The translations under genes and the position numbers were made by a program. 60,404 bases of DNA from a virus. Where the stretch lies: positions 1 through 60,404 of the IMG/VR virus record IMGVR_UViG_3300013006_001053; one strand, 5' to 3'. Below are positions 1 to 60,404 of this stretch, piece by piece. Numbering within the stretch: position 1 is the stretch's first letter; the number at the start of each line of letters is the position of its first letter. The notes below the pieces were generated by a model. That model saw only the letters and a program-made list of their open reading frames with translations. It did not search any database and was not told where the DNA came from.

Positions 1-558
1 GTACTCTCTAAGCACCTTCTCTGCACCTCCTAGCACCCTCCATTCACTACCCTCTACGTCCAATGAAATAGCGGTAGGTGGCTTAATTCCATGATCATAT
101 ACACAAGAATCTATAGTAATTTGCCCATAGGTATCTCCTTCAAGATACAACTCTTTAAATCCATGTGCTGCTTCAATAACATCGTTAACCTCTGGGGGCC
201 ATTCATTATAATAAATTCTTGCAAGATCATTTATCTTATCAGAAGCAAACCCAGGAATACATACCATAGGAAGTTCTAGGTTGTTTGCAGTCCATGTTGC
301 AGGAAAGTGCGACCAAACTTTAGGATTTGGCTCAAACAACACCACCTCTGCTCCCCACATTTGACACAGCGCTGGAAACTCTCCTTCTTCAGCACCAACG
401 TAGTAAACAACATCTCCAGTACTAATGTTCTCAGACATATGCTTTAGTCTTGGTTTTTCCCAGCCATGTGGCTGATACCAGTCTGGTCTATCTGCACGGT
501 GCTTAGGCAAGATCATTTCAAACTCTCCGTTTAAAACTGCTTTAACCATTTCTGTCAT
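1..558 (-). CDS. FkbM-family methyltransferase (C-terminus beyond window)
   Basis: About 185 residues are visible; the 3' end lies outside the window. Residues read GDVVYYVGAEEGEFPALCQM, a glycine/acidic SAM-binding segment, then VVLFEPNPKVW (acidic end of beta 2) and later ISLDVEGSEWRVLGGA, the hallmark IDVEGxEWxVL motif of FkbM-type SAM-dependent methyltransferases. The start ATG overlaps the stop of the upstream epimerase as ATGA; an in-frame ATG four codons earlier (570) is also possible. Operon position behind an epimerase and a glycosyltransferase suggests O-methylation of a sugar, but the substrate is unknown. Confidence 0.8.
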   Translation of the reverse strand, partial: MTEMVKAVLNGEFEMILPKHRADRPDWYQPHGWEKPRLKHMSENISTGDVVYYVGAEEGEFPALCQMWGAEVVLFEPNPKVWSHFPATWTANNLELPMVCIPGFASDKINDLARIYYNEWPPEVNDVIEAAHGFKELYLEGDTYGQITIDSCVYDHGIKPPTAISLDVEGSEWRVLGGAEKVLREY

Positions 559-1439
559 TTTTTTAGCCATTCCATTAGTGATACCTTTGGTATCCATCCA
601 GTTAAATCTTTAAATTTTTGATTTGATGCAAGAGTTTCTTGAACCTCTCCAACTCTTGACGGGATAAACTTAATATCATTTGAAATCATATTAGCAATAT
701 CAATTATAGAGTAGTTACTTCCATACCCAATGTTATATACCTCACCAAAACCATGACTTGCTTCAGATGCAAGTATGTTTGCTTCTATAACATCATCTAT
801 GTGCGTAAAATCTCTACGCTGAGATCCATCACCAACTACTGTTAGTGGCTTTCCTTCGTGGCATTGTTTTAAAAATAGTCCTATTACTGGCGCATACTGA
901 CCTTTAAGTGGCTGCCTATCTCCATAAACATTAAAATATCTAAGGGATATAGTCTCAAGACCATAAAGATTATAGTAAACTCTTGCAAGGTTTTCACCAA
1001 AAACTTTGGCAGCAGAGTATGGGGTTAGTGGGTCAGATGGCTGTGTTTCTATGTTTGGAATTATTGCCTTCTTGCCATATGCAGAGGATGTACTAGAATA
1101 GATTAGCCTACTTATATTGTTGACCCTACAAAGTTCAAGAACATTGGCTGTTCCTACTGCGTTTGACTGAATAGATTTTTTAGGATTTAGTATTGCTGGT
1201 TGTATTCTTGCATCAGATGCGACATGAAATACGCAGTCAATATCTTTAAAAAGTGGGGCAATAAGATCATAATCACAAATATCATACTTATAGTTTTGTG
1301 CTTTACTGTTCCAGTAGAATTGCTCATGACATTCTGCAGACTCATCATCAATACAAACAACATCGTGACCAAGACTAATTAACTTATCAACAAGGTTTGA
1401 TCCAATAAAACCTGCTCCTCCAGTGACCAAGCAATTCAT
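555..1439 (-). CDS. NAD-dependent nucleotide-sugar epimerase/dehydratase
   Basis: A 294-residue extended short-chain dehydrogenase/reductase. It starts MNCLVTGGAGFIGSNL, the GxxGxxG NAD-binding loop at the very N-terminus, and carries the catalytic STSSAYG serine segment and YSAAK (YxxxK). Length and motifs fit UDP-glucose/UDP-GlcNAc 4-epimerases (GalE/WbpP type) and relatives; exact substrate cannot be told. The chosen ATG overlaps the upstream glycosyltransferase stop as ATGA; a longer reading of 11 residues begins inside that gene and precedes the Rossmann strand, so I reject it. Confidence 0.85.
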   Translation of the reverse strand: MNCLVTGGAGFIGSNLVDKLISLGHDVVCIDDESAECHEQFYWNSKAQNYKYDICDYDLIAPLFKDIDCVFHVASDARIQPAILNPKKSIQSNAVGTANVLELCRVNNISRLIYSSTSSAYGKKAIIPNIETQPSDPLTPYSAAKVFGENLARVYYNLYGLETISLRYFNVYGDRQPLKGQYAPVIGLFLKQCHEGKPLTVVGDGSQRRDFTHIDDVIEANILASEASHGFGEVYNIGYGSNYSIIDIANMISNDIKFIPSRVGEVQETLASNQKFKDLTGWIPKVSLMEWLKK

Positions 1440-2389
1440 CCAATTCCCAATTCTTTCAAGATTGCAGTCCACCTATGGACATACGTGTGTTCTTTTTTTG
1501 TTCTTTCGTGCCCTGCAAATCTAATTAGTTCTCGTTCTTCATCATTCTCAAGATAATAATTAATCTTTTCTTCTAAATCTTTTAGATTACCATGCTCATA
1601 CAAAACAATCTCTTTATCTGTGAACAACTCCTCAAGGCCTTTAATGCGAGGGTAGATAGTGAAACCACCACGACCAGTACTTTCAAACATTCTATCACTT
1701 GTATAGTAAGGATAGTTGAAGCCAATATTAAGACTATCACCAATGGCTATCTTACTACGAGCATAAATCTTGTTTAGTGCATCCCCACGAATTGTACCTG
1801 TATCTCCATCTCCACCAACGTGAAGGAAGCGCTTGCCATATACTGATCTTAAGTGGTTTATTAATTGTGGGCGGTATGGGTATTCATGATGATACCCTTT
1901 ACTTCCAACAAAAATAACATCATAGTCAAAGGTATTGTCATAGGCTGGATGAACATAACATTCTTTGTCATATACCCCAGCAGGCAGGAAGTGTCCTTTT
2001 ACTTCTGTATTTTCGTTAAACCAATCAGTCATTAGCTTGTCTGTAGCAAAGAAGTGTCCTATGGTTTTATAAAATGGATCTTCTTCCAGATCTTTCTGAC
2101 GCTCAATTCCAAACCACAAATCAAGGTGATAGGTCATTGTTGGAATGTTTGCCTCTTTTAGTTTAACAAGAACATCTTCCATACCGATATTTCCTGGAGT
2201 ATTCCAGCCGTGTGTGTGAACCCAGATAAATAGATCGCTTTCTAAGGACTCTGCAAGGATATGTTGGCTTCTTGCCTCACGTTCTTGCATTTTAACGACG
2301 GTATGTCCAAGGGATTCCAGAGACTTTACGTGATGATTCTCACTACTATAGTCCACACCAAAGTTACCTAAGAAAACAATTTTAGCCAA
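1436..2389 (-). CDS. Glycosyltransferase, CgeB/Glyco_trans_1_2-like
   Basis: A 317-residue GT-B type protein. The C-terminal half has DRMFESTGRGGFTIYPRIKG, GLEELF, EIVLYEHG and a final EHTYVHR, the pattern of the CgeB-like glycosyl transferase family (PF13524). It begins at TTG, with AAAAGGGG upstream. First gene of a three-gene operon with the epimerase and FkbM methyltransferase. Likely transfers a sugar onto a virion protein, phage DNA base or host surface polymer; the acceptor is unknown. Confidence 0.75.
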   Translation of the reverse strand: MAKIVFLGNFGVDYSSENHHVKSLESLGHTVVKMQEREARSQHILAESLESDLFIWVHTHGWNTPGNIGMEDVLVKLKEANIPTMTYHLDLWFGIERQKDLEEDPFYKTIGHFFATDKLMTDWFNENTEVKGHFLPAGVYDKECYVHPAYDNTFDYDVIFVGSKGYHHEYPYRPQLINHLRSVYGKRFLHVGGDGDTGTIRGDALNKIYARSKIAIGDSLNIGFNYPYYTSDRMFESTGRGGFTIYPRIKGLEELFTDKEIVLYEHGNLKDLEEKINYYLENDEERELIRFAGHERTKKEHTYVHRWTAILKELGIG

Positions 2390-2409
2390 AATGCACCCCT
2401 TTTACAATA

Positions 2410-2434
2410 ATTGTACCACAATCTATAGTATAAT
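2410..2434. promoter_or_regulatory. Divergent pair of -10 elements
   Basis: TGGTACAAT on the minus strand (hexamer 2410-2415) faces the glycosyltransferase operon. TATAAT on the plus strand (2429-2434) lies 6 bases before the ATG at 2441, so that mRNA is probably leaderless. The hexamers are 13 bases apart, so the two promoters should compete. Confidence 0.6.
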
Positions 2435-2440
2435 AATAGG

Positions 2441-3970
2441 ATGGCTGATACATATACCCCTAATTCTGGCATGAAGGCTGCTGCTAGACGAGCATTAAAA
2501 TGGAAAGAAGATGGCAAGGCAACTGGTGCTGGAACTCCTGTAGGTTGGGGAAGAGCAACAGATATCGTTAATGGATCTGCAATGTCACTTGATACAGTAA
2601 AGAGAATGTACTCATTTTTTTCACGACACGAAGTAGATAAAAAAGGTAAAGATTTTTACAATACATCTAATCCATCTAATGGTCGTATTATGTGGGATGC
2701 ATGGGGCGGAGATGCAGGTTTCTCATGGTCAAGAGCAATCGTAAATAGAATGAAAGAATCATCAGATATCTTTATGAATTTTGGTAATTTTGTTAATGGT
2801 GCAGAAATGCTCACAACAATTTTTACTGTAGAAAAAAATGAACATATGATTAAAGAGGGCGACTTCGTAATGGGCAAAACCTCTGAGGGTATTGTTCATG
2901 GCATAGTTGAACATATTATGACTGAAGGTGGAGTCTACGGAGTTCCTGGAACTGAGTATGCTATTCAATCTATGCCTCCAGAAAATCCAGCGATGGCTGT
3001 TAGGATTTACGAAGAAGAAGACGGTATGTGGGAACCAACAGCATATAGTATTGGTATGATGTATAAAGATGCTAAAATTGTTAATATAAATAATCACAGC
3101 ATGGAAGATGAAGAAGATTCGGATTCAGAAGACATGGCAATGGATGATGCACAAACAAGCAAGTCTTATTATTCAGAAAATGAAGAAGAAGACAAATGGG
3201 ACAATATACAAAAGGCATGTTGGGTTGGATATGAGCAACGAGGTATGAAGCCTGGAAGAAATGGTGGAATGGTTCCTAACTGTGTTCCATCTGGTAAATC
3301 AGATGATGTAGAAAAAGCAAAAGGTGTTTCTGTTGGTGATCATGTTACATTTGCAGTTCCAAAACCTCCAGATAAAACAGAATCTGCTCATGGCCTTGTA
3401 GAAAGAGTAGAACGCTCTGGCAAGGTAACACTTTCTGGAACAAACGAAACCGTAGAAGCATCTTCAGAAAATCCAGTTGCAGTGGTTAGAGTTTATGCAA
3501 CAAGCGAAAATGGGGAAAGAACACGAACTGATAGGCGTGTAGTAAAACCATTTAGCTCACTAAGAGTACTCTCTGAACCAATAGATAATGCAGAAAAATA
3601 TGATGATGGTTTAGATATTGAAAAGGTATCAGCATCTAGACTTAAAGAGTTGGCAGATGCATATAATAAAGGCAAAGAAGGCAATAAAAGAATTACCGTT
3701 GGAGCCTTAAGGCAAGTTTATAACCGAGGCATTGGTGCATACAGAACTAACCCATCGTCAGTTCGAGGAAGCGTTTCTAGTGCAGAGCAATGGGCTATGG
3801 GAAGAGTAAATGCTTTTATGGCTGGCCTTCGTGGAAGGTTTCCAAGAAAGCCTTTTGATTTAGATTTATTTCCAAAAGGTCATTCAAGATCAACTAAAAA
3901 ATTCTTATTTGAAGATTTTGCAAACAATGTAGAAGAACCAAAAAGAGTTATAAAACTTTTTAAAGATTAA
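2441..3970 (+). CDS. Multidomain phage protein with two HVA1/tudor-like repeats
   Basis: A 509-residue protein with visible modules. Residues ~8-90 (AAARRALKWKEDGK ... MWDAWGGDAGFSWSR) form a domain I recall from phage head-maturation/decoration proteins. Residues ~140-205 (GDFVMGKTSEGIVHG ... NPAMAVRIYEE) and ~295-380 (VSVGDHVTFAV ... NPVAVVRVYA) are two copies of a DUF2945/HVA1-like small barrel. Residues ~265-290 read CWVGYEQRGMKPGRNGG and PNCVPSGK. The C-terminal ~110 residues (SRLKELADAYNKG ... HSRSTKKF) are basic. A role in virion or DNA packaging is inferred from family memory only; it lies far from the structural block. Confidence 0.55.
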   Translation: MADTYTPNSGMKAAARRALKWKEDGKATGAGTPVGWGRATDIVNGSAMSLDTVKRMYSFFSRHEVDKKGKDFYNTSNPSNGRIMWDAWGGDAGFSWSRAIVNRMKESSDIFMNFGNFVNGAEMLTTIFTVEKNEHMIKEGDFVMGKTSEGIVHGIVEHIMTEGGVYGVPGTEYAIQSMPPENPAMAVRIYEEEDGMWEPTAYSIGMMYKDAKIVNINNHSMEDEEDSDSEDMAMDDAQTSKSYYSENEEEDKWDNIQKACWVGYEQRGMKPGRNGGMVPNCVPSGKSDDVEKAKGVSVGDHVTFAVPKPPDKTESAHGLVERVERSGKVTLSGTNETVEASSENPVAVVRVYATSENGERTRTDRRVVKPFSSLRVLSEPIDNAEKYDDGLDIEKVSASRLKELADAYNKGKEGNKRITVGALRQVYNRGIGAYRTNPSSVRGSVSSAEQWAMGRVNAFMAGLRGRFPRKPFDLDLFPKGHSRSTKKFLFEDFANNVEEPKRVIKLFKD

Positions 3971-3978
3971 ATATCAAG

Positions 3979-4051
3979 TACCCCTGGCAGGAATCGAACC
4001 TGCGACACATGGCTTAGAAGTCCATTGTTCTCTCCACTGAACTACAGAGGC
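3979..4051 (-). tRNA. tRNA-Arg(UCU)
   Basis: Cloverleaf folds on the minus strand: acceptor GCCTCTG/CAGGGGT (G1-U72 and U4-G69 wobble), D stem GTTC/GAAC, anticodon loop CTTCTAA giving UCU, T arm GCAGG-TTCGATT-CCTGC. There is an A-G mismatch at 31-39. No encoded CCA. Reads AGA, a codon used freely in this AT-rich phage. Confidence 0.9.
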
Positions 4052-4052
4052 G

Positions 4053-4126
4053 TACAGCAGGTAGGACTTGAACCGACGACGACCGAATTATGAGTTCGGG
4101 GCTTTAACCAACTAAGCTACTGCTGC
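4053..4126 (-). tRNA. tRNA-Met(CAU)
   Basis: Acceptor GCAGCAG/CTGCTGT, D stem GCTT/AAGC, perfect anticodon stem CCGAA/TTCGG with loop CTCATAA (CAU), T loop TTCAAGT with one C-U mismatch in the stem. One base separates it from tRNA-Arg. Its 5' end overlaps the stop codon of the upstream gene by 10 bases, so processing must cut that mRNA. A lysidine-modified tRNA-Ile2 cannot be excluded. Confidence 0.88.
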
Positions 4127-4386
4127 TTGGCTTTAGGTTTTGGATTACGTTCCTCAATCCTAACTATAATTTTATCAAGTGCTTCTATATATGTTAAGGC
4201 ATCATCTTTGGCCCACAGCAAATTCCCATCATCGTCAAACCCACTACCACGATATTCTAAATATGCTAATCGATGTTCTTTTATCATTGCAATGATTTGT
4301 TTACGCTCTGATGCAATAGATTTCGAGCATCCACTACAAGGGCATAGCCAGTCTCCACGAGCAGGTGTTTGGTTTGGATCAGCCAT
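4117..4386 (-). CDS. Small protein with CPCSGC motif
   Basis: 89 residues, start MADPNQTPARGDWLCPCSGCSK. A CPC-x2-C cluster near the N-terminus is followed by a helical charged stretch (KQIIAMIKEHRLAYLEYR). Its stop codon TAG lies inside the tRNA-Met gene. The ATG overlaps the stop of the upstream gene. Family unknown; perhaps a small metal-binding protein. Confidence 0.7.
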   Translation of the reverse strand: MADPNQTPARGDWLCPCSGCSKSIASERKQIIAMIKEHRLAYLEYRGSGFDDDGNLLWAKDDALTYIEALDKIIVRIEERNPKPKAKQQ

Positions 4387-4609
4387 TTGTATCGTCAAAC
4401 ACTTCGTTTTTGCCTTGAACAATAGAGCGACAGGCTTCAAATGCCTTACGGGTTCTACGACTCTTAACAAACCCCTTACGCTCCCATATCTGCTGGGTAA
4501 ATAGAATATCCTGATCCATCTGTTCACGAATTTCTTTAACAGTCATGATAATCATTTCCATTAGGTCTTTCTTTTTGTCTTCGTCTAGTTCTTCTATCCA
4601 ACTATTCAC
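4379..4609 (-). CDS. Hypothetical helical protein
   Basis: 76 residues, GTG start with a good AGAAGGAG ribosome site 6 bases upstream. Mostly charged helix; the tail SRRTRKAFEACRSIVQGK resembles short phage proteins of unknown role. GTGA overlap with the upstream gene. Confidence 0.7.
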   Translation of the reverse strand: MNSWIEELDEDKKKDLMEMIIMTVKEIREQMDQDILFTQQIWERKGFVKSRRTRKAFEACRSIVQGKNEVFDDTNG

Positions 4610-4818
4610 TTTATTCTCCTTCTAATTAATCCCGCAATTACTTCCGCAAACTGTTGTGAGTTTAAAGACTCTAAGAATTCTCCAGGCAAGCTCATCTGAA
4701 TTCCAAGCATATCTAATTCTGAAATGATAAGAAACCTTTGGTTCTGCAAATAGAGTTCAGGCGTAAGTTCAATATTGTTTGTGCTTGCCCAAGTTTCAAA
4801 CTCTATCTCTTTACTCAT
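4606..4818 (-). CDS. Hypothetical protein
   Basis: 70 residues beginning MSKEIEFETWASTNNIEL, ATG preceded by AAAGGGAAG. A longer reading from TTG would place the start upstream of that ribosome site and is rejected. C-terminus FAEVIAGLIRRRIK is a basic helix. No family recognised. Confidence 0.65.
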   Translation of the reverse strand: MSKEIEFETWASTNNIELTPELYLQNQRFLIISELDMLGIQMSLPGEFLESLNSQQFAEVIAGLIRRRIK

Positions 4819-4924
4819 CTTCCCTTTCAAATTCTGCTAATGCGTTGTTATTACTAAAACAATTACGGCAATCACCGTTAGTTAATCTTGATCCACATAT
4901 ATCACAAAAATGATTAGGACTCAT
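4811..4924 (-). CDS. Zinc-ribbon microprotein, 37 aa
   Basis: MSPNHFCDICGSRLTNGDC then RNCF: CxxC and CxxC knuckles of a minimal zinc ribbon. Start and stop both overlap the flanking genes, as expected for a translationally coupled phage operon. Confidence 0.6.
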   Translation of the reverse strand: MSPNHFCDICGSRLTNGDCRNCFSNNNALAEFEREDE

Positions 4925-5126
4925 CTTTTCTCCAGTGTATGAATGATTTAACATAGACTATTCCATACGCTACCGCTGCAAAAATAAATCCGTATTGCTT
5001 TGTTGTTAGGGCATAGATGATCCAAAGACATTCATTTACGCACAAGACAAGCCATCCCCAGATAGTCTTACGACCAACTAAAAATATTCCCGAAACGCCT
5101 ATAAAGGCTAATACCCACGACCACAT
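4914..5126 (-). CDS. Small membrane protein, PnuC-like
   Basis: 70 residues with two to three hydrophobic helices (WVLAFIGVSGIFLVG; WLVLCVNECLWIIYAL; FIFAAVAYGIVYV) and a charged C-terminus HWRKDES. The WGW/YALTTKQYGF pattern resembles small actinophage membrane proteins related to PnuC nicotinamide-riboside transporters; too short for a full transporter. Confidence 0.65.
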   Translation of the reverse strand: MWSWVLAFIGVSGIFLVGRKTIWGWLVLCVNECLWIIYALTTKQYGFIFAAVAYGIVYVKSFIHWRKDES

Positions 5127-5127
5127 A

Positions 5128-5253
5128 TTACTTTGAAGACTCTAGCGGCATTACCGTTTCGCAAGGGCATATAATTGATTCGGGTAACTCATGAACCTTA
5201 GTATTAATAATAATAGAGGTTTTGCAATCTGGACATTTATAAGTATTTTTCAT
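5128..5253 (-). CDS. Zinc-ribbon microprotein, 41 aa
   Basis: MKNTYKCPDCKTSIIINTK then ICPCETV: two CxxC/CxC knuckles. The ATG lies 6 bases after a TATACT -10 element, so translation is probably leaderless. First gene of the leftward operon. Confidence 0.6.
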   Translation of the reverse strand: MKNTYKCPDCKTSIIINTKVHELPESIICPCETVMPLESSK

Positions 5254-5259
5254 ATACTC

Positions 5260-5288
5260 AGTATATCAAACTTTGGGCTTAGGTGCAA
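5260..5288 (-). promoter_or_regulatory. Early-type promoter
   Basis: TTGCAC - 17 bases - TATACT, spacer ending AAGTTTGA. ATG follows after 6 bases. Confidence 0.7.
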
Positions 5289-5306
5289 GTGTGATATCAT
5301 TGAAGT

Positions 5307-5465
5307 ATGTGTGATAAATGTAATTCTCCATTGATCCCGATAGTCTACGGTCAAGTCAACCCTATCGTTTTAGAGATGGCCAGATATGGTCGTGTTATTA
5401 TAGGTGATGATATATCTTTTGATAGACCGACATTTTATTGCGCTACTTGTACTGAAGCTTTTTAA
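5307..5465 (+). CDS. Zinc-ribbon protein with PIVYG motif, 52 aa
   Basis: Lone rightward gene inside the leftward block. MCDKCNSPLIPIVYGQVNP, then GRVIIGDD and FYCATC: CxxC at both ends around PIVYG and GDD. This combination matches a widespread small zinc-ribbon family whose members read PIVYGxP ... GDDP. Its last 23 bases overlap the convergent gene at 5443. Confidence 0.6.
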   Translation: MCDKCNSPLIPIVYGQVNPIVLEMARYGRVIIGDDISFDRPTFYCATCTEAF

Positions 5466-5643
5466 AATAATTTAAAGATTGATTGGCCATATCATTGGCC
5501 TGCTCTTCCGTATGGCAATAGCCAAACCCCACAACCTTACTACCCTTTAAAAGCGTCCATTGCCAAGGAATCGGCGGGAGATAAAAAGCATCCTTTTTAA
5601 TAATACTAGGATCAAACTCTTCAATCTTTATCTGGAATGTCAT
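5443..5643 (-). CDS. Hypothetical protein, 66 aa
   Basis: Start ATG; reads IPWQWTLLKGSKVVGFGYCHTEEQAND, an amphipathic beta/alpha mini-domain of a type often seen in phage accessory proteins. No family assigned. Convergent overlap with the gene at 5307. Confidence 0.6.
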   Translation of the reverse strand: MTFQIKIEEFDPSIIKKDAFYLPPIPWQWTLLKGSKVVGFGYCHTEEQANDMANQSLNYFKKLQYK

Positions 5644-5737
5644 GAACAGACCTATAGCCTTTACTAACTAAATACCGTGCAATTTCAAGGTTGGCTATAA
5701 AATACCCTGCCAACATACCCCATAGGAACTTAAGCAT
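5621..5737 (-). CDS. Small membrane-anchored peptide, 38 aa
   Basis: MLKFLWGMLAGYFIANLEIA forms one likely membrane helix followed by a basic tail. Overlaps both neighbours in different frames (8 bases upstream, 23 downstream). Confidence 0.5.
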   Translation of the reverse strand: MLKFLWGMLAGYFIANLEIARYLVSKGYRSVHDIPDKD

Positions 5738-5846
5738 CTACTTTTTTATGGTCTTTCTTTATGTGGTTTGTTAAGGTTTCGTGGGCAAAGGGGGATCGAG
5801 ATTCAATCTCCTTCTTACAAATACTACATATAATTATTCTAGCCAT
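5730..5846 (-). CDS. C2H2-like zinc-finger microprotein, 38 aa
   Basis: MARIIICSICKKEIES then HETLTNHIKKDH: CxxC followed by spaced histidines, a plausible C2H2-type finger with a basic tail, so possibly nucleic-acid binding. Confidence 0.5.
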   Translation of the reverse strand: MARIIICSICKKEIESRSPFAHETLTNHIKKDHKKVDA

Positions 5847-5848
5847 GG

Positions 5849-5923
5849 CTACCCCTTACGTAATAAAAGCCATAATCCCAAAGACATACAGAATAGGCTA
5901 AACAGTGTAGAACTTAGTGTCAT
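5849..5923 (-). CDS. Single-helix membrane peptide, 24 aa
   Basis: MTLSSTLFSLFCMSLGLWLL followed by LRKG. ATG 6 bases after TATACT of a consensus promoter, hence likely leaderless. Short, but promoter position supports it. Confidence 0.4.
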   Translation of the reverse strand: MTLSSTLFSLFCMSLGLWLLLRKG

Positions 5924-5929
5924 ATATTA

Positions 5930-5958
5930 AGTATAGCAAAATTACTTTGATTTGTCAA
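5930..5958 (-). promoter_or_regulatory. Consensus early promoter
   Basis: TTGACA - 17 bases - TATACT, the closest to sigma-70 consensus in the window; the -35 overlaps the stop of the upstream gene. Confidence 0.75.
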
Positions 5959-6224
5959 TCCCAGGCTTTTTCCATAACATCTGGATCATCAATATCTAAT
6001 CTATAAACAGTCCCCCACTTAAAATAAGGTTTATAAAACCAGTGTGACAAAAAAGCGTGGTATGTGTAGACAAACCCATGATCATCATGGTCATCATAAT
6101 GTAAAGCCTTGCCTAAATGATAATGAGCAGGAAGTTCACAAAGGTTTGCAAACCACCTCAGTAGTAGGTTCTTCGTCCTGTGTTCTTTGATAAACTTGTC
6201 CAGGTATCCATCGTAATCTTCCAT
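5955..6224 (-). CDS. Hypothetical protein, histidine-rich, 89 aa
   Basis: Start MEDYDGYLDKF with AAAGG about 10 bases upstream; a start six codons earlier is possible. The middle (AHYHLGKALHYDDHDDHGF) is rich in His and Asp, and aromatic residues follow. Function unknown; metal binding is only suggested by composition. Confidence 0.6.
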   Translation of the reverse strand: MEDYDGYLDKFIKEHRTKNLLLRWFANLCELPAHYHLGKALHYDDHDDHGFVYTYHAFLSHWFYKPYFKWGTVYRLDIDDPDVMEKAWD

Positions 6225-6283
6225 TTTTGTATTGCCTTTCATACCCCAGTGATTTCCAGTCCATCTTCATGATCTTTGGCTCT

Positions 6284-6373
6284 TTAATTTTGGTCGACCT
6301 TATATGTCATTGCAATATAGCATACTATGTACCCTGCAAAAAATGCGGGAATAAGAAATAAAACATTAATCAT
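6284..6373 (-). CDS. Single-helix membrane peptide, 29 aa
   Basis: MINVLFLIPAFFAGYIVCYI then AMTYKVDQN, with AAAGGGGG nine bases before the ATG. ATGA overlap with the zinc-ribbon gene upstream. Confidence 0.5.
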   Translation of the reverse strand: MINVLFLIPAFFAGYIVCYIAMTYKVDQN

Positions 6374-6483
6374 TTTGTAACCCCCTTTATCATATAAGTA
6401 TAGCACTCTGTACAGTAAACGCCACTTCGTAATGCTTGGCTAGCATTGGTTCCATAACAATTAGCACAAGTAATTCCTGTCAT
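6370..6483 (-). CDS. Zinc-ribbon microprotein, 37 aa
   Basis: MTGITCANCYGTNASQAL ... YCTECYTYM: two CxxC knuckles 20 residues apart. GGAGG-like ribosome site upstream (TGGAGGATACTAATG). Confidence 0.6.
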   Translation of the reverse strand: MTGITCANCYGTNASQALRSGVYCTECYTYMIKGVTK

Positions 6484-6713
6484 TAGTATCCTCCAGTACA
6501 TTCATTTCTACTATGATACAAACGTATCTTTGTCATTGTCTTTTTGTTCGGGGCATTTAAAGTTTCATCACAACATAAACAGTCAAACTCCCATTCTCCA
6601 CTAAAGAAGTCATACTTATAACCCTTAGCACTGGCATACTTCTTGGCTATAAAGGTTTGAAAAGGGTCGGGGATTTCAAGACTTCTTAGCATATGCACAC
6701 CATATCCTACCAT
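6483..6713 (-). CDS. Hypothetical protein with CLCC motif, 76 aa
   Basis: Contains YKYDFFSGEWEFDCLCC and a basic helix (KKTMTKIRLYHSR). The chosen ATG makes a 38-base overlap with the upstream gene; a start at MLRSLEIP (6692) would shorten this. Family unknown. Confidence 0.55.
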   Translation of the reverse strand: MVGYGVHMLRSLEIPDPFQTFIAKKYASAKGYKYDFFSGEWEFDCLCCDETLNAPNKKTMTKIRLYHSRNECTGGY

Positions 6714-6792
6714 CAGTCATGGTCTGATGAGTCTCCCAAAATAATGGATCTTTGTGATGCATCTCACATTTTGGACATTCGTTTGGTTTCAT
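6676..6792 (-). CDS. Cys/His microprotein, 38 aa
   Basis: MKPNECPKCEMHHKDPLFW ... WCAYAKKS. One CxxC plus histidines. ATG is 6 bases after a TACACT -10. Confidence 0.5.
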   Translation of the reverse strand: MKPNECPKCEMHHKDPLFWETHQTMTDGRIWCAYAKKS

Positions 6793-6798
6793 ACTTTA

Positions 6799-6827
6799 AG
6801 TGTACCAAAGTTCGGCGAAAAGTGCAA
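6799..6827 (-). promoter_or_regulatory. Early-type promoter
   Basis: TTGCAC - 17 bases - TACACT; spacer carries CGCCGAACTTTGG, shared with the promoters at 7288 and 7646. Confidence 0.65.
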
Positions 6828-6854
6828 CTAAAAGTCGGCGCAAAATAGAGGTTT

Positions 6855-6962
6855 CTAAACCTTTCTAAGCCCGACACGGGCTATATTGGTGAGTAGTCCT
6901 AATATGCTACAGCACATATCACACGTTCCACAGGATCTGTTATTGGTCTGTGTTATTTGCAT
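6855..6962 (-). CDS. CGTCxMCC microprotein (YkgJ-like N-terminus), 35 aa
   Basis: Reads MQITQTNNRSCGTCDMCCSI. CGTCxMCC is the signature that opens the YkgJ/Fe-S-Zn chelate family, but here the protein stops after another 15 residues (LGLLTNIARVGLRKV), well short of the rest of that domain. ATG overlaps the end of the upstream gene. Could be a trimmed remnant or a functional minimal form. Confidence 0.5.
   Translation of the reverse strand: MQITQTNNRSCGTCDMCCSILGLLTNIARVGLRKV
6868..6882 (-). terminator. Short GC hairpin
   Basis: AGCCCG-ACA-CGGGCT, a perfect 6-bp stem within the 3' end of the CGTCxMCC gene; weak terminator candidate without a clear U tract. Confidence 0.35.
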
Positions 6963-7144
6963 TTATTGCAGTACATAGGACTTCTTAGGTTATCCTGTGA
7001 TATCACGAATTTAATGGCACAGTGAGAACACTTTACTTCAGATAGAGAGTGCTCTTTTAAAACAACCTTATATCTGTCAGTGTAATAGAACATAGTTACA
7101 AACCATGTTACGGCACAAAAAAATACTATTAATCCTAGCGTCAT
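6953..7144 (-). CDS. Membrane-anchored zinc-ribbon protein, 63 aa
   Basis: One N-terminal membrane helix (MTLGLIVFFCAVTWFVTMF), then KCSHCAIKF ... YCNKCK, a CxxC-x18-CxxC ribbon on a short stalk. Confidence 0.65.
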   Translation of the reverse strand: MTLGLIVFFCAVTWFVTMFYYTDRYKVVLKEHSLSEVKCSHCAIKFVISQDNLRSPMYCNKCK

Positions 7145-7146
7145 TT

Positions 7147-7281
7147 CTACTCCTCAAAACTTATTTGTGTTTCCCAAAAATCTCTATTTGGGTAAAGAAT
7201 AACTTCATCTACAACATGCTTACAGGCAGTACAAATTACCAAACCATCAAGGTCAACTTCATATGCGTGTCTGCAGTCCAT
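7147..7281 (-). CDS. Zinc-finger microprotein, 44 aa
   Basis: MDCRHAYEVDLDGLVICTAC: CxxH and CxxC pairs form a likely zinc site; acidic tail. ATG 6 bases after a TATACT -10; likely leaderless. Confidence 0.6.
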   Translation of the reverse strand: MDCRHAYEVDLDGLVICTACKHVVDEVILYPNRDFWETQISFEE

Positions 7282-7287
7282 CTATCC

Positions 7288-7316
7288 AGTATACCAAACC
7301 TTGGCGGGATAGTCAA
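7288..7316 (-). promoter_or_regulatory. Early-type promoter
   Basis: TTGACT - 17 bases (CGCCAAGGTTTGG at its end) - TATACT. The -35 overlaps the endonuclease VII stop codon. Confidence 0.7.
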
Positions 7317-7639
7317 GATAAGTAATCTATAGCCCTATTTAAAATAGAAACATCATCTTTTAATAATCCCAAGGCTACGTTGCAAGCATTGCATAGATAT
7401 CCTCTAAATTCCTTAGTTTTCCAGTCGTGATCTAAATAATATTTTTTATCTTTCTTTTGACATATTGGGCAAGCATGATCTTCTGGTATAAGATTAGTTT
7501 TTCTTAAATTATTTACAAGCCTGCTTTTGATTCCAGCACAGGGTTTGCAAATATCTTTATAGTGTACTTTTACTGGCGTAGTATGATTAATAACCATTTG
7601 AGACACATCTTTTTCATCAAAACATATTCTACATATCAT
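7313..7639 (-). CDS. Recombination endonuclease VII family
   Basis: 108 residues. Zinc site CPICQ ... CNACN and the catalytic core YYLDHDWKTKEFRGYLCNAC with the DHDHxT-like His-Asp pair (here DHDWKT) and closing N-x-x-LG match the endonuclease VII fold (PF02945; T4 gp49). These enzymes cut Holliday junctions and branched DNA during packaging or act as phage HNH nucleases. An extra CxxC pair (MICRIC, CKPC) sits at the N-terminus. Leaderless start 6 bases after GATAAT. Confidence 0.88.
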   Translation of the reverse strand: MICRICFDEKDVSQMVINHTTPVKVHYKDICKPCAGIKSRLVNNLRKTNLIPEDHACPICQKKDKKYYLDHDWKTKEFRGYLCNACNVALGLLKDDVSILNRAIDYLS

Positions 7640-7645
7640 ATATCT

Positions 7646-7674
7646 ATTATCTCAAATTTTGCGGGGGAAGTCAA
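7646..7674 (-). promoter_or_regulatory. Early-type promoter for endonuclease VII
   Basis: TTGACT - 17 bases (CCGCAAAATTTGA at its end) - GATAAT. Confidence 0.65.
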
Positions 7675-7703
7675 TAAAGGATCGTAATCCCTAGTATAAG
7701 ATA

Positions 7704-7781
7704 TTAGCCCCTATGCCAGATATAGAAGGTTAGCGCAGCGACTAGGATATACGGGATAGCGCAGAAAACCAACATATCCAC
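7704..7781 (-). CDS. Single-helix membrane peptide, 25 aa
   Basis: GTG start (alternative ATG two codons later), AGGGG 10 bases upstream. Hydrophobic MLVFCAIPYILVAALTFYIW then HRG. Confidence 0.4.
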   Translation of the reverse strand: MDMLVFCAIPYILVAALTFYIWHRG

Positions 7782-7783
7782 GG

Positions 7784-7891
7784 TTATTTATCCCCTGGAT
7801 TTTTACAGTTAGGACATTGGTTTGTAGGGTTTAAAACCCCATAGGATACTTCAAACATACCCCCACAGTTAAAGCATAGTACTTTTAGCAT
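7784..7891 (-). CDS. Zinc-ribbon microprotein, 35 aa
   Basis: MLKVLCFNCGGMFEV ... QCPNCKNPGDK: two CxxC pairs. TACAAT (7898-7903) lies exactly 6 bases upstream, overlapping a DnaA-box-like TTATCCACA nearby (7910-7918). Confidence 0.6.
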   Translation of the reverse strand: MLKVLCFNCGGMFEVSYGVLNPTNQCPNCKNPGDK

Positions 7892-7909
7892 AGATCAATT
7901 GTATCAGAG

Positions 7910-7984
7910 TTATCCACAGAATGGTTTGATATTTCTGGTTTGATACCGTGGCAAAAATAGTTCTTTGATGCTCCAGATATGCAT
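7910..7984 (-). CDS. Possible 24-aa peptide
   Basis: MHIWSIKELFLPRYQTRNIK then PFCG. TAATG overlap with the upstream gene and GGAGG 9 bases before the ATG support it; length and lack of any family argue for caution. Its stop lies in a TTATCCACA box. Confidence 0.3.
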   Translation of the reverse strand: MHIWSIKELFLPRYQTRNIKPFCG

Positions 7985-8217
7985 TATGTAAAACCTCCTA
8001 CCCAGACTATATCCCATGAAGATGTATTATATAGTCCTGCATCTGCTGGAATGCTGTTTTCATTGTATAAACCAGCATCTACATAGGTAAATGACTCAGG
8101 AGGGGTTACATCATTGTAAGAGGTTACAATAGGTATATTTCTTTTTACTACTATTGTTTGGCTACCCATATAAACATCTAGGTTAATGGTATTTTGTTTG
8201 ACTACTAAGGTTAGCAC
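7984..8217 (-). CDS. Fibre-associated protein, paralogue of 32557 C-terminus
   Basis: 77 residues, GTG start. The C-terminus AGLYNTSSWDIVWVGGFT matches the end of the protein at 32557 (AGLYNTASWEETWVGGEA). Preceded by a duplicated DAGLYNENS/DAGLYNTSS segment. Its pairing with a BppU-like gene mirrors 29561/29974 on the other strand. Probably virion-associated although it sits in the early-gene block. Confidence 0.6.
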   Translation of the reverse strand: MLTLVVKQNTINLDVYMGSQTIVVKRNIPIVTSYNDVTPPESFTYVDAGLYNENSIPADAGLYNTSSWDIVWVGGFT

Positions 8218-8570
8218 TATACTGCCCCAGTAATATCATCCGTTACTGTTATGCTGCCTGTTAGGATTGTATAAATAATATTTGGAGTAGGAGTTGTATC
8301 TGTGATCTGAACATCATACACATATTGTCCTGCAGATAGGGTTCTACCTACTGTAGAAGTGATTGTGCAAGCTACTGTTGCTGGCTCGTGTTTTACAGCC
8401 AATGCAGATACTTGAGTACCACCAGATCCTCTTTGATTGGCAAGTTTGAATGAAAAGGTTTCGTATCCAGAAATAAGAAAATCAGTTCCATCAGAGTTTT
8501 TTAGTTCAACATTAAATTGAAATGTATCACCCTTATAATAGTTAAAATCAAAAGTTTTTGGAAATGGCAT
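8217..8570 (-). CDS. BppU-like tail/baseplate domain protein
   Basis: 117 residues, beta-rich. FNYYKGDTFQFNVEL near the N-terminus and GQYVYDVQI ... ILTGSITVTDD at the C-terminus match the layout of the proteins at 24237 and 29561 (GD-T/Y-xSF core, closing TGxI/GKI strand). Related to N-terminal domains of BppU-type baseplate proteins. A TGATATAAT late-type element sits 6 bases before the ATG. Confidence 0.6.
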   Translation of the reverse strand: MPFPKTFDFNYYKGDTFQFNVELKNSDGTDFLISGYETFSFKLANQRGSGGTQVSALAVKHEPATVACTITSTVGRTLSAGQYVYDVQITDTTPTPNIIYTILTGSITVTDDITGAV

Positions 8571-8576
8571 AAGTTG

Positions 8577-8582
8577 ATTATA
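8577..8582 (-). promoter_or_regulatory. Late-type extended -10
   Basis: TGATATAAT with no -35, 6 bases before ATG 8570; same class as the rightward structural-gene promoters. Confidence 0.6.
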
Positions 8583-8621
8583 TCATGGTTTAGAGTATTA
8601 AAGATATTTGAATTTAAATAG

Positions 8622-8675
8622 TTATCCACAGGAAAATACCTATAAATATCATAGTTATCCACAGGTTTATCCACA
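8622..8675 (+). repeat. Three DnaA-box-like TTATCCACA sites
   Basis: Exact TTATCCACA at 8622, 8655 and 8667, all in the same orientation. This is the consensus DnaA box. Confidence 0.65.
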
Positions 8676-8766
8676 GGTAGATCTTACTGATATTTTTTAG
8701 ATTTTCTTTTAGTGGAGGAAAGTGGAGCAAAAGGGAGGATTGAGCATTTATACAAAAGGGTTCGTA

Positions 8767-8898
8767 ATGTCTAACGGGCCAAACCTCCTACCACACAAAC
8801 CTTCATATGTCAAACCTTCATATCCCAATAGCGGATTATACCCCCAAACCTCCTATTTGTCAAACCTTTATAGCCTAAAAACCCTCTACAAAATGTAG
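8767..8898 (+). CDS. Possible Pro/Tyr-rich peptide, 43 aa
   Basis: MSNGPNLLPHKPSYVKPSYP followed by NSGLYPQTSYLSNLYS, with AAAGGG 6 bases before the ATG. It is the translation of the iteron-like repeats, so the open frame may be incidental. Confidence 0.25.
   Translation: MSNGPNLLPHKPSYVKPSYPNSGLYPQTSYLSNLYSLKTLYKM
8780..8873 (+). repeat. Iteron-like CAAACCTnCnTA direct repeats
   Basis: Five copies starting at 8780, 8796, 8811, 8845 and 8861, i.e. spaced 16, 15, 34 and 16. Two are identical (CAAACCTTCATAT). Confidence 0.55.
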
Positions 8899-9095
8899 CA
8901 AAATGTCCAATAAATCTAGGAAAAACCAGGAAAAAATATATAAAAGGTTTGATAATTTCTAGAAAACCAGGAAAAAAGGTTTGTCTATTTACTGTGTATT
9001 ATACTAGGGGATTTGGTACTCATTCGTAATCCCCCGCTAAATCCCGTGGGATCGTAATGTCTAATAAGCCTGTGACTCTGGCCTGGGGCGGGGGA

Positions 9096-9290
9096 TCAAT
9101 TGATAAAATAAAGACCAAAACCTATAGAGGTAATAAGAACACCAAAGGATGAAGCTATAAAATAGAAAACCTTCATATCTGGTTTGATATCTTCATGAGG
9201 TTTGTTTGGTTTGTGATCATGATCATGCATAGAGGTACCATCGTTAACAAAACATGGTCCACCATACTTAGAAAAATGATTCCTGGTCAT
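9096..9290 (-). CDS. C-tail-anchored membrane protein
   Basis: About 64 residues from ATG (MTRNHFSKYGGPCF); a TTG start nine codons earlier has AGGA upstream. A charged HDHDHKPNKPHEDIK stretch precedes one C-terminal membrane helix (VFYFIASSFGVLITSIGFGL). TATAAT only 3 bases before the ATG makes the start uncertain. Confidence 0.45.
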   Translation of the reverse strand: MTRNHFSKYGGPCFVNDGTSMHDHDHKPNKPHEDIKPDMKVFYFIASSFGVLITSIGFGLYFIN

Positions 9291-9488
9291 AATATTATTA
9301 TACACCTGGTTTGACAATTGATCCTAGATATGCTAGGTACGGGGAAAAGTTTTTGGAGGTTCGTAATGTTTTTTTAGGAAATGAGGTTTGGTAAGGTTTG
9401 TCCATCAATGGGGAAAAATTTAGCTCTATCGTAATCTATTTTTAGGGTTTTAAGGTTTGTCCCATATGTCCGATTTGTATAGATAATC

Positions 9489-9516
9489 CGGCCCGTAGGC
9501 CGCAGATCACTCTGCG
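9489..9516 (-). terminator. Two tandem hairpins
   Basis: CGGCC-CGTA-GGCCG and GCAGA-TCAC-TCTGC, back to back at the 3' end of the gene at 9507. No U tract. Confidence 0.45.
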
Positions 9517-9773
9517 TTGCCTGATGCCGCAAGAACCTCATCAAGGTCTTCAAAACCTTCGTCTTCAAGGTTTAGAGAAGCCAAGAACAATTGCCAAGTC
9601 TCAGCAATATATTTTTCTCCGTCACCTGTTACGGCGCAGAGATGTTCTTTCTCTAAGTAAGCAAGTGGCAAACCTAAGTCATTGAATTCTATGAACTCAT
9701 TGAAACCTGGGTCTTCTCTATACTCGGAATAGAGTTGTCCTAAGATGTTACAGATATTAGAAAAGTCGGTCAC
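9507..9773 (-). CDS. Acidic hypothetical protein, 88 aa
   Basis: GTG start. Strongly acidic (DPGFNEFIEFNDLGL; LNLEDEGFEDLDEVL). 17-base overlap with the upstream gene. Acidic small proteins in early phage regions are sometimes DNA mimics or inhibitors, but nothing specific is recognised. Confidence 0.6.
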   Translation of the reverse strand: MTDFSNICNILGQLYSEYREDPGFNEFIEFNDLGLPLAYLEKEHLCAVTGDGEKYIAETWQLFLASLNLEDEGFEDLDEVLAASGNAE

Positions 9774-9990
9774 TGTTATATTCTACTCTCTTTTGTTCAA
9801 CTATGTCAAGTTGGAATTGGGCAGACTCTAGAACTTCTAGACTCCTGCGAAAAATAAGATAAGGAAGGCTACGAGACATATACACTCCTACCTTCTCTAG
9901 GTCAAGATTAAAGTCTGATAAAAGTACGCCAATTTTCTCAGCAACCTTTTCCTCTTTAGTCTTAGTTACAGATTTACTGATACGATACAT
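9757..9990 (-). CDS. Hypothetical helical protein, 77 aa
   Basis: MYRISKSVTKTKEEKVAEKI then LEKVGVYMSRSLPYLIFRRS, mostly helical and charged. GAGGAG ribosome site 6 bases before ATG; strong promoter upstream. Unknown function. Confidence 0.65.
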   Translation of the reverse strand: MYRISKSVTKTKEEKVAEKIGVLLSDFNLDLEKVGVYMSRSLPYLIFRRSLEVLESAQFQLDIVEQKRVEYNSDRLF

Positions 9991-10007
9991 AGTACTCCTC
10001 TATATTC

Positions 10008-10036
10008 ATTATACCAAAAAGAAGGGAAGGGGGCAA
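10008..10036 (-). promoter_or_regulatory. Early-type promoter
   Basis: TTGCCC - 17 bases ending TTTTTGG - TATAAT; here the transcript keeps a 5' leader with a ribosome site. The -35 is inside the terminator stem at 10028. Confidence 0.65.
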
Positions 10037-10058
10037 GCCCACCACAGCACTGCCCCCT
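10028..10058 (-). terminator. Terminator hairpin
   Basis: AGGGGGCA/TGCCCCCT, a perfect 8-bp stem with a 15-base loop, 27 bases after the stop of the gene at 10086. Confidence 0.6.
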
Positions 10059-10085
10059 CACCCTTAGACAGGGATGACCCTACCC

Positions 10086-10448
10086 CTAGTCTTGCTCAGC
10101 CAAAACCTTTGGAGCGTAGGCATTAATAAATGCATCAAATTCCACGGGCACATTATCAGTAACAGTCTTGTTAGTAAAATCGATTACCACTGTCTGTTCG
10201 CCAAGGTCATAGGACCCATTGCCACTGATAGCATATATGCCAAACCCGTGCTCATCTAGAATCTCGTGTTGGGTAAGATAACTAATCATCATACGGGTGC
10301 CATACGATGAGTCAAACCAGCGTGGCTTTGCGTGTTCCAAGGCCCTAGCAATGTTTCTTTCCCACTCTATTTGCCCCCAGTGGCTGTATAGGACTACACT
10401 AGGCCCGTCCTCTGAGTCTTTGAATACATAGTTAATTCTTGCTCCCAT
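10086..10448 (-). CDS. Conserved actinophage protein, 120 aa
   Basis: MGARINYVFKDSEDGPSVVL, YSHWGQ and ALEHAKPRWFDSSYGTRMMI belong to a family I have seen in many actinobacteriophages, always without a function. TAATG overlap with the 24-residue gene upstream; AAAGGAG ribosome site. Confidence 0.75.
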   Translation of the reverse strand: MGARINYVFKDSEDGPSVVLYSHWGQIEWERNIARALEHAKPRWFDSSYGTRMMISYLTQHEILDEHGFGIYAISGNGSYDLGEQTVVIDFTNKTVTDNVPVEFDAFINAYAPKVLAEQD

Positions 10449-10522
10449 TAGTTGTTCTCCTTTAGGTCATAGGTGTTTTCTTCAATTGTATCAAACAGCG
10501 AAGGCTGTGTCCAATTACTCAT
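10448..10522 (-). CDS. Microprotein with WTQPSLFD motif, 24 aa
   Basis: MSNWTQPSLFDTIEENTYDL then KENN. The WTQPSLFD motif recurs in short actinophage proteins and resembles sliding-clamp-binding QxxLF peptides. TAATG coupling to the next gene. Confidence 0.5.
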   Translation of the reverse strand: MSNWTQPSLFDTIEENTYDLKENN

Positions 10523-10685
10523 CGCAGCCACAGCATTCAACACAGATCTGCTCATCGTCCTTGTAGCAGTTAGGACACATATACTCAGACATATTCATAT
10601 CAGGATCTAGGCACCATTCACATATGGCCAGTGATAGTTCGGCAAATGTGTAGTCGCTTAGATGTTTTTCTAATCTGTTAGTCAT
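10515..10685 (-). CDS. Cysteine-rich zinc protein, 56 aa
   Basis: Start MTNRLEKHLSDYTFAEL. C-terminal half has CEWC, CPNC, CVECCGC: enough ligands for two zinc ions. Overlaps the upstream stop. Confidence 0.65.
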   Translation of the reverse strand: MTNRLEKHLSDYTFAELSLAICEWCLDPDMNMSEYMCPNCYKDDEQICVECCGCDE

Positions 10686-11031
10686 TATCTTCAACCACCT
10701 CATCAATGATGTGTCTGTCGATCATCCAGTCACGTATGTGTTCATACAGAGACTCTGGCCCGTACTCTAGGGTGAAGCCTTGCTTACCTGCATCTTTCCA
10801 GAACATCTCCCATACATCCTCTATGTCCTCTGTGACACAGTATTCTTCTTCTTGTCCCTCTTGAATGCTTGTATACAGGTCTCTAGCAACATCCCAAGCA
10901 TATACCCAAACCAAGGGCAGGCCAATAGGAAGTTTACTAATCTTCTCAATGATATCTTCAATCTCAGTATATACATCCTTCATCCGTGTATATTCTTTTT
11001 CAGGCATTAGTTCAACCTCTTTAATTGTCAT
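10678..11031 (-). CDS. Acidic hypothetical protein, 117 aa
   Basis: Start MTIKEVELMPEKEYTRMKDV. Helical, acidic (IQEGQEEEYCVTEDIEDVW; IDEVVEDND). A start seven codons earlier exists but the overlap with the preceding gene favours this ATG. No family. Confidence 0.6.
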   Translation of the reverse strand: MTIKEVELMPEKEYTRMKDVYTEIEDIIEKISKLPIGLPLVWVYAWDVARDLYTSIQEGQEEEYCVTEDIEDVWEMFWKDAGKQGFTLEYGPESLYEHIRDWMIDRHIIDEVVEDND

Positions 11032-11350
11032 TAAGATCTCCCTCAAAGTCAATTACAACCTTAGATACTCGTCCGTCCTCATTGATTTGTACATACACAG
11101 GATAAACACCGTCTCCGTATCCCGTGGAAAAAGCAACAGCGCTAAACCCGCCAACCTCTCCATAGTTTGATTCTATGGTAGTTGCGCTAACGCCTTGATA
11201 AGAATAATCTCCTACTTTGCCTTCTAAGTTCCACTCCTCGCCCTCATTGGTTTTCCATTGGTCAAGATAGCAGGGGTCGCCTACCATTGCTTGTCCTGAG
11301 TCAACTCCGAAGTGTCCTGCTAAAACTAGGTCTGATAGTGTTGCTTGCAT
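11021..11350 (-). CDS. DUF4241-like protein
   Basis: 109 residues. GQAMVGDPCYLDQW near the N-terminus and FSTGYGDGVYPVYVQINEDG followed by VVIDFEG match the DUF4241 pattern (GDPCY ... TGYGDGxYPVY). Function unknown. TAA of the upstream gene directly abuts its ATG. Confidence 0.75.
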   Translation of the reverse strand: MQATLSDLVLAGHFGVDSGQAMVGDPCYLDQWKTNEGEEWNLEGKVGDYSYQGVSATTIESNYGEVGGFSAVAFSTGYGDGVYPVYVQINEDGRVSKVVIDFEGDLNDN

Positions 11351-11722
11351 TTAGTTCTCCTCGCATTGGTGTTGGTGTTCTATATCAATTATCTCATCAC
11401 AGGTTTCACAAGTCAAGTCAGGTTCAGATACTAGGACCTGAACATCTACCCCTTCAGAAAAGGGGACCTCAGTAATAAAATAACCAATCCTATTAACAAA
11501 AGACCAGCCACTCCATATATAGGTCCCACCGTCGTCTCCGTCCCCATAGGTCCAGATATGTTTATCTGCGGCAGCCTTAACAAACTCATACTCTTTACCA
11601 TAGGTCTCAAACATATAGCCGTGCTCTCCGTCATTAAAAGAAGCACCCTTATCTATATGATTAGGGATAGGCTTATAGATAGTAGACCATACGTCAAAGT
11701 CTAGTTCAAGAAGGGTGCTCAT
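11351..11722 (-). CDS. Conserved actinophage protein, 123 aa
   Basis: Contains DKHIWTYGDGDDGGTYIWSG and FVNRIGYFITEVPF, a pattern I associate with unnamed conserved actinophage proteins, and a C-terminal CETC-x12-C segment. ATGA overlap with the gene upstream. Confidence 0.65.
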   Translation of the reverse strand: MSTLLELDFDVWSTIYKPIPNHIDKGASFNDGEHGYMFETYGKEYEFVKAAADKHIWTYGDGDDGGTYIWSGWSFVNRIGYFITEVPFSEGVDVQVLVSEPDLTCETCDEIIDIEHQHQCEEN

Positions 11723-11898
11723 AGTTCACCCTCAATATTCTTAGAGCCACAAGGCTCGCATTCGCCTTCTGTAACATTCTCCCACTCATCAGTCTCTACA
11801 TCCTCTAGAGTTCCGTCAGCATTGTAGATACCAAGTTTGTGGCCTGTCTCGGTATACCAGAATCGTTCTATCTGGCCACAGTCTAAACACTTAGGCAT
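11719..11898 (-). CDS. Zinc-ribbon protein, 59 aa
   Basis: MPKCLDCGQIERFWYTETGH ... GECEPCGSK: CxxC at each end around an acidic middle. TAGGAG ribosome site. Confidence 0.65.
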   Translation of the reverse strand: MPKCLDCGQIERFWYTETGHKLGIYNADGTLEDVETDEWENVTEGECEPCGSKNIEGEL

Positions 11899-12139
11899 TT
11901 TTTCTCCTATCTGAAATAGCGAATGCTAGTCGGTATGTTAGTCCGTAAACTTCTACTAGAGCGTCTAAGTATCCTAAGTGGTATCTATACTCAGGTAGGT
12001 CTTGAGTTTCTGATAAGTTAGTTAGTTCTGTTTCACATTCAAGCATTAGGTTTTTTAGTTCCCCGTGCATAATGTCTGTGCCCGATTCACCTAAGTCAAT
12101 CAGTTTTTGTAGTCTTGGTTCTAGGTCTGTGTTCATCAT
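11891..12139 (-). CDS. Hypothetical protein, 82 aa
   Basis: Start MMNTDLEPRLQKLIDLGESG (second ATG possible). Two long helices with an RYHLGYLDALVEVYGL core. Overlaps both neighbours by a few bases. Unknown. Confidence 0.6.
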   Translation of the reverse strand: MMNTDLEPRLQKLIDLGESGTDIMHGELKNLMLECETELTNLSETQDLPEYRYHLGYLDALVEVYGLTYRLAFAISDRRKNA

Positions 12140-12318
12140 TGTTCTATCATACCTTCTGCCACTGACAACAGGTGCCTAGTGGCTTTGATCTGTCCCCTGA
12201 TATTATCAATATCTGAGAGGTCATACTCAGAGCCATTTCTGTATTCCTCATAGAATTTCTCATAGTCTTGGTTAAGACTAATTAAGTGTATTCTCATATA
12301 CTCTATCAATGTGTTCAT
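12136..12318 (-). CDS. Hypothetical helical protein, 60 aa
   Basis: MNTLIEYMRIHLISLNQDYE and a second helix GQIKATRHLLSVAEG. ATG exactly 6 bases after TATACT, likely leaderless. Confidence 0.6.
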   Translation of the reverse strand: MNTLIEYMRIHLISLNQDYEKFYEEYRNGSEYDLSDIDNIRGQIKATRHLLSVAEGMIEQ

Positions 12319-12321
12319 ATA

Positions 12322-12528
12322 TTAAGTATAGGGGTTGCTGTTGATTTTAACAAGGTTTGGGGATGTGATATGAACCACTCCGTGGCCGTATTCAAGTTCT
12401 TGTTTATTTATTCTAATAATGGCTTGATGAAAGCAAGGACACCTAGGCTCATCTATACTGTCCAAGTAAGTAGTGATCTCTATTAAGGTATCACATTCGG
12501 TACAAAGAAAATCATACTTAGTCCACAT
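12322..12528 (-). CDS. Zinc-binding protein, 68 aa
   Basis: MWTKYDFLCTECDTLIEITT then RCPCFHQ: CxxC plus CxC, a probable zinc ribbon. ATG chosen over a TTG two codons earlier. Confidence 0.6.
   Translation of the reverse strand: MWTKYDFLCTECDTLIEITTYLDSIDEPRCPCFHQAIIRINKQELEYGHGVVHITSPNLVKINSNPYT
12325..12353 (-). promoter_or_regulatory. Early-type promoter
   Basis: TTGTTA - 17 bases - TATACT; overlaps the 3' end of the upstream gene. Confidence 0.6.
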
Positions 12529-12685
12529 TATCAAAGTACCCTTCTACTTGCAAACCTTGAAGTAACTCTTTTGCTCTCCAAGTATTGTTATATAGCCAAG
12601 GGTCGTCATTTGAATTTATCGTGGTAAGTACAGAATCCAACGCATAAACCATATCATCTACATCAGTGCTAATATAACCTAGCAT
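12518..12685 (-). CDS. Hypothetical protein, 55 aa
   Basis: MLGYISTDVDDMVYALDSVL, NDDPWLYNNTWRAKELLQGL. Compact helical protein; TAATG overlap with the upstream gene. Confidence 0.6.
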   Translation of the reverse strand: MLGYISTDVDDMVYALDSVLTTINSNDDPWLYNNTWRAKELLQGLQVEGYFDNVD

Positions 12686-12846
12686 TACTCACCCCAATAC
12701 TTTAAGATAGTATTCATAGTCATATGTAGATTACAATCGCAATCCCCACCATTCATATTTTCCATAAAATCAAAGTGTGAGAAATTATCCTCATAGATTT
12801 CCTCTACGAGTTCGTGTATTGTGTAAGGTTTGAATGTTGTACTCAT
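12685..12846 (-). CDS. Hypothetical protein, 53 aa
   Basis: MSTTFKPYTIHELVEEIYED ... GGDCDCNLHMTMNTILKYWG. The GGDCDCNLHMT stretch looks conserved-type but I cannot name a family. Overlaps both neighbours. Confidence 0.6.
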   Translation of the reverse strand: MSTTFKPYTIHELVEEIYEDNFSHFDFMENMNGGDCDCNLHMTMNTILKYWGE

Positions 12847-13082
12847 TTTGTGTGCCACTCACCTAGTTCAGGTAGGAATACATTTTCCTCTATATCCCAT
12901 TGGGCATCATCCCAACTAAGTTCATCAGTCATAATTTTACCGATTTCATCTATGAAGGTTTGCATAACGGCTTCTGCGTGGTGTGCATTCTTAGCCTTGA
13001 TATTTGTAATAGAAATAGCAAGGTCGCACGAATAGTAGTCTGCGTACATTTCAGGGTTTTCTATGTTTTCTGTTGTTGTCAT
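12843..13082 (-). CDS. Hypothetical protein, 79 aa
   Basis: Start MTTTENIENPEMYADYYSCD. Middle reads LAISITNIKAKNAHHAEAVM, suggesting a beta-alpha-beta fold, followed by an acidic Trp-rich tail (SWDDAQWDIEE). Start lies 14 bases after the upstream stop. Confidence 0.65.
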   Translation of the reverse strand: MTTTENIENPEMYADYYSCDLAISITNIKAKNAHHAEAVMQTFIDEIGKIMTDELSWDDAQWDIEENVFLPELGEWHTK

Positions 13083-13096
13083 ATTACTATCATATC

Positions 13097-13504
13097 CTAT
13101 GCCACTGACATTTTGGACTGCCATAGGGAGCAGTTATCATCAAGGCGTGAGCCAAAAACACGGATGTAGTCTGCGATATCTGCTGTTTGATCTGTTAGAC
13201 ATTCTTTAACTGTGTCTACTGATATAAAGACTCTGCCATTCCATAGACCCATTTGGCCAATGTTTGTTGGTACTTCTAAGCATCCGTAAGTATCCTGCTC
13301 CCAGCCAACACCCTCTGTACAAACCAGGGCATACTTATTGTCGCCAAATACATTTTTTTCTTCAAGGGTAACGAATAGAAGATTATCTACTGTACATTCA
13401 CTAAAGTCACTACTATACTGTAGATTATAGATTCCATTAGCGATTACTGCTAACTTCTTGCCGTCAACGATTTGGCCTAAATAGCCCTTTGATCTTTCTC
13501 TCAC
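13097..13504 (-). CDS. Hypothetical protein, 135 aa
   Basis: GTG start with AAAGGA 7 bases upstream (VRERSKGYLGQIVDGKKL read with Met). Earlier in-frame starts fall in the promoter. Beta-rich middle; C-terminus DYIRVFGSRLDDNCSLWQSK. No family recognised. Confidence 0.65.
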   Translation of the reverse strand: MRERSKGYLGQIVDGKKLAVIANGIYNLQYSSDFSECTVDNLLFVTLEEKNVFGDNKYALVCTEGVGWEQDTYGCLEVPTNIGQMGLWNGRVFISVDTVKECLTDQTADIADYIRVFGSRLDDNCSLWQSKMSVA

Positions 13505-13535
13505 TGGTGTATCCTTTGGTAGTAGGTATATATCA

Positions 13536-13564
13536 ATTGTACCCGAACTGGGAAAAAATAGCAA
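13536..13564 (-). promoter_or_regulatory. Early-type promoter
   Basis: TTGCTA - 17 bases - TACAAT, upstream of the GTG-start gene; leader of about 25 bases with a ribosome site. Confidence 0.6.
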
Positions 13565-13623
13565 CTACCGTAATAAAGATTTGGGAAAAATCTCATACTT
13601 ACGTAATAAGGTTTGTAACAAAA

Positions 13624-13640
13624 TGTGATAAAGCCGGGCC
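13624..13640. promoter_or_regulatory. Half CRP-like box plus GCCGGGCC
   Basis: TGTGATAA then GCCGGGCC: reduced form of the element pair that recurs to 22 kb, just downstream of tRNA-Asp. Confidence 0.4.
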
Positions 13641-13645
13641 ACTTG

Positions 13646-13719
13646 CGATTCCAACGGGACTTGAACCCGTAGCCTCTACCGTGACAGGGTAGCGATCTAA
13701 CCAATTGATCTATGGAATC
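13646..13719 (-). tRNA. tRNA-Asp(GUC)
   Basis: Perfect acceptor GATTCCA/TGGAATC, D stem GATC/GATC, anticodon stem CTACC/GGTAG with loop CTGTCAC (GUC), T arm ACGGG-TTCAAGT-CCCGT, discriminator G, no CCA. Confidence 0.95.
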
Positions 13720-13723
13720 TTGC

Positions 13724-13744
13724 GAGCAGTTTTAAATCTTGCTC
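13724..13744 (-). terminator. GAGCA/TGCTC hairpin, copy 1
   Basis: Five-base stem with 11-base loop between the DUF932 gene and tRNA-Asp; member of a five-copy hairpin family (see 14946, 15902, 16466, 19796). Confidence 0.45.
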
Positions 13745-13757
13745 AGGATTTTTTTTG

Positions 13758-14780
13758 TTATGCTAGAGACATAACACCTTGTACAACTTTTAGCAGACGA
13801 TTTTTTTCTGCGTTGATAGCAGGGTCAAATCCGCTTGCACTTGCAAGGATAGATTCGTTAGAACCACCACGAGCAGAACGATACCAGTCAAGGCGCTCAG
13901 TTAGTGCATTGAAAGCACCCCACGCATTACCAGCAATCATTCCGTTATATTCGCCAGTGTAAATATCGTTAATCATATCTACCTTGTTTTCCCATTTCTT
14001 GCTTGAACCCTTAGCGTCTTTTTCTGGCTTAGGATAAGCAGCAAGAATGATTTTGTTAAAGTCAATGGCGCTAACTTCCTTTTCAATCATAGCCTTAGCC
14101 ATAACATCAAATTCGTCCATATAAGCATTAGCAAGACCTAAAGTCTCACGAGCAATTTGCACTTTACCATTAGCGGTTTGTGTGTGGCGAATCTTGAAAG
14201 ATTGCTTGATTCCCTTATTTTTCTTACGACCTACGCCACCAAGCGCAAGGTTAAGAGTGTTAGCGCACACAACACGAACGGGTGTTATGCTTGCTTGAAT
14301 AGCGATAGAACCATCGTGTGATGTGTTTATAAGCAAATAAGTCTTTACCTTATCACTTACACCGTTAGGGTCTAGGATTGTTTCACGCTCTAGTGCAAGC
14401 GCACCGAATACAACACGCCCACCCTTGATTGAACCAGCGGTTTCCCAACGACCCCCGCCGTCTAGGATATTATCACCAAATGAAAATAAATCTTCATTCT
14501 GCAATACGTGATAACGCTCACCAACTACGCCAAGAATATCTGTCTGGGTATTGTCGGTAGGATTTGTACGCAATACATATTGGTATGATTTGTCGCTTGT
14601 TAGGTGTGTAGGGGTTTCCAAATCCTCTAAGCGAACATTCCAGTTATCTAAACTAGCAAGAGATAGCATTTCTGCTGTTGTCTTTTCCTCGGTAAATACT
14701 GTTCCCAATCCGTGCCAAGCAGGTTCTCTGAATGACGCAAATGAGGTTTTGCCGTTTTGTGTTTCTAAATCGTGAGCCAC
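13758..14780 (-). CDS. DUF932 phage/plasmid-like protein
   Basis: 340 residues, GTG start, GAAGGA ribosome site. The opening (FREPAWHGLGTVF), the NILDGGGRWETAGSIKGG region and VVCANTLNLAL are typical of the DUF932/TIGR03299 family found in many phages and plasmids. Function not established; often in early regions near DNA metabolism genes. It is the largest gene of the leftward block and has its own promoter and operator-like elements upstream. Confidence 0.88.
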   Translation of the reverse strand: MAHDLETQNGKTSFASFREPAWHGLGTVFTEEKTTAEMLSLASLDNWNVRLEDLETPTHLTSDKSYQYVLRTNPTDNTQTDILGVVGERYHVLQNEDLFSFGDNILDGGGRWETAGSIKGGRVVFGALALERETILDPNGVSDKVKTYLLINTSHDGSIAIQASITPVRVVCANTLNLALGGVGRKKNKGIKQSFKIRHTQTANGKVQIARETLGLANAYMDEFDVMAKAMIEKEVSAIDFNKIILAAYPKPEKDAKGSSKKWENKVDMINDIYTGEYNGMIAGNAWGAFNALTERLDWYRSARGGSNESILASASGFDPAINAEKNRLLKVVQGVMSLA

Positions 14781-14813
14781 GATATTTTCCTTCTTTCTGT
14801 TGTTGATAATCTA

Positions 14814-14842
14814 ATCATACACCACCCTACCGACATATGCAA
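14814..14842 (-). promoter_or_regulatory. Early-type promoter for DUF932
   Basis: TTGCAT - 17 bases (starts ATGTCGG) - TATGAT. Confidence 0.65.
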
Positions 14843-14883
14843 ATCAGGCTAGTTAGATATGGGGTAAATTGGACATTTCGTAA

Positions 14884-14927
14884 GCGTGTCGTAAATCATA
14901 GTGTGATCTTGGTCACGTCGGGCCGGG
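14884..14927. promoter_or_regulatory. Operator-like block
   Basis: GCGTGTCGTAA (14884), TGTGA-N6-TCACG (14902-14917) and GGGCCGGG (14920), about 60 bases upstream of the DUF932 promoter. Confidence 0.6.
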
Positions 14928-14945
14928 TTTGAAAATAAAAAAATA

Positions 14946-14967
14946 AGCAGTTTAAATGGACGCTGCT
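14946..14967 (-). terminator. AGCAG/CTGCT hairpin with U tract, copy 2
   Basis: Read leftward the stem is followed by TTATTTTTTTATTTT, a good intrinsic terminator, after the gene at 14991. Confidence 0.65.
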
Positions 14968-14990
14968 CAGGTCCTATTAGTAGCCCCCTA

Positions 14991-15422
14991 CTAAATATCT
15001 ATTCTATCAATGCTTGATGATAGGTATCCAATATTATCTGAGTTATACTGGACGGCATCAAAATCAATATCGTTAATTGCATCCTGTGCATCCTCTTCAG
15101 TACGAGCATTAACTGTAATGGAATATGAAACTGCAACTTCAACTTCAAATTCTTTTGTTAATTCAAAGCCAACAATTTCTGCAATTGATTCTGCATCGCT
15201 TTCATCAATGGTGCCGTGCTCCAAGGCATCTAGGGTCCACTCTTGCATTGCTTCTGTAATTCTGTTACGGTCTGCAGAATCTAAATAGGAGCGCTGGGTT
15301 ATCTGTTGAACGTGCTGTTCAAGTTGAGCAATGCGCTCATCCTTGATTAAGATCTGAGACTCAAAAAATTCTTGCGATGTTACTGGTATTACTGTTGGAT
15401 ACGACGTTTTCATTTGGTCCAT
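14991..15422 (-). CDS. Hypothetical protein with coiled coil, 143 aa
   Basis: Residues 20-50 (QILIKDERIAQLEQHVQQIT) form a short coiled coil; the C-terminal half VEVAVSYSITVNARTEEDAQ is a beta-alpha domain seen in small phage proteins. Second ATG (MKTSYPT) also possible. Five bases after the upstream stop. Confidence 0.6.
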   Translation of the reverse strand: MDQMKTSYPTVIPVTSQEFFESQILIKDERIAQLEQHVQQITQRSYLDSADRNRITEAMQEWTLDALEHGTIDESDAESIAEIVGFELTKEFEVEVAVSYSITVNARTEEDAQDAINDIDFDAVQYNSDNIGYLSSSIDRIDI

Positions 15423-15427
15423 AGGGC

Positions 15428-15691
15428 TTATTCCATTTCTTTTTCTAGTTCATCGAATTCTTTGATTGTATCTACCATATCGTTCATCTGGCTTTCTGTT
15501 AAACAAACTGATGTAACTAATGTAGCAGTTAAGGCTGACAAACTTGCTGAGTATTTAAATAAGAATTGCATAAACTCATTGTCTGTCATTTCATTTCTTG
15601 CGTGGTATAAGTGCCCAGCCATATCCATAATTTCCTCATTGTGAACGGCTGACGCTGTTGCGTTTTGTATTCTTAGTGCTGTTGCTATCAT
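15428..15691 (-). CDS. Hypothetical helical protein, 87 aa
   Basis: Start MIATALRIQNATASAVHNEE with AAGGAG upstream; longer readings would run through the promoter. C-terminus ESQMNDMVDTIKEFDELEKE is a helix. Unknown. Confidence 0.65.
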   Translation of the reverse strand: MIATALRIQNATASAVHNEEIMDMAGHLYHARNEMTDNEFMQFLFKYSASLSALTATLVTSVCLTESQMNDMVDTIKEFDELEKEME

Positions 15692-15720
15692 AGGGGTCTC
15701 CTTCTTTGTGGTGTAATATA

Positions 15721-15749
15721 AGTATATGTCCAAGGACTGACAAATGCAA
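15721..15749 (-). promoter_or_regulatory. Early-type promoter
   Basis: TTGCAT - 17 bases (TTGTCAGTCC at its start) - TATACT. Confidence 0.7.
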
Positions 15750-15780
15750 GCGGGAATCATAAATGTCTTACATAATGGGA

Positions 15781-15807
15781 TGTGATGTTGATCACTGCGG
15801 CCCGGCC
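15781..15807. promoter_or_regulatory. Operator-like block
   Basis: TGTGA-N6-TCACT directly followed by GGCCCGGCC (15799-15807). Confidence 0.6.
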
Positions 15808-15901
15808 TGCAAAAAATAAAAATGATTAGGAACGAGTTTTTATTGTGCACCTGTCAACTCTTTTCAGCAGCGGGATCCGCATCTGCCTAATCAAACTTAG
15901 T

Positions 15902-15928
15902 GAGCAGTTTAGCGACCTACTCAGGTCG
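15902..15928 (-). terminator. Hairpin, copy 3
   Basis: Family member (GAGCAGTTT ... CTCAGG) containing the better stem CGACCT-ACTC-AGGTCG (15913-15928). The rest of 15692-15976 holds no gene I can support. Confidence 0.5.
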
Positions 15929-15976
15929 TTTGGGTTTAGGTGTCTAGACTTTGTGTGCTAACCCCCCAAACTTTAT

Positions 15977-16402
15977 TTATAGATAACGAGCAACCGCATT
16001 GTATGTGGAAGTATTTACAACTTCCTCATCTGTCATTTTGAGAATACGAATTGCGTTAGCAATTTCCTCTTTCTGACTACGATATTCGTGTGTGTGTAGT
16101 ACCTCAAACTCACGCTCAGGCTCTGATGGCATATCTTTTTCATTGGCTACAACAATATCATAGTCAATGTTTAGTGTGTTATTGTATGAGCGATATGATG
16201 TGCGGAAGTTAGTTGCTTTCTTGATGTTCTCAATAGCAAACGCCTGTATTTGCTTGCGCCATACTTCTCTAGCCTTTTCATACTTTGCTTCGTTGGCTTC
16301 TTGTGAAGTCCAATCAAGTTCTAGTTTAGCGAGTGCGCCTTCTAGTGCTTTGATTACTTTTGGTGTTGCGATTTTTACGCTAATTGCTTTTCCTCTTGAC
16401 AT
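15977..16402 (-). CDS. Conserved actinophage protein, 141 aa
   Basis: MSRGKAISVKIATPKVIKAL begins a family I recall from actinobacteriophages. Long helix (NEAKYEKAREVWRKQIQAFA) followed by a basic/beta part with RTSYRSYNNTLNIDYD. AAAGGAAA ribosome site. Function unknown. Confidence 0.7.
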   Translation of the reverse strand: MSRGKAISVKIATPKVIKALEGALAKLELDWTSQEANEAKYEKAREVWRKQIQAFAIENIKKATNFRTSYRSYNNTLNIDYDIVVANEKDMPSEPEREFEVLHTHEYRSQKEEIANAIRILKMTDEEVVNTSTYNAVARYL

Positions 16403-16436
16403 AGTTTTCCTTTTCTTTGGTGGGTGTATTTATAGT

Positions 16437-16459
16437 ATAGCGGAGGGGTCTGACATTGT
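16437..16459 (-). promoter_or_regulatory. Promoter with TGTCAGACCC spacer
   Basis: TATACT preceded by a 17-base segment ATGTCAGACCCCTCCGC; no good -35 hexamer. Confidence 0.55.
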
Positions 16460-16465
16460 GGTGAG

Positions 16466-16486
16466 CAGTTTAGTATCTTGCTCAGG
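16466..16486 (-). terminator. GAGCA/TGCTC hairpin, copy 4
   Basis: Downstream of the gene at 16503; followed leftward by the promoter of the next gene. Confidence 0.45.
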
Positions 16487-16502
16487 ATATTTACTTAGGC
16501 TA

Positions 16503-16664
16503 TTATGCCTTCCAAGTAGTCCAGCGTGTTGCACCTGCAACATCTAACTTAACACGAACTGTGCCGTTAGCGTTTGGCTTGATTTCTGTAATTGTGCCAG
16601 TTACCTTTGACTTCTGTGAAGTGTAAGTGTCGCCGACCTTGTATAGTGCTTGTGCTACTGTCAT
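16503..16664 (-). CDS. Small beta-barrel-like protein A, 53 aa
   Basis: MTVAQALYKVGDTYTSQKSK then VTGTITEIKPNANGTVRVKL. Paralogue of the gene at 16758 (shared Y-x-V/I-GD-x-F/Y-T, VTGxIT, P-x-A). Such short GD-x-VTGxI proteins look like SH3/OB-type barrels. AAAGGAAAC ribosome site. Confidence 0.7.
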   Translation of the reverse strand: MTVAQALYKVGDTYTSQKSKVTGTITEIKPNANGTVRVKLDVAGATRWTTWKA

Positions 16665-16697
16665 TTTGTTTCCTTTTCTGTTGTTGGTTATATTTCT

Positions 16698-16726
16698 AGT
16701 ATATCCGAAAAATCTCAGAAATACAA
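16698..16726 (-). promoter_or_regulatory. Early-type promoter
   Basis: TTGTAT - 17 bases - TATACT. Confidence 0.65.
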
Positions 16727-16757
16727 ATCTATTGGGAAATAATCTCATATTTTGAGA

Positions 16758-16928
16758 TTACTTAGAGGTCTTTACCATAGCGAAGCGGTGTGCGCCGTTT
16801 GCCAAGCGTAATGAAACTCTAGTTAGTTTAGCATTTATAGGGCTGAAGTCTGTAATGCGACCTGTAACTCCTGTTTTGCTTGTTGTGAATAAATCACCGA
16901 TTTGGTAAGTGTATCCGCCTAGGGTCAT
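16758..16928 (-). CDS. Small beta-barrel-like protein B, 56 aa
   Basis: MTLGGYTYQIGDLFTTSKTG then VTGRITDFSPINAKLTRVSL. Tandem paralogue of the 16503 gene, each with its own promoter. GAAAGGAAA ribosome site. Confidence 0.7.
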   Translation of the reverse strand: MTLGGYTYQIGDLFTTSKTGVTGRITDFSPINAKLTRVSLRLANGAHRFAMVKTSK

Positions 16929-16959
16929 TGGTTTTCCTTTCGTTTTGGTGTATATAACA

Positions 16960-16988
16960 ATTCTAGCAAAAAAATATCACAAATACAA
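16960..16988 (-). promoter_or_regulatory. Early-type promoter
   Basis: TTGTAT - 17 bases ending TTTTTTTGC - TAGAAT. Confidence 0.6.
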
Positions 16989-17008
16989 CTTTTGGTGAGG
17001 TTCTGGGG

Positions 17009-17072
17009 TGTGTCCTTAATCACATCTTAAATGCGTGTCGTAACTTGACAAACCAACTTTTTTGCGCCGGGC
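17009..17072. promoter_or_regulatory. Operator-like block
   Basis: TGTGT-N6-TCACA (17009-17024), GCGTGTCGTAA (17033) and GCCGGGC (17066). Confidence 0.55.
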
Positions 17073-17082
17073 TTCCTTGATC

Positions 17083-17105
17083 ACTGATATATAAAAAGAA
17101 TCAGT
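17083..17105 (-). terminator. ACTGAT/ATCAGT hairpin
   Basis: Six-base stem, A-rich loop, 39 bases after the GP88 stop. Confidence 0.4.
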
Positions 17106-17143
17106 AACCAAAGAAGGACCCACCCCCACGTGTTCATTAAATA

Positions 17144-17866
17144 TTATTTCTTAGTTGCAGAAAATACAATATCTGCTTTTGAATATACGCATAGCGAGCA
17201 AGATACACAAGCGGACCCATTGCTTGAAATTAATGGAATGGCCTTAAGGTTTTCAGGGCACTTAGCACCTGGTTTTGAAGTTAACGCTTTCATATCTGCT
17301 TGACCAATAGCAAAATTCTTCGCAAGGTATGCAAGGCGAATTCCGTGATCAGTCTTTAGTTCAATACCAATAGACTTATTCTCACTATCAGTTGAATAGT
17401 ATAAGGATAGATTAGGAATATCTTTTAAAATTAGCGCTGCAGACTTAACTCGTGTGTATACCCAAAATTGAATATCAGGATGAGTATCAATTATATCTTT
17501 CCACGCATATGCATAAACATCGTTAAAAAAATCTCCGTCCCAGTGTATACGAAATAACCTAGGAGCGTTTTTCTTATTGCATTCTGCCTTGAATTCTACT
17601 ATCATTTGATCAAGAAGATCTTTCATCGTATTAGAATCAGCGTCTTTCAATAGGTCCCAATTGTGTAGGAGGCTAGCCTTTACGGAAGGGAATACCTTTT
17701 CTAACTTGCCAGCATAGCAGATACGTTCGCACACGCTAGTAGCACTAGGGCAAGAATAAGACTTGCCAGCAGGTAGGCCGAAAGTATTCGCAATCGTGGG
17801 GGTTTTCCCATTGGGTGATACCGCATTAGCAACCTTTCTATCTTTAGAACGTTTTAATTGGGTCAT
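17144..17866 (-). CDS. GP88 (gene product 88) family protein
   Basis: 240 residues. The N-terminus (NTFGLPAGKSYSCPSATSVC followed by ERICYAGK) and C-terminal CPENLKAIP ... CVSCSLCVYS give the eight or so cysteines typical of the GP88 family (PF17338), widespread in actinophages; FRIHWDGDFFNDVYAYAW is the conserved centre. A metal or Fe-S cofactor is plausible; activity is not established. Confidence 0.85.
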   Translation of the reverse strand: MTQLKRSKDRKVANAVSPNGKTPTIANTFGLPAGKSYSCPSATSVCERICYAGKLEKVFPSVKASLLHNWDLLKDADSNTMKDLLDQMIVEFKAECNKKNAPRLFRIHWDGDFFNDVYAYAWKDIIDTHPDIQFWVYTRVKSAALILKDIPNLSLYYSTDSENKSIGIELKTDHGIRLAYLAKNFAIGQADMKALTSKPGAKCPENLKAIPLISSNGSACVSCSLCVYSKADIVFSATKK

Positions 17867-17870
17867 AGAA

Positions 17871-18023
17871 TTACTCGCTCTCTTTCTTTAATTCTAGCAT
17901 TAGGGACTGACATTTCTTGCCTTTGCGAGAATAAACTTTTTTAGAAGGCACGGCTGAAGCAGCATTACTGCGGCGTAATTCCATAAGCCTGCGTAATTCC
18001 TCGGGACCCTTTGGCGTGTTCAT
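17871..18023 (-). CDS. Basic microprotein, 50 aa
   Basis: MNTPKGPEELRRLMELRRSN ... VPSKKVYSRKGKKCQ. Very basic; ATG 6 bases after TAGAAT of a TTGACA promoter. Its 3' end contains the GP88 promoter. Confidence 0.55.
   Translation of the reverse strand: MNTPKGPEELRRLMELRRSNAASAVPSKKVYSRKGKKCQSLMLELKKESE
17891..17913 (-). promoter_or_regulatory. Promoter with TGTCAGTCCC spacer, inside upstream gene
   Basis: TAGAAT with 17-base ATGTCAGTCCCTAATGC spacer, inside the 3' end of the gene at 17871. Confidence 0.5.
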
Positions 18024-18029
18024 AAATCA

Positions 18030-18058
18030 ATTCTAGCATTATCAGACTAAAAATGTCA
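18030..18058 (-). promoter_or_regulatory. Early-type promoter
   Basis: TTGACA - 17 bases - TAGAAT, leaderless distance of 6. Confidence 0.65.
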
Positions 18059-18069
18059 AATCATAAAGC

Positions 18070-18095
18070 TGTGACCAATCTCACACGGCCCGGCC
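18070..18095. promoter_or_regulatory. Operator-like block, perfect palindrome
   Basis: TGTGA-N6-TCACA (18070-18085) and GGCCCGGCC (18087-18095). Confidence 0.65.
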
Positions 18096-18097
18096 TT

Positions 18098-18202
18098 TCA
18101 ATAGTAATTAGATTTGCACTCAGAGCAAACAAAATTAAGTTTGCAATAGCAACCAATAGATACAGGTTCAGGATTTTCATAGTAGTCATCATATGAATCC
18201 AT
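18098..18202 (-). CDS. Cys-rich microprotein, 34 aa
   Basis: MDSYDDYYENPEPVSIGCYC then FVCSECKSNYY: CxC and CxxC. Acidic/Tyr-rich start. TAATG overlap with the gene upstream. Confidence 0.55.
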   Translation of the reverse strand: MDSYDDYYENPEPVSIGCYCKLNFVCSECKSNYY

Positions 18203-18429
18203 TATAGATCACCCATTTCTGCGTCAGCCATACGAGTTTCCATATGGTGTGAAACTAAATCAAAAGTTGAATAAGACGGATACATAGCAGCCTCTAACTC
18301 ACAAGACCAACATAGATCAAAAACATTTAATTCTGTTTCATCACGGCAAACATTACAGTTGCCATAGTTTTCAACTGGTGAAGTTGTAGCATATAGTTCA
18401 TCATAGAACTCATCATTTTCATATCGCAT
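18202..18429 (-). CDS. Zinc-ribbon protein, 75 aa
   Basis: GNCNVCRDETELNVFDLCWS then CELEAAMYPSY: CxxC-x13-CxxC. Acidic N-terminus. AAAGGT ribosome site. Confidence 0.65.
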   Translation of the reverse strand: MRYENDEFYDELYATTSPVENYGNCNVCRDETELNVFDLCWSCELEAAMYPSYSTFDLVSHHMETRMADAEMGDL

Positions 18430-18459
18430 TTGGCACGACCTTTCGTTTAGATTATTCTA

Positions 18460-18488
18460 ATCCTAGCAGACTGAACTGACAAATACAA
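18460..18488 (-). promoter_or_regulatory. Early-type promoter
   Basis: TTGTAT - 17 bases (TTGTCAGTTC at its start) - TAGGAT. Confidence 0.65.
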
Positions 18489-18518
18489 GTTCTGGGGGAT
18501 TTAAACACGGTACGTAAC

Positions 18519-18546
18519 TGTGATCTCTGCCACAGGCGGCCCGGCC
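18519..18546. promoter_or_regulatory. Operator-like block
   Basis: TGTGA-N6-CCACA (one mismatch) and GGCCCGGCC (18538-18546), immediately after the stop of the 18550 gene. Confidence 0.55.
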
Positions 18547-18549
18547 CCG

Positions 18550-18789
18550 CTATTGCTCGTCTATAAAGACGTAGAGTTTAAACATATCCTCAAAGGTGCA
18601 AGCAGTTTCATATGTTTCACCAAAATCATTACGGTGTGTAACTATATAGTTATCACCTGTTGCATCATCTACAACGGACAACACTTCAACAATGTCATCA
18701 TCAACATTAATTAAATCGCCAACCATAAGTTGAGCGGGAGTTAATAAGTCAGCGTATACAAATTTCATAGTCTCCATTGTAGCAGTCAT
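18550..18789 (-). CDS. Conserved actinophage protein, 79 aa
   Basis: KFVYADLLTPAQLMVGDLIN, VVDDATGDNYIVTHRN: a small barrel-like family seen in several actinophages, no known role. Upstream ribosome site GGAGGAAG. Confidence 0.65.
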   Translation of the reverse strand: MTATMETMKFVYADLLTPAQLMVGDLINVDDDIVEVLSVVDDATGDNYIVTHRNDFGETYETACTFEDMFKLYVFIDEQ

Positions 18790-18914
18790 TTTACTTCCTC
18801 CACTATTACATCGTCATAGCCCATCTCTATCATCTCTTGCGCCCAATATTCTGCATCTCGTCTAGTAAGGTAGTTAGAATTTAATTCGCTTCCGCCAACC
18901 CATAGGGAGTACAT
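18786..18914 (-). CDS. Hypothetical protein, 42 aa
   Basis: MYSLWVGGSELNSNYLTRRD then AEYWAQEMIEMGYDDVIVEE. Compact alpha/beta. GGGAGGA ribosome site; overlaps both neighbours by 1-4 bases. Confidence 0.6.
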   Translation of the reverse strand: MYSLWVGGSELNSNYLTRRDAEYWAQEMIEMGYDDVIVEEVK

Positions 18915-19198
18915 TAGTCCTCCCAATCAGGTAGCCAGAATGATAAGTGGTGTTGGTCTACGATAGCCCTTGCAGGTGCTTGCGTTGAGCCACGATATAA
19001 AATCTGAAAGTCTCCAACCATAGGCATATCAATCATTCGATCATAGTCCTCATCATAGTATGCATCTATTGCCTCTATGCAAGGTTGCACCATCTCTGCG
19101 GGTACTGGAGGATAGTGATTACCTTTAAGGTGATAAAGTAATTGTGTTTCTAAGTCTAGTACTGAGTCTGTTAGTCCTATTGCTGTTACTGATCCCAT
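18914..19198 (-). CDS. Conserved actinophage protein, 94 aa
   Basis: LLYHLKGNHYPPVPAEMVQP followed by CIEAIDAYYDEDYDR: the YHLxGNHYPPVP motif marks a family frequent in actinobacteriophages. Function unknown. Ends in SFWLPDWED. Confidence 0.75.
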   Translation of the reverse strand: MGSVTAIGLTDSVLDLETQLLYHLKGNHYPPVPAEMVQPCIEAIDAYYDEDYDRMIDMPMVGDFQILYRGSTQAPARAIVDQHHLSFWLPDWED

Positions 19199-19199
19199 A

Positions 19200-19331
19200 T
19201 TACTTATAGTCCCAATCTGCGATTACTCCGTCAATGGCATCTGCCATATCTGCTTCAAATAATTCTAACTCATCTGCTGTTAGTTTGCTCATAACTGTTT
19301 CGATCTTTTCGATAAACTCTGCACTATACAT
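19200..19331 (-). CDS. Acidic hypothetical protein, 43 aa
   Basis: MYSAEFIEKIETVMSKLTAD then ELELFEADMADAIDGVI; two helices, strongly acidic. Confidence 0.6.
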   Translation of the reverse strand: MYSAEFIEKIETVMSKLTADELELFEADMADAIDGVIADWDYK

Positions 19332-19540
19332 TACTTAACCGTTACCTCTCCGTTGCGATAAAATGTCTTAGTGTACATCTTACCTGTTGGGTCTGACAAG
19401 TTATAGGTTGCGTATTCTTTAGCATCACCAAAGTCCACACACTTAGTCCAAGCATCTACCGCTTCCATTAAGTCTGCGGTACGCATAGTAAAATAAAGCA
19501 CTCCGTCATATGAGGCAGTTAGTGAGTAGTTATATTCCAT
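19331..19540 (-). CDS. Conserved actinophage protein, 69 aa
   Basis: YDGVLYFTMRTADLMEAVDA, KCVDFGDAKEYATYNLSDPT. The FTMRTADL ... AKEYATYNLSDPTGKM pattern is conserved in actinophages; role unknown. GAAGGAAAC ribosome site. Confidence 0.75.
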   Translation of the reverse strand: MEYNYSLTASYDGVLYFTMRTADLMEAVDAWTKCVDFGDAKEYATYNLSDPTGKMYTKTFYRNGEVTVK

Positions 19541-19650
19541 TAGTTTCCTTCTTTCTTTACAATAATAGTAGCAGAGAGGGCTGACAAGGCTTCTGCCTTG
19601 CTTGCTTCACGTTGGGCCTTGACGTGAGCCTTAAATTCATCTAGGTTCAT
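19540..19650 (-). CDS. Helical microprotein, 36 aa
   Basis: MNLDEFKAHVKAQREASKAE then ALSALSATIIVKKEGN. GAAGGAAG ribosome site. Its codons include TTGTCAG ... TGCTACTAT, the spacer/-10 motif of neighbouring promoters. Confidence 0.55.
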   Translation of the reverse strand: MNLDEFKAHVKAQREASKAEALSALSATIIVKKEGN

Positions 19651-19681
19651 AGACTTCCTTCTTTCTTGAGTTGATATAAAT

Positions 19682-19710
19682 ATCCTATCATCTATTACCG
19701 ACAAATACTA
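19682..19710 (-). promoter_or_regulatory. Early-type promoter
   Basis: TAGTAT - 17 bases (TTGTCGG at its start) - TAGGAT, heading a six-gene run to 18550. Confidence 0.55.
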
Positions 19711-19731
19711 ATCCATAAGGGGGTTCAGGGG

Positions 19732-19788
19732 TGTGTTTATAATCACACGTAAAGGGTTGTGGATAAACTGTGGACGACACGCCGGGCC
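19732..19788. promoter_or_regulatory. Operator-like block
   Basis: TGTGT-N6-TCACA (19732-19747), inverted DnaA-box TGTGGATAA (19758-19766), ACGACACGC (19774) and GCCGGGCC (19781-19788). Confidence 0.55.
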
Positions 19789-19795
19789 AAACTTT

Positions 19796-19816
19796 GAGCA
19801 GTTTTTATTCTTGCTC
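19796..19816 (-). terminator. GAGCA/TGCTC hairpin, copy 5
   Basis: Lies 14 bases after the stop of the gene at 19830. Confidence 0.5.
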
Positions 19817-19829
19817 AGGAATTATTTAT

Positions 19830-20012
19830 TTAGTAAACGCTTATGTTGCAGGCTTCAAAAAATTTATCTGCTTTGAAATTTTTATTATCCTCTGCAAACA
19901 TTGCAGCAAAGTCATCAACAAGATCGTGATAAGTAAACTCATCACCGATCAAATCTTTATAAGATGAAAGAATATCTGAAACAGCAACATAGTCTTTTCT
20001 GCTCATCGGCAT
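19830..20012 (-). CDS. Hypothetical protein, 60 aa
   Basis: MPMSRKDYVAVSDILSSYKD, DDFAAMFAEDNKNFKADKFF. Start TAATG-coupled (20012); MSRKDY at 20006 is the alternative. RKDY...ADKFF resembles short conserved actinophage proteins. Confidence 0.65.
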   Translation of the reverse strand: MPMSRKDYVAVSDILSSYKDLIGDEFTYHDLVDDFAAMFAEDNKNFKADKFFEACNISVY

Positions 20013-20218
20013 TAGTCTGCCACCTTAAGAATTGCATAAGTGCCGTTTTCGTTAATTTCATCAAGCACTGGCTGAATTTTTGGTGCTAGTAATTCTTTTA
20101 GCATTGACTCTAGCATTTCAATTTGCATTTCTTTTTCTAGTGATAGCAAGCGAATTCCTACTGGGTGAGTTTCATCAACCTCAGTTACGAATTTCAAGTT
20201 GTGTACGATTTTTACCAT
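20012..20218 (-). CDS. Hypothetical protein, 68 aa
   Basis: MVKIVHNLKFVTEVDETHPV followed by two helices (EKEMQIEMLESMLKELLAPK). GAAGGAG ribosome site. Unknown. Confidence 0.65.
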   Translation of the reverse strand: MVKIVHNLKFVTEVDETHPVGIRLLSLEKEMQIEMLESMLKELLAPKIQPVLDEINENGTYAILKVAD

Positions 20219-20222
20219 TTAT

Positions 20223-20366
20223 TTATTCTCCTTCAGGTGTTGTGAATAGTTTAACGCAGGCGCATTGTACAAGTTTAATTGTATCGCCTTCCACCGACAA
20301 AGTGGCAAGGGTATTGCATTCATCGCATAGAGTTACATATTGCAATTCATCAAATAGGTTTCCCAT
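20223..20366 (-). CDS. Zinc-ribbon protein, 47 aa
   Basis: MGNLFDELQYVTLCDECNTL ... VQCACVKLF: CxxC and CxC. TAATG overlap upstream. Confidence 0.6.
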   Translation of the reverse strand: MGNLFDELQYVTLCDECNTLATLSVEGDTIKLVQCACVKLFTTPEGE

Positions 20367-20536
20367 TAGTTTTGACCTTTCTCAAATAGTTCTTTGCATT
20401 TATTAGGGTTTTCCCAATATGGCTCGCCTTCGTGGTATAGTGCAGGGGCTAAGACTACCTGACCGCAAGGACAAGTATTCATCATACCAAGCGGATAGTG
20501 GTTAGCCTTAGCGAAAGTTGTCCAGTTGCTTGCCAT
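20366..20536 (-). CDS. Cys-containing protein, 56 aa
   Basis: MASNWTTFAKANHYPLGMMN then TCPCGQVVLAPALYHEGEPY and a later Cys. Starts 2 bases after the upstream stop. Confidence 0.6.
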   Translation of the reverse strand: MASNWTTFAKANHYPLGMMNTCPCGQVVLAPALYHEGEPYWENPNKCKELFEKGQN

Positions 20537-20538
20537 TA

Positions 20539-20763
20539 TTACTCACCAACCTTAACCGCAATAGTTGCATAGAAATCAGGCTGATATAGATTACCTTTTA
20601 TGTATTGTGGGCGCACCTTGATAGTGTAAGCCTCAAAGTTTTCACCATACCAAATTGCTGGGCGTGGTTCTGCCCATACAATAGTACCCTCAATATTGCG
20701 AGAGTTTGAGCGATAGTGTTTTCCGTCAAGTAGATCAACGATAGAGTATTTTTTAGTTGCCAT
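20539..20763 (-). CDS. Hypothetical beta-rich protein, 74 aa
   Basis: MATKKYSIVDLLDGKHYRSN, IEGTIVWAEPRP, EAYTIKVRPQYI. The order GK-x-Y ... IxGTI recalls the paralogues at 16503/16758. AAAAGGAAG ribosome site. Confidence 0.65.
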   Translation of the reverse strand: MATKKYSIVDLLDGKHYRSNSRNIEGTIVWAEPRPAIWYGENFEAYTIKVRPQYIKGNLYQPDFYATIAVKVGE

Positions 20764-20792
20764 TATTAGCACTTCCTTTTCTTTATATTACT

Positions 20793-20815
20793 ATTCTAGC
20801 AGGGGGGTCTGACAT
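20793..20815 (-). promoter_or_regulatory. Promoter with TGTCAGACCC spacer
   Basis: TAGAAT preceded by the 17-base ATGTCAGACCCCCCTGC. Confidence 0.55.
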
Positions 20816-20822
20816 TTAGGGG

Positions 20823-20875
20823 CATTTATTTGCTAGGCTCACTGTGATACTGGTCACATTTATTTGCTAGGCTCA
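20823..20875. repeat. 19-bp direct repeat around a perfect CRP-like box
   Basis: CATTTATTTGCTAGGCTCA occurs at 20823-20841 and 20857-20875; TGTGA-N6-TCACA lies between (20843-20858). Leftward, a 16-codon frame (20876 to 20826) with AAGG upstream spans it and may be a leader peptide. Confidence 0.6.
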
Positions 20876-20912
20876 TTGCCTTATCTGTCCTTATTTAATT
20901 GTTATAGTATCA

Positions 20913-20941
20913 ATACTAGCAGACATAAGCCAGAAATGCAA
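20913..20941 (-). promoter_or_regulatory. Second, upstream early-type promoter
   Basis: TTGCAT - 17 bases - TAGTAT, about 150 bases before the gene at 20763. Confidence 0.55.
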
Positions 20942-20944
20942 GTC

Positions 20945-21015
20945 GACACGCCGTAAACGGGGAGTGAATTAGATCACACGTAAGTTATCCACAGCCTGTG
21001 GAAAACGGGCCGGGC
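20945..21015. promoter_or_regulatory. Operator-like block
   Basis: GACACGCCGTAA (20945), AGTGA-N6-TCACA (20963-20978), TTATCCACA (20985-20993), GGGCCGGGC (21007-21015). Confidence 0.6.
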
Positions 21016-21016
21016 T

Positions 21017-21106
21017 TCATTCCTTCCCGAATAAATAAAAGGAATAAAATAAAAGACCAATGCAAAAAAAGAATGCAGCGTTGCCGCTAATAAAAAAGTT
21101 ACTCAT
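21017..21106 (-). CDS. Single-helix membrane peptide, 29 aa
   Basis: MSNFFISGNAAFFFCIGLLF then YSFYLFGKE. GGAG six bases before ATG; ends against the GGGCCGGGC element. Confidence 0.5.
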   Translation of the reverse strand: MSNFFISGNAAFFFCIGLLFYSFYLFGKE

Positions 21107-21298
21107 TTATTCTCCTCTGCTTTCTTTATCTGCTTCCCAATCAGATAGCCATACACGATAAGCAATTGGGTCGCAATTAAAAAGAATTTCGGAGGCGGTG
21201 AAAGTTAAATAGCCAATTTTTACATCGGGATAACATTCATCAAGCATTTGATCAAACTCTTCTTTTATTTCTAAATCTTTTTCAAATTGTGTTTTCAA
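21107..21298 (-). CDS. Conserved actinophage protein, 63 aa
   Basis: TTG start with GGAGAAAAA upstream. KTQFEKDLEIKEEFDQMLDE, VKIGYLTF, LFNCDPIAYRVWLSDW: the VKIGYLxF ... NCDPIAYRxxLSDW pattern recurs in actinophages; function unknown. Confidence 0.75.
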   Translation of the reverse strand: MKTQFEKDLEIKEEFDQMLDECYPDVKIGYLTFTASEILFNCDPIAYRVWLSDWEADKESRGE

Positions 21299-21468
21299 TT
21301 ATTTTTCTCCAATTCTAAATCACTTTTAAACATTGCAAGAATTCTTTCTCTTTCAGTATCCGCAAGGCTTGCCCATAGGTAACCTGCTAGATAGTGAACG
21401 CCAGTATCTTTATCGTTTCCACGAATTTTATTTAGTACGGCTAAAACTTCTTTTGTTTCAATATTCAT
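21295..21468 (-). CDS. Hypothetical protein, 57 aa
   Basis: MNIETKEVLAVLNKIRGNDK, HYLAGYLWASLADTERERIL. Helical. TTGA overlap with the next gene; AAAGGAG upstream. Confidence 0.65.
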   Translation of the reverse strand: MNIETKEVLAVLNKIRGNDKDTGVHYLAGYLWASLADTERERILAMFKSDLELEKNN

Positions 21469-21644
21469 TATTTAACTCCTTTGATATGTCCTGAGATACC
21501 GAGAGCGTCGCAAGACACTTGCAAGGTAATTGCTTTGGGTAGCGCATTAGGTAGCGCCTTGATATAGTTATCAGCAAGAGAAGCGGTAGCAAATTCCACA
21601 CGCTTAGTGTTACCATTAAATGAAGTCAATTTTACTTGTACCAT
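21468..21644 (-). CDS. Small beta protein, paralogue of 22288, 58 aa
   Basis: MVQVKLTSFNGNTKRVEFAT ... ITLQVSCDALGISGHIKGVK. Shares VxLTSxxGNTxxxEF, VxCDxLGIxGxxxGV with the rightward gene at 22288 across the divergent control region. Confidence 0.7.
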   Translation of the reverse strand: MVQVKLTSFNGNTKRVEFATASLADNYIKALPNALPKAITLQVSCDALGISGHIKGVK

Positions 21645-21646
21645 TA

Positions 21647-21793
21647 TTACTTACCTACCTTTTCTGCATAGATAGCATTAGGCGCACAATATAAGGCGCA
21701 TTGGCAATTAGTTAAGCCATTACGATTATTTAGCATTAGATGACGATTATATTGCTGAATATAACCGAGGTTATGAGTTAGTATGTTAGTCAT
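21647..21793 (-). CDS. Cys-containing protein, 48 aa
   Basis: MTNILTHNLGYIQQYNRHLM, NCQCALYCAPNAIYAEKVGK. CxC-x3-C cluster. AAAGGG ribosome site; first gene after the divergent promoter. Confidence 0.6.
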   Translation of the reverse strand: MTNILTHNLGYIQQYNRHLMLNNRNGLTNCQCALYCAPNAIYAEKVGK

Positions 21794-21845
21794 TATTTTG
21801 ACCCTTTCTAGTTTAAGGTATTTCCTTAACTTTCTTTATATGACA

Positions 21846-21868
21846 AGTATAGCAGGGGGGTCTGACAA
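21846..21868 (-). promoter_or_regulatory. Leftward promoter of the divergent region
   Basis: TATACT preceded by TTGTCAGACCCCCCTGC. Confidence 0.6.
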
Positions 21869-21909
21869 ATGGACTTGGACATTAAAGGGCAATTCGGACA
21901 TATGGGATA

Positions 21910-22025
21910 TGTGATAAGGCTCACATTTCATAAGATCACCCTGTGTATAACTTAACCTCACCCTGTGGATAACTTTTTTAGGCCGGGCTGTGTGATGTAA
22001 CTCACAAAAATAAATTACGACACGC
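21910..22025. promoter_or_regulatory. Divergent control region
   Basis: Two perfect TGTGA-N6-TCACA boxes (21910-21925, 21991-22006), a twofold TCACCCTGTGnATAACTT repeat (21936, 21958; period 22, the second with a DnaA-box), GGCCGGGC (21981) and TTACGACACGC (22015-22025). Confidence 0.65.
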
Positions 22026-22043
22026 CCGAGAAAAGGGGTCAAA

Positions 22044-22066
22044 ATGTCAGTGGTAGGTGCTAGAAT
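22044..22066 (+). promoter_or_regulatory. Rightward promoter of the divergent region
   Basis: ATGTCAGTGGTAGGTGC spacer and TAGAAT: same architecture as the leftward early promoters. Confidence 0.6.
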
Positions 22067-22113
22067 ACTATGTATAGAAGGTTAAAGTATAACCAAAAGA
22101 AAGGTGGTCTAAA

Positions 22114-22287
22114 ATGACTACACTAAATAAAACACAATACCTACTAACTTGGGTTGGTACTAATATGGGTTGGACAGGTACTATCCAAGCCCTTTGCGAA
22201 AGCGAGACTAAGGCTTGGGATTACCTAAGCCAAAAGGTCTTAGAAGGTTGGGTAGTGTTAGAAACTACCCTAGAGGAGGTTAAATAA
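22114..22287 (+). CDS. Hypothetical protein, 57 aa
   Basis: MTTLNKTQYLLTWVGTNMGW, SETKAWDYLSQKVLEGWVVL. AAAGGTGG upstream. Not recognised. Its stop directly abuts the next ATG. Confidence 0.65.
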   Translation: MTTLNKTQYLLTWVGTNMGWTGTIQALCESETKAWDYLSQKVLEGWVVLETTLEEVK

Positions 22288-22461
22288 ATGAAAGTTACAT
22301 TAACATCTATGCAAGGTAACACTCGCAACATAGAACTTATGTCTAAGCAAGAGGTTTTAGATTTTATTGATTTATTTAAATTAACATTACACGCTAATCA
22401 GAGAGTTAAGGTAACTTGCGATCTGCTAGGCATTGACGGTTATTTGCAAGGTGTCTCCTAG
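22288..22461 (+). CDS. Small beta protein, paralogue of 21468, 57 aa
   Basis: MKVTLTSMQGNTRNIELMSK, VKVTCDLLGIDGYLQGVS. Clear sequence pair of the leftward 21468 gene. GAGGAGG ribosome site. Confidence 0.7.
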   Translation: MKVTLTSMQGNTRNIELMSKQEVLDFIDLFKLTLHANQRVKVTCDLLGIDGYLQGVS

Positions 22462-22486
22462 AAATAGGAGCACCCGCATACGTGCG
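22450..22486 (+). terminator. Two tandem hairpins
   Basis: GGTG(T)CTCCTA-GAAA-TAGGAGCACC (22450-22474; GAAA tetraloop, overlapping the stop) and CGCA-TACG-TGCG (22475-22486). Confidence 0.6.
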
Positions 22487-22572
22487 CTGTATTAATTTGC
22501 TATTTTATTTATTTATATGTGTATCGTACATCTCAAACATTTTGTCAGGAAGTTATAATATTGATAGTGTGC

Positions 22573-22578
22573 TACAAT
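22573..22578 (+). promoter_or_regulatory. Leaderless -10
   Basis: TGCTACAAT, 6 bases before the HNH gene. Confidence 0.55.
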
Positions 22579-22584
22579 TAGTAT

Positions 22585-23028
22585 ATGAAAAATGAAATTT
22601 GGAAACCAGTAACACAAATTAAAAAGAAAAATCAGATTCTTAATTTTGAAGGGTATGAAGTATCAAACCTTGGTAGGGTAAGAACCTATAAACAAAAGTA
22701 TGGCAAAGTATCTAAATCTGCCACGCACTCTGGTTTGAATAGACCATTAAGATCAACTCCTATTTTTATAACAGGTCGTCCTGATATCCGAGGGTATATG
22801 CAATTATGCTTATCTGACACAAATAAGAAACGTCATAACATAAGAATACACGTAGTCGTAATACAAACTTTTCTGGGTTTTCCAGAAGAAGGTTTGATAG
22901 TTTGTCATTTCAATGATATTAAGACGGATAACCGTCTAGAGAATTTAAGGTATGGAACACATAAAGAAAACAGTCAAGACGCTGTAAGAAACAATACTGG
23001 TGTTGGAAAACCGAAACCTAAAATTTAA
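22585..23028 (+). CDS. HNH homing endonuclease with NUMOD4 domain
   Basis: 147 residues. WKPV and FEGYEVSNLGRVRTY are the NUMOD4 DNA-binding motif; IHVVVIQTFLGFPEEGLIVC followed by HFNDIKTDNRLENLRYGTHK is the HNH core (H, CH, N). Freestanding mobile nuclease without a visible intron. Own leaderless promoter. Confidence 0.88.
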   Translation: MKNEIWKPVTQIKKKNQILNFEGYEVSNLGRVRTYKQKYGKVSKSATHSGLNRPLRSTPIFITGRPDIRGYMQLCLSDTNKKRHNIRIHVVVIQTFLGFPEEGLIVCHFNDIKTDNRLENLRYGTHKENSQDAVRNNTGVGKPKPKI

Positions 23029-23062
23029 AATTTTTCAGATTTTCCAGGGGATAGGAATAAGG

Positions 23063-23068
23063 TATAAT
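23063..23068 (+). promoter_or_regulatory. Late-type -10
   Basis: AGGTATAAT, 7 bases before ATG 23076. Confidence 0.6.
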
Positions 23069-23075
23069 AATACCT

Positions 23076-23240
23076 ATGGGAATACTAGATAACTTAGATA
23101 ATGCTTGGGATAATAACCTATCGTTTGAAAGCTCAAACCACAAACCAGAATATCCAAACCTGGCTGTAAAAATATTTTCAGATATTTGTTGCAATGGTTG
23201 TGCTTGCCAAACCTCAGATGCTCACAAACCAGAAAACTAA
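23076..23240 (+). CDS. Cys-rich microprotein, 54 aa
   Basis: MGILDNLDNAWDNNLSFESS ... SDICCNGCACQTSDAHK. The GILDNLxNAWD opening and CC-x2-CxC cluster resemble short actinophage proteins of unknown role. Confidence 0.6.
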   Translation: MGILDNLDNAWDNNLSFESSNHKPEYPNLAVKIFSDICCNGCACQTSDAHKPEN

Positions 23241-23280
23241 GGTTTTATATTTATAACGGTTTGTTATAGTTAAAAATTCG

Positions 23281-23300
23281 AGGGGATATAAACATCTCCT
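23281..23300. terminator. Bidirectional terminator candidate
   Basis: AGGGGAT-ATAAAC-ATCTCCT between convergent genes. Confidence 0.5.
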
Positions 23301-23311
23301 GGCTAAACAAA

Positions 23312-23509
23312 TCACCATTTCCCAATAGGACAACGAGCATCTAATAGATCAGTCTTTAACTTCATAAAGCAATTACACTTCTTACATCTGGCACCATTCT
23401 TTTTAAAGAATTCGCAATTGGTGCATATAGCCATACGCTGATCTATAACTTCTTTGCTGGCTCTAGGAGTAGCAGGTTTGAGCCAATCTCCAATAGTAAC
23501 ATCTTCCAT
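23312..23509 (-). CDS. DUF6171-like zinc protein, 65 aa
   Basis: Start MEDVTIGDWLKP, 7 bases after TATAAT (23517-23522). ICTNCEFFKKNGARCKKCNC and LDARCPIGKW match the phage DUF6171 pattern (CxxC ... CxxCxC ... CPxGKW). Probable single zinc site. Confidence 0.7.
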   Translation of the reverse strand: MEDVTIGDWLKPATPRASKEVIDQRMAICTNCEFFKKNGARCKKCNCFMKLKTDLLDARCPIGKW

Positions 23510-23660
23510 ACAAACCATTATAGCCTATATTGGGGATAGGATCCATTGTTAGACACTATTGGGAGTATGTCCCATATGTTGTCTATTGGAGGTTTGTATA
23601 CCCTCTATTTTCGGCTTTGTTGTATCCCGCCGAAATTTAAAACTTTATCTTAAATAATGA

Positions 23661-23666
23661 TATAAT
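23661..23666 (+). promoter_or_regulatory. Late-type -10
   Basis: TGATATAAT, 9 bases before ATG 23676. Confidence 0.6.
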
Positions 23667-23675
23667 TATGTTCTT

Positions 23676-23942
23676 ATGACAATACAAGACTGGGCTTCGT
23701 TAGTAGTAGCAATTCTTACAATTGTATCAACAATCGCTTTTGGAATTAAATGGCTTGTAAAGCATTATCTCGTCGAACTTAAACCTAATTCTGGATCATC
23801 CATGAAGGACCAAATTTCAAGGCTAGAAAGCGCTTTAGATGAACAAAGAATAGATTCGGTTAATTCTAGAAATCGCCAAGAGAAAAAACTTGATGAGATG
23901 TATAAAATTTTAATTGAGCATATTGAAAAAGTAAGTAAGTAA
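23676..23942 (+). CDS. Holin-like membrane protein
   Basis: 88 residues: one N-terminal membrane helix (WASLVVAILTIVSTIAFGIKW) followed by a charged coiled coil (MKDQISRLESALDEQRID). This layout fits small single-pass holins or spanin-like proteins; position ahead of the tail-fibre/lysin region supports but does not prove a lysis role. Confidence 0.5.
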   Translation: MTIQDWASLVVAILTIVSTIAFGIKWLVKHYLVELKPNSGSSMKDQISRLESALDEQRIDSVNSRNRQEKKLDEMYKILIEHIEKVSK

Positions 23943-24162
23943 TATTTACTATATATAAACTATCTTTAAAAAACTTATTTACAGTATATTCTTTTCTTTA
24001 TATATTTAGTATACACTATCAATACCCTGGACTATTAGGATAAAACGGACATAAGGTATATAACCATTTATAACTCTTTTATAACGATTTAAACTATATA
24101 ACTATTTGTTATAAACTTCTTATATACCTGGTTTTAATTAAATAATAAGATATAATCTTGAT
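23943..24162. other. Very AT-rich intergenic segment
   Basis: No gene seen. Many TATA-like runs; ends in TATAAT (24151-24156) that would start RNA at the hairpin below. Confidence 0.5.
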
Positions 24163-24221
24163 GCTAGCACCCAGGTTGCTACCCCCACCCCACTGCGCTT
24201 GGGTGTCTAGCCTTATTTTAT
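24163..24221 (+). ncRNA. Structured RNA or terminator
   Basis: GCTAG-CACCCA pairs with TGGGTG-(T)-CTAGC (24163-24173 with 24200-24211; one bulged base) around a C-rich 26-base loop, then TTATTTTAT. It begins 7 bases after a TATAAT, so a ~55-base RNA with its own promoter and terminator is possible; alternatively it only terminates upstream transcripts. Confidence 0.4.
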
Positions 24222-24223
24222 GG

Positions 24224-24229
24224 TATAAT
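24224..24229 (+). promoter_or_regulatory. Late-type extended -10
   Basis: TGGTATAAT, 7 bases before ATG 24237. Confidence 0.65.
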
Positions 24230-24236
24230 CAATGAT

Positions 24237-24653
24237 ATGTGCTCACCTACCATAGAACGATTCGGGGCTACCCCAGCAAATATACAATGGACCGTTGTTC
24301 GTGGAGACTATGCCTCATTTACAGTTTCATTTCTTGAAAATAACGAAGTTACAGAATTTGATACCGTTGGATGGGCTTTTGCCGCAACAGCCTATGATCC
24401 TACTACAGACGTTTTAGATGAGTTAGATGTTGAAGTTAATGGTTCGGTTATTACTGTCAGCGCCCCTGCCTCAGTTACTGAAAATTGGGGAACTAAATAT
24501 AAATCTGTAGTTGCAGAATTATCTTTTGACCTTCAAGCCGTAGTTCCAGATGGAACATCAACAATTACCTGGACCCCAGTAATTGGAACAATATGTGTTC
24601 TTGGAGATGTTTCTCCATCAACCACAAGAAACACTTTGGGTGGAGTATCTTAA
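24237..24653 (+). CDS. BppU-like tail/baseplate domain protein
   Basis: 138 residues; NIQWTVVRGDYASFTVSFLE then beta strands ending TWTPVIGTICVLGDV. Paralogue of 29561 and 8217. Likely attaches fibres to the distal tail. Leaderless start. Confidence 0.6.
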   Translation: MCSPTIERFGATPANIQWTVVRGDYASFTVSFLENNEVTEFDTVGWAFAATAYDPTTDVLDELDVEVNGSVITVSAPASVTENWGTKYKSVVAELSFDLQAVVPDGTSTITWTPVIGTICVLGDVSPSTTRNTLGGVS

Positions 24654-24737
24654 ATGATAATTAAAATTAAAGATGCTAATGTAAAATTGCCACCAATCAT
24701 AAAGGTAAATGGTACTGTTTTTAAAGTAAAGAAATAG
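24654..24737 (+). CDS. Basic microprotein, 27 aa
   Basis: [20 protein letters not shown] then TVFKVKK. Follows the BppU-like stop directly, as the 29974 gene follows 29561. Small but placed in a tight operon. Confidence 0.5.
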
Positions 24738-24741
24738 TAAA

Positions 24742-25485
24742 ATGGCTATATCTAAAAATATGGATGCTCCAAAAGCAAGATATGCCGAAGCAATAAAATC
24801 AACCAAGGTTGAAGAATCTAATAATACTGAATACATTGCCGTTCCAGGAATTCAAGGAGAACGAGGAGATACTGGTCCAGCGGGACCGCAAGGCCCAGAA
24901 GGTCCAAGGGGTGAAAGAGGTATTCCAGGCAAAGATGGCAAGGATGGTCCACAGGGTCCTCAAGGCCCTAAAGGAGATCCTGGCAGGGGCGGGGGAGAAG
25001 GGTATGAGAGTCCTTCAGGTCAATACCCAGGTTGGGCATATTATGAAAATAAAAATAAAAAAACATTATTTTTAGGACCTGATAGAGGAGATGATGGCTG
25101 GGTAAATATTTTGATGGAAGATGATGAAACTAATAATATTTTAAAGTTTCTTCCAGAAGGCTCAGTATCACTCTGGAATTCATATACTCAAAGAATTAAT
25201 TTTAAGCAATTAAAGGTTGGGGCTAGGGTAGATATTAGATATGATATTGCTTTGACTACCGACACAAATAGCACAGAAGCCTGGATCAGAACTTATATTC
25301 CAAAAGTTGAATCTCCAACTGGATACATCGGAATGCTTAAATATAAATACCCTTATGAAATGTCAGTTAACCAAACCTTATATGTTGACTTATCAAAGAT
25401 CAAATCTGAAGGCGGGATGATTCAAGCCAGGGCAGATAATGAAAGTACAATCATGCTAAAGGGTATGTACATATCAGTTTCTTAG
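24742..25485 (+). CDS. Collagen-like tail fibre protein
   Basis: 247 residues. Residues ~36-83 are a Gly-X-Y collagen repeat ([36 protein letters not shown]) with several prolines in the Y position, the site of 4-hydroxylation in animal collagens. A ~160-residue C-terminal beta domain follows, presumably a trimerising or receptor-binding head. It is followed at once by four P4H-type oxygenase genes. Confidence 0.85.
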
Positions 25486-25488
25486 TGG

Positions 25489-25494
25489 TATAAT
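25489..25494 (+). promoter_or_regulatory. Late-type extended -10
   Basis: TGGTATAAT, 5 bases before ATG 25500. Confidence 0.6.
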
Positions 25495-25499
25495 AAATT

Positions 25500-26141
25500 A
25501 TGAATAATTTTTTAGGTGGAAAAAGGTCAATAATACCTTCAGGATATTACGGAGATTCTGCAACAAACATTGTTGTTATAAAAGATTTCATTAACCAAGA
25601 AGACCTTATAAATATTCAAGATTTTTGCTCAACATTAACTAGTTTTAAAAATATACCAAATGATAATTGGGATAACCGTGTATGCGATAACTCAATTTTA
25701 AGGCAAGTGTCACCAAAAATAAATGAAATATTAAAAAAATATCAAAGTAATCATAAAAAAATAATTGAAGATTTTTTTAGTGTTCAGTTAAGAGACAATG
25801 TTCCAAGCGTTGTTATTTGGAGAGAGGGAGATGGACAAACACCTCACGCTGATAAAGAGCAAATAGATGGAAGCCCTAACCCATATCCAGAAAATGACAT
25901 TGCCTCTTTATTTTATTTAAATGATGATTACGAAGGTGGAGAAATTTACTTTCCAATGCAAAATTTACAAATAAAGCCATCTGCAGGATCAGCCGTATTT
26001 TTCCCAGGAGATAGATTTTATCAACATGGAGTTACTACCGTTAAAACTGGAAAACGTTTTACTTGTCCAGCATTTTGGAATGTAGTAGTTAACCATAAAG
26101 AAAATCAAAACAACAATACAATAAACAAAGGAGATAAATAA
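25500..26141 (+). CDS. 2OG-Fe(II) dioxygenase 1 (prolyl-4-hydroxylase-like)
   Basis: 213 residues. Double-stranded beta-helix oxygenase with Fe ligands H116-A-D118 and H176, and R186 for the 2-oxoglutarate carboxylate; the linking strand reads FYLNDDYEGGEIYFP, typical of P4Hc proteins. Expected to hydroxylate proline or another residue using O2 and 2-oxoglutarate. Leaderless start; TAATG overlap with the next oxygenase. Confidence 0.85.
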   Translation: MNNFLGGKRSIIPSGYYGDSATNIVVIKDFINQEDLINIQDFCSTLTSFKNIPNDNWDNRVCDNSILRQVSPKINEILKKYQSNHKKIIEDFFSVQLRDNVPSVVIWREGDGQTPHADKEQIDGSPNPYPENDIASLFYLNDDYEGGEIYFPMQNLQIKPSAGSAVFFPGDRFYQHGVTTVKTGKRFTCPAFWNVVVNHKENQNNNTINKGDK

Positions 26142-26806
26142 TGAGTACTAACAACGTTACAGTTGAAAATCCAGCAATGGCGATATATGTATATAAAAAC
26201 ACATTACATAAGGGTCTAAATCTTGTTGAAAGATTAGAAAAAACTATTGAAGAAAATAGTGATGGTTGGTTTAGGTGGTCTGAAGCTCAAGTTGGCGACT
26301 ATCAAACAATGAAGCATTATAGGGACTGTGTTGATTTTAAAGTAAGTAAGCAAAATTTTTTGCATAATGAAAAAGCAAACGCTTCAGATTTAAAAAATAT
26401 TTATAATGATATAGACGAAAGACTTCAGGCGTGTTTGCAACACTATTGCTCATTATATAATCTTACAATGGAATATCAAGAGGCTGTAAACTTTGTTAGA
26501 TATGGACAAGATCAACACTTTGCAGTTCATTCTGATCATGGCTTTAGCTATGTATGTACTGTTTCTTCTGTAATGTATTTAAATGATAACTATGAGGGTG
26601 GCGGACTATACTTCCCTTATCTTGACTATACATATCAGCCAGAAGAAGGAGACATTGTTTTATTTCCGTCCAACTTCTTATATTCTCACGCAGCTCTTCC
26701 AGTAGTATCAGGAACAAAATATGCTGCAGTTACCATGTTTGACTACAATGATCGTGTTCATGGTGCAAATTCTCCACTAAGACCCTCAAAAAATAACGGC
26801 ATGTAA
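26141..26806 (+). CDS. 2OG-Fe(II) dioxygenase 2 (prolyl-4-hydroxylase-like)
   Basis: 221 residues. H130-S-D132, H183 and K193 (GTKY; Lys as in animal prolyl-4-hydroxylases) with MYLNDNYEGGGLYFP. Divergent from copy 1 outside the motifs. AAAGGAG ribosome site. Confidence 0.85.
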   Translation: MSTNNVTVENPAMAIYVYKNTLHKGLNLVERLEKTIEENSDGWFRWSEAQVGDYQTMKHYRDCVDFKVSKQNFLHNEKANASDLKNIYNDIDERLQACLQHYCSLYNLTMEYQEAVNFVRYGQDQHFAVHSDHGFSYVCTVSSVMYLNDNYEGGGLYFPYLDYTYQPEEGDIVLFPSNFLYSHAALPVVSGTKYAAVTMFDYNDRVHGANSPLRPSKNNGM

Positions 26807-27525
26807 TGTACAACATTGAAGCATATGAAATAGGTTTAGGAATGGGTGCAAACCTATCTCAGTTGCCAATGAAGAGAGACTGGATGGATAAAACATTTGA
26901 TGGGCATGCGTATAGATGTTTTCCTCTATCTTTAGCTAATCAAATAGGGTGGGGATTTTCTTTTCCAGAAGATATAACCGTAATTTGGGACGGAAATGAT
27001 TCAGAGCAAGGTGGACATATTGATATTATAACTGGAAAAAAATATGTTAATGCTTCAAGAGGAACAGCAACTTTGATCTTTAATATAAATTGGTTTTTTA
27101 AAACAGACCAGGATGTTAGTTTGCTATTCTATGGTCCACCAAACTTAGTTATTGATGGTGCTACCCCTTTAACGAATATTATAAGTACAAGTTTTTGGGA
27201 TAGTCCAATCCCAGTATCTTGGAAAATTACAAAGCCAAATGTTCCGATAACGTTTAAGGCAAATGAGCCAGTGATAGCAGTAATGCCACTATCTCTTGGA
27301 AAGTTAAATGAATCTATCATAACATTAAATGATAGCCCATATGAAGTAAACTCGTATCACAAAAGATTGACAGACTATGGAAATGTTATTTTAGAAAACA
27401 ATAAGATACCTAAGTGGTCTGATTTTTATAGAAGTGCTACAGATGAGCATGGTAATAAAATTGGTGAACACGAAGTTAAAAAAATTAAACTTCATACAGA
27501 AGATAAAAGGAGTAAAAGTGCTTAA
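26806..27525 (+). CDS. DUF6065 family protein
   Basis: 239 residues. MKRDWMDKTFDGHAYRCFPL followed by SLANQIGWGFSFPED matches DUF6065, found beside oxygenases and sugar genes in aquatic phages and bacteria. Enzymatic role not known. Coupled to copy 2 by TAATG and to copy 3 by overlap. Confidence 0.75.
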   Translation: MYNIEAYEIGLGMGANLSQLPMKRDWMDKTFDGHAYRCFPLSLANQIGWGFSFPEDITVIWDGNDSEQGGHIDIITGKKYVNASRGTATLIFNINWFFKTDQDVSLLFYGPPNLVIDGATPLTNIISTSFWDSPIPVSWKITKPNVPITFKANEPVIAVMPLSLGKLNESIITLNDSPYEVNSYHKRLTDYGNVILENNKIPKWSDFYRSATDEHGNKIGEHEVKKIKLHTEDKRSKSA

Positions 27526-28039
27526 GAATGGCATAGAGTTTTATTATGAAGTTTTAGACAACCCAGAACTTCTAATAGAAGAAATAAATAAATATGAGTG
27601 GTCCAAGCCAAGTGGAGTTAATATAGAAGATAGGTCTAATTCTGTTATATATTTTAACGACAAAAATAAACATGAAAAAATTTTTAACATTGTAAAAGTT
27701 GGGATAGATAAATTTTTAGGGCAATATAGAGATATTTATTATTTACCAGAATTAACATATTTTACAATAGAGGCATTAAAGTATGAACCTAATGAAAAAT
27801 ATGTTATGCACTATGATGACGGATCTAAGCATGTATCAAATAGAGTGACAAGTTGTGTCATATACTTAAACGATAATTATGAAGGTGGAGAAATAGAGTT
27901 TGTTAATTTTGGAATTAAAGAAAAGCCAGTAAAAAATTCTATGGTCTTGTTTCCTTCTAATTATCCATATGCACACGTAGCACACAGCGTTATCTCTGGA
28001 ACTAGATATGCTATTAATTTATTCATGGAGTATAAGTAA
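27518..28039 (+). CDS. 2OG-Fe(II) dioxygenase 3 (prolyl-4-hydroxylase-like)
   Basis: 173 residues from GTG, which has AAAAGGAG 5 bases upstream; longer readings start inside the DUF6065 gene. H98-Y-D100, H153 and R163 with IYLNDNYEGGEIEFV. Shortest of the four. Confidence 0.82.
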   Translation: MLKNGIEFYYEVLDNPELLIEEINKYEWSKPSGVNIEDRSNSVIYFNDKNKHEKIFNIVKVGIDKFLGQYRDIYYLPELTYFTIEALKYEPNEKYVMHYDDGSKHVSNRVTSCVIYLNDNYEGGEIEFVNFGIKEKPVKNSMVLFPSNYPYAHVAHSVISGTRYAINLFMEYK

Positions 28040-28203
28040 TGGAAATTATAGAAGATATTGCTAAGATTATGCAATCAAAAGGCTATTGCGAAAAATCTTC
28101 ATATCAGTGGCTATGTTATGTTTTATCATCTATGGTAGACCCATCAAACTTTGATAAAGCAAAAGAAATAGCAGAAGGGCAAGAGCCACACGTGGCACAA
28201 TAA
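28039..28203 (+). CDS. Hypothetical protein, 54 aa
   Basis: MEIIEDIAKIMQSKGYCEKS, WLCYVLSSMVDPSNFDKAKE. TAATG-coupled between two oxygenase genes; could be a partner of one of them. No family. Confidence 0.6.
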   Translation: MEIIEDIAKIMQSKGYCEKSSYQWLCYVLSSMVDPSNFDKAKEIAEGQEPHVAQ

Positions 28204-28218
28204 AAAATGGAGAATAAT

Positions 28219-28821
28219 ATGAAAAAAGTTGGATCATCAAAAAACATAGTAATAAAAGAAGATTTTATTTCTCAAGACAAACTTGATTTTATCATGTCAT
28301 CAATTGATGAAACAGTTTCTTGGGGTTCAAACTCAATGGCTGGAATACCAGATAAGGTTACTAACAAGCTTTATCAAGAAAAACCAGAAGTTCACAAAAT
28401 CTTAAAAGAAGCAATAGATCAGGTACAAAAAGAGATAGAGTACCATTTTGGAAGACCTCTTGAAACAAATTCTGCAGGCATCCGTAGATGGGATACTGGA
28501 GAGTTTCAGCCACTACATGCTGATGGAGAAGATACAGAAGGACACCCAAACGAAGCATTTATAGTTGATTATGGTGCTGTCATTTATTTAAATGATGACT
28601 ATGAGGGTGGAGAAATTTACTTTCCAGACCACGGTATAGAACTTAAACCAAAAGCAGGAACGCTTGTATTTTTTCCTTCCAGCACAATGTATATTCATGG
28701 AGTAAAAGAAATTACAAAAGGTTCAAGATATACGACTCCATCATTTTGGATACCTACCAAATATAAAATATTTAGACAGCATGTTATAGAGTCAATACAA
28801 AAAAATACCCCTACTTATTAA
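28219..28821 (+). CDS. 2OG-Fe(II) dioxygenase 4 (prolyl-4-hydroxylase-like)
   Basis: 200 residues from MKKVGSSKNIVI (GGAG 7 bases upstream; an ATG four codons earlier is possible). H100-A-D102, H160 and R170 with IYLNDDYEGGEIYFP; closest to copy 1. Confidence 0.85.
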   Translation: MKKVGSSKNIVIKEDFISQDKLDFIMSSIDETVSWGSNSMAGIPDKVTNKLYQEKPEVHKILKEAIDQVQKEIEYHFGRPLETNSAGIRRWDTGEFQPLHADGEDTEGHPNEAFIVDYGAVIYLNDDYEGGEIYFPDHGIELKPKAGTLVFFPSSTMYIHGVKEITKGSRYTTPSFWIPTKYKIFRQHVIESIQKNTPTY

Positions 28822-28833
28822 AGTAAGGGTATT
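28804..28833. terminator. Bidirectional terminator
   Basis: AATACCC-C-TACTT-ATTA-AAGTA-A-GGGTATT, overlapping the stop of oxygenase 4 and facing the lysin gene end. Confidence 0.65.
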
Positions 28834-28842
28834 CTCTTGTTA

Positions 28843-29415
28843 TTAATTATATTGGCTAGGGAACTTCTTTAGCCATCTTTGATATTGGACAGGCTTAGCG
28901 TGTTTCCAAGACTTCCAATTTGTCCCACCTTCAGTCATATGAAATGCAATTTGTGCATTTTTTACGGGACTAAACAATTCAGCATTAGTATCTAGATCAA
29001 ATTTTTCTCTACGATCTGGTCCTAGATCCCCGATCATATTTATTTGGAATACCCCGTAAGAACTGTCACCAGTCTCAGCATTTCCATTAAAAGCAAAAGG
29101 TCGTCCGTTTGATTCTGCCTTGGCAACAGCCCAAGCAGTTTTTAGACCTTTTCCTGTAAAACCTACAGCCTTTAACATTTTAACTAAATCGTAATCACTC
29201 AAGCTGGCAGCATTTTCATACTTTGCCAAGATTGCCTTTTTAGTTGGCTTAGAAACCAAAAAAGCCGACTTGGGGTCGGCAGGGGCAGTCAGAGTTTTAT
29301 TAATCAACAAGTTATTGTCAGTTGTAGTTGTTAGCGCATTAGCAGAATTACTTACGGGTGCAAGTACTCCCACCAAAGATAGGATTCCAATCCAAGCCAT
29401 CTTGTCTCTTCTCAT
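28843..29415 (-). CDS. Exported lytic transglycosylase (lysin)
   Basis: 190 residues. Signal peptide (MRRDKMAWIGILSLVGVLAP, then SNSANA cleavage) followed by a C-terminal lysozyme-like domain: AVAKAESNGRPFAFNGNAET with the catalytic Glu, then SSYGVFQINMIGDLG and WKSWKHA. Resembles resuscitation/SLT-type peptidoglycan lytic transglycosylases. A Sec signal suggests export without a holin. Only leftward gene in this region. Confidence 0.8.
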   Translation of the reverse strand: MRRDKMAWIGILSLVGVLAPVSNSANALTTTTDNNLLINKTLTAPADPKSAFLVSKPTKKAILAKYENAASLSDYDLVKMLKAVGFTGKGLKTAWAVAKAESNGRPFAFNGNAETGDSSYGVFQINMIGDLGPDRREKFDLDTNAELFSPVKNAQIAFHMTEGGTNWKSWKHAKPVQYQRWLKKFPSQYN

Positions 29416-29440
29416 AATATAAACCTCCTAGAAACAAAAG

Positions 29441-29495
29441 CACCAGTTGTCTGGTGTTACTACCAAGTATAACATGTTTTTGCCTTAAAGGTCAA
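29441..29495 (-). promoter_or_regulatory. Lysin promoter with 5'-terminal hairpin
   Basis: TTGACC - 18 bases - TATACT (29466-29471). RNA would begin within a few bases of CACCAG-ACAA-CTGGTG (29456-29441), followed by CTTTTGTTT and an AGGAGG ribosome site. Confidence 0.55.
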
Positions 29496-29544
29496 GCTTT
29501 TGATATTTTTATTAAATTGTTATAAAACTGTAAGCATCAAGTGG

Positions 29545-29550
29545 TATAAT
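29545..29550 (+). promoter_or_regulatory. Late-type extended -10
   Basis: TGGTATAAT, 10 bases before ATG 29561. Confidence 0.6.
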
Positions 29551-29560
29551 GGTAAATACT

Positions 29561-29974
29561 ATGGCAACTTACAGAGGACAGGGCGCATCTACCTATGACA
29601 TTGGTGAAAAACCACCATTTGTTAATTGGACAATCGTAAAAGGCGATACAGCATCATTTAAGGTTTATTTAACAGATGATGCAAAAGAGCCTCTAACCAT
29701 TGATGACTGGGATGTTGAGGTAGAATTTAAAAGACCTACCACTCCTGTTGAACCTCAGATAATTACAGATGTTGCAACCTTGCTTTTTACTATTACCCCA
29801 GAGCAAGATTTAGAAGATCTAGATGGTGAGTTTAAGGTTAATTTAACTGCCACCCAAACCGCACTACTAAGAACAAATGATATTTTTGATATTGAAATTC
29901 GTCTTCCACAGAATACTCTGGTTTGGACAGTTGCTCAAGGGAAGATTACCCTCCTTGAGGATGTTACAAACTAA
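29561..29974 (+). CDS. BppU-like tail/baseplate domain protein
   Basis: 137 residues from MATYRGQGASTY; an ATG overlapping the -10 is rejected. VNWTIVKGDTASFKVYLTDD and FDIEIRLPQNTLVWTVAQGK then ITLLEDV. Clear paralogue of 24237 and 8217. Confidence 0.65.
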   Translation: MATYRGQGASTYDIGEKPPFVNWTIVKGDTASFKVYLTDDAKEPLTIDDWDVEVEFKRPTTPVEPQIITDVATLLFTITPEQDLEDLDGEFKVNLTATQTALLRTNDIFDIEIRLPQNTLVWTVAQGKITLLEDVTN

Positions 29975-30195
29975 TGGCTTCAGTTGTTATAAAAAGTAAT
30001 ACCCCAGTTTTTACAACAGACATTCAAAGAGTTTCCTTTCCAAGTGTAGAGATTACTCAGCAAAATCGAGGGGTAAACATAAACTCAGTACTACCATTTA
30101 GAATAAGACTTACAGCCATACAGATACCAACGTCTATTGGCAATGTACCAGCGATTCCTTTGCAGATTATTGGCTTCTCTAACTATATACTTTAA
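29974..30195 (+). CDS. Small structural partner protein, 73 aa
   Basis: MASVVIKSNTPVFTTDIQRV ... FSNYIL. Beta-rich, TAATG-coupled to the BppU-like gene, equivalent in position to 7984 and 24654. Confidence 0.6.
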   Translation: MASVVIKSNTPVFTTDIQRVSFPSVEITQQNRGVNINSVLPFRIRLTAIQIPTSIGNVPAIPLQIIGFSNYIL

Positions 30196-30204
30196 AATCT
30201 ATGA

Positions 30205-30210
30205 TATAAT
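30205..30210 (+). promoter_or_regulatory. Late-type extended -10
   Basis: TGATATAAT, 6 bases before ATG 30217. Confidence 0.65.
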
Positions 30211-30216
30211 TCACAT

Positions 30217-30663
30217 ATGGCTAAATTATCAATCGCAAGCATCAAATCTCTGTTTCAAACTGGAGATCGTCCAAGTCAAACAAACTATGAAGATTTGATT
30301 GACAGCACATCAGCAAGATCAACAGACCTTGGTTCAGATGGGAACAATGAAGTTACAATTAACGGCATTGAAAACTCAACAATTTTTGATAATTTTTTGA
30401 CAACAGAATGGAGATCAGTGAAATACTTGATCTCAATTAAAAAGACTTCTGGTGGTGCAAACAAGTATTGGGCCACAGAATTAACCATAGTCCCTGATAA
30501 CACAGATGTGAGTGTCAGTGAATATGGAACAGTAGACAATGATGGGAATATTGGCACCATCTCCGTGTCTAGAGCAGGAAATACAGTTTCTTTAACTGTA
30601 GTTCCAGTGGGTGGGCAAACACCAATAACCCTACGCTATTTGCGTATTGGGTTAAAGGCCTAA
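30217..30663 (+). CDS. Tail-fibre-associated protein, 148 aa
   Basis: N-terminus KSLFQTGDRPSQTNYEDLID is common in phage fibre proteins. The C-terminal ~80 residues (VKYLISIKKTSGGANKYWAT ... LRYLRIGLKA) correspond to the C-terminal domain of the 619-residue fibre that follows, so this is a short form carrying the same tip. Confidence 0.6.
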   Translation: MAKLSIASIKSLFQTGDRPSQTNYEDLIDSTSARSTDLGSDGNNEVTINGIENSTIFDNFLTTEWRSVKYLISIKKTSGGANKYWATELTIVPDNTDVSVSEYGTVDNDGNIGTISVSRAGNTVSLTVVPVGGQTPITLRYLRIGLKA

Positions 30664-30677
30664 CTAAGGAGATATAA

Positions 30678-32537
30678 ATGGCAACAGTAACAAAAGATTT
30701 TAGAGTAAAAGCGGGACTGGTAGTTGAGGGATCAACTGCGACCGTTAATGGAAAGAATATTATCACAGCAGGTGTTGTTGACGCTAAAGGTGATTTGATT
30801 GTTGGTAGTGCAGACGATGCAGTTGCTCGTTTAGGCATTGGTACAAACGGTCAAGTACTTACAGCAAACTCAGGTGCAACATACGGCGTTCAGTGGTCAG
30901 ACCCAGCAGCAGTTGGCGTGTTTGGTTCAAGCATTGAATTTGAAGGTGCTACAGCAAATAACTTTGAAACAACTCTTGCAGTAACAGACCCAACTGCAGA
31001 CCGCACAATCACACTTCCAGATGCAACTGGTACAGTAGCACTTACTTCAGACATTACAGTTAGTGCATCTTCAACAAATACATTTTCAAACAAGTCAATT
31101 TCGCTAGCAACAAACACAGTAACTGGAACCACTGCAGAATTTAATGCTGCACTCACAGACTCTAACTTTGTAACCACTGGAGATACTGGAACTGTTACAA
31201 GCACAATGATTGCAGACGGAACTATTGTTGACGGCGATGTTAGTGCATCAGCAGCAATTGCTCAGTCTAAGATTTCAGGTCTTACTACTGATCTTGGAAA
31301 CAAGGCTTCAGCATCAGATCTTACAAATCACACAGGTGCAACAGAGGCACACGGTGCAACAGGTGCGGTAGTTGGAACAACTAACACACAGACCCTTACA
31401 AATAAGACACTTACAAGCCCAGTAGTTTCAGGACTTGCACTTTCAGATTCAAGCGTTGTATTTGAAGGTTCATCAGCAGATAATAACGAGACAACTCTTA
31501 CAGTAACCAACCCTACAGCAGATCGCACTATTACTTTGCCAGACGCTACAGGTACTGTTGCTCTTACAAATAATAAGTTGGATGCTTTTGCAGCAACATC
31601 TTCAGCAGAACTTATTTCAGTTATCTCAGATGAGACTGGTACTGGAGCACTTGTTTTTGCTAATACCCCAACACTTGTAACACCAAACATTGGTGCTGCA
31701 ACTGGTACATCTTTGGTTCTTTCAGGGGACCTAACAGTTAATGGTACAACAACTACAATTAACTCAACAGAAATCACAGTTGATGACAAGAACCTTACAC
31801 TTGGTTCAGTAGCAACACCAACAGATGCAGGCGCTGATGGTGGTGGTCTTACACTTAAGGGTACTACAGACAAGACTTTCTCATGGATCGATGCAACTGA
31901 TGCATGGACCTCATCTGAGCATATCAACCTTGCTTCTGGTAAGGCGTTCTACCTAAACGGTACACTAGAAACAGCAGCAGCACAGACTCTTACAAACAAG
32001 ACAATCGATGGCGCATCAAACACACTTACAGTACGAATTGCAAATGATGTTTCTGGTCTTGGAACTGGCGTAGCCACATTCCTTGCAACACCATCTTCTG
32101 CAAACCTTGCAGCAGCACTTACTGATGAAGCAGGATCTGGAACAGTAGCATTTACTACTAGCCCAACCTTTGTTACACCAACACTTGGCGTAGCAACTGC
32201 AACATCAGTTGGATTTGCTGATACTCTTACAGGTTCTGCAACAGCAGTTGCTGGAACTTCAGCAACAACAATTGACACATTCCCAGTAGCAACATATTCT
32301 GCTGCTAAGTATGTAGTTCAAATGAAGAATGCTGGTGGAGATATTGAAGTAATTGAAGTTCTTGTAGCCGTAGATGGCGGAAACAATGTTTACCTAACAG
32401 AATACGCTGATGTACAAAGCAATGGTGAACTAGGAACAACAAACGCTGTACTTTCAGGTACAGATGTTCTTCTACAGGTTACTGCAGCAGCAGCAAACAC
32501 TGCCGTTAAGGTAAGCAAGACCTACATCAAAGCATAA
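30678..32537 (+). CDS. Repeat-rich tail fibre 1
   Basis: 619 residues, beta/Thr/Ala-rich. Repeats of the type [19 protein letters not shown] (two copies) and [14 protein letters not shown]; a conserved block [15 protein letters not shown] ... DDKNLTLGSVATPTDA ... [17 protein letters not shown] also occurs in fibre 2. C-terminal domain shared with 30217. GGAG ribosome site. Confidence 0.75.
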   Translation: MATVTKDFRVKAGLVVEGSTATVNGKNIITAGVVDAKGDLIVGSADDAVARLGIGTNGQVLTANSGATYGVQWSDPAAVGVFGSSIEFEGATANNFETTLAVTDPTADRTITLPDATGTVALTSDITVSASSTNTFSNKSISLATNTVTGTTAEFNAALTDSNFVTTGDTGTVTSTMIADGTIVDGDVSASAAIAQSKISGLTTDLGNKASASDLTNHTGATEAHGATGAVVGTTNTQTLTNKTLTSPVVSGLALSDSSVVFEGSSADNNETTLTVTNPTADRTITLPDATGTVALTNNKLDAFAATSSAELISVISDETGTGALVFANTPTLVTPNIGAATGTSLVLSGDLTVNGTTTTINSTEITVDDKNLTLGSVATPTDAGADGGGLTLKGTTDKTFSWIDATDAWTSSEHINLASGKAFYLNGTLETAAAQTLTNKTIDGASNTLTVRIANDVSGLGTGVATFLATPSSANLAAALTDEAGSGTVAFTTSPTFVTPTLGVATATSVGFADTLTGSATAVAGTSATTIDTFPVATYSAAKYVVQMKNAGGDIEVIEVLVAVDGGNNVYLTEYADVQSNGELGTTNAVLSGTDVLLQVTAAAANTAVKVSKTYIKA

Positions 32538-32556
32538 TTAAGAAAAGAGGCTAGAA

Positions 32557-33009
32557 GTGGCAACTGTAAATAAAGATTTTAAGGTAAAGCATGGTTTAGA
32601 TGTAAACCAAGGCGGTACTTTTGGAGGAACTGTTACAGTTGCTACTCCTACTCAAAACACACACGCAGCGACAAAACTTTACGTAGATAGCAAAGGAGCG
32701 GTTGCTGCACCAGCAGCATCTGCCCCAGCAGGTCCAGTAAATGGACAATTGTGGCTTGATACATTAACAGAACGAGTTCACGTTTATTACGGATCTCAAT
32801 GGCTTGCTATTGCAAACCTTGAAGATGCAGAAACACTTCAAGATCACATTCACGATACATCTATTGACGGCAATGGTTTAATCGTAAGTACTTTTGTTAG
32901 TGGTGGGGCATACAATGAACCAGGATATCTTGTCAGTGCTGGATTATATAATACAGCATCTTGGGAAGAAACTTGGGTAGGCGGAGAGGCAATCGATAAT
33001 TTTAACTAA
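32557..33009 (+). CDS. Tail-fibre-associated protein, 150 aa
   Basis: GTG start, AAAGAGG. N-terminus ATVNKDFKVKHGLDVNQGG mirrors the start of fibre 1 (ATVTKDFRVKAGLVVEG). Middle PVNGQLWLDTLTERVHVYYG is a fibre-base motif. C-terminus shared with the minus-strand 7984 protein. Confidence 0.65.
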   Translation: MATVNKDFKVKHGLDVNQGGTFGGTVTVATPTQNTHAATKLYVDSKGAVAAPAASAPAGPVNGQLWLDTLTERVHVYYGSQWLAIANLEDAETLQDHIHDTSIDGNGLIVSTFVSGGAYNEPGYLVSAGLYNTASWEETWVGGEAIDNFN

Positions 33010-33017
33010 TTATCTGA

Positions 33018-33023
33018 TATAAT
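33018..33023 (+). promoter_or_regulatory. Late-type extended -10 with leader
   Basis: TGATATAAT, 27 bases before ATG 33051; ribosome site GGGAG. Confidence 0.55.
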
Positions 33024-33050
33024 ATGAACATACCACTAAGGGAGTTATAA

Positions 33051-35273
33051 ATGGCAACAAGAATGCAACAGCGCAGAGGTACCGCTGCTCAGTGGACCGC
33101 TGCAGATCCAGTTTTAAATGCTGGCGAAATTGGGTTTGAAAGCGATACAGGCAAGTTTAAGATCGGTGATGGCACAAACCATTGGGACGACCTTAACTAC
33201 TTCTTAGATTCAGTTGACCAAGGTGGAAGCATTACCGACTATGTTCCATTAACACAAAAGGATGCTGCTAGTGGCGTTGCATCCCTTGATTCAAATAAGA
33301 ACGTCTATGTTCCTGGATCATCTATTATTATTGAAGGTTCAACAGATAACACAAATGAAACAACACTAACTGTTACAAATCCAACAGCAGACCGTACAAT
33401 TACTTTTCCAGACGCAACTGGAACAGTGGTCTTAGCCGACGGTAGCGGAAATGTTACAGTCTCAGGAGACTTAACTGTAAGTGGTACAACTACTACTATT
33501 AATAGCACAACGATCAATGCTACAACAGGAATTGTTTTTGAAGGTGCTACAGCAGATGCCCATGAAACCACTTTAACAATTACAGATCCAACAGCAGATA
33601 GAACTGTAACATTTCAAGATGCAACAGGAACAGTAGTTCTTAGAGATTCAACAGATACTCTAACAAACAAGTCAATTTCACTTGGTTCAAACACAGTTAC
33701 ATCAACTCTTGCTCAGTTAAATACAGCAATTAGCGATGCAGATGTAGCCACAATTGCTGGAACAGAAACACTTACAAACAAAACACTTACAAGTCCAGTA
33801 GTTTCAGGTCTTACAATTTCAGATGCTTCAATAGTAATTGAAGGCGCAACTGCAAATGAATTTGAAACAACAATTACTTTTACAGACCCAACGGCTGATA
33901 GAACAATTACATTTCCAGATTCTACAGGTACAGTAGCATTAACAACTGACATAACTGCTTCAAACATTGCAAATGATTCAATAACAGCAGTAAAACTTGC
34001 AGGAGATTCAGTTACAACTTCAAAAATTCAAAATTTAGCAGTTGAAACAGGAAAGATTAATGATCTTGCAGTCACTACAGGAAAAATTGCAGAGGGTGCA
34101 GTAACATCAGCCAAGATTGCAAATGATACAATTGTAGATGCAGACATTAACGCTTCAGCAGCAATTGCATTGTCTAAGTTAGCAACAGATCCACTTGCTC
34201 GTGCAAACCACACAGGCTCACAAACAGCCTCAACGATTTCAGATTTTAATGAAGCAGCACAAGATGCAGTAGGAGGAATTCTAGGTTCTGGTCTTACATA
34301 TACAGATGCTTCAAATACAATTACTGTAGATTCCACAGTTGTCCAATTAAGAGTTACAAACGTAACTGACACAGAAATTGGATACCTTGATGGAGTTACA
34401 TCAGCAGTTCAAACTCAAATGGATGCTAAGGCTCCACTTGCCTCACCAACATTTACTGGTACAGTATCTGCAGCAGCACTTACTCTTTCTGGAGATTTAA
34501 CCGTAAACGGAACAACTACAACAATTAATTCAACTACTCTTTCAGTAGATGATAAAAATGTTGTTCTTGGTGATGTTGCTACGCCTTCCGATGCAACAGC
34601 AGATGGTGGCGGTATAACACTAAAGGGCGCAACAGATAAAACCTTTAACTGGGTAGACGCTACAGATGCCTGGACTTCATCAGAGCACCTAAATCTCGCT
34701 TCAGGAAAGTCTCTATATTTAAACGGTACTCTATTAAAAGATGCTACAGAAACTTTAACTAATAAGACTTTAACTAGCCCAACACTCACAACCCCTGCTC
34801 TTGGAACCCCAGCATCGGGTGTGCTTACCAATACAACGGGTTTGCCTATCTCAACAGGCGTTTCAGGTTTAGGAACTGGTATTGCTACATTCCTGGCTAC
34901 TCCATCATCTGCTAATTTTACAGCAGCAATTACAGATGAAATTGGTACTGGTAACGTCATTCTTTCAGACTTGGCTACAAGTGCTCAAAATGCTTCTTAT
35001 ACATTAGTGTTAGCAGATAAAGGCAAGTTAGTAGAAATGTCCAACGCTTCTGCTAACAACCTTACAGTTCCTCTTAATTCATCAGTAGCCTACCCAGTTG
35101 GTTCACAGATCAATATTCTTCAAACTGGTGCTGGTCAAACAACCGTAGTTGCTACTGGTGGCGTGACCATCAACGCCACTCCTGGCTTAAAGTTACGAAC
35201 ACAATGGTCATCTGCAACGTTGATCAAACGTGCAACAGATACTTGGGTTTTGCTTGGTGACTTGGTAGCATAA
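33051..35273 (+). CDS. Repeat-rich tail fibre 2
   Basis: 740 residues. N-terminus [20 protein letters not shown], then [20 protein letters not shown] is the standard phage fibre attachment domain. Three [17 protein letters not shown]-type repeats, [20 protein letters not shown], and the block shared with fibre 1. C-terminus [20 protein letters not shown] ... is a common fibre tip. Confidence 0.8.
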
Positions 35274-36082
35274 TGCCAATTATTCCAGGAACCTCTGCTT
35301 CTACAACTAAAACGGTACCCTTAAGTCCAACTTCACCCGTTGCAACAAATCAGGGTTCAGCCAGATCATTTAATAATGGTCAAGTATCAGTTGCATTTAC
35401 TATACCAACATATAATGGCAAACTTCCAATTACTGAATATACAGTTACATCTAGTCCTGGTGGATTTACTGGCACAGGTGCCTCATCTCCAATATCAGTA
35501 ACTGGTTTACAATCAAACACATCATATACATATACTGTAACAGCAACTAATGCTATTGGTTCATCATCAGCATCTGCTGCTTCAGCAGGTGTTACGGCAA
35601 CAACTATACCTCAAGCACCAACTATTGGCTCTGCAACAGCGGGTAATGCAACTGCATCTGTTCCATTTACCGCAAATGCTACTGGTGGTTCTGCCGTAAC
35701 AGTGTTCACGGCAACATCATCCCCTGGATCAATAACTGGAACAAATACCGTAAGCCCAATTTCAGTTTCTGGTCTTTCAAATGGAACTGGTTATACTTTT
35801 ACAGTTACAGCAACTAATGCTAATGGAACATCAACGGCTTCTGCGGCTTCTAACTCTGTTACCCCAGTAGCACCTACAACAGCACCACCACCACCGTTCC
35901 CACCACCGTTCCCACCACCGTTCCCACCACCGTTCGCACCACCACCACCGTTCCCACCAGCATTTTCTTGTAACTGGTCTTTAGTTTCAAATACTTGTAG
36001 TGGTGGAAATAGAACTATAGTTTACTACAATCCTTGTTATGGCTACGATACTGTATACATCCCTAATGATGAAGGATGCTAA
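35273..36082 (+). CDS. Fibronectin-III / proline-rich cysteine-tailed protein
   Basis: 269 residues. Two FN3 domains (~residues 25-110 and 115-195; YTVTATNAIGSSSAS, FTVTATNANGTSTAS), a PPPF-repeat rod, and a 45-residue tail with Cys pairs (FSCNWSLVSNTCSGGNRTIV, NPCYGYD, EGC). TAATG overlap with fibre 2. Likely host-surface adhesion. Confidence 0.75.
   Translation: MPIIPGTSASTTKTVPLSPTSPVATNQGSARSFNNGQVSVAFTIPTYNGKLPITEYTVTSSPGGFTGTGASSPISVTGLQSNTSYTYTVTATNAIGSSSASAASAGVTATTIPQAPTIGSATAGNATASVPFTANATGGSAVTVFTATSSPGSITGTNTVSPISVSGLSNGTGYTFTVTATNANGTSTASAASNSVTPVAPTTAPPPPFPPPFPPPFPPPFAPPPPFPPAFSCNWSLVSNTCSGGNRTIVYYNPCYGYDTVYIPNDEGC
35884..35961 (+). repeat. 12-bp tandem repeat CCACCACCGTTC
   Basis: About six units coding PPPF; the fourth differs by one base (TTCGCA) and gives PPPFAPPP. 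Confidence 0.8.
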
Positions 36083-36109
36083 TGAGAAAATTTACTAAAG
36101 GAGAAAAAA

Positions 36110-36436
36110 ATGTATAAAGATTTTTACGCAACAGTTGGTGATGATAAAGTTCGTTTCTTTTCTACAGAAGTTGTAGATGAAAATACAAGCATTAACGAAC
36201 ATACACAAGCAATTTTAAGCGCTTTATCTTCTAATCCTTCTTTTGTTTTGTTAGCATCTATTTCTGATAAACAGGGCTATGAAGAATCTAGTAACGATGA
36301 AAATTTAAAGTATTTCAAGATAATGCTAAATGAAGAATTTGCAACGTATTTTTCTGTGTCTATAAAAACAGAAGAAGGCGAAAAAATTGCAGCAATACTA
36401 TCTAGTAATCCAGTAATTACTTCAGAATTAAGATAG
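36110..36436 (+). CDS. Hypothetical protein, 108 aa
   Basis: MYKDFYATVGDDKVRFFSTE, beta-rich, then FSVSIKTEEGEKIAAILSSN. Close to the fibre operon, AAAGGAG ribosome site. Not recognised; may be a fibre chaperone. Confidence 0.6.
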   Translation: MYKDFYATVGDDKVRFFSTEVVDENTSINEHTQAILSALSSNPSFVLLASISDKQGYEESSNDENLKYFKIMLNEEFATYFSVSIKTEEGEKIAAILSSNPVITSELR

Positions 36437-36544
36437 AAAATGCTAAAACATAAGCTATCGTTAAATTAATTAAAAAAATAAATCAAGAAGTATTCTTAAG
36501 AGAACTTTAAACAACTAAAAGCACTAACTCTAAACTAAAGATTT

Positions 36545-36574
36545 ACACGTTCTTATTGAGCGTGTTTTTCTTTT
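36545..36574 (+). terminator. Intrinsic terminator
   Basis: ACACGTTC-TTATT-GAGCGTGT (one G-U pair) followed by TTTTCTTTTT; ends the fibre operon. Confidence 0.8.
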
Positions 36575-36585
36575 TAAACTTATGC

Positions 36586-36618
36586 TATACTTAAGACTAC
36601 TTCGTAAATTAAGAAGTA
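36586..36618 (+). promoter_or_regulatory. nrdJ promoter and 5' leader hairpin
   Basis: TGCTATACT, then TACTTC-N9-GAAGTA in the leader, extended by AGAC/GTCT across a bulge. No cobalamin riboswitch pattern seen. Confidence 0.5.
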
Positions 36619-36649
36619 CTCGTCTAATTTTACTTTGAAAGGTATATAA

Positions 36650-38683
36650 ATGTCAGAAAGCGTATTCTCTTTTCGTCTATCAGAAGAATTTGTAAATAAA
36701 TATCAAAACATTCCAGCACCATTTGGATTCTCAGATGCAGGATCTAACTCGTTGGGAGAGGTAACATTTATTCGTACATATTCTCGTGTCAAAGAAGACG
36801 GGACAAAGGAACGCTGGCACGAAGTATGTCGTCGTGTAATCGAGGGTATGTATTCAGTACAAAAAAATCATGCTAAAGATAATCGCCTACCGTGGAATGA
36901 TAATAAGGCACAGAAGTCTGCTCAAGAAGCCTTTCAAAGAATGTTTGAATTAAAGTGGACTCCACCAGGTCGTGGTCTCTGGGCATTTGGAACTCCTATG
37001 ACTATGGAGAAGCGTAACTCAGCATCCCTTCAAAATTGTGCAATGGTCTCTACTCGTGATATTGATCGTAATGATCCAGGTGCACTTTTTGCTTGGGTAA
37101 TGGATGCATTAATGTTAGGTATTGGTGTAGGGTTTGATACCCTTGGACAAGACAAGCAAATGTCTATTTATGCTCCAACAGAGCCAGCATCTATTTATGA
37201 AATCCCAGATACTCGTGAAGGATGGGTTGAGTCTGTTAGATTACTCATTAACTCATTCCTTCGTGCAAACCAGTCTATCCAAGAGTTTACCTATGACCTT
37301 ATCCGTCCTCTAGGTGCCCCCATTAAGGGCTTTGGCGGGGTAGCAAGCGGTCCAGCACCACTTATTGATCTCCATACACGTATTCGTAATGTAATCGGTT
37401 CTAGAGCAGGAGAAGCCTTTGATAGCCGTGCTATTGTGGATATTGTTAATCTTATTGGTACCTGTGTTGTTTCTGGAAATGTTCGTCGTTCTGCTACCCT
37501 TGCACTTGGCACACCAGAAGATGATGGTTTTATTAATCTTAAGAATCCAGAAGTATTTCCAGAAAGAAATTCATACGATCCAGAAAAACCAGGTTGGGCA
37601 TGGATGAGCAACAACTCTATCTCAGCAACAGTTGGAACCAAGTATGAAGATTATGTAGATTTAATTGCAGACAACGGAGAGCCAGGCTTTATCTGGCTAG
37701 ATGTTGCTCGTAATTATGGCCGCCTTGCCGATGCACCTGATTATAAAGATGCTCGCATTATGGGCTTCAATCCTTGTGCGGAGCAGCCATTAGAATCATA
37801 CGAACTTTGTACACTTGTAGAAGTGCACTTAAATCGTCATGAATCTAAGGAGGACTTCCTCAAGACATTGAAGTTTGCTTATCTTTATGGAAAGACTGTT
37901 ACCCTTATGCCTACACATTGGCAGATAACAAACGGTATCATGCAAAGAAACCGTCGTATTGGTACATCACTTACAGGTATTGCTTCATTTGCAGATACTT
38001 ATGGTTTACCAACAACTCGTGAGTGGATGGATGAAGGATATAATACAATTCGTAAATACGATCATTCATATTCAGAATGGCTTTGTGTTCGTGAATCAGT
38101 TCGTGTAACAACAGTGAAACCATCAGGATCTGTATCACTTCTTTCTGGCGCTACTCCTGGAGTTCACTGGGGTCCTGGTGGAGAGTTCTATCTTCGTGCT
38201 ATTCGTTTTGGAAATACTGATCCAATGCTTCATTTGTTTAAAGCAGCGGGGTATAAAATTGAAGCAGATCTAGTATCAGCAAACACATCCGTAGTATATT
38301 TCCCAGTAGCATCTGGACACAAACGTTCAGAAAAGCAGGTTAGTGTATTTGAAAAAATTGGTTTGGCAGCAACTGCTCAGAAGTATTGGTCAGATAATGG
38401 TGTTTCTGTAACCCTATCTTTTGACAAAGAGAATGAGAAGAAGTTTGTTGCCCCAGCCCTAAATATGTACGAGGGTCAGCTAAAGGCAGTTTCCTTCCTT
38501 CCAATGGGAGATAAGGTTTATCCTCAGCAGCCATATTCAGAAATTACACGAGAAGAATACAACTCATACGTAGGAAAGATTGGCAAGATTGACTGGTCTG
38601 CTATTTATGATGGAGTAGAAAACCTTGAGGCAGCAGGCGAGGCATATTGCAGCACAGATGCTTGTGAGATTAAGTTTTACTAA
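36650..38683 (+). CDS. nrdJ: Class II (B12-dependent) ribonucleoside-triphosphate reductase
   Basis: 677 residues, similar in length to the monomeric Lactobacillus leichmannii RTPR. Key residues visible: C130 in SLQNCAMVS and C387 in ELCTLVE (redox pair), thiyl-radical C376 with N374 and E378 in NPCAEQPLES, TVKPSGSVSLLSGATPGVH substrate loop, and a C-terminal CSTDACEIKFY shuttle pair (C667, C672). Makes dNTPs from NTPs with adenosylcobalamin, independent of oxygen. Own promoter; placed between fibre and head genes. Confidence 0.93.
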   Translation: MSESVFSFRLSEEFVNKYQNIPAPFGFSDAGSNSLGEVTFIRTYSRVKEDGTKERWHEVCRRVIEGMYSVQKNHAKDNRLPWNDNKAQKSAQEAFQRMFELKWTPPGRGLWAFGTPMTMEKRNSASLQNCAMVSTRDIDRNDPGALFAWVMDALMLGIGVGFDTLGQDKQMSIYAPTEPASIYEIPDTREGWVESVRLLINSFLRANQSIQEFTYDLIRPLGAPIKGFGGVASGPAPLIDLHTRIRNVIGSRAGEAFDSRAIVDIVNLIGTCVVSGNVRRSATLALGTPEDDGFINLKNPEVFPERNSYDPEKPGWAWMSNNSISATVGTKYEDYVDLIADNGEPGFIWLDVARNYGRLADAPDYKDARIMGFNPCAEQPLESYELCTLVEVHLNRHESKEDFLKTLKFAYLYGKTVTLMPTHWQITNGIMQRNRRIGTSLTGIASFADTYGLPTTREWMDEGYNTIRKYDHSYSEWLCVRESVRVTTVKPSGSVSLLSGATPGVHWGPGGEFYLRAIRFGNTDPMLHLFKAAGYKIEADLVSANTSVVYFPVASGHKRSEKQVSVFEKIGLAATAQKYWSDNGVSVTLSFDKENEKKFVAPALNMYEGQLKAVSFLPMGDKVYPQQPYSEITREEYNSYVGKIGKIDWSAIYDGVENLEAAGEAYCSTDACEIKFY

Positions 38684-38722
38684 AATATTGGCTATTTAAC
38701 TTCTCACTTAACAGGAATATGG

Positions 38723-38728
38723 TATACT
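38723..38728 (+). promoter_or_regulatory. Late-type extended -10
   Basis: TGGTATACT, 7 bases before ATG 38736. Confidence 0.6.
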
Positions 38729-38735
38729 GATGGTT

Positions 38736-39131
38736 ATGGATTCTTTAATCAACCCCGAAACTGGCGAACCAATTGTCAAAAATGTACGTAGACAGGTTAT
38801 AGAAAAAAAGTATAACTGGGGTCTATATGTATATAAAAAAGCAACTGGAAAATGGTTTACTGACGGAGAAGGCAATGTACTCAATATTGAGGCAATGCGT
38901 AACGACGTAGCCAAAATTGCAGAACTTAAAGCAGCAGCAAAGCATTATGGAGATGAAGGCGATGGAGAAGCAGTATTTGTTCCTGGCCTTACTCGCATTT
39001 CAGATGAAGAGCACTCGGAACAAATGGATCGCATGAAGTCTGGTTTGATTCCATCTATGAACGATTTAGGTGCATGGCATGCAGCCCAGCAAACTCTTAA
39101 TAAAGCAGGAAAGGGTGCATTTGATGAGTAA
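38736..39131 (+). CDS. Portal-adjacent conserved protein, 131 aa
   Basis: MDSLINPETGEPIVKNVRRQ, YNWGLYVYKKATGKWFTDGE, PSMNDLGAWHAAQQTL. This family sits directly before the portal in several actinophages; role unknown (packaging or head). Start chosen by the leaderless distance; an ATG two codons earlier touches the -10. Confidence 0.65.
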   Translation: MDSLINPETGEPIVKNVRRQVIEKKYNWGLYVYKKATGKWFTDGEGNVLNIEAMRNDVAKIAELKAAAKHYGDEGDGEAVFVPGLTRISDEEHSEQMDRMKSGLIPSMNDLGAWHAAQQTLNKAGKGAFDE

Positions 39132-40758
39132 CAGCGATTACCTAGAAGCAAGACTTGGAACAACAGATAAACCTGAAAGCCAATTTAAAAACAGCGATCC
39201 ATTTAATAAATCTTGGGATGAATTAAAAAATCTTGGGGGACTTGAAGATAACTTTAAACGTCGTATTACAAGACAAGTAAATAAAGCAATAACACAAGAA
39301 GGCTATCTTGCCACCAATGGTAATATTGATCTACTTAGTGATTCATATTTAAGTTCAGCAAATGCAGATCCAAAGGGAAAAGAAGACTCGGGTTCAAAGG
39401 CAATTAATCCTGGTTTGGTTTATCGCAATGGTTATGGTTTGTTCGATGTAATTACTCCACCTTATAACATGTATGAACTTGCTAATTTTTATGATACTTC
39501 TTTTGCTAACCACGCTGCTATTGATGCAAAGGTAGAAAATGTTGTGGGTCTTGGTTACCGTTTTGATGTAACAGATCGAACAATGATGAGCCTTGAGAAT
39601 AATGCAGATAAAGGTGCAACACTTCGTGCTAGAAATAGAATTGAAAGAGCAAAGTTAGAACTTCGTGATTGGCTGGAATCATTAAATGATGATGATAGTT
39701 TTACACGCACAATGGAAAAGATATACACAGATCTTCAGGCAACTGGAAATGGGTATATGGAAGTTGGTAGAACCGTAAGTGGAGAAATTGGATATGTTGG
39801 ACATATTCCTTCTACCACAATGCGTGTCCGCAGAATTCGTGATGGCTATGTTCAAATTATTGGACCAAAGGTTGTTTACTTCCGTAATTTTAGTGCTACA
39901 AATAGAAACCCTCTAACTGCAGATAATCGTCCAAATGAAATTATTCACTTTAAAGATTATTCACCTTTAAATACATACTATGGTGTTCCAGATATTATTG
40001 CAGCCCTTCCTTCACTTATTGGTGATCAACTTGCCTCTCAGTACAACATTGACTATTTTGAAAATAAAGCGGTACCAAGATACGTAATTACTCTCAAGGG
40101 CGCAAAGCTATCTGCAGATGCCGAAGATAAAATGTTCCGATTCCTACAAACAGGTTTGAAGTCACAGTCTCACAGAACTCTCTATATTCCACTTCCTGGA
40201 GATACTGATAATTCTAAGGTTGAGTTTGAAATGAAACCAATTGAAAATGGCATTCAGGATGGATCGTTTAAAGAATACCGCAAGCAAAATCGTGATGATA
40301 TTTTAATTGCTCATCAAGTTCCAATTTCTAAACTTGGTGGCTCAGACTCTAGTGCTATTGCAGCAGCCCTTGCTCAAGATCGCACATTTAAAGAACAGGT
40401 TTCACGTCCAGAACAGCAGCATCTTGAAAAAGTAATCAGCAAACTTATCAAAGAAAGAACAGACATTCTTCAGTTTAAGTTTAATGAACTTACTCTTACA
40501 GATGAAATTGCACAGTCTCAAATTCTTGAGCGCTATGTCAAAAACCAGATCATGCTACCTAACGAAGCCCGTGAGATCCTTGATCTTCCACAGGCAGACC
40601 ATGGAGATGAGCCACTTGAACTTAGCCCAAGGCAGGCAGCAGATTCAAGAGCAAATGGTAATCGCTCTAGAGATGCAGAAAGAACAAACAACCAGTCTGA
40701 CGGATCTGCAACAGTTGCTGGTCGAAATCCAAAGGGTGAAGGTAGAGCATCTCAATAA
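39124..40758 (+). CDS. Portal protein
   Basis: 544 residues from ATG inside the upstream stop region (ATGAGTAA). PTTMRVRRIRDGYVQI-type core, IIHFKDYSPLNTYYGVPDII, DDILIAHQVPISKLGGSDSS are HK97-type portal signatures (PF04860). Forms the dodecameric DNA gate of the capsid. Confidence 0.88.
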   Translation: MSNSDYLEARLGTTDKPESQFKNSDPFNKSWDELKNLGGLEDNFKRRITRQVNKAITQEGYLATNGNIDLLSDSYLSSANADPKGKEDSGSKAINPGLVYRNGYGLFDVITPPYNMYELANFYDTSFANHAAIDAKVENVVGLGYRFDVTDRTMMSLENNADKGATLRARNRIERAKLELRDWLESLNDDDSFTRTMEKIYTDLQATGNGYMEVGRTVSGEIGYVGHIPSTTMRVRRIRDGYVQIIGPKVVYFRNFSATNRNPLTADNRPNEIIHFKDYSPLNTYYGVPDIIAALPSLIGDQLASQYNIDYFENKAVPRYVITLKGAKLSADAEDKMFRFLQTGLKSQSHRTLYIPLPGDTDNSKVEFEMKPIENGIQDGSFKEYRKQNRDDILIAHQVPISKLGGSDSSAIAAALAQDRTFKEQVSRPEQQHLEKVISKLIKERTDILQFKFNELTLTDEIAQSQILERYVKNQIMLPNEAREILDLPQADHGDEPLELSPRQAADSRANGNRSRDAERTNNQSDGSATVAGRNPKGEGRASQ

Positions 40759-40783
40759 TTGAGAAATCTACAAAAACATTTGG

Positions 40784-40789
40784 TATAAT
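40784..40789 (+). promoter_or_regulatory. Late-type extended -10
   Basis: TGGTATAAT, 10 bases before ATG 40800. Confidence 0.6.
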
Positions 40790-40799
40790 GGAATACACT

Positions 40800-42113
40800 A
40801 TGAACACAAATAAAGCTTTTTGGACCACTGACGGTGACAATGTTCGCCTATCAATGCCTTTTGGTAAAGTCGACATTGAGAAGAGAATTGTTTCTGGTTT
40901 TGCATCTTTGGATAATGTTGATAAGCAATTTGATATTGTTACAACTGAAGCATCTATGAGTGCTTTTGCAAAATTCCGTGGCAACATTCGTGAGATGCAC
41001 CAACCATCAGCAGTTGGTAAAATGATTTCATTTAAAGAAGAAAAATATTTTGATCCAGAATCAAAGAAGTTTTATAAGGGCATTTATGTTTCTACATACA
41101 TCTCTAAGGGCGCAAACGATGCTTGGGAAAAAGTTCTAGATGGAACCTACACTGGTTTTTCTATCGGGGGACGAATGAACAAGTGGGATGATGCATACAA
41201 TGAAGAACTTGATAAATCAATTAGAATTATTAAAGACTACGACCTAATTGAGTTAAGTCTTGTAGATTCACCAGCGAATCAGTTTGCAAGTATTATGTCA
41301 GTTGAAAAAGTTGACGGGGTAAATATAATTAAAGGCGAAATAGCAAATACCGTTGTAGAGAATGTATTCTACGATGAAGAAACAGGAATTGTACTTACAT
41401 CTGATGAAGAAACATATCTCAGTCCAGTAAGTGGTAACGAAATGAAAAACATTGGTTTTGTAGAAAAAAATGACTCAGATAAAGCAGATATGATAAAGTT
41501 CTTAGTTGATAGTGCTAAAGGCATTAATACTTCTAAGATTAACAAGGAGGTAAGCCCTATGTCAGAAGATACAGCAGTTCTCGATGCTCCAGTAGTGGAA
41601 GAGACACAAGAAGTATCAGTAGCGATCACTCCAGAGGCACAACCAACAGAAACAGTAGAAGCAGTTCTAGAAGCAGAGGCACCAGTTGCTGAAGCAGAAA
41701 AGTCTGATTCAATTGTAGAAGATAGTGCTACATCTTCAGTAGAAGATGCAATTCAGAATCCAGAAGCACCAGCAGCAGAAGATGCTGCAAAGGCTGATGA
41801 AGTAATCGCAAATGCAATTACTGAAATTAAGGATTCTGTTACTAATGCCTTTGGCGATCTAACAGCAACACTTAAGTCACTTAGTGATGAAGTTGCTAAT
41901 ATAAAGAAGTCTCTTGATGCCACAACAACTGATGTGAATCAGATCAAGGGTACTTTTAATGAAATTGGAAAGAGAGTTGATTCCGTAGAAAAGGACACCG
42001 CTTTCCGCAAGTCTGGCGATCTAGGCGAGATCGTGCAGGAATTGGATTCAACTCCAGTTCAAAAATCCCTATGGGGCGGACGTTTCCTCAAATTCTCCGA
42101 CCTATACAACTAA
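40800..42113 (+). CDS. Prohead protease fused to scaffold
   Basis: 437 residues. Residues 1-170 are XkdF-type protease: MPFGKVDIEKRIVSGFASLD, GNIREMHQP (His), GFSIGGRM and LIELSLVDSPANQFA. Residues ~250-437 are an acidic Ala/Glu segment and coiled coil (LTATLKSLSDEVANIKKSLD) ending in a capsid-binding-like basic tail. Confidence 0.85.
   Translation: MNTNKAFWTTDGDNVRLSMPFGKVDIEKRIVSGFASLDNVDKQFDIVTTEASMSAFAKFRGNIREMHQPSAVGKMISFKEEKYFDPESKKFYKGIYVSTYISKGANDAWEKVLDGTYTGFSIGGRMNKWDDAYNEELDKSIRIIKDYDLIELSLVDSPANQFASIMSVEKVDGVNIIKGEIANTVVENVFYDEETGIVLTSDEETYLSPVSGNEMKNIGFVEKNDSDKADMIKFLVDSAKGINTSKINKEVSPMSEDTAVLDAPVVEETQEVSVAITPEAQPTETVEAVLEAEAPVAEAEKSDSIVEDSATSSVEDAIQNPEAPAAEDAAKADEVIANAITEIKDSVTNAFGDLTATLKSLSDEVANIKKSLDATTTDVNQIKGTFNEIGKRVDSVEKDTAFRKSGDLGEIVQELDSTPVQKSLWGGRFLKFSDLYN
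41559..42113 (+). CDS. Internal-start scaffolding protein
   Basis: In-frame ATG at codon 254 of the protease gene, preceded by AAGGAGG with 8-base spacing, the strongest ribosome site nearby. Would give a 184-residue free scaffold (MSEDTAVLDAPVVEETQ...), as lambda Nu3 within gene C. Confidence 0.7.
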   Translation: MSEDTAVLDAPVVEETQEVSVAITPEAQPTETVEAVLEAEAPVAEAEKSDSIVEDSATSSVEDAIQNPEAPAAEDAAKADEVIANAITEIKDSVTNAFGDLTATLKSLSDEVANIKKSLDATTTDVNQIKGTFNEIGKRVDSVEKDTAFRKSGDLGEIVQELDSTPVQKSLWGGRFLKFSDLYN

Positions 42114-42140
42114 CATAAAAATCACTAGGAGGTGAACAAT

Positions 42141-43259
42141 ATGTCAGAAGATATCGTAAAAAACTATCCAGGAACTACCCTTGGCCACGGCCATGACGGA
42201 ACAGGTGCAGTAGCATCTGGTTCTACAGGAGCCGCAGCAACCATCGTAAGTGGTCGTGACGGCGTTCTAGGTAACATTACTGGAGCAAATTACGGAACAT
42301 CAGGTGCCAACGCGGTTAGCCCGTCTGGTACTGCAGGTGGTATCCTATTGCCTGAACAAGCACGTCGCTTCATTGATTATGTGTGGGATGCTACAGTTCT
42401 CGCTAAAGATGGACGTAGAGTTACAATGCGAGCAAATACAATGGAACTTGAAAAAGTCAACGTTGGTGAGCGTGTAATTCGTGCAGCAGCACAAGCAGAC
42501 CCTACATTTACAAATGCAGGCGCTACTTTCTCAAAGGTTGAATTGACTACAAAGAAGATTCGTCTGGACTGGGAAGTATCAACAGAAGCACTAGAAGATA
42601 ACGTAGAAGGCGGCGCTCTTGAAGACCACCTAGTACGTTTGATGACAAGCGCTTTTGCTAACGACATTGAAGATCTTGCAATTAATGGTCTAGGTTCAGG
42701 CAACAATGCTTTCCTTAACATTATGGAAGGTTTTGTTAACAGAGCACAAACAGACGGCAGCGCACACGAGTCATTCGTAACTGTTGCTGACAATGCATGG
42801 ACAACAGAAGTAATGCAAAACATTATTCTCGCAATGCCACGCAAGTACCGTGCAATCAAGAACAACCTTAAGTTCTATGCAGGCACAGACGCATTCCAGG
42901 GTATCATTAAGAACAATGGTACATTGGCTGATGCAATCGCAGAAGCATTTGCTGGCAAGCCAGCAGGTACACCTGCAAATCGTCAAGCATACCTTGATGG
43001 CGGAGCGCAGACATTTGGTGGAGCACGTACAACTCGTGTTCTCGGTGTTGAAGTTCAGGAAGTTCCTTACTACCCTGCAGGCTATGTCGACTTGACATTC
43101 CCACAGAACCGTGTATGGGGATTCCAACGTGATATCACTGTAAACCGTTTCTACCAGCCAAAGAAGGACACAATTGAGTACACAGTATTCGTCCGCTTCG
43201 GTATTCAATGGGAAGAACTTGACGCAGTTGCATACGCAACAGCAGCAAACAACTCATAA
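42141..43259 (+). CDS. Major capsid protein (HK97 fold)
   Basis: 372 residues from ATG with AGGAGG 8 bases upstream. After a Gly/Ser-rich head (GHGHDGTGAVASGSTGAAAT), GGILLPEQARRFIDYVWDAT starts the HK97-like domain; LAINGLGSGNNAFLNIMEGF and RVWGFQRDITVNRFYQPKKD follow. Builds the icosahedral shell; processed or assembled with the upstream protease/scaffold. Confidence 0.9.
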   Translation: MSEDIVKNYPGTTLGHGHDGTGAVASGSTGAAATIVSGRDGVLGNITGANYGTSGANAVSPSGTAGGILLPEQARRFIDYVWDATVLAKDGRRVTMRANTMELEKVNVGERVIRAAAQADPTFTNAGATFSKVELTTKKIRLDWEVSTEALEDNVEGGALEDHLVRLMTSAFANDIEDLAINGLGSGNNAFLNIMEGFVNRAQTDGSAHESFVTVADNAWTTEVMQNIILAMPRKYRAIKNNLKFYAGTDAFQGIIKNNGTLADAIAEAFAGKPAGTPANRQAYLDGGAQTFGGARTTRVLGVEVQEVPYYPAGYVDLTFPQNRVWGFQRDITVNRFYQPKKDTIEYTVFVRFGIQWEELDAVAYATAANNS

Positions 43260-43279
43260 TCGCTAAAACGATTGACTTG

Positions 43280-43303
43280 GGGAACGGTGTAAAAGCCGTT
43301 CCC
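43280..43303 (+). terminator. GGGAACGG/CCGTTCCC hairpin
   Basis: Perfect 8-bp stem, 8-base loop, 20 bases after the capsid stop; no U tract, so it may attenuate or stabilise the capsid mRNA. Confidence 0.6.
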
Positions 43304-43328
43304 TTCAGTCATTTATAGGGAGAATAAA

Positions 43329-43565
43329 ATGTCTTATCCAGGTGAACCAATAGACCATAGCCATAATGGTGAGGGAGCAATTGTTACATTAGGAAACCCA
43401 GGTGTTATTATTATGGGATCTAGCGGTCTACAAGTTAATACCATGGGAACTTCAGGAGCAACTCTTGGAGAAACTTCTGGACCAAATGCTGTAAATCCAT
43501 CAGGAACACCAAACGGAATTCGTTTACCAATGCAAAATAATTTTGGCAGAGGAAGACGACGCTAA
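43329..43565 (+). CDS. Capsid-N-terminus-like small protein, 78 aa
   Basis: MSYPGEPIDHSHNGEGAIVT ... GTSGATLGETSGPNAVNPSG then GIRLPMQ and GRGRRR. Aligns with the first ~75 residues of the major capsid protein (GHGHDGTGAV; GTSGANAVSPSGTAGGILLP), without the HK97 domain. Perhaps a decoration or assembly factor. GGGAG ribosome site. Confidence 0.75.
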   Translation: MSYPGEPIDHSHNGEGAIVTLGNPGVIIMGSSGLQVNTMGTSGATLGETSGPNAVNPSGTPNGIRLPMQNNFGRGRRR

Positions 43566-43571
43566 TTCTGG

Positions 43572-43577
43572 TATAAT
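43572..43577 (+). promoter_or_regulatory. Late-type extended -10
   Basis: TGGTATAAT, with AGGAGG before ATG 43594. Confidence 0.55.
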
Positions 43578-43593
43578 GACATAGGAGGAACTA

Positions 43594-43941
43594 ATGTCTA
43601 TTATTGAAGATTTGTCTAAAAAGACTGTTATGGAAATAAAGTCTTATGCAAAAAATAACAAGATTGACCTTCTTGGCGCAACAACAAAGCTGCATATGCT
43701 TGAGATAATTGCTAGTTGGACCCCAAGAGAAGATACAATAGAGTCTAAAAAGGTTGAAAAAAAAGCAGAAGAAAAGGTAGCACTATTTTCTGAAAGAAAC
43801 ATATACTGGAATGAAGTCGGAGAAGTTGTAAGAGGATATAATATTGTAACCAAGGAGGTTTCTGAAAAATGGCTTACTCACGAGAAGGTTCGTATAGCGA
43901 CACCTCAAGAAGTAGCAAGGCACTACGGTAAACAAATATGA
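43594..43941 (+). CDS. SAP/Rho-N-like head protein, 115 aa
   Basis: VMEIKSYAKNNKIDLLGATT then KLHMLEIIAS is a helix-turn-helix of the SAP/Rho N-terminal type, found in phage head-tail proteins. Charged linker and C-terminal beta part (NEVGEVVRGYNIVTKEV). ATGA overlap with the next gene. Confidence 0.6.
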   Translation: MSIIEDLSKKTVMEIKSYAKNNKIDLLGATTKLHMLEIIASWTPREDTIESKKVEKKAEEKVALFSERNIYWNEVGEVVRGYNIVTKEVSEKWLTHEKVRIATPQEVARHYGKQI

Positions 43942-44930
43942 TAGTTCTCAGACTGCCTCCATATCCAATTAATATCACATACGATGTTCCTTTGGCAAGT
44001 ACCAATTATTTAGTTACTATTGAAAACTCTACAAGAACAGTAAGAACGTCTCAGGTAATTACGTCTAGCGCAGGCAAAAAGGTCACTCTTTCCCTTGCTG
44101 GTGATTTGATCAAATATGACCATGATTACTCTGTTCAAATTTATAAAATTAATAACAATGCAGATTCAGAACAAAATATTGTTGTTCAAGATATGCTTAC
44201 TATTATACGACCATACGTCAATCCAAATACGCTAGGAGTAACTGCAACAGAGATTGCAGAAGCAACACGTAACGAAAGTATTGCCAGAGCAATAGTAGAC
44301 TCATTAACCACTCGTGGGTTTACGTTTGAAAGAAAGATTCTTGAGGTTGTTGGTCAGGGAACAGACTATATTCCTGTCTGGGGAACAATCTATAAAATTA
44401 ATCAAGTATTTGAAAATGGCAAAATTGTATATGACATTAACAATACAACAACTGGTCCTGCTCTAGATGGATTTCACTATGAGGTTACAAAAGACAGAAC
44501 TGCTATTGTAAAGGTTCCTACAGATTCATCTTATTATGATTCAAAGGATCGCTCAGAAAGAAAACCTCTTAAGTACAGAGATGCAGGCTCAGACTCATTT
44601 TATACCTATGCTCCATATGAAAATTATGACAACATGTGGAGTAATACAAAAAATACAGCAGTTGCATTTCCTGAAGGGTTTGATTATATAATTGACTATG
44701 ACTCTGGATATAAAGTTATTCCAAATGATATACAAGATGCTATGACAATGATAATTGATGATCTTAAATGCGGAAGAATGGATCACTACAAGTCCTACGT
44801 TAGCGAATACGAAACAGATCAGTTTAAAATAAAATATGATTCATCTAAATTTGCTGGCACTGGTAATATCATGGTTGACATTATTCTTGACAAGTACACA
44901 ACAAACTTTCGTACTCCAGGGATGCTGTGA
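43938..44930 (+). CDS. Head-tail connector/adaptor
   Basis: 330 residues. N-terminal Ig-like domain (VTIENSTRTVRTSQVITSSA ... DYSVQIYKI), then helical connector with ATEIAEATRNESIARAIVDS and AMTMIIDDLKCGRMDHYKSY. Order after the capsid supports an adaptor role (gp6/gp15-like). Confidence 0.65.
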   Translation: MIVLRLPPYPINITYDVPLASTNYLVTIENSTRTVRTSQVITSSAGKKVTLSLAGDLIKYDHDYSVQIYKINNNADSEQNIVVQDMLTIIRPYVNPNTLGVTATEIAEATRNESIARAIVDSLTTRGFTFERKILEVVGQGTDYIPVWGTIYKINQVFENGKIVYDINNTTTGPALDGFHYEVTKDRTAIVKVPTDSSYYDSKDRSERKPLKYRDAGSDSFYTYAPYENYDNMWSNTKNTAVAFPEGFDYIIDYDSGYKVIPNDIQDAMTMIIDDLKCGRMDHYKSYVSEYETDQFKIKYDSSKFAGTGNIMVDIILDKYTTNFRTPGML

Positions 44931-45376
44931 TGAATTGTGATACAACAGACTTTATGTACCCCATGCTTGCCGATGTTTATTATCCAATAATTACACAAAG
45001 CGAATATGGCAAAGCCATTAAAGAATGGATCTTTGATAGAACAATTACATGCAATGCACAATCTGTAAATCAAAAAGCAAATGAAGACACTTCTCCAGCA
45101 GTGTTTTTAGTTTCTGAAGGCAAACTTATTGCAAGATCAAAATCAGACATAAGAACATCTTCAAAAAATGAAAATAACAACATTACTAATATTCTTATAA
45201 CAAATATTAGGCTTCCAGGAGATAACCTAGTTTATAGAGAAACAGCAGGGCCAAGAAGCGGAAGAGGCACAATATTTGAAATTGCAACTGTTGAGCCTTT
45301 TGTTGGAGGGCTTCAGAGCATTGAATACTACCACATGGTATTGCGTAGATCTGAAAATCAGACAGTGGGCGAATAA
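44930..45376 (+). CDS. Head closure (stopper)-like protein
   Basis: 148 residues; TGATG overlap with the adaptor. ADVYYPIITQSEYGKAIKEW near the start, GRGTIFEIATVEPFVGGLQS then YYHMVLRRSE at the end, the beta-barrel layout of stopper proteins. Assigned mainly by position. Confidence 0.6.
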   Translation: MNCDTTDFMYPMLADVYYPIITQSEYGKAIKEWIFDRTITCNAQSVNQKANEDTSPAVFLVSEGKLIARSKSDIRTSSKNENNNITNILITNIRLPGDNLVYRETAGPRSGRGTIFEIATVEPFVGGLQSIEYYHMVLRRSENQTVGE

Positions 45377-46053
45377 TGAATATTGTTATGAATACTAAAC
45401 ACCTTGAAAAAATTATAGGCAATGCTATTGACTATTCTTTTGGATTTTTAGACGGGGCACAAAAGGGCAAAAATATATTTTTAAAAAACCTTGGAAACAG
45501 TGTTATTGGAATACTAAAAGACTATATAGATGTTGAGGCAAGGTCTAATCCTAAAGCACTTCATCACATATATGAATGGTATCAAGTCGGTAGTCCTAAA
45601 GCAAGGCTGTATGATTTTACATATACCGTTAGCAATGTTGGTCTTTCTTTTAAGTCAAGTTTTAAGCAATCAAAAAGTTTACCATCAGGTTCATCGGTAC
45701 CCTTTGAAAATAAAGCAAAGATTATGGAGAATGGAACTCCAGTAACGATATCTCCAGTAAGATCAGAGGTACTTGTTTTTGAAGCAAATGGGCAGACAGT
45801 CTTTACAAAAAAAGATATAGATATTCAAAATCCTGGAGGAACAGAGGTTCAGGGTTCATTTGAAAAAGTAGCAGACGAATTTTTTAGAGTATATTTTAAG
45901 CAATCATTTTTAAAATCTTCTGGACTATATTCTTACATAAAGAAACCAGTTATATACAAAACTAACTTTAAAACTGGTACGAGGGTAGGAAGATCTTCTG
46001 GAATTGAAACGGGATTTAAATGGATTGCAAACGCACATATTGGGGTAGAATAA
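45376..46053 (+). CDS. HK97 gp10-like neck protein
   Basis: 225 residues; TAATG-coupled. Helix at the start, then HIYEWYQVGSPKARLYDFTY, a typical HK97-gp10 segment; basic C-terminus FKTGTRVGRSSG. Confidence 0.6.
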   Translation: MNIVMNTKHLEKIIGNAIDYSFGFLDGAQKGKNIFLKNLGNSVIGILKDYIDVEARSNPKALHHIYEWYQVGSPKARLYDFTYTVSNVGLSFKSSFKQSKSLPSGSSVPFENKAKIMENGTPVTISPVRSEVLVFEANGQTVFTKKDIDIQNPGGTEVQGSFEKVADEFFRVYFKQSFLKSSGLYSYIKKPVIYKTNFKTGTRVGRSSGIETGFKWIANAHIGVE

Positions 46054-46057
46054 GACT

Positions 46058-46597
46058 ATGGCAACAGTAGCGGCAGAGACAGGCTTTCCACCCACCTTTA
46101 TTAATAAATATATTATTGCTCAGTTAAAGGAGTTCGGTATAGTAACTGGCATTGAGGGTATAGATCCAATCGTTCCAGTCCAGTCTACTAACCTAGACGA
46201 CCTATTTGGAGAAATTACAGTAACTGGAGATGCATTTTTAATAGCATATGACAGACTAGCAAGATACAGACCAAACTCAATGTACAGACATAAGAGAGAA
46301 CAACTAGTTTATACGATCCACTCGTCTAGCGATGCCCAAGGGTTTGATATAGCCAGGATTATTACGGCTGCCCTAGATAGGGAAGACTCAGCAGCACAAG
46401 ATGTGAATGATTGGCTTATTAGTAATCCGAGCCAAGTCCCAACATTAAATGTATTTTTTCATCGTTTTAAGGTTTTTCAAATTGACGAAACCAGAGATCT
46501 GGTTGAACTAGGATCTATCAAGTTCAACTTTAGAGGCAAACTAATAATAGAGTACGACTACCACACTAAAGACTCAGCAACCCCCAAATACACTTAA
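46058..46597 (+). CDS. Tail terminator-like protein
   Basis: 179 residues. MATVAAETGFPPTFINKYII, REQLVYTIHSSSDAQGFDIA, LGSIKFNFRGKLIIEYDYHT. Position between neck and major tail gene fits the tail terminator. Confidence 0.6.
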   Translation: MATVAAETGFPPTFINKYIIAQLKEFGIVTGIEGIDPIVPVQSTNLDDLFGEITVTGDAFLIAYDRLARYRPNSMYRHKREQLVYTIHSSSDAQGFDIARIITAALDREDSAAQDVNDWLISNPSQVPTLNVFFHRFKVFQIDETRDLVELGSIKFNFRGKLIIEYDYHTKDSATPKYT

Positions 46598-46606
46598 AAA
46601 CACTGT

Positions 46607-46612
46607 TATAAT
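46607..46612 (+). promoter_or_regulatory. Late-type extended -10 with leader
   Basis: TGTTATAAT, 61 bases before the major tail gene; leader carries an AGGAG site. Confidence 0.55.
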
Positions 46613-46673
46613 TAATACGAGGAAACAACGCCAAACAACTTAATAACCCTATTTAGGAGAAAGAGGTAAATAA

Positions 46674-47309
46674 ATGCCATTTACTCGTGGTACATCGACC
46701 AACATAATCGTTGGTGCAGCAGCACTATTCGTTTGTGATACAACTTTGTCTCCATCAACATTAACTAGTCCAGAGGCTGGAAAGCCCTTTACAGACACAA
46801 TTACTGCTGATGTAGATTACACAAACGTTGGTTATACAATGAACGGACTTGAACTACAGTTTCAACCTGACTTCGGCGAAGTTACAGTTGACCAGATTCT
46901 TGACGTTGCAAAGCTTTACAAGCAAGGCATGCAGGTTAATCTTGCAACAGCATTTGCTGAAGCAACACTAGAAAATCTTCTACTTGCTTTGGCTTACGGC
47001 GATTCTAAGTTAACAGGATCAAAGTCATCTTCATCAGGACGTGCACTTAACCTTTCTGCAGGAGAACTTGGCGAATGCCCAGTTGAGCGTGGTATCGTTG
47101 CAGTAGGCCCAGGAACTGGCGATTGCGTCAATTCTGCTTACGTAGAGCGTGTCTACACAGCATACCGTGCACTTTCAATTGAGAATGTTACAGTATCTGC
47201 AAAGCGTGACGAGGCCTCAATGTTTGAAGTTTCATTCCGTCTACTTCCAGAGGATGTTTCTGGTTCATATGGTAAGATCGTAGATCGTACCTGGACACCA
47301 GCATCATAA
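46674..47309 (+). CDS. Major tail protein
   Basis: 211 residues. Beta-rich with TADVDYTNVGYTMNGLELQF, FGEVTVDQILDVAKLYKQGM and a C-terminal VTVSAKRDEASMFEVSFRLL. Own promoter and strong terminator indicate high expression, as for the tail-tube subunit. Confidence 0.8.
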   Translation: MPFTRGTSTNIIVGAAALFVCDTTLSPSTLTSPEAGKPFTDTITADVDYTNVGYTMNGLELQFQPDFGEVTVDQILDVAKLYKQGMQVNLATAFAEATLENLLLALAYGDSKLTGSKSSSSGRALNLSAGELGECPVERGIVAVGPGTGDCVNSAYVERVYTAYRALSIENVTVSAKRDEASMFEVSFRLLPEDVSGSYGKIVDRTWTPAS

Positions 47310-47331
47310 TTTAATACAAAAAACGACTTAG

Positions 47332-47351
47332 CCCATCTCTTCGGAGGTGGG
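47332..47351 (+). terminator. UUCG tetraloop terminator
   Basis: CCCATCTC-TTCG-GAGGTGGG followed by TTTTGTTGTTT. Confidence 0.85.
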
Positions 47352-47379
47352 TTTTGTTGTTTAATAAGACGCTTTGTGG

Positions 47380-47385
47380 TAGAAT
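47380..47385 (+). promoter_or_regulatory. Late-type -10
   Basis: TGGTAGAAT, 9 bases before ATG 47395. Confidence 0.55.
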
Positions 47386-47394
47386 AGAATTAAT

Positions 47395-48105
47395 ATGGCT
47401 ACAACAATATATAAAAGTGCTATTATTCATTTGTTTGATGGCACAGAGTTAGAGATTATTCCATTAAAGATTAAGTATCTTCGTGAGTTTATGGATGCAT
47501 TTGAGCATGTCAAAAACACAAAAGGCGATGATGAGGCAATAGAAAAACTTGTAGAGTGTGTAAGAATTTGCATGAAACAATACTATCCAAGAATATCTAG
47601 ATCCATCGAAGACATAGAAGACAGTGTTGACATGAGGACTATATATACTATTTTAGATATTGCTGCAGGAATAAAAATCAATAAGCAATCCGAGGAACCT
47701 GTTAAAGATCAAGTAGAACGCAATGGGGACACATGGGCAACCCTTGATTTAGCAAAACTAGAATCCGAGGTTTTTTTGCTGGGGATTTGGAAAGACTATC
47801 AAGAATTAGAAAAATCTTTATCAATGGCAGAGTTAATGGCAACGCTACAGAGTAGCAGAGAACTAGACTATAATGAAAAAAAGTTTTTGGCTGCTATTCA
47901 GGGAGTTGACTTAGACAAAGAATCTGGTAGCGAGAAAGGCCAGAAAGAATGGGAAGATATGAAAGCCAGAGTATTTAGTGGTGGAGCAACTTCTGATTCA
48001 AATGATGTTCTTTCCTTGCAAGGAGCAAATGCTCAAAAAGCAGGGTTTGGAATTGGGATGGGTCTTGATTATGAAGACGGGCGAGACCCCTCTCTTATGC
48101 TATAA
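47395..48105 (+). CDS. Tail assembly chaperone, long form
   Basis: 236 residues. Residues 1-110 (FDGTELEIIPLKIKYLREFM ... IYTILDIAAGI) match the short chaperone at 48133; a ~125-residue C-terminal extension follows (LAKLESEVFLLGIWKDYQEL). Equivalent to the frameshift product gpGT of other phages but encoded in one frame. Confidence 0.75.
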   Translation: MATTIYKSAIIHLFDGTELEIIPLKIKYLREFMDAFEHVKNTKGDDEAIEKLVECVRICMKQYYPRISRSIEDIEDSVDMRTIYTILDIAAGIKINKQSEEPVKDQVERNGDTWATLDLAKLESEVFLLGIWKDYQELEKSLSMAELMATLQSSRELDYNEKKFLAAIQGVDLDKESGSEKGQKEWEDMKARVFSGGATSDSNDVLSLQGANAQKAGFGIGMGLDYEDGRDPSLML

Positions 48106-48106
48106 T
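48101..48106 (+). promoter_or_regulatory. Late-type extended -10 overlapping a stop codon
   Basis: TGCTATAAT; TAA of the long chaperone lies within it. RBS AGGAGG follows before 48133. Confidence 0.55.
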
Positions 48107-48132
48107 TAACATAGCCTAAATAGGAGGAAAAA

Positions 48133-48465
48133 ATGGCAACAACAGTACACGAGGGTGAAGAACTTACTCTAATGGATGGCTCAAAGATCAAGGTTCGTCC
48201 CTTGAAAATCTCTTTGCTTCGTCCATTTATGAAGAAATTCGAACAGGTAGCGGCAGTAGCAGAAGATAACGAGAAGTCAATGACTCTTCTTATTGAATGC
48301 GTACAAATTGCTATGGAACAATATGAGCCAAATCTTGCAAAAGATTTAAAGGCTCTAGAAGATATCTTAGATCTACCAACAGTTTACAAGGTAATTGAGG
48401 CCGCTTCAGGTGTCAAACTTACTGATGCAAACTCTTTGCTGAACACAGTTCTTGCAAACAATTAA
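48133..48465 (+). CDS. Tail assembly chaperone, short form
   Basis: 110 residues; LMDGSKIKVRPLKISLLRPF, LLIECVQIAMEQYEPNLAKD, PTVYKVIEAASGVKL. Paralogue of the N-terminal half of the 47395 protein. Equivalent to gpG. Confidence 0.75.
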   Translation: MATTVHEGEELTLMDGSKIKVRPLKISLLRPFMKKFEQVAAVAEDNEKSMTLLIECVQIAMEQYEPNLAKDLKALEDILDLPTVYKVIEAASGVKLTDANSLLNTVLANN

Positions 48466-48482
48466 ATAAAGAGGTGACATAG

Positions 48483-51400
48483 ATGAGTGATGTTAATGCC
48501 AATATTGGCGTACAAATTGATACGTCGTCCGCATTAACAGAACTTAAAAATCTACAGCGTCAACTTGCAAATTTTCATGCATCAATAGCAAAAACTAGCG
48601 CTGCAGCGACGGCAGCACAAAAGGGATTACAAACTAATCTCTTAAACTCTATCAATGCTACAGGGCAGTTTACTGCCACGATGGGCAATGTTAGATCATC
48701 TACGGAGTCGTTCACTCACGCATTAGAGTCTAATAAACTTTCGATGCGTGAGTACTTCCGTTATGCTGGCGGGGCATCAAAAACCTTTGGAAGATTATTT
48801 AGACAAGAGTTTGACACAATTGGCAAGGTAGCAGAAGATCGTGTCAAGAAGATGCAAACCCAGTATATTAAGATGGGTCGTGATGCTAACGGTGCTATAA
48901 AGGCAATGGCTATTACGCCACAAACCTTGAACATGAACGACTATGCTACCAAGACAGCAATGGCAGCGCAAAAGCAAGCGTTGTTTAATCAGGTAGTTAA
49001 ACAAGGATCAACAAGTCTTTTAAACTTTGGTAAGAACACTCAGTGGGCAGGCCGCCAACTTATGGTTGGTTTTACTATTCCACTTGCGTACTTTGGCACA
49101 ACTGCTTCTAAGGTCTTTATGGATCTTGAAGCGCAGGCTATTAGGTTTAAGCGTGTTTATGGAGATATGTTTACAACTGCTGATGAAACAAATAAGGCTC
49201 TAGCAGATGTTCAGGCATTAGCAGAAGGCTTTACTAAATATGGGGTTGCAGTAAGTAAGACCATGGAAATGGCAGCATCCGCTGCCGCAATGGGTAAAAC
49301 AGGCGCAGACCTCACAGCACAGGTATCCGAAGCAACTAGACTTGCAGTACTTGGTGGAGTAGAACAAGAACAAGCACTAGAAACAACTATATCTCTTACA
49401 AATGCATTTGGCATTGCAGCAGAAGACCTTGCAGCAAAAATTAACTTTCTTAACTCTGTAGAAAACCAAACAGTTGTATCAATTGAAGATTTGACTATTG
49501 CAATTCCAAAGGCTGGACCAGTTGTTCAACAACTTGGCGGTAACGTAGAAGATTTAGCATTCTTCCTTACAGCAATGAAGGAAGGTGGTATTAATGCTTC
49601 AGAAGGAGCCAACGCACTTAAGTCTGGCCTTGCATCATTAATTAACCCAAGCAAGAAAGCAAGTGAAATGCTTGCAGGTCTTGGAGTAAATATCAAGGGT
49701 ATTGTTGAAGCAAACAAAGGCGATATCAAAGCAACAGTAATAGGATTTGCACAAGCGTTAGATACACTTGCACCATTAGACAGATCAAGAGCAATTGAAC
49801 AACTTTTTGGAAAGTTCCAGTTTGCTCGTCTATCAACATTATTTCAGAACGTAACTAAAGAAGGAACACAGGCAAGCAAGGTTTTAAAGATGGCTGGCGC
49901 TTCAGTAGAAGAACTTGCAATCTTATCTGAACGAGAATTAAAAACAGTAGAAAATGCTGTAGGCGTACAATTTAAATCAGCGGTAGAAGAACTTAAACTA
50001 GCAATTGCCCCAATAGGAAAAACATTTTTACAGGCCGTAACACCAGTAGTAAAGGTTGTTGGAGATCTTCTTGATAAGTTTAATAACCTAGGAGATGGCA
50101 CAAAGAAGTTTATAGTAATTGCATCTACCCTTGTTGGTATTATTGGACCAACGCTTTTGATGACATTTGGTCTTGTTGCTAATGGAGCAGCAAATATTAT
50201 TAAACTATTCCTGGCTCTGCGTGGAGGTTTCTTAAAGGTAGGTGGAAATACTAAGATTCTTGCAGAACAAACTAACTATCTCAATGCAGAACAGTTAGAA
50301 TCTGCAACTGTAGCCACATCCCTTAATCAGGCACACACAAGACTTACTCAATCATTTACAGCAGAGTCCTCAGCGGTAAGAGCACTAAGAGCAGCATACG
50401 TTGAAGCCACCGTAGCAGCAGTAAACTTTGCCAGGGCAAATCCAGGAATGATGATGCCAGGAAGAGTTGGCAAAGGACCAAAGAAGTTCTCAACAGGAAC
50501 AACTGGACTACCAGGACCAAAGGGTGCAGGAGATATTATTCCTATTCTTGGTGCCCCTGGGGAAGCAATTATTCCAGCAGGTGTTGCACAAGATGATAGA
50601 TTTAAACCAATTATTGATGCAATGGTTAATGGCAACCTACAGGGTTATGAAGAAGGAACAGTAAAGTTAGGTTCAAAATCTTTTAGAACAAAGAGTCAGC
50701 AAACTGCAAGAGATCTTCAGAATACAATTTCTCAACTTATGTCTGAAGGAATGTCAGAAGAAAAAATTGTTAAGGCGCTAGAAAAAAATATTGAACGCGG
50801 CCGACCAATGAATGCTTCGCAACTTAAGAGAAGGCTTTCTATTGGTAGAGGTTCCTCATCTGGAACATCTGCTCCTTCATCAATTAGAAATCTTGCAAAG
50901 CAATCACAACCTGGCTTCGTTCAAGAAACAGAAGCAGTTAAAAAAGCATTAAAAGAACAGGGAGTATCCCTAACTCCAGCACAAGAAAAGAATTTGTTTA
51001 ATGTTCAAGCATCTCACATTGAAGAAGCCCGAAATGGTGGAGTAAAAGAGTGGAAGGCCAATAACTTAGTTGCTGACCTAGGATACGTTAATAATTATAT
51101 AAACACTGTAAAGGGTAAACTTGGAACAGACTTGCTCAAAATGTCTGATGCAAGATTGCAAGAACTTGGTATTGATAGAAAAGAACTTCAAAAACTTCAA
51201 GGCGGAACACACCCAACTACAGCCGATGCAGCAAAAACATTAAGGGCTGTTGCTCAATATGACTCAATTCGTAATCCAGGATCCTATCAAGCAAAAGCAG
51301 TAGTTGCTGGATTAGAACATAGATCTAAGGCTGGTTTCTATGCACAGCCATTAAAGACCTTGGCAGAAACCCAACCAATTTCAAGCAGAGTAGAAAAAGC

Positions 51401-54400
51401 AATAAAGTCTAGAGCAGACCTACTAGTACAAGAACAAAATGCAAAAGCAGGCAATGACTCTCAGCAATTAATGAAGCAGATAGATAAAGAAATAAGAACA
51501 ACTGCTTTAGGAAAACAAGCACCAACAAATTTTGGAACACAGATTTCTCCAACAACTGGTCACAGTTTTCCAGTTAAAGGTTTGGGTGGTATTTATCAAA
51601 AGCCAGATGGCACTAGGGTATTTGTTAAACCAGTCATGGATGCAAAAGCAGCATTGGCAGAACAAAGAGCAACAACAATTGCAAGAGATGTTCATGGTCT
51701 GGATTCGCCTAAGCAAGAGATCAGAACCATGGTTGACCCAACAGACCCAACTGGTAAAAGAAAACTTATTGTTTTAGAATCTGCTTTTAATCCTAAGTTT
51801 GACCCAAACCAAATGACTAACAAGTTTACAAAGGATGAATACTTTAAACAACTTGTAGCCGCAAACCTTCGTGGAGATAAAGATCTAGCAAGAGGAAACC
51901 TTTCAGGAAATGTCCTTGCAGATGTTGGAACAGCAGGGGTTTTTGAGAAGGCTTCTGGCAAAAGGGATTTTGCTAAAACTATGCCTTCTATGGCAGAACA
52001 GGCAAAGATTAATCTGCTTGGCGTAAAGGGTGGAGCAAAAAGATTCTTTGCAGAATCAACACTTGGTATTCCTCAAGGTATGACTGCAGACCAATATCAT
52101 AATAATATGATAAAAGAAATTGACAGAGTTCTTCCAAAACTTAAATCAACAATATCTAGTTTTGACCTTAACCCTGCAGAAAAAGAAGCCTACTCTGGAA
52201 TGATCGCAAGACTTGAAGAGGGCAAGAAGGTTAACTGGAGAGAATATCACAAGATGCACTCTTCTGTTCTTGCAACTAAAAAAGAAGCACTGCAAGATAA
52301 TAAAACGGGAGAGATAACATCAATCAAGGGTAAAGCAAAGCCTAACAATGTTGTATCAAGTACTGGTAAATCAGCAGATAGAGTAATGACTCAAGTTCCT
52401 GCAGGAAAAAGAATTGTTCAGAAGCCAAGAGGATTTGTGAGTTCTCGCTTTAGTACTAGGACTATGCTTCCAGGTTACGCAGATGCTCCTTCTGCAACTG
52501 GCGTAAGCGTTGGAAATATTTCTCAATCACAAAGATTATCAAGAGCACAACTGCTTGCTGCTACAGAAAGAATAAGTTTAAAGCAAGCCAAGAAAAAAAT
52601 TGCAGCAGAATCAAAACTAATTACTTCTATGGAAGAAAACACCGAATCACAAAGAACAGCAAAAGAAAAACTAACAAACTTTAGCAATAAAGCAGGACTT
52701 GGTATTGGAGCAATGAGTGGTTTAACAATTGCTGCATCTTTTGCTGGTGGAAGCATTGGAGAAATTGCTCAAAAGATTATGCCATTTGTATTTGGTATTC
52801 AAGGTATCACAATGTTGCTACCACTTCTTGCTAATCCTTGGATTGCTGCTATCGCTGCAATTGCTGTTGTAGGCGGAGTGATGTTAAAACTGGCCAAAGA
52901 TGTTGAAAATGCTAGAAAAGAAGGCGTAAATCTTGCTAAGGCAATGAGCATGACTTCTGAAAAACTACAAAGTCTTTCAAAAATAACTGGAACAGTTAGC
53001 GCCACAGAAGAAGCAGATAGAAGACGACAAAACACACTAACTGGTGAAAGTGCAGTTCAAAGAAAATTTGGTGAAAATATTCTTGGTAGCGAATTTGGTA
53101 AAGGTCTTTTGGCTGATATTGAAAAGCAAGCACAATCTGGACAAGGTATGCAGGAAATTGGTAGAAACATATCTAACAGTCTTGCCTATGCAGTTGTTCA
53201 GGGAATAGTAACAACGGATCAAGCAAAAAGCATTTCTTCTGCACTTGGAGAACAGTTAAAGAGTTATGAGATACCAGCAATTATTAGCGGTAGATTAACC
53301 ACTTTGCTTGGACTTAATGGCGAAAACCTAGCAACAGATCCACTACAGGTAACTCTTGCAATTCAAGAAGACTCAATGACTAGACAAGCAGATTTCTTTA
53401 AAACTGCTTTAGAAAACATAAAGCCAGTATTTGGATTTGGCACTAAAACAAACATACTTGGAATGACAGCAGCAGGAGCCGCAGCAGGTGGTGCAATCGG
53501 TGCAACTGGTCTAGGTGTTGGTGCAATTCCTGGAGCAATTGTTGGAGGCGCAGTAGGTCTTGTTGGTGGAATAGGTAGTGAACTTAGTCAGAAGGGTGCA
53601 AGAGAAAGTAATGCAAACCTTGGAGCAGCAGCCTTACAACTTGGTTTAGAACAAGTGACTATGAACAATGGTCTTGTTGATTCGCTAAATAAGCAATATG
53701 ATATTAAAGTCAAGATGGCTAAAACAGATGCCGAAATTAAAAAGATTGAAGATCAGCGAGCAGCAGCCATAGAAACCATTAACGCCAAAAATACCGAAGC
53801 ACTAAATATTCTTATTGCACAAAAAGATGCTTTTGGTCCAGGGCTATTTACCAAGGGTATTAATGCAGCAATAGATACACTTTATAAAGATGGACCAATG
53901 AAGGTTTTTGCTGATGAAGCAAAGAAAGAATTAGAAGGTATTGGAAATGCAGACTTTAAGGCAATGTTGCAAGTTCAGTTTGCAAGTGGAGCACTTGATC
54001 CAGTAACTGTAATGAAACTTGCAAACAATGAAAGTCTTGAAAGTACGTTTACAGTTCTTGTTGAATCACAAGGTAGTGAAAATGCTAACGTAATCCTACA
54101 ACTACTCATGAAGGCTGGAACAAATGACACCAACCTTCCAATCTTTATGGATATATTAAATAAAGATCCAAAGAATTTTGATAAAAATATGAAGGCTATT
54201 GCAGTTCTTGCAAATATGCAACAAAAATATGGAATTACTATTGATGTTAATGATGATGGAGCAAAACAAATAGCAGAAGTTGCTGCAATTACTGAAAGAT
54301 TAAAAGGAATAAAAAATGAAGAACTTTCTAAAGAAGCATTTTTTGCTCTTGGCATAACTGGAGATCTTTCTAAAGAAGAGCAGGATGCACTATTTACCGT

Positions 54401-55730
54401 ACTTGTTGGAACATCAAAAACAATAAATCAAAAAGTTATAGTTGATTTTGTTGCTGCGGGAGATGTTAATGTTGTTGACGCTTATATGGCTGAAAATAAT
54501 ATAACAATACCTAGTTATTTTAGTCCAGAAGTTATAGAAGGTCTTAAAGAAAACTTAAAAACTAAAGCAGCGGCAGACCGTGTTGGAAGACAGGGTAAGG
54601 TTGATGGTAATGGTAAAGTCATTCCAGGTGGCGGTGGAGGTGCAGGTGGAGGAAAAGATAGAGACACAACATTTGACGATCTTCTCAACACACTAAAGAG
54701 AACAAGAGATGCAACAATTAATGCAGCAGGTGGTGCAAAAGAACTCCTTCGCATTCTTAGCGGTAAAAAAGATATCACAATATTTAATGGTATTGACCAA
54801 CAATTATCTGACCTTAAGGCCAATGGTGATTTCATTGATTGGGTTGGCGGTATTGATAATGCAATTAGAAACAAACTTATTACAGTAACAAAACAAGGTG
54901 TAGTGGCTTTAACAGAACTAGGAAATGCTGCAAAGAAAGCATTTGATGAAAAACAATTGGGACTTTTTAGCGCTGCAGCAAAAGATCAGGTTGAAGTTGC
55001 AAAAGCACAAAGAAGCGCTTTTGTTAAATTAGCCAATGCTGGACTAGCAACATCAGATGCTTTAAAAATAATTGAAGATGGTAATCTTGCAAATGCTATA
55101 GCAAATGCTAAAAATTCAGATGAAATTAAAAAGGTAGTAGAGGGAGAAAAGCAAAGAAAGAAGCAGATGGAATTAACATCTGCTATGACAGATCCAAAAA
55201 CCTTCTTAAGTGAAATTAATAACGAGTTAGATAGACAGTACGATTATCAGATGAAACTTATGGGACTTGAAAAGAGTAAGACCCAGGCAAAGATCTCTGG
55301 AGATTACATTGGCGCTTCTATCCTTGGTCAAGAGCAAGCCAAGGAAGCGTCGTCTTTTGATAGAAATTCAATAGACCTAACTGGCAAAATGACAACCATT
55401 AAAGATGCCATGAGTCTTATTGGTGGAATTAAAGATAAAGCACAAAGAGCACAACTTCAGTCTACATTAGGACAAGGAATGTTAGGACTTCAACAACTTG
55501 GCTCATCTAGCCCAACATTTGGAGCCGCTTCACAGTTTGCAGGTATTAATCCAGGAAATTCATTTGGCAATAAACCATCAAGTACAACAGGAACCTTCAG
55601 TTCAGTGTATAATATTCAGATGACTGTAAATGGAAGCAATGCAACAGCAGATGATATTGCTAATCAAGTAATAAAGAAAATTAATCTAGTTGCACAAAAA
55701 AATAATAAAACTAATGCGGTAGGTAAATAA
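48483..55730 (+). CDS. Tape measure protein
   Basis: 2415 residues, the longest gene. Residues ~180-560 carry the phage tape-measure domain (TIGR01760-like: GRQLMVGFTIPLAYFGTTAS, KTMEMAASAAAMGKTGADLT). Hydrophobic segments at ~543-585, ~1407-1470 and a glycine-zipper at ~1661-1697 probably insert in the host membrane. An unusual globular region at ~1010-1290 has kinase-like spacing (see findings). By the usual ~0.15 nm per residue the tail would be about 360 nm. Confidence 0.92.
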   Translation: MSDVNANIGVQIDTSSALTELKNLQRQLANFHASIAKTSAAATAAQKGLQTNLLNSINATGQFTATMGNVRSSTESFTHALESNKLSMREYFRYAGGASKTFGRLFRQEFDTIGKVAEDRVKKMQTQYIKMGRDANGAIKAMAITPQTLNMNDYATKTAMAAQKQALFNQVVKQGSTSLLNFGKNTQWAGRQLMVGFTIPLAYFGTTASKVFMDLEAQAIRFKRVYGDMFTTADETNKALADVQALAEGFTKYGVAVSKTMEMAASAAAMGKTGADLTAQVSEATRLAVLGGVEQEQALETTISLTNAFGIAAEDLAAKINFLNSVENQTVVSIEDLTIAIPKAGPVVQQLGGNVEDLAFFLTAMKEGGINASEGANALKSGLASLINPSKKASEMLAGLGVNIKGIVEANKGDIKATVIGFAQALDTLAPLDRSRAIEQLFGKFQFARLSTLFQNVTKEGTQASKVLKMAGASVEELAILSERELKTVENAVGVQFKSAVEELKLAIAPIGKTFLQAVTPVVKVVGDLLDKFNNLGDGTKKFIVIASTLVGIIGPTLLMTFGLVANGAANIIKLFLALRGGFLKVGGNTKILAEQTNYLNAEQLESATVATSLNQAHTRLTQSFTAESSAVRALRAAYVEATVAAVNFARANPGMMMPGRVGKGPKKFSTGTTGLPGPKGAGDIIPILGAPGEAIIPAGVAQDDRFKPIIDAMVNGNLQGYEEGTVKLGSKSFRTKSQQTARDLQNTISQLMSEGMSEEKIVKALEKNIERGRPMNASQLKRRLSIGRGSSSGTSAPSSIRNLAKQSQPGFVQETEAVKKALKEQGVSLTPAQEKNLFNVQASHIEEARNGGVKEWKANNLVADLGYVNNYINTVKGKLGTDLLKMSDARLQELGIDRKELQKLQGGTHPTTADAAKTLRAVAQYDSIRNPGSYQAKAVVAGLEHRSKAGFYAQPLKTLAETQPISSRVEKAIKSRADLLVQEQNAKAGNDSQQLMKQIDKEIRTTALGKQAPTNFGTQISPTTGHSFPVKGLGGIYQKPDGTRVFVKPVMDAKAALAEQRATTIARDVHGLDSPKQEIRTMVDPTDPTGKRKLIVLESAFNPKFDPNQMTNKFTKDEYFKQLVAANLRGDKDLARGNLSGNVLADVGTAGVFEKASGKRDFAKTMPSMAEQAKINLLGVKGGAKRFFAESTLGIPQGMTADQYHNNMIKEIDRVLPKLKSTISSFDLNPAEKEAYSGMIARLEEGKKVNWREYHKMHSSVLATKKEALQDNKTGEITSIKGKAKPNNVVSSTGKSADRVMTQVPAGKRIVQKPRGFVSSRFSTRTMLPGYADAPSATGVSVGNISQSQRLSRAQLLAATERISLKQAKKKIAAESKLITSMEENTESQRTAKEKLTNFSNKAGLGIGAMSGLTIAASFAGGSIGEIAQKIMPFVFGIQGITMLLPLLANPWIAAIAAIAVVGGVMLKLAKDVENARKEGVNLAKAMSMTSEKLQSLSKITGTVSATEEADRRRQNTLTGESAVQRKFGENILGSEFGKGLLADIEKQAQSGQGMQEIGRNISNSLAYAVVQGIVTTDQAKSISSALGEQLKSYEIPAIISGRLTTLLGLNGENLATDPLQVTLAIQEDSMTRQADFFKTALENIKPVFGFGTKTNILGMTAAGAAAGGAIGATGLGVGAIPGAIVGGAVGLVGGIGSELSQKGARESNANLGAAALQLGLEQVTMNNGLVDSLNKQYDIKVKMAKTDAEIKKIEDQRAAAIETINAKNTEALNILIAQKDAFGPGLFTKGINAAIDTLYKDGPMKVFADEAKKELEGIGNADFKAMLQVQFASGALDPVTVMKLANNESLESTFTVLVESQGSENANVILQLLMKAGTNDTNLPIFMDILNKDPKNFDKNMKAIAVLANMQQKYGITIDVNDDGAKQIAEVAAITERLKGIKNEELSKEAFFALGITGDLSKEEQDALFTVLVGTSKTINQKVIVDFVAAGDVNVVDAYMAENNITIPSYFSPEVIEGLKENLKTKAAADRVGRQGKVDGNGKVIPGGGGGAGGGKDRDTTFDDLLNTLKRTRDATINAAGGAKELLRILSGKKDITIFNGIDQQLSDLKANGDFIDWVGGIDNAIRNKLITVTKQGVVALTELGNAAKKAFDEKQLGLFSAAAKDQVEVAKAQRSAFVKLANAGLATSDALKIIEDGNLANAIANAKNSDEIKKVVEGEKQRKKQMELTSAMTDPKTFLSEINNELDRQYDYQMKLMGLEKSKTQAKISGDYIGASILGQEQAKEASSFDRNSIDLTGKMTTIKDAMSLIGGIKDKAQRAQLQSTLGQGMLGLQQLGSSSPTFGAASQFAGINPGNSFGNKPSSTTGTFSSVYNIQMTVNGSNATADDIANQVIKKINLVAQKNNKTNAVGK

Positions 55731-56236
55731 TGGCATATAAAATTCAAGCGGGTATACAGGTATCCCTCAACGGATCAACCTGGTACAAACTAACAGACCA
55801 CAATAGAGAGCCTATTCAAATAGATGTAGAGATAATTGAGTCATCCTCACGTATGGCTAATGGCGCTATGAGAAAATACGTGGTTGCTAAAAAACATAAG
55901 GTTTCAACCTCTTGGGCATTCTTGCCAACAAAAACAGCAGAGACAGCAGATGGAAACTTTGGTGCAGCATGGATGGAATCATTTTATAATGCTAATGCTG
56001 GAATTCCAATTTACGTTAAGGTTATTGAGTCTAAACTCAATGCAGACCCTGCTGTAGGTGCAATTCCAGATGAATCAGGAAATAATTTTAAAACGGCACA
56101 AACAGAACTATCTACAATAAATGCAACGGGGTCTAGAACATATAGTGTTTTTATAACTTCATTCTCAAAGACTCTTTCAAAGAGAACCCCAGTAGCAGAC
56201 TACGTAGATGTAAGTATTGAATTTACGGAGATATAA
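55730..56236 (+). CDS. Minor/distal tail protein, 168 aa
   Basis: MAYKIQAGIQVSLNGSTWYK, MRKYVVAKKHKVSTSWAFLP, ASWMESFYNANAG-type centre and SKRTPVADYVDVSIEFTEI. Beta-rich; TAATG coupling on both sides. Likely a distal tail adaptor. Confidence 0.6.
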   Translation: MAYKIQAGIQVSLNGSTWYKLTDHNREPIQIDVEIIESSSRMANGAMRKYVVAKKHKVSTSWAFLPTKTAETADGNFGAAWMESFYNANAGIPIYVKVIESKLNADPAVGAIPDESGNNFKTAQTELSTINATGSRTYSVFITSFSKTLSKRTPVADYVDVSIEFTEI

Positions 56237-59200
56237 TGCTAGACACCGTTGATTCTGGAATCTTTACTAATTCTGATTCGGTTGGTTTGGTACCAACTGT
56301 TTCTGCTGAGTGGAATCATAACTTATTTAATCCGCCATATGTGACTATTGCAGGCGACATTACAGCAATGACATTATCATCTCCATCTTCTACTGGTACC
56401 CTTGCGTCTGCAACTACAGGTGAATCAAAACCTAACTTTACAACTAAAAAGTTTACCATGGCAAGTGGTCAAGGCTTTCTGCAGTACTCTGTAACTGCTG
56501 ATGGTGGAGATGCTTATAAAATAATTACTTATGTAAAAACAAATAACTCTATGCCAATTATGGCTAATGCTTTTGCCGAAGGAACAAAGACTCAATTTGG
56601 ATCAAGTCAAGAAGAAGTTAGTTCTCTTGGTTGGACCAAGATCACCACATACATTGGAACATCCCAGTCAGCATCAGACACCATATCTTCATTTGTTTAT
56701 AGAATTAATTTTAATGTTTTAAGTGGTATAACCGACAATCCAACAGTATATTTTACAGTTCCAGAGGTATATAAAACATCTTACGAAGATTATAAGTATG
56801 GATCATTTTGGCCAACCGATAGTGTCTTTACATATTTTAGACCAGGGGAATCTTACGTTTCATCTGGCAATACAAACTGCTCATTTCCTAGTAATTATAG
56901 AAAGATTACTTCTCCCACAATAACTGGCTATACGGCTGCTACGTATTCTCCTATGAGTTCTATTACACAAATGCCTTCATTTTTTTTAGCATCCCCACCA
57001 GTTCCAGCGCTAAAAAGTTCTTTGCCTACAGATATTTCTCCCTACAAATATTTTGTTTCAGATGGTACAAGCAATGTAATAACAGCCAAATATGAAAAGG
57101 GTATTCTGACCAATAAGATCATTGTTAAGTTTAATACACTAGTGACAATACCCTCTATAAAAATAAAAGTAAACAACTCTTTTATTACTGTTGACGGTAG
57201 CGAAACCATATCAATGCCTACCAACGCAGATGGCTTTACAGTAGGCCTACTAGCCCTATACTGGACTGGTACGGCCTGGACAAAGACAAAGTGGACAACT
57301 ATGCCTACCTTTACAAATTCGGGGTCTATAAGCCAAACAATGTCCTTAACATCTATATCCGTGTCACAAGTATCAAAAACAATTAGATCCCAATTTTCTT
57401 CTTATACCAATACTACTTTCACTAATGATTTAGTCAAGATGCAACTTATTGAGGTTTCTCCAAGGCTTGAGGTAGATCTATCAAGTTTTGTTCAAAATAT
57501 CACAATAGATAAATCTTTAGATGGACAAGATAGCGTATTGCCTATTGCCTCAATAAATGCAAATAGTTGTAACATAGACCTATCTGCAATACCTCTTTTA
57601 AACAATAACGAGATTGTTAATATTTTTTCTAGCCAAAGTGATAGCGCATCTACAGTGCTTTCAAGCATACTAAGGAAAAACATTAAGTTCTATGTTAACT
57701 TCAATCTTTTTCAGCACTCTGACTTATCGGCAAGTACCGTAACATCTGCCAACAACTATATTCCAGGAGGAGTGTTTTATTCAGACTCTTGGGATGAGTC
57801 AGACATAGAGACAGTCTCTATTCAGTGTTTTGATATTTCAAGGTACTTGCAATATACACCAGCACCAGACTACGTGGTTAACCTAAAAAGCATATTTGAG
57901 ATAATTACCAACATTCTTGATCTTGCGGGATTTACAGATTATGACTATGATTCTCTTTACAATATATGTAATAACAAAGCAAACCCAATGGATATATCAT
58001 ATTTTTATTGTAACTCAAAAGACTCGACAATCGTAGATACACTTAACAAAATCTTTGTTGCTTATCAAATTGGTGCATATATTGATGAGTACGGAATCAT
58101 GAAGTTTTTAAGTTTACACAATATTTTATCTTCTAACGCTTCTACCCTGTCTTTGTCTGACTTTAACATTAAGCAGGGTGGCTTCTCTATTTCTAATAAG
58201 GCAAAGCCCGGAAAAATTTCTTTACGATATCAAATTCCTAAAGTTAAGCAGTCTCCTTCCCTTCAGAATGTTACAGACCCAATGATTAAGAACTCTCCGT
58301 CTTTTCTATATGCAACATCTAACGACGTTGTGTGGCAGCAACAGAGTATAGACTCAGTTGGCTTTAATTATATTAATGCTGACATGGAAAAAAATTCAAA
58401 CAAGTTTAACATAAATGTTAATGATCTTCAGAACATTTTTCATACCTTTAATCGTGATGCAAGTGGTTATGCTTTTATTGAAAATGAGATTGTTTCATTT
58501 CTTTATAAAGAATATGAAATTAGTAAATCTGGAGGAACTCCAATTAAGGTTTCAATCAAAAATGATATGGAATTACAATCAGAAATAAATAATTTTATTA
58601 AACAGAATAATGTTGGGCTAAAAACTTCTTATGCAACCATTACAAATGTTGCTAGAAGCGGTAGCGCAGTAGTTTATACAGCAGCCAATACTTTTAAAGT
58701 AGGACAAAAAGTAAGCATTACTGGGGTTAATCCTAAAACTTACAACATAAACGGAACTATTTCTGCTAGAACAAGCACTTCCTTTTCAATTGTTGATGCT
58801 GCTGCAGGAACCTATGTTTCTGGTGGAGAGGCAACAGTTCCTTTTGACTACGAGGTTTTGGTAACCCCTACTGGAAACATCACTAATGTCCAGCGTGGAT
58901 TATATGGAACAGTGCCAGCAGCACATGCAAGAATTACCACCTTAGCCAGCAAAGCACTTTCTGAAAAAAAGTTTAATGACTCAACCCTTGCATTAACCGC
59001 ATCATCAGGCTACACATCAGTAATAGATGATAATGCTGGAGAAACCTCTTTGCCAAGTATTAAAAAAATAAAAGTTAGCGAAACTTTATATGGCGGTATA
59101 GAAAGACTTCTTATATATCCAACAACTGAAACAAACATAGGGTATAACACATACTCTGTAAAATTTGATATGCCAGATCAGTCCGTTGCTTCTGCTGGTT

Positions 59201-60404
59201 TATTTTTTAATATGGCAAGTACAACATCTTCTGCAGGGGCTTACTTTGTTGAACTTGTAAGGTACAACCCAGAAGATCCAAGGACACCAGGAACAGTTTA
59301 CAGTCCTCCACAATATAAATATTTATTGCTAGCAAGAGACATATCAAATGACACAATGTTTTGGTCAGAAGTTACTGGGGAATGTATAAGCATTGTAAAT
59401 AATTTTTCAAAAATAATTAAAAAAACTTCAGTCGGCAAAGAATATCAATACTCCTATGTAACAGATAACCCCTTTAACCTTAAAGTAGTAACAACTATTT
59501 CAGATGGTTCAGATGGAGAAAAGGGTACCGTAGCAGATAACAAGGTGATATTGTCAATATTTTTAAACAACGTGGAGATAGTTGGATGGCAAGAATTTAA
59601 AACAGACGATTACAATGAGACTACAAATCCTGGAGGTTCTGGTTGGAAATCAACTGAAGTTAATAATTTAACAGGCATGAGACAAAAGCCATACTTTGAT
59701 ACTAGTATTCAAGTAGGCTCTAAGTTTGGATTTCATGCATCAATGTCTCCCGTAATGCCTCCAAACCTACACTCAGAACCTGAATATTTTGATCAAGGAA
59801 CAAGAGTTTCTCCTGCAGCACTTAGAGAAATTCATGCAACAGAAAAAGCATTAACAGAAAGAAGTGTTAGTTATTTTTATCAAGATAGAGAATTTTTAAA
59901 TGGACTAATTCAAGACCAGCCACTATATTCAAATTCAATTACTTATCTAATGCAATCAACGCCTGAAGTAGCAGGTATTAATTATTATGATGTTCAGTAT
60001 ACAACTCCTGCAGCAGTATCGGTTGATGTTTTACCAGTTGAATATATGTGGTATTATTTTCCAGGAACTGATCAAGATGATCAAAAAAATTATCAAAAAA
60101 AGTTAATTGACGAATATTCCCTTTCTTATTCAACACCCATCAATACAGGCTTTAGAGCAAAGATGGCAATTGCAAATAACTCTTCCAATATGGTATTTTT
60201 ACGTAAAGACGCAGACTCCCTTGACCAGTTTACAATCAACCTTAACCTATGGACACACGAAATCGTAGCCCCCTCAGATCCTGAAATTTTGGAGGTATTG
60301 ATTGATCAATCTAATGGTTCAGAGGTAGCACAGTTAGACTCAGAATGGATTCAGTCAAAACAGGCAGCACAAAGAATGCTCAAGACCGTACAAATGGGTA
60401 TTGA
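56236..60404 (+). CDS. Large distal tail / baseplate hub protein (runs off window)
   Basis: At least 1389 residues, open to the last base. Thr/Ser-rich beta N-terminus, then a segment resembling tail-hub proteins (SPRLEVDLSSFVQNITIDKS, ... CFDISRYLQYTP, IFEIITNILDLAGFTDYDYD), followed by a region with AANTFKVGQKVSITGVNPKT and GLYGTVPAAHA, and a lectin-like jelly-roll segment near the end (ISDGSDGEKGTVADNKVIL). TAATG-coupled to the upstream gene. Probably carries host-binding or hub function. Confidence 0.7.
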   Translation, partial: MLDTVDSGIFTNSDSVGLVPTVSAEWNHNLFNPPYVTIAGDITAMTLSSPSSTGTLASATTGESKPNFTTKKFTMASGQGFLQYSVTADGGDAYKIITYVKTNNSMPIMANAFAEGTKTQFGSSQEEVSSLGWTKITTYIGTSQSASDTISSFVYRINFNVLSGITDNPTVYFTVPEVYKTSYEDYKYGSFWPTDSVFTYFRPGESYVSSGNTNCSFPSNYRKITSPTITGYTAATYSPMSSITQMPSFFLASPPVPALKSSLPTDISPYKYFVSDGTSNVITAKYEKGILTNKIIVKFNTLVTIPSIKIKVNNSFITVDGSETISMPTNADGFTVGLLALYWTGTAWTKTKWTTMPTFTNSGSISQTMSLTSISVSQVSKTIRSQFSSYTNTTFTNDLVKMQLIEVSPRLEVDLSSFVQNITIDKSLDGQDSVLPIASINANSCNIDLSAIPLLNNNEIVNIFSSQSDSASTVLSSILRKNIKFYVNFNLFQHSDLSASTVTSANNYIPGGVFYSDSWDESDIETVSIQCFDISRYLQYTPAPDYVVNLKSIFEIITNILDLAGFTDYDYDSLYNICNNKANPMDISYFYCNSKDSTIVDTLNKIFVAYQIGAYIDEYGIMKFLSLHNILSSNASTLSLSDFNIKQGGFSISNKAKPGKISLRYQIPKVKQSPSLQNVTDPMIKNSPSFLYATSNDVVWQQQSIDSVGFNYINADMEKNSNKFNINVNDLQNIFHTFNRDASGYAFIENEIVSFLYKEYEISKSGGTPIKVSIKNDMELQSEINNFIKQNNVGLKTSYATITNVARSGSAVVYTAANTFKVGQKVSITGVNPKTYNINGTISARTSTSFSIVDAAAGTYVSGGEATVPFDYEVLVTPTGNITNVQRGLYGTVPAAHARITTLASKALSEKKFNDSTLALTASSGYTSVIDDNAGETSLPSIKKIKVSETLYGGIERLLIYPTTETNIGYNTYSVKFDMPDQSVASAGLFFNMASTTSSAGAYFVELVRYNPEDPRTPGTVYSPPQYKYLLLARDISNDTMFWSEVTGECISIVNNFSKIIKKTSVGKEYQYSYVTDNPFNLKVVTTISDGSDGEKGTVADNKVILSIFLNNVEIVGWQEFKTDDYNETTNPGGSGWKSTEVNNLTGMRQKPYFDTSIQVGSKFGFHASMSPVMPPNLHSEPEYFDQGTRVSPAALREIHATEKALTERSVSYFYQDREFLNGLIQDQPLYSNSITYLMQSTPEVAGINYYDVQYTTPAAVSVDVLPVEYMWYYFPGTDQDDQKNYQKKLIDEYSLSYSTPINTGFRAKMAIANNSSNMVFLRKDADSLDQFTINLNLWTHEIVAPSDPEILEVLIDQSNGSEVAQLDSEWIQSKQAAQRMLKTVQMGI

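What the first reader, a model, noticed from the sequence alone, without database searches (positions are those of the whole stretch)
24742..28821. Collagen-like fibre followed by four distinct prolyl-4-hydroxylase-type oxygenases
A Gly-X-Y fibre protein is followed on the same strand by four P4H-like 2OG-Fe(II) oxygenases, all with intact HxD...H and Arg/Lys residues, plus a DUF6065 protein and a 54-aa protein. Four different copies in 3.3 kb beside one collagen substrate suggests a dedicated post-translational hydroxylation system for virion collagen. Collagen-like phage proteins and single phage P4H genes are known separately; this multi-enzyme arrangement would be new to me. Other substrates (DNA bases, sugars, host proteins) remain possible.
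Basis: partly seen in the sequence, partly recalled or inferred. Interest (0 to 1): 0.88.

Follow-up and report, generated by a model that had tools for sequence, protein, structure and literature searches.

The report
Phage hydroxylases paired with proline-repeat tail fibre
This uncultured phage carries four different prolyl-hydroxylase-like enzymes that, across many related aquatic phages, go together not with the neighbouring collagen-like fibre but with a tail protein made of proline/phenylalanine repeats, which suggests that these phages chemically modify a proline-rich fibre.

Summary
In detail: a collagen-like fibre, four intact prolyl-4-hydroxylase-type (PF13640) oxygenases, a DUF6065 protein and a 54-aa ORF lie in a row on one strand. 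The collagen reading does not survive. In 73 of 80 close relatives of the fibre no oxygenase follows it; three contigs with the same cassette have no detectable collagen, and neither do 22 of 29 oxygenase-array contigs. What does go with the enzymes is a fibronectin-III tail protein whose C-terminus is a (PPFF/PPYF/PPPF/GFFxPP)n repeat. It lies just upstream of most arrays, and the window has one at 35273-36082. Contigs drawn only because they encode PPFF repeats carry PF13640 in 42 of 44 cases; contigs drawn by a neutral 14-mer, in 0 of 37. In the collagen-fibre lineage, 8 of 8 contigs with an array have the repeat and 0 of 9 without. An OX2 model matches prolyl hydroxylases throughout (Z up to 20). 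DUF6065 is predicted to have a dUTPase-like fold lacking dUTPase motifs. Best explanation: an array of prolyl hydroxylases that hydroxylates the Pro/aromatic repeat of a tail protein. No activity has been shown.

The parts
24742..25485 (+). Collagen-like tail fibre (247 aa, 18 GXY triplets, non-collagen C-terminal domain); conserved in the lineage, not specifically linked to the oxygenases
   Evidence: PF01391 E 8e-8; tail fibre PHROGs; 80 relatives
25500..26141 (+). OX1, P4H-type 2OG-Fe(II) oxygenase (213 aa), HAD 116 / H176 / Arg
   Evidence: PF13640 E 1e-10; residues
26141..26806 (+). OX2, P4H-type oxygenase (221 aa), HSD 130 / H183 / Lys; model matches prolyl hydroxylases
   Evidence: PF13640 E 1e-12; AF2 pLDDT 88.7; Z 20.0 to Trichoplax PHD, 19.8 to algal P4H with (Ser-Pro)5, 17.1 to PBCV-1 P4H
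26806..27525 (+). DUF6065 protein (239 aa), predicted dUTPase-like (beta-clip) fold without canonical dUTPase motifs
   Evidence: PF19541 E 4e-39; AF2 pLDDT 93.9; listed PDB rows are dUTPases or dCTP deaminase; motif check
27518..28039 (+). OX3, P4H-type oxygenase (173 aa from GTG 27518), HYD 98 / H153 / Arg
   Evidence: PF13640 E 2e-15; start
28039..28203 (+). ORF54, small protein of the cassette, no family; conserved between DUF6065/OX3 and OX4 in relatives
28207..28821 (+). OX4, P4H-type oxygenase (204 aa), HAD 104 / H164 / Arg
   Evidence: PF13640 E 8e-10; residues
28843..29415 (-). Lysozyme-like (SLT_3) protein that bounds the insertion site on the right
   Evidence: PF18896 E 5e-17; in 25 relatives it follows the collagen gene after only 44-68 bp
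35273..36082 (+). fn3 tail protein with Pro/Phe repeat and Cys-containing tail (269 aa); proposed main substrate
   Evidence: fn3 E 8.5e-12; sequence; homologous to the proteins beside arrays in G005, G018, G019
35882..35965 (+). Repeat APPPPFPPPFPPPFPPPFAPPPPFPPAF, 19 Pro and 6 Phe in 28 residues
   Evidence: DNA pattern hits at 35891 and 35903

Best explanation
The four oxygenases belong to a phage prolyl-hydroxylase array whose main substrate is the proline/aromatic repeat at the C-terminus of an fn3 tail protein (window 35273-36082), not the collagen fibre. Using 2OG, O2 and Fe(II), the enzymes would hydroxylate prolines in the PPFF/PPPF-type repeat, each with its own position or register preference. 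That would turn a very hydrophobic repeat into a soluble, stiff, polyproline-II-like hydroxyproline-rich fibre tip, or make sites for later decoration. DUF6065, a dUTPase-fold protein without the dUTPase motifs, would be a scaffold or substrate-presenting partner. Shown: enzyme family and intact catalytic residues, predicted fold of OX2 and DUF6065, purifying selection, tight linkage of arrays to the repeat protein, no such linkage to collagen. Inferred: the substrate, the chemistry on it, the role of DUF6065, and presence in the virion.
For: (1) Contigs drawn only by a PPFF DNA pattern: 42 of 44 carry PF13640, 34 of them three or more copies. Contigs drawn by a neutral 14-mer: 0 of 37 carry PF13640 and 0 of 37 carry the repeat (Fisher 5e-21, which treats contigs as independent). 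(2) In the collagen-fibre lineage, 8 of 8 contigs with an array (6-7 copies) have the repeat, 0 of 9 with 0-2 copies do. (3) The repeat protein's family lies within 6 genes upstream of 98 arrays, directly adjacent in 55; only 8 arrays with enough upstream DNA lack it. Of 36 repeats with at least 4 kb downstream, 28 have an oxygenase within 4 kb and 21 within 1 kb. (4) Three array contigs that miss the exact pattern have GFFAPP/GFFSPP variants. (5) In two array-less phages the fn3 protein lacks the repeat; G008's complete copy is Gly-rich there, G009's is cut by the fetched piece. (6) Oxygenase number correlates with repeat length (Spearman 0.57, n=45). (7) OX2 matches prolyl hydroxylases, including algal P4H bound to (Ser-Pro)5. 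(8) DUF6065-oxygenase fusion ORF in L116.
Against: In the window the repeat protein is 6.5 kb from the cassette and its repeat is short (28 aa). In the reverse-pattern draw 8 of 31 contigs with at least two repeats have no PF13640, though contigs are incomplete. Phylogenetically independent contrasts within the lineage are few (2 well supported, 4 in all), so much of the association could follow shared ancestry or shared cargo in a tail-fibre hotspot. P4H-type enzymes also hydroxylate other residues. For PBCV-1, hydroxyproline was sought in virion proteins and not found (PMC7019647). No expression, mass spectrometry or assay data exist.
Confidence: 0.62

Rival explanations
1. One reading: the four oxygenases hydroxylate the adjacent collagen-like fibre as a dedicated virion-collagen maturation system.
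For: Adjacency in the window and in L005; P4H fold; bacterial and viral P4Hs act on collagen-like peptides (general knowledge).
Against: 73 of 80 collagen relatives have no oxygenase beside them; same cassette in contigs with no PF01391 match; identical collagen genes with and without an array; only 2 Y-position prolines and no enrichment in array-bearing phages. Collagen could still be a secondary substrate.
Confidence: 0.1
2. The array acts on another structural or host protein (fn3 domains, other tail fibres, EF-Tu or ribosomal proteins), and the repeat protein is merely co-located.
For: Bacterial P4H binds EF-Tu (4iw3 is among the nearest structures); arrays lie among tail-fibre genes; several divergent enzymes could serve several targets.
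Against: Does not by itself explain why the repeat is in array phages and missing from array-less sister phages, nor the 42/44 reciprocal result.
Confidence: 0.17
3. The module modifies nucleotides, DNA bases or a small molecule: oxygenases plus a dUTPase-fold protein form a hypermodification pathway.
For: DUF6065 has a dUTPase-like fold; a related paralogue in haloarchaeal viruses sits beside thymidylate synthase; weak Tet_JBP matches.
Against: DUF6065 lacks the dUTPase motifs; OX2 matches protein prolyl hydroxylases; the array is in the tail-fibre region; Tet_JBP matches are below the curated cut-off.
Confidence: 0.08
4. No fixed function: variable cargo in an insertion hotspot between the collagen-like and lysozyme-like genes.
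For: 25 of 70 bounded relatives have an empty site (44-68 bp) and others carry other cargo.
Against: dN/dS 0.06-0.15, conserved cassette order, intact catalytic residues.
Confidence: 0.03

Closest known systems
PBCV-1 (chlorovirus) prolyl 4-hydroxylase (5C5T; Eriksson et al. 1999, cited in PMC7019647 and PMC9301287)
   Same: Virus-encoded P4H-fold enzyme; [quoted passage not shown] OX2 model Z 17.1.
   Different: Eukaryotic virus, discussed as one small enzyme; no array, no DUF6065; hydroxyproline not found in virions (PMC7019647).
Algal and plant P4Hs acting on Pro-rich cell-wall proteins (Chlamydomonas P4H with (Ser-Pro)5, 3GZE)
   Same: Several P4H paralogues acting on Pro-rich repeats; OX2 Z 19.8.
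   Different: Cellular, secretory pathway, Ser-Pro or extensin repeats rather than PPFF (general knowledge).
2OG-Fe(II) oxygenases of T4-like cyanophages (PHROG 61; noted as EGLN3-like in PMC12774648)
   Same: Multiple PF13640 genes per phage (4-7 in three records), some beside tail-fibre genes (S-H9-1).
   Different: Scattered rather than in an array; no DUF6065 found in 50,697 phage records with two queries; no Pro-rich repeat in the 23-31 kb regions examined.
dUTPase-like (beta-clip) proteins
   Same: Fold of DUF6065 (Z 10.7, 122 residues, rmsd 5.5).
   Different: Canonical dUTPase motifs absent from nearly all DUF6065 proteins examined.
Gly-rich tail adhesins
   Same: An array-less relative has a Gly-rich C-terminus where array phages have the Pro/Phe repeat.
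   Different: Different repeat chemistry; resemblance to known Gly-rich adhesins is from memory and untested.

Membership tests
2OG-FeII_Oxy_3 / P4H-type oxygenase (PF13640) | Match above the curated score | tested here: met
   39.9-57.9 bits vs 27 for all four
2OG-FeII_Oxy_3 / P4H-type oxygenase (PF13640) | HxD...H iron triad and Arg/Lys for 2OG | tested here: met
   Present in all four; invariant in OX2 relatives: H130, D132, H183, K193
2OG-FeII_Oxy_3 / P4H-type oxygenase (PF13640) | Prolyl-hydroxylase fold | tested here: met
   OX2 model, nearly all of the top 50 PDB rows are prolyl hydroxylases, Z 16.7-20.0; OX1, OX3 and OX4 were not modelled
Prolyl hydroxylase (function) | Hydroxylates peptidyl proline | not testable with these tools
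   No assay; inferred from fold and the linked Pro-rich repeat
Dedicated collagen-hydroxylation system | Oxygenases co-occur with a collagen-like gene | tested here: not met
Pro/aromatic-repeat hydroxylation system (proposed) | Oxygenase array co-occurs with the repeat protein | tested here: met
   42/44 vs 0/37; 8/8 vs 0/9 in the lineage; repeat present in the window
DUF6065 (PF19541) | Pfam model above cut-off | tested here: met
   135 bits vs 26.6
dUTPase | dUTPase-like fold | tested here: met
dUTPase | Conserved nucleotide-binding and catalytic motifs II-V | tested here: not met
   Regex check on 43 sequences: motif IV 0, V 0, II 1, III-like 5 (window: none)
Collagen-like phage fibre | GXY repeat above the Pfam cut-off in a tail protein | tested here: met
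   PF01391 32.3 bits vs 27.2; tail fibre PHROGs

The most novel reading that the evidence does not exclude
A widespread, undescribed phage system makes hydroxyproline-rich tail fibres: arrays of 3-14 divergent prolyl hydroxylases with a dUTPase-fold scaffold (DUF6065) modify a (PPFF)n-type repeat at the tip of an fn3 tail protein, sometimes followed by a Hint/intein-like stretch. It would be the first hydroxyproline-rich structural protein class known in bacterial viruses.
Probability: 0.45. Interest if true: 0.88.

Novelty: new variant of a known kind. Interest (0 to 1): 0.76.

Why it matters
Phages of aquatic bacteria often carry 2OG-Fe(II) oxygenases whose use has been called cryptic (PMC9301287). 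The linkage found here names a concrete candidate substrate, a Pro/aromatic repeat in a tail protein, and makes it testable with one peptide assay. If true, virion proteins of bacterial viruses are matured by oxygen-dependent prolyl hydroxylation, much as plant cell-wall proteins are, with consequences for infection under low oxygen or iron. It also gives DUF6065 a predicted fold and a genomic context.

Tried and rejected
Collagen as dedicated substrate: rejected by gene-content comparison. DUF6065 as an active dUTPase: fold yes, motifs no. DUF6065 in bacterial chromosomes as a functional clue: in the two alphaproteobacterial MAGs read it is solitary beside housekeeping genes. Isolated phages with the same module: no DUF6065 hit in 50,697 records with two queries; the window's 38-56 kb region has no near match. 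The reversed PPFF pattern as a negative control failed, because it also picks up these repeats; a neutral 14-mer replaced it. Literature: no held paper mentions DUF6065; the searches for phage prolyl hydroxylase with collagen, tail fibre or Pro-rich repeats found no description of this arrangement; the library lacks most subscription journals. The profile search of DUF6065 against PDB sequences gave only weak matches, among them a viral dUTPase (E 0.08). A survey of DUF6065 over a whole bacterial class could not be run.
Full report
Observation. The row of genes is as described: collagen-like fibre 24742-25485, then OX1, OX2, DUF6065, OX3, ORF54 and OX4, all on the + strand with overlapping or closely spaced ORFs, ended by a lysozyme-like gene on the other strand (28843-29415). 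All four oxygenases exceed the PF13640 cut-off and keep HxD...H and Arg/Lys. OX3 most likely starts at GTG 27518. The four are only 34-40% identical over local alignments. They and DUF6065 are under purifying selection (dN/dS 0.06-0.15).

Collagen test. A scan of IMG/VR gave 80 loci with close relatives of the collagen-like fibre. In 73 no oxygenase lies between it and the lysozyme-like gene or the end of the locus. In 25 of the 70 loci bounded by the lysozyme-like gene, the two genes are only 44-68 bp apart, so this is an insertion site. Conversely, L009, L011, L012 and L013 carry the same cassette (their DUF6065 is 78% identical to the window's) without collagen in the locus, and the whole contigs of three of them (86, 63 and 53 kb) have no PF01391 match. 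Of 29 long array contigs 22 have no collagen match, while all 29 have PF13640, 3 to 14 copies. In a tree of the collagen gene, array presence changes at least five times on the best tree (two forced by well-supported branches), and L221 and L223 have identical collagen genes but differ in having the array. The window's triple-helical stretch has 7 X-position and 2 Y-position prolines; array-bearing relatives have no more (5.4 and 1.2 on average) than array-less ones (6.0 and 2.5). The collagen is therefore a conserved fibre of this lineage that happens to flank the insertion site.

What the cassette is elsewhere. In many divergent phages the same gene types recur in order: OX2-like, OX2-like, DUF6065, often a 246-aa paralogue of DUF6065, OX1-like, then several OX4-like. 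Profile comparison of DUF6065 with the paralogue gives 96% probability. DUF6065 is found in 40 of 42 OX2 loci and 50 of 50 OX4 loci of at least 10 kb. One locus has DUF6065 and an oxygenase in a single ORF (L116, 415 aa). A sulfotransferase-like family also recurs.

The partner. The gene family directly upstream of the arrays is an fn3 protein whose C-terminus is a repeat such as PPFFPPFFPPYF, PPHF, PPPF or GFFAPP. It lies within six genes upstream of 98 arrays, directly adjacent in 55; 8 arrays with enough upstream DNA lack it. By a looser protein criterion, 68 of 75 arrays with enough upstream DNA have the repeat in the locus. The window has such a protein at 35273-36082 (two fn3 matches, repeat APPPPFPPPFPPPFPPPFAPPPPFPPAF, Cys-containing tail). 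There it lies 6.5 kb from the cassette, whereas in the contigs with the most similar cassettes it is next to it (L009, L024). Some relatives add a C-terminal stretch resembling a Hint/intein domain, two of the three shown ending in VHNK; the family matches are below cut-off.

Reciprocal and control tests. Contigs were drawn from IMG/VR only for a PPFF-coding DNA pattern. Of 44 such contigs of at least 15 kb, excluding those already known to carry arrays, 42 have PF13640. Contigs drawn by an arbitrary 14-mer have it in 0 of 37, and the repeat in 0 of 37. Fisher's test gives 5e-21, with the warning that contigs are not independent. In 46 long contigs chosen through collagen or oxygenases, the exact repeat pattern is found in 33 of 37 with at least three oxygenases and in 0 of 9 with fewer. 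Three of the four exceptions have GFFAPP or GFFSPP variants; the fourth was entered through a locus that begins at OX2 near its contig end. Within the collagen lineage the split is 8 of 8 against 0 of 9. In two array-less relatives the fn3 protein lacks the repeat; G008's complete copy is Gly-rich instead, and G009's is cut by the fetched piece. The number of oxygenases rises with repeat length (Spearman 0.57, n=45). Weak points: a second draw had 8 of 31 repeat contigs without PF13640, and only two to four phylogenetically independent contrasts exist within the lineage.

Structures. The OX2 model (pLDDT 88.7) matches prolyl hydroxylases in nearly all of the top 50 rows: Z 20.0 (193 residues, rmsd 3.1) to Trichoplax PHD, 19.8 (172, 2.4) to algal P4H with a (Ser-Pro)5 substrate, 17.1 (161, 2.9) to PBCV-1 P4H. 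By sequence OX2 is nearest to bacterial P4H and OX4 to prolyl 3-hydroxylase 1. The DUF6065 model (pLDDT 93.9) matches dUTPases (Z 10.7, 122 residues, rmsd 5.5), but the dUTPase motifs are missing in the window protein and nearly all relatives. The paralogue keeps a GIIDxD motif in 8 of 8 sequences.

Mechanism. Most likely the enzymes hydroxylate the prolines of the Pro/aromatic repeat in the tail protein before assembly, each enzyme taking a different register or ring position, and DUF6065 acts as an adaptor. Hydroxyproline would make the hydrophobic repeat soluble and favour a stiff extended helix, or provide sites for decoration. The enzyme class and the linkage are shown; substrate, product and purpose are inferred. 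A caution is that hydroxyproline was sought and not found in chlorovirus virions although that virus has an active P4H (PMC7019647).

Comparison. Viral P4Hs are known from chloroviruses, and several oxygenases per genome are known in cyanophages (PMC12774648). A Baltic Sea survey calls the viral use of P4H cryptic and points to collagen in tail fibres (PMC9301287). The array, the DUF6065 partner and the Pro/aromatic-repeat linkage were not found described in the library searched. I rate it a new variant of a known kind.

Noticed in passing
25486-28842 (between collagen-like and SLT_3 genes): Insertion hotspot: 25 of 70 bounded relatives have 44-68 bp here, the others 2.3-7.5 kb of varying cargo.
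   Followed up: partly
26806-27525 and relatives: DUF6065 (unknown function) is predicted to have a dUTPase-like fold without dUTPase motifs; its 246-aa paralogue keeps GIIDxD and has homologues in HF2-like haloarchaeal viruses, beside thymidylate synthase in HSTV-2.
   Followed up: partly
L124:3590-4909, L247:5892-6860, L024:6079-7011: Some Pro/Phe-repeat tail proteins carry a C-terminal stretch resembling a Hint/intein domain (weak, below cut-off; two of the three end in VHNK), suggesting self-processing of the tail protein.
   Followed up: partly
L502 (G008) 16518-17636 and L490 (G009) 1-501: In array-less phages the fn3 tail protein lacks the Pro/Phe repeat; the complete G008 copy has a Gly-rich C-terminus in its place.
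   Followed up: partly
L109:3096-3878 and about 49 relatives: Sulfotransferase-like genes recur near the oxygenase arrays.
   Followed up: no
L116:4769-6016: Single ORF of 415 aa joining DUF6065 and a P4H-type oxygenase.
   Followed up: no
L254, L255: DUF6065 also occurs alone in alphaproteobacterial MAG chromosomes between housekeeping genes, without oxygenases nearby.
   Followed up: partly
22585-23028: ORF resembling an HNH/NUMOD4-type homing endonuclease by eye; not searched.
   Followed up: no
24237-24653 and 29549-29974: Two copies of a PHROG 1084 protein of unknown function flank the collagen/oxygenase segment.
   Followed up: no
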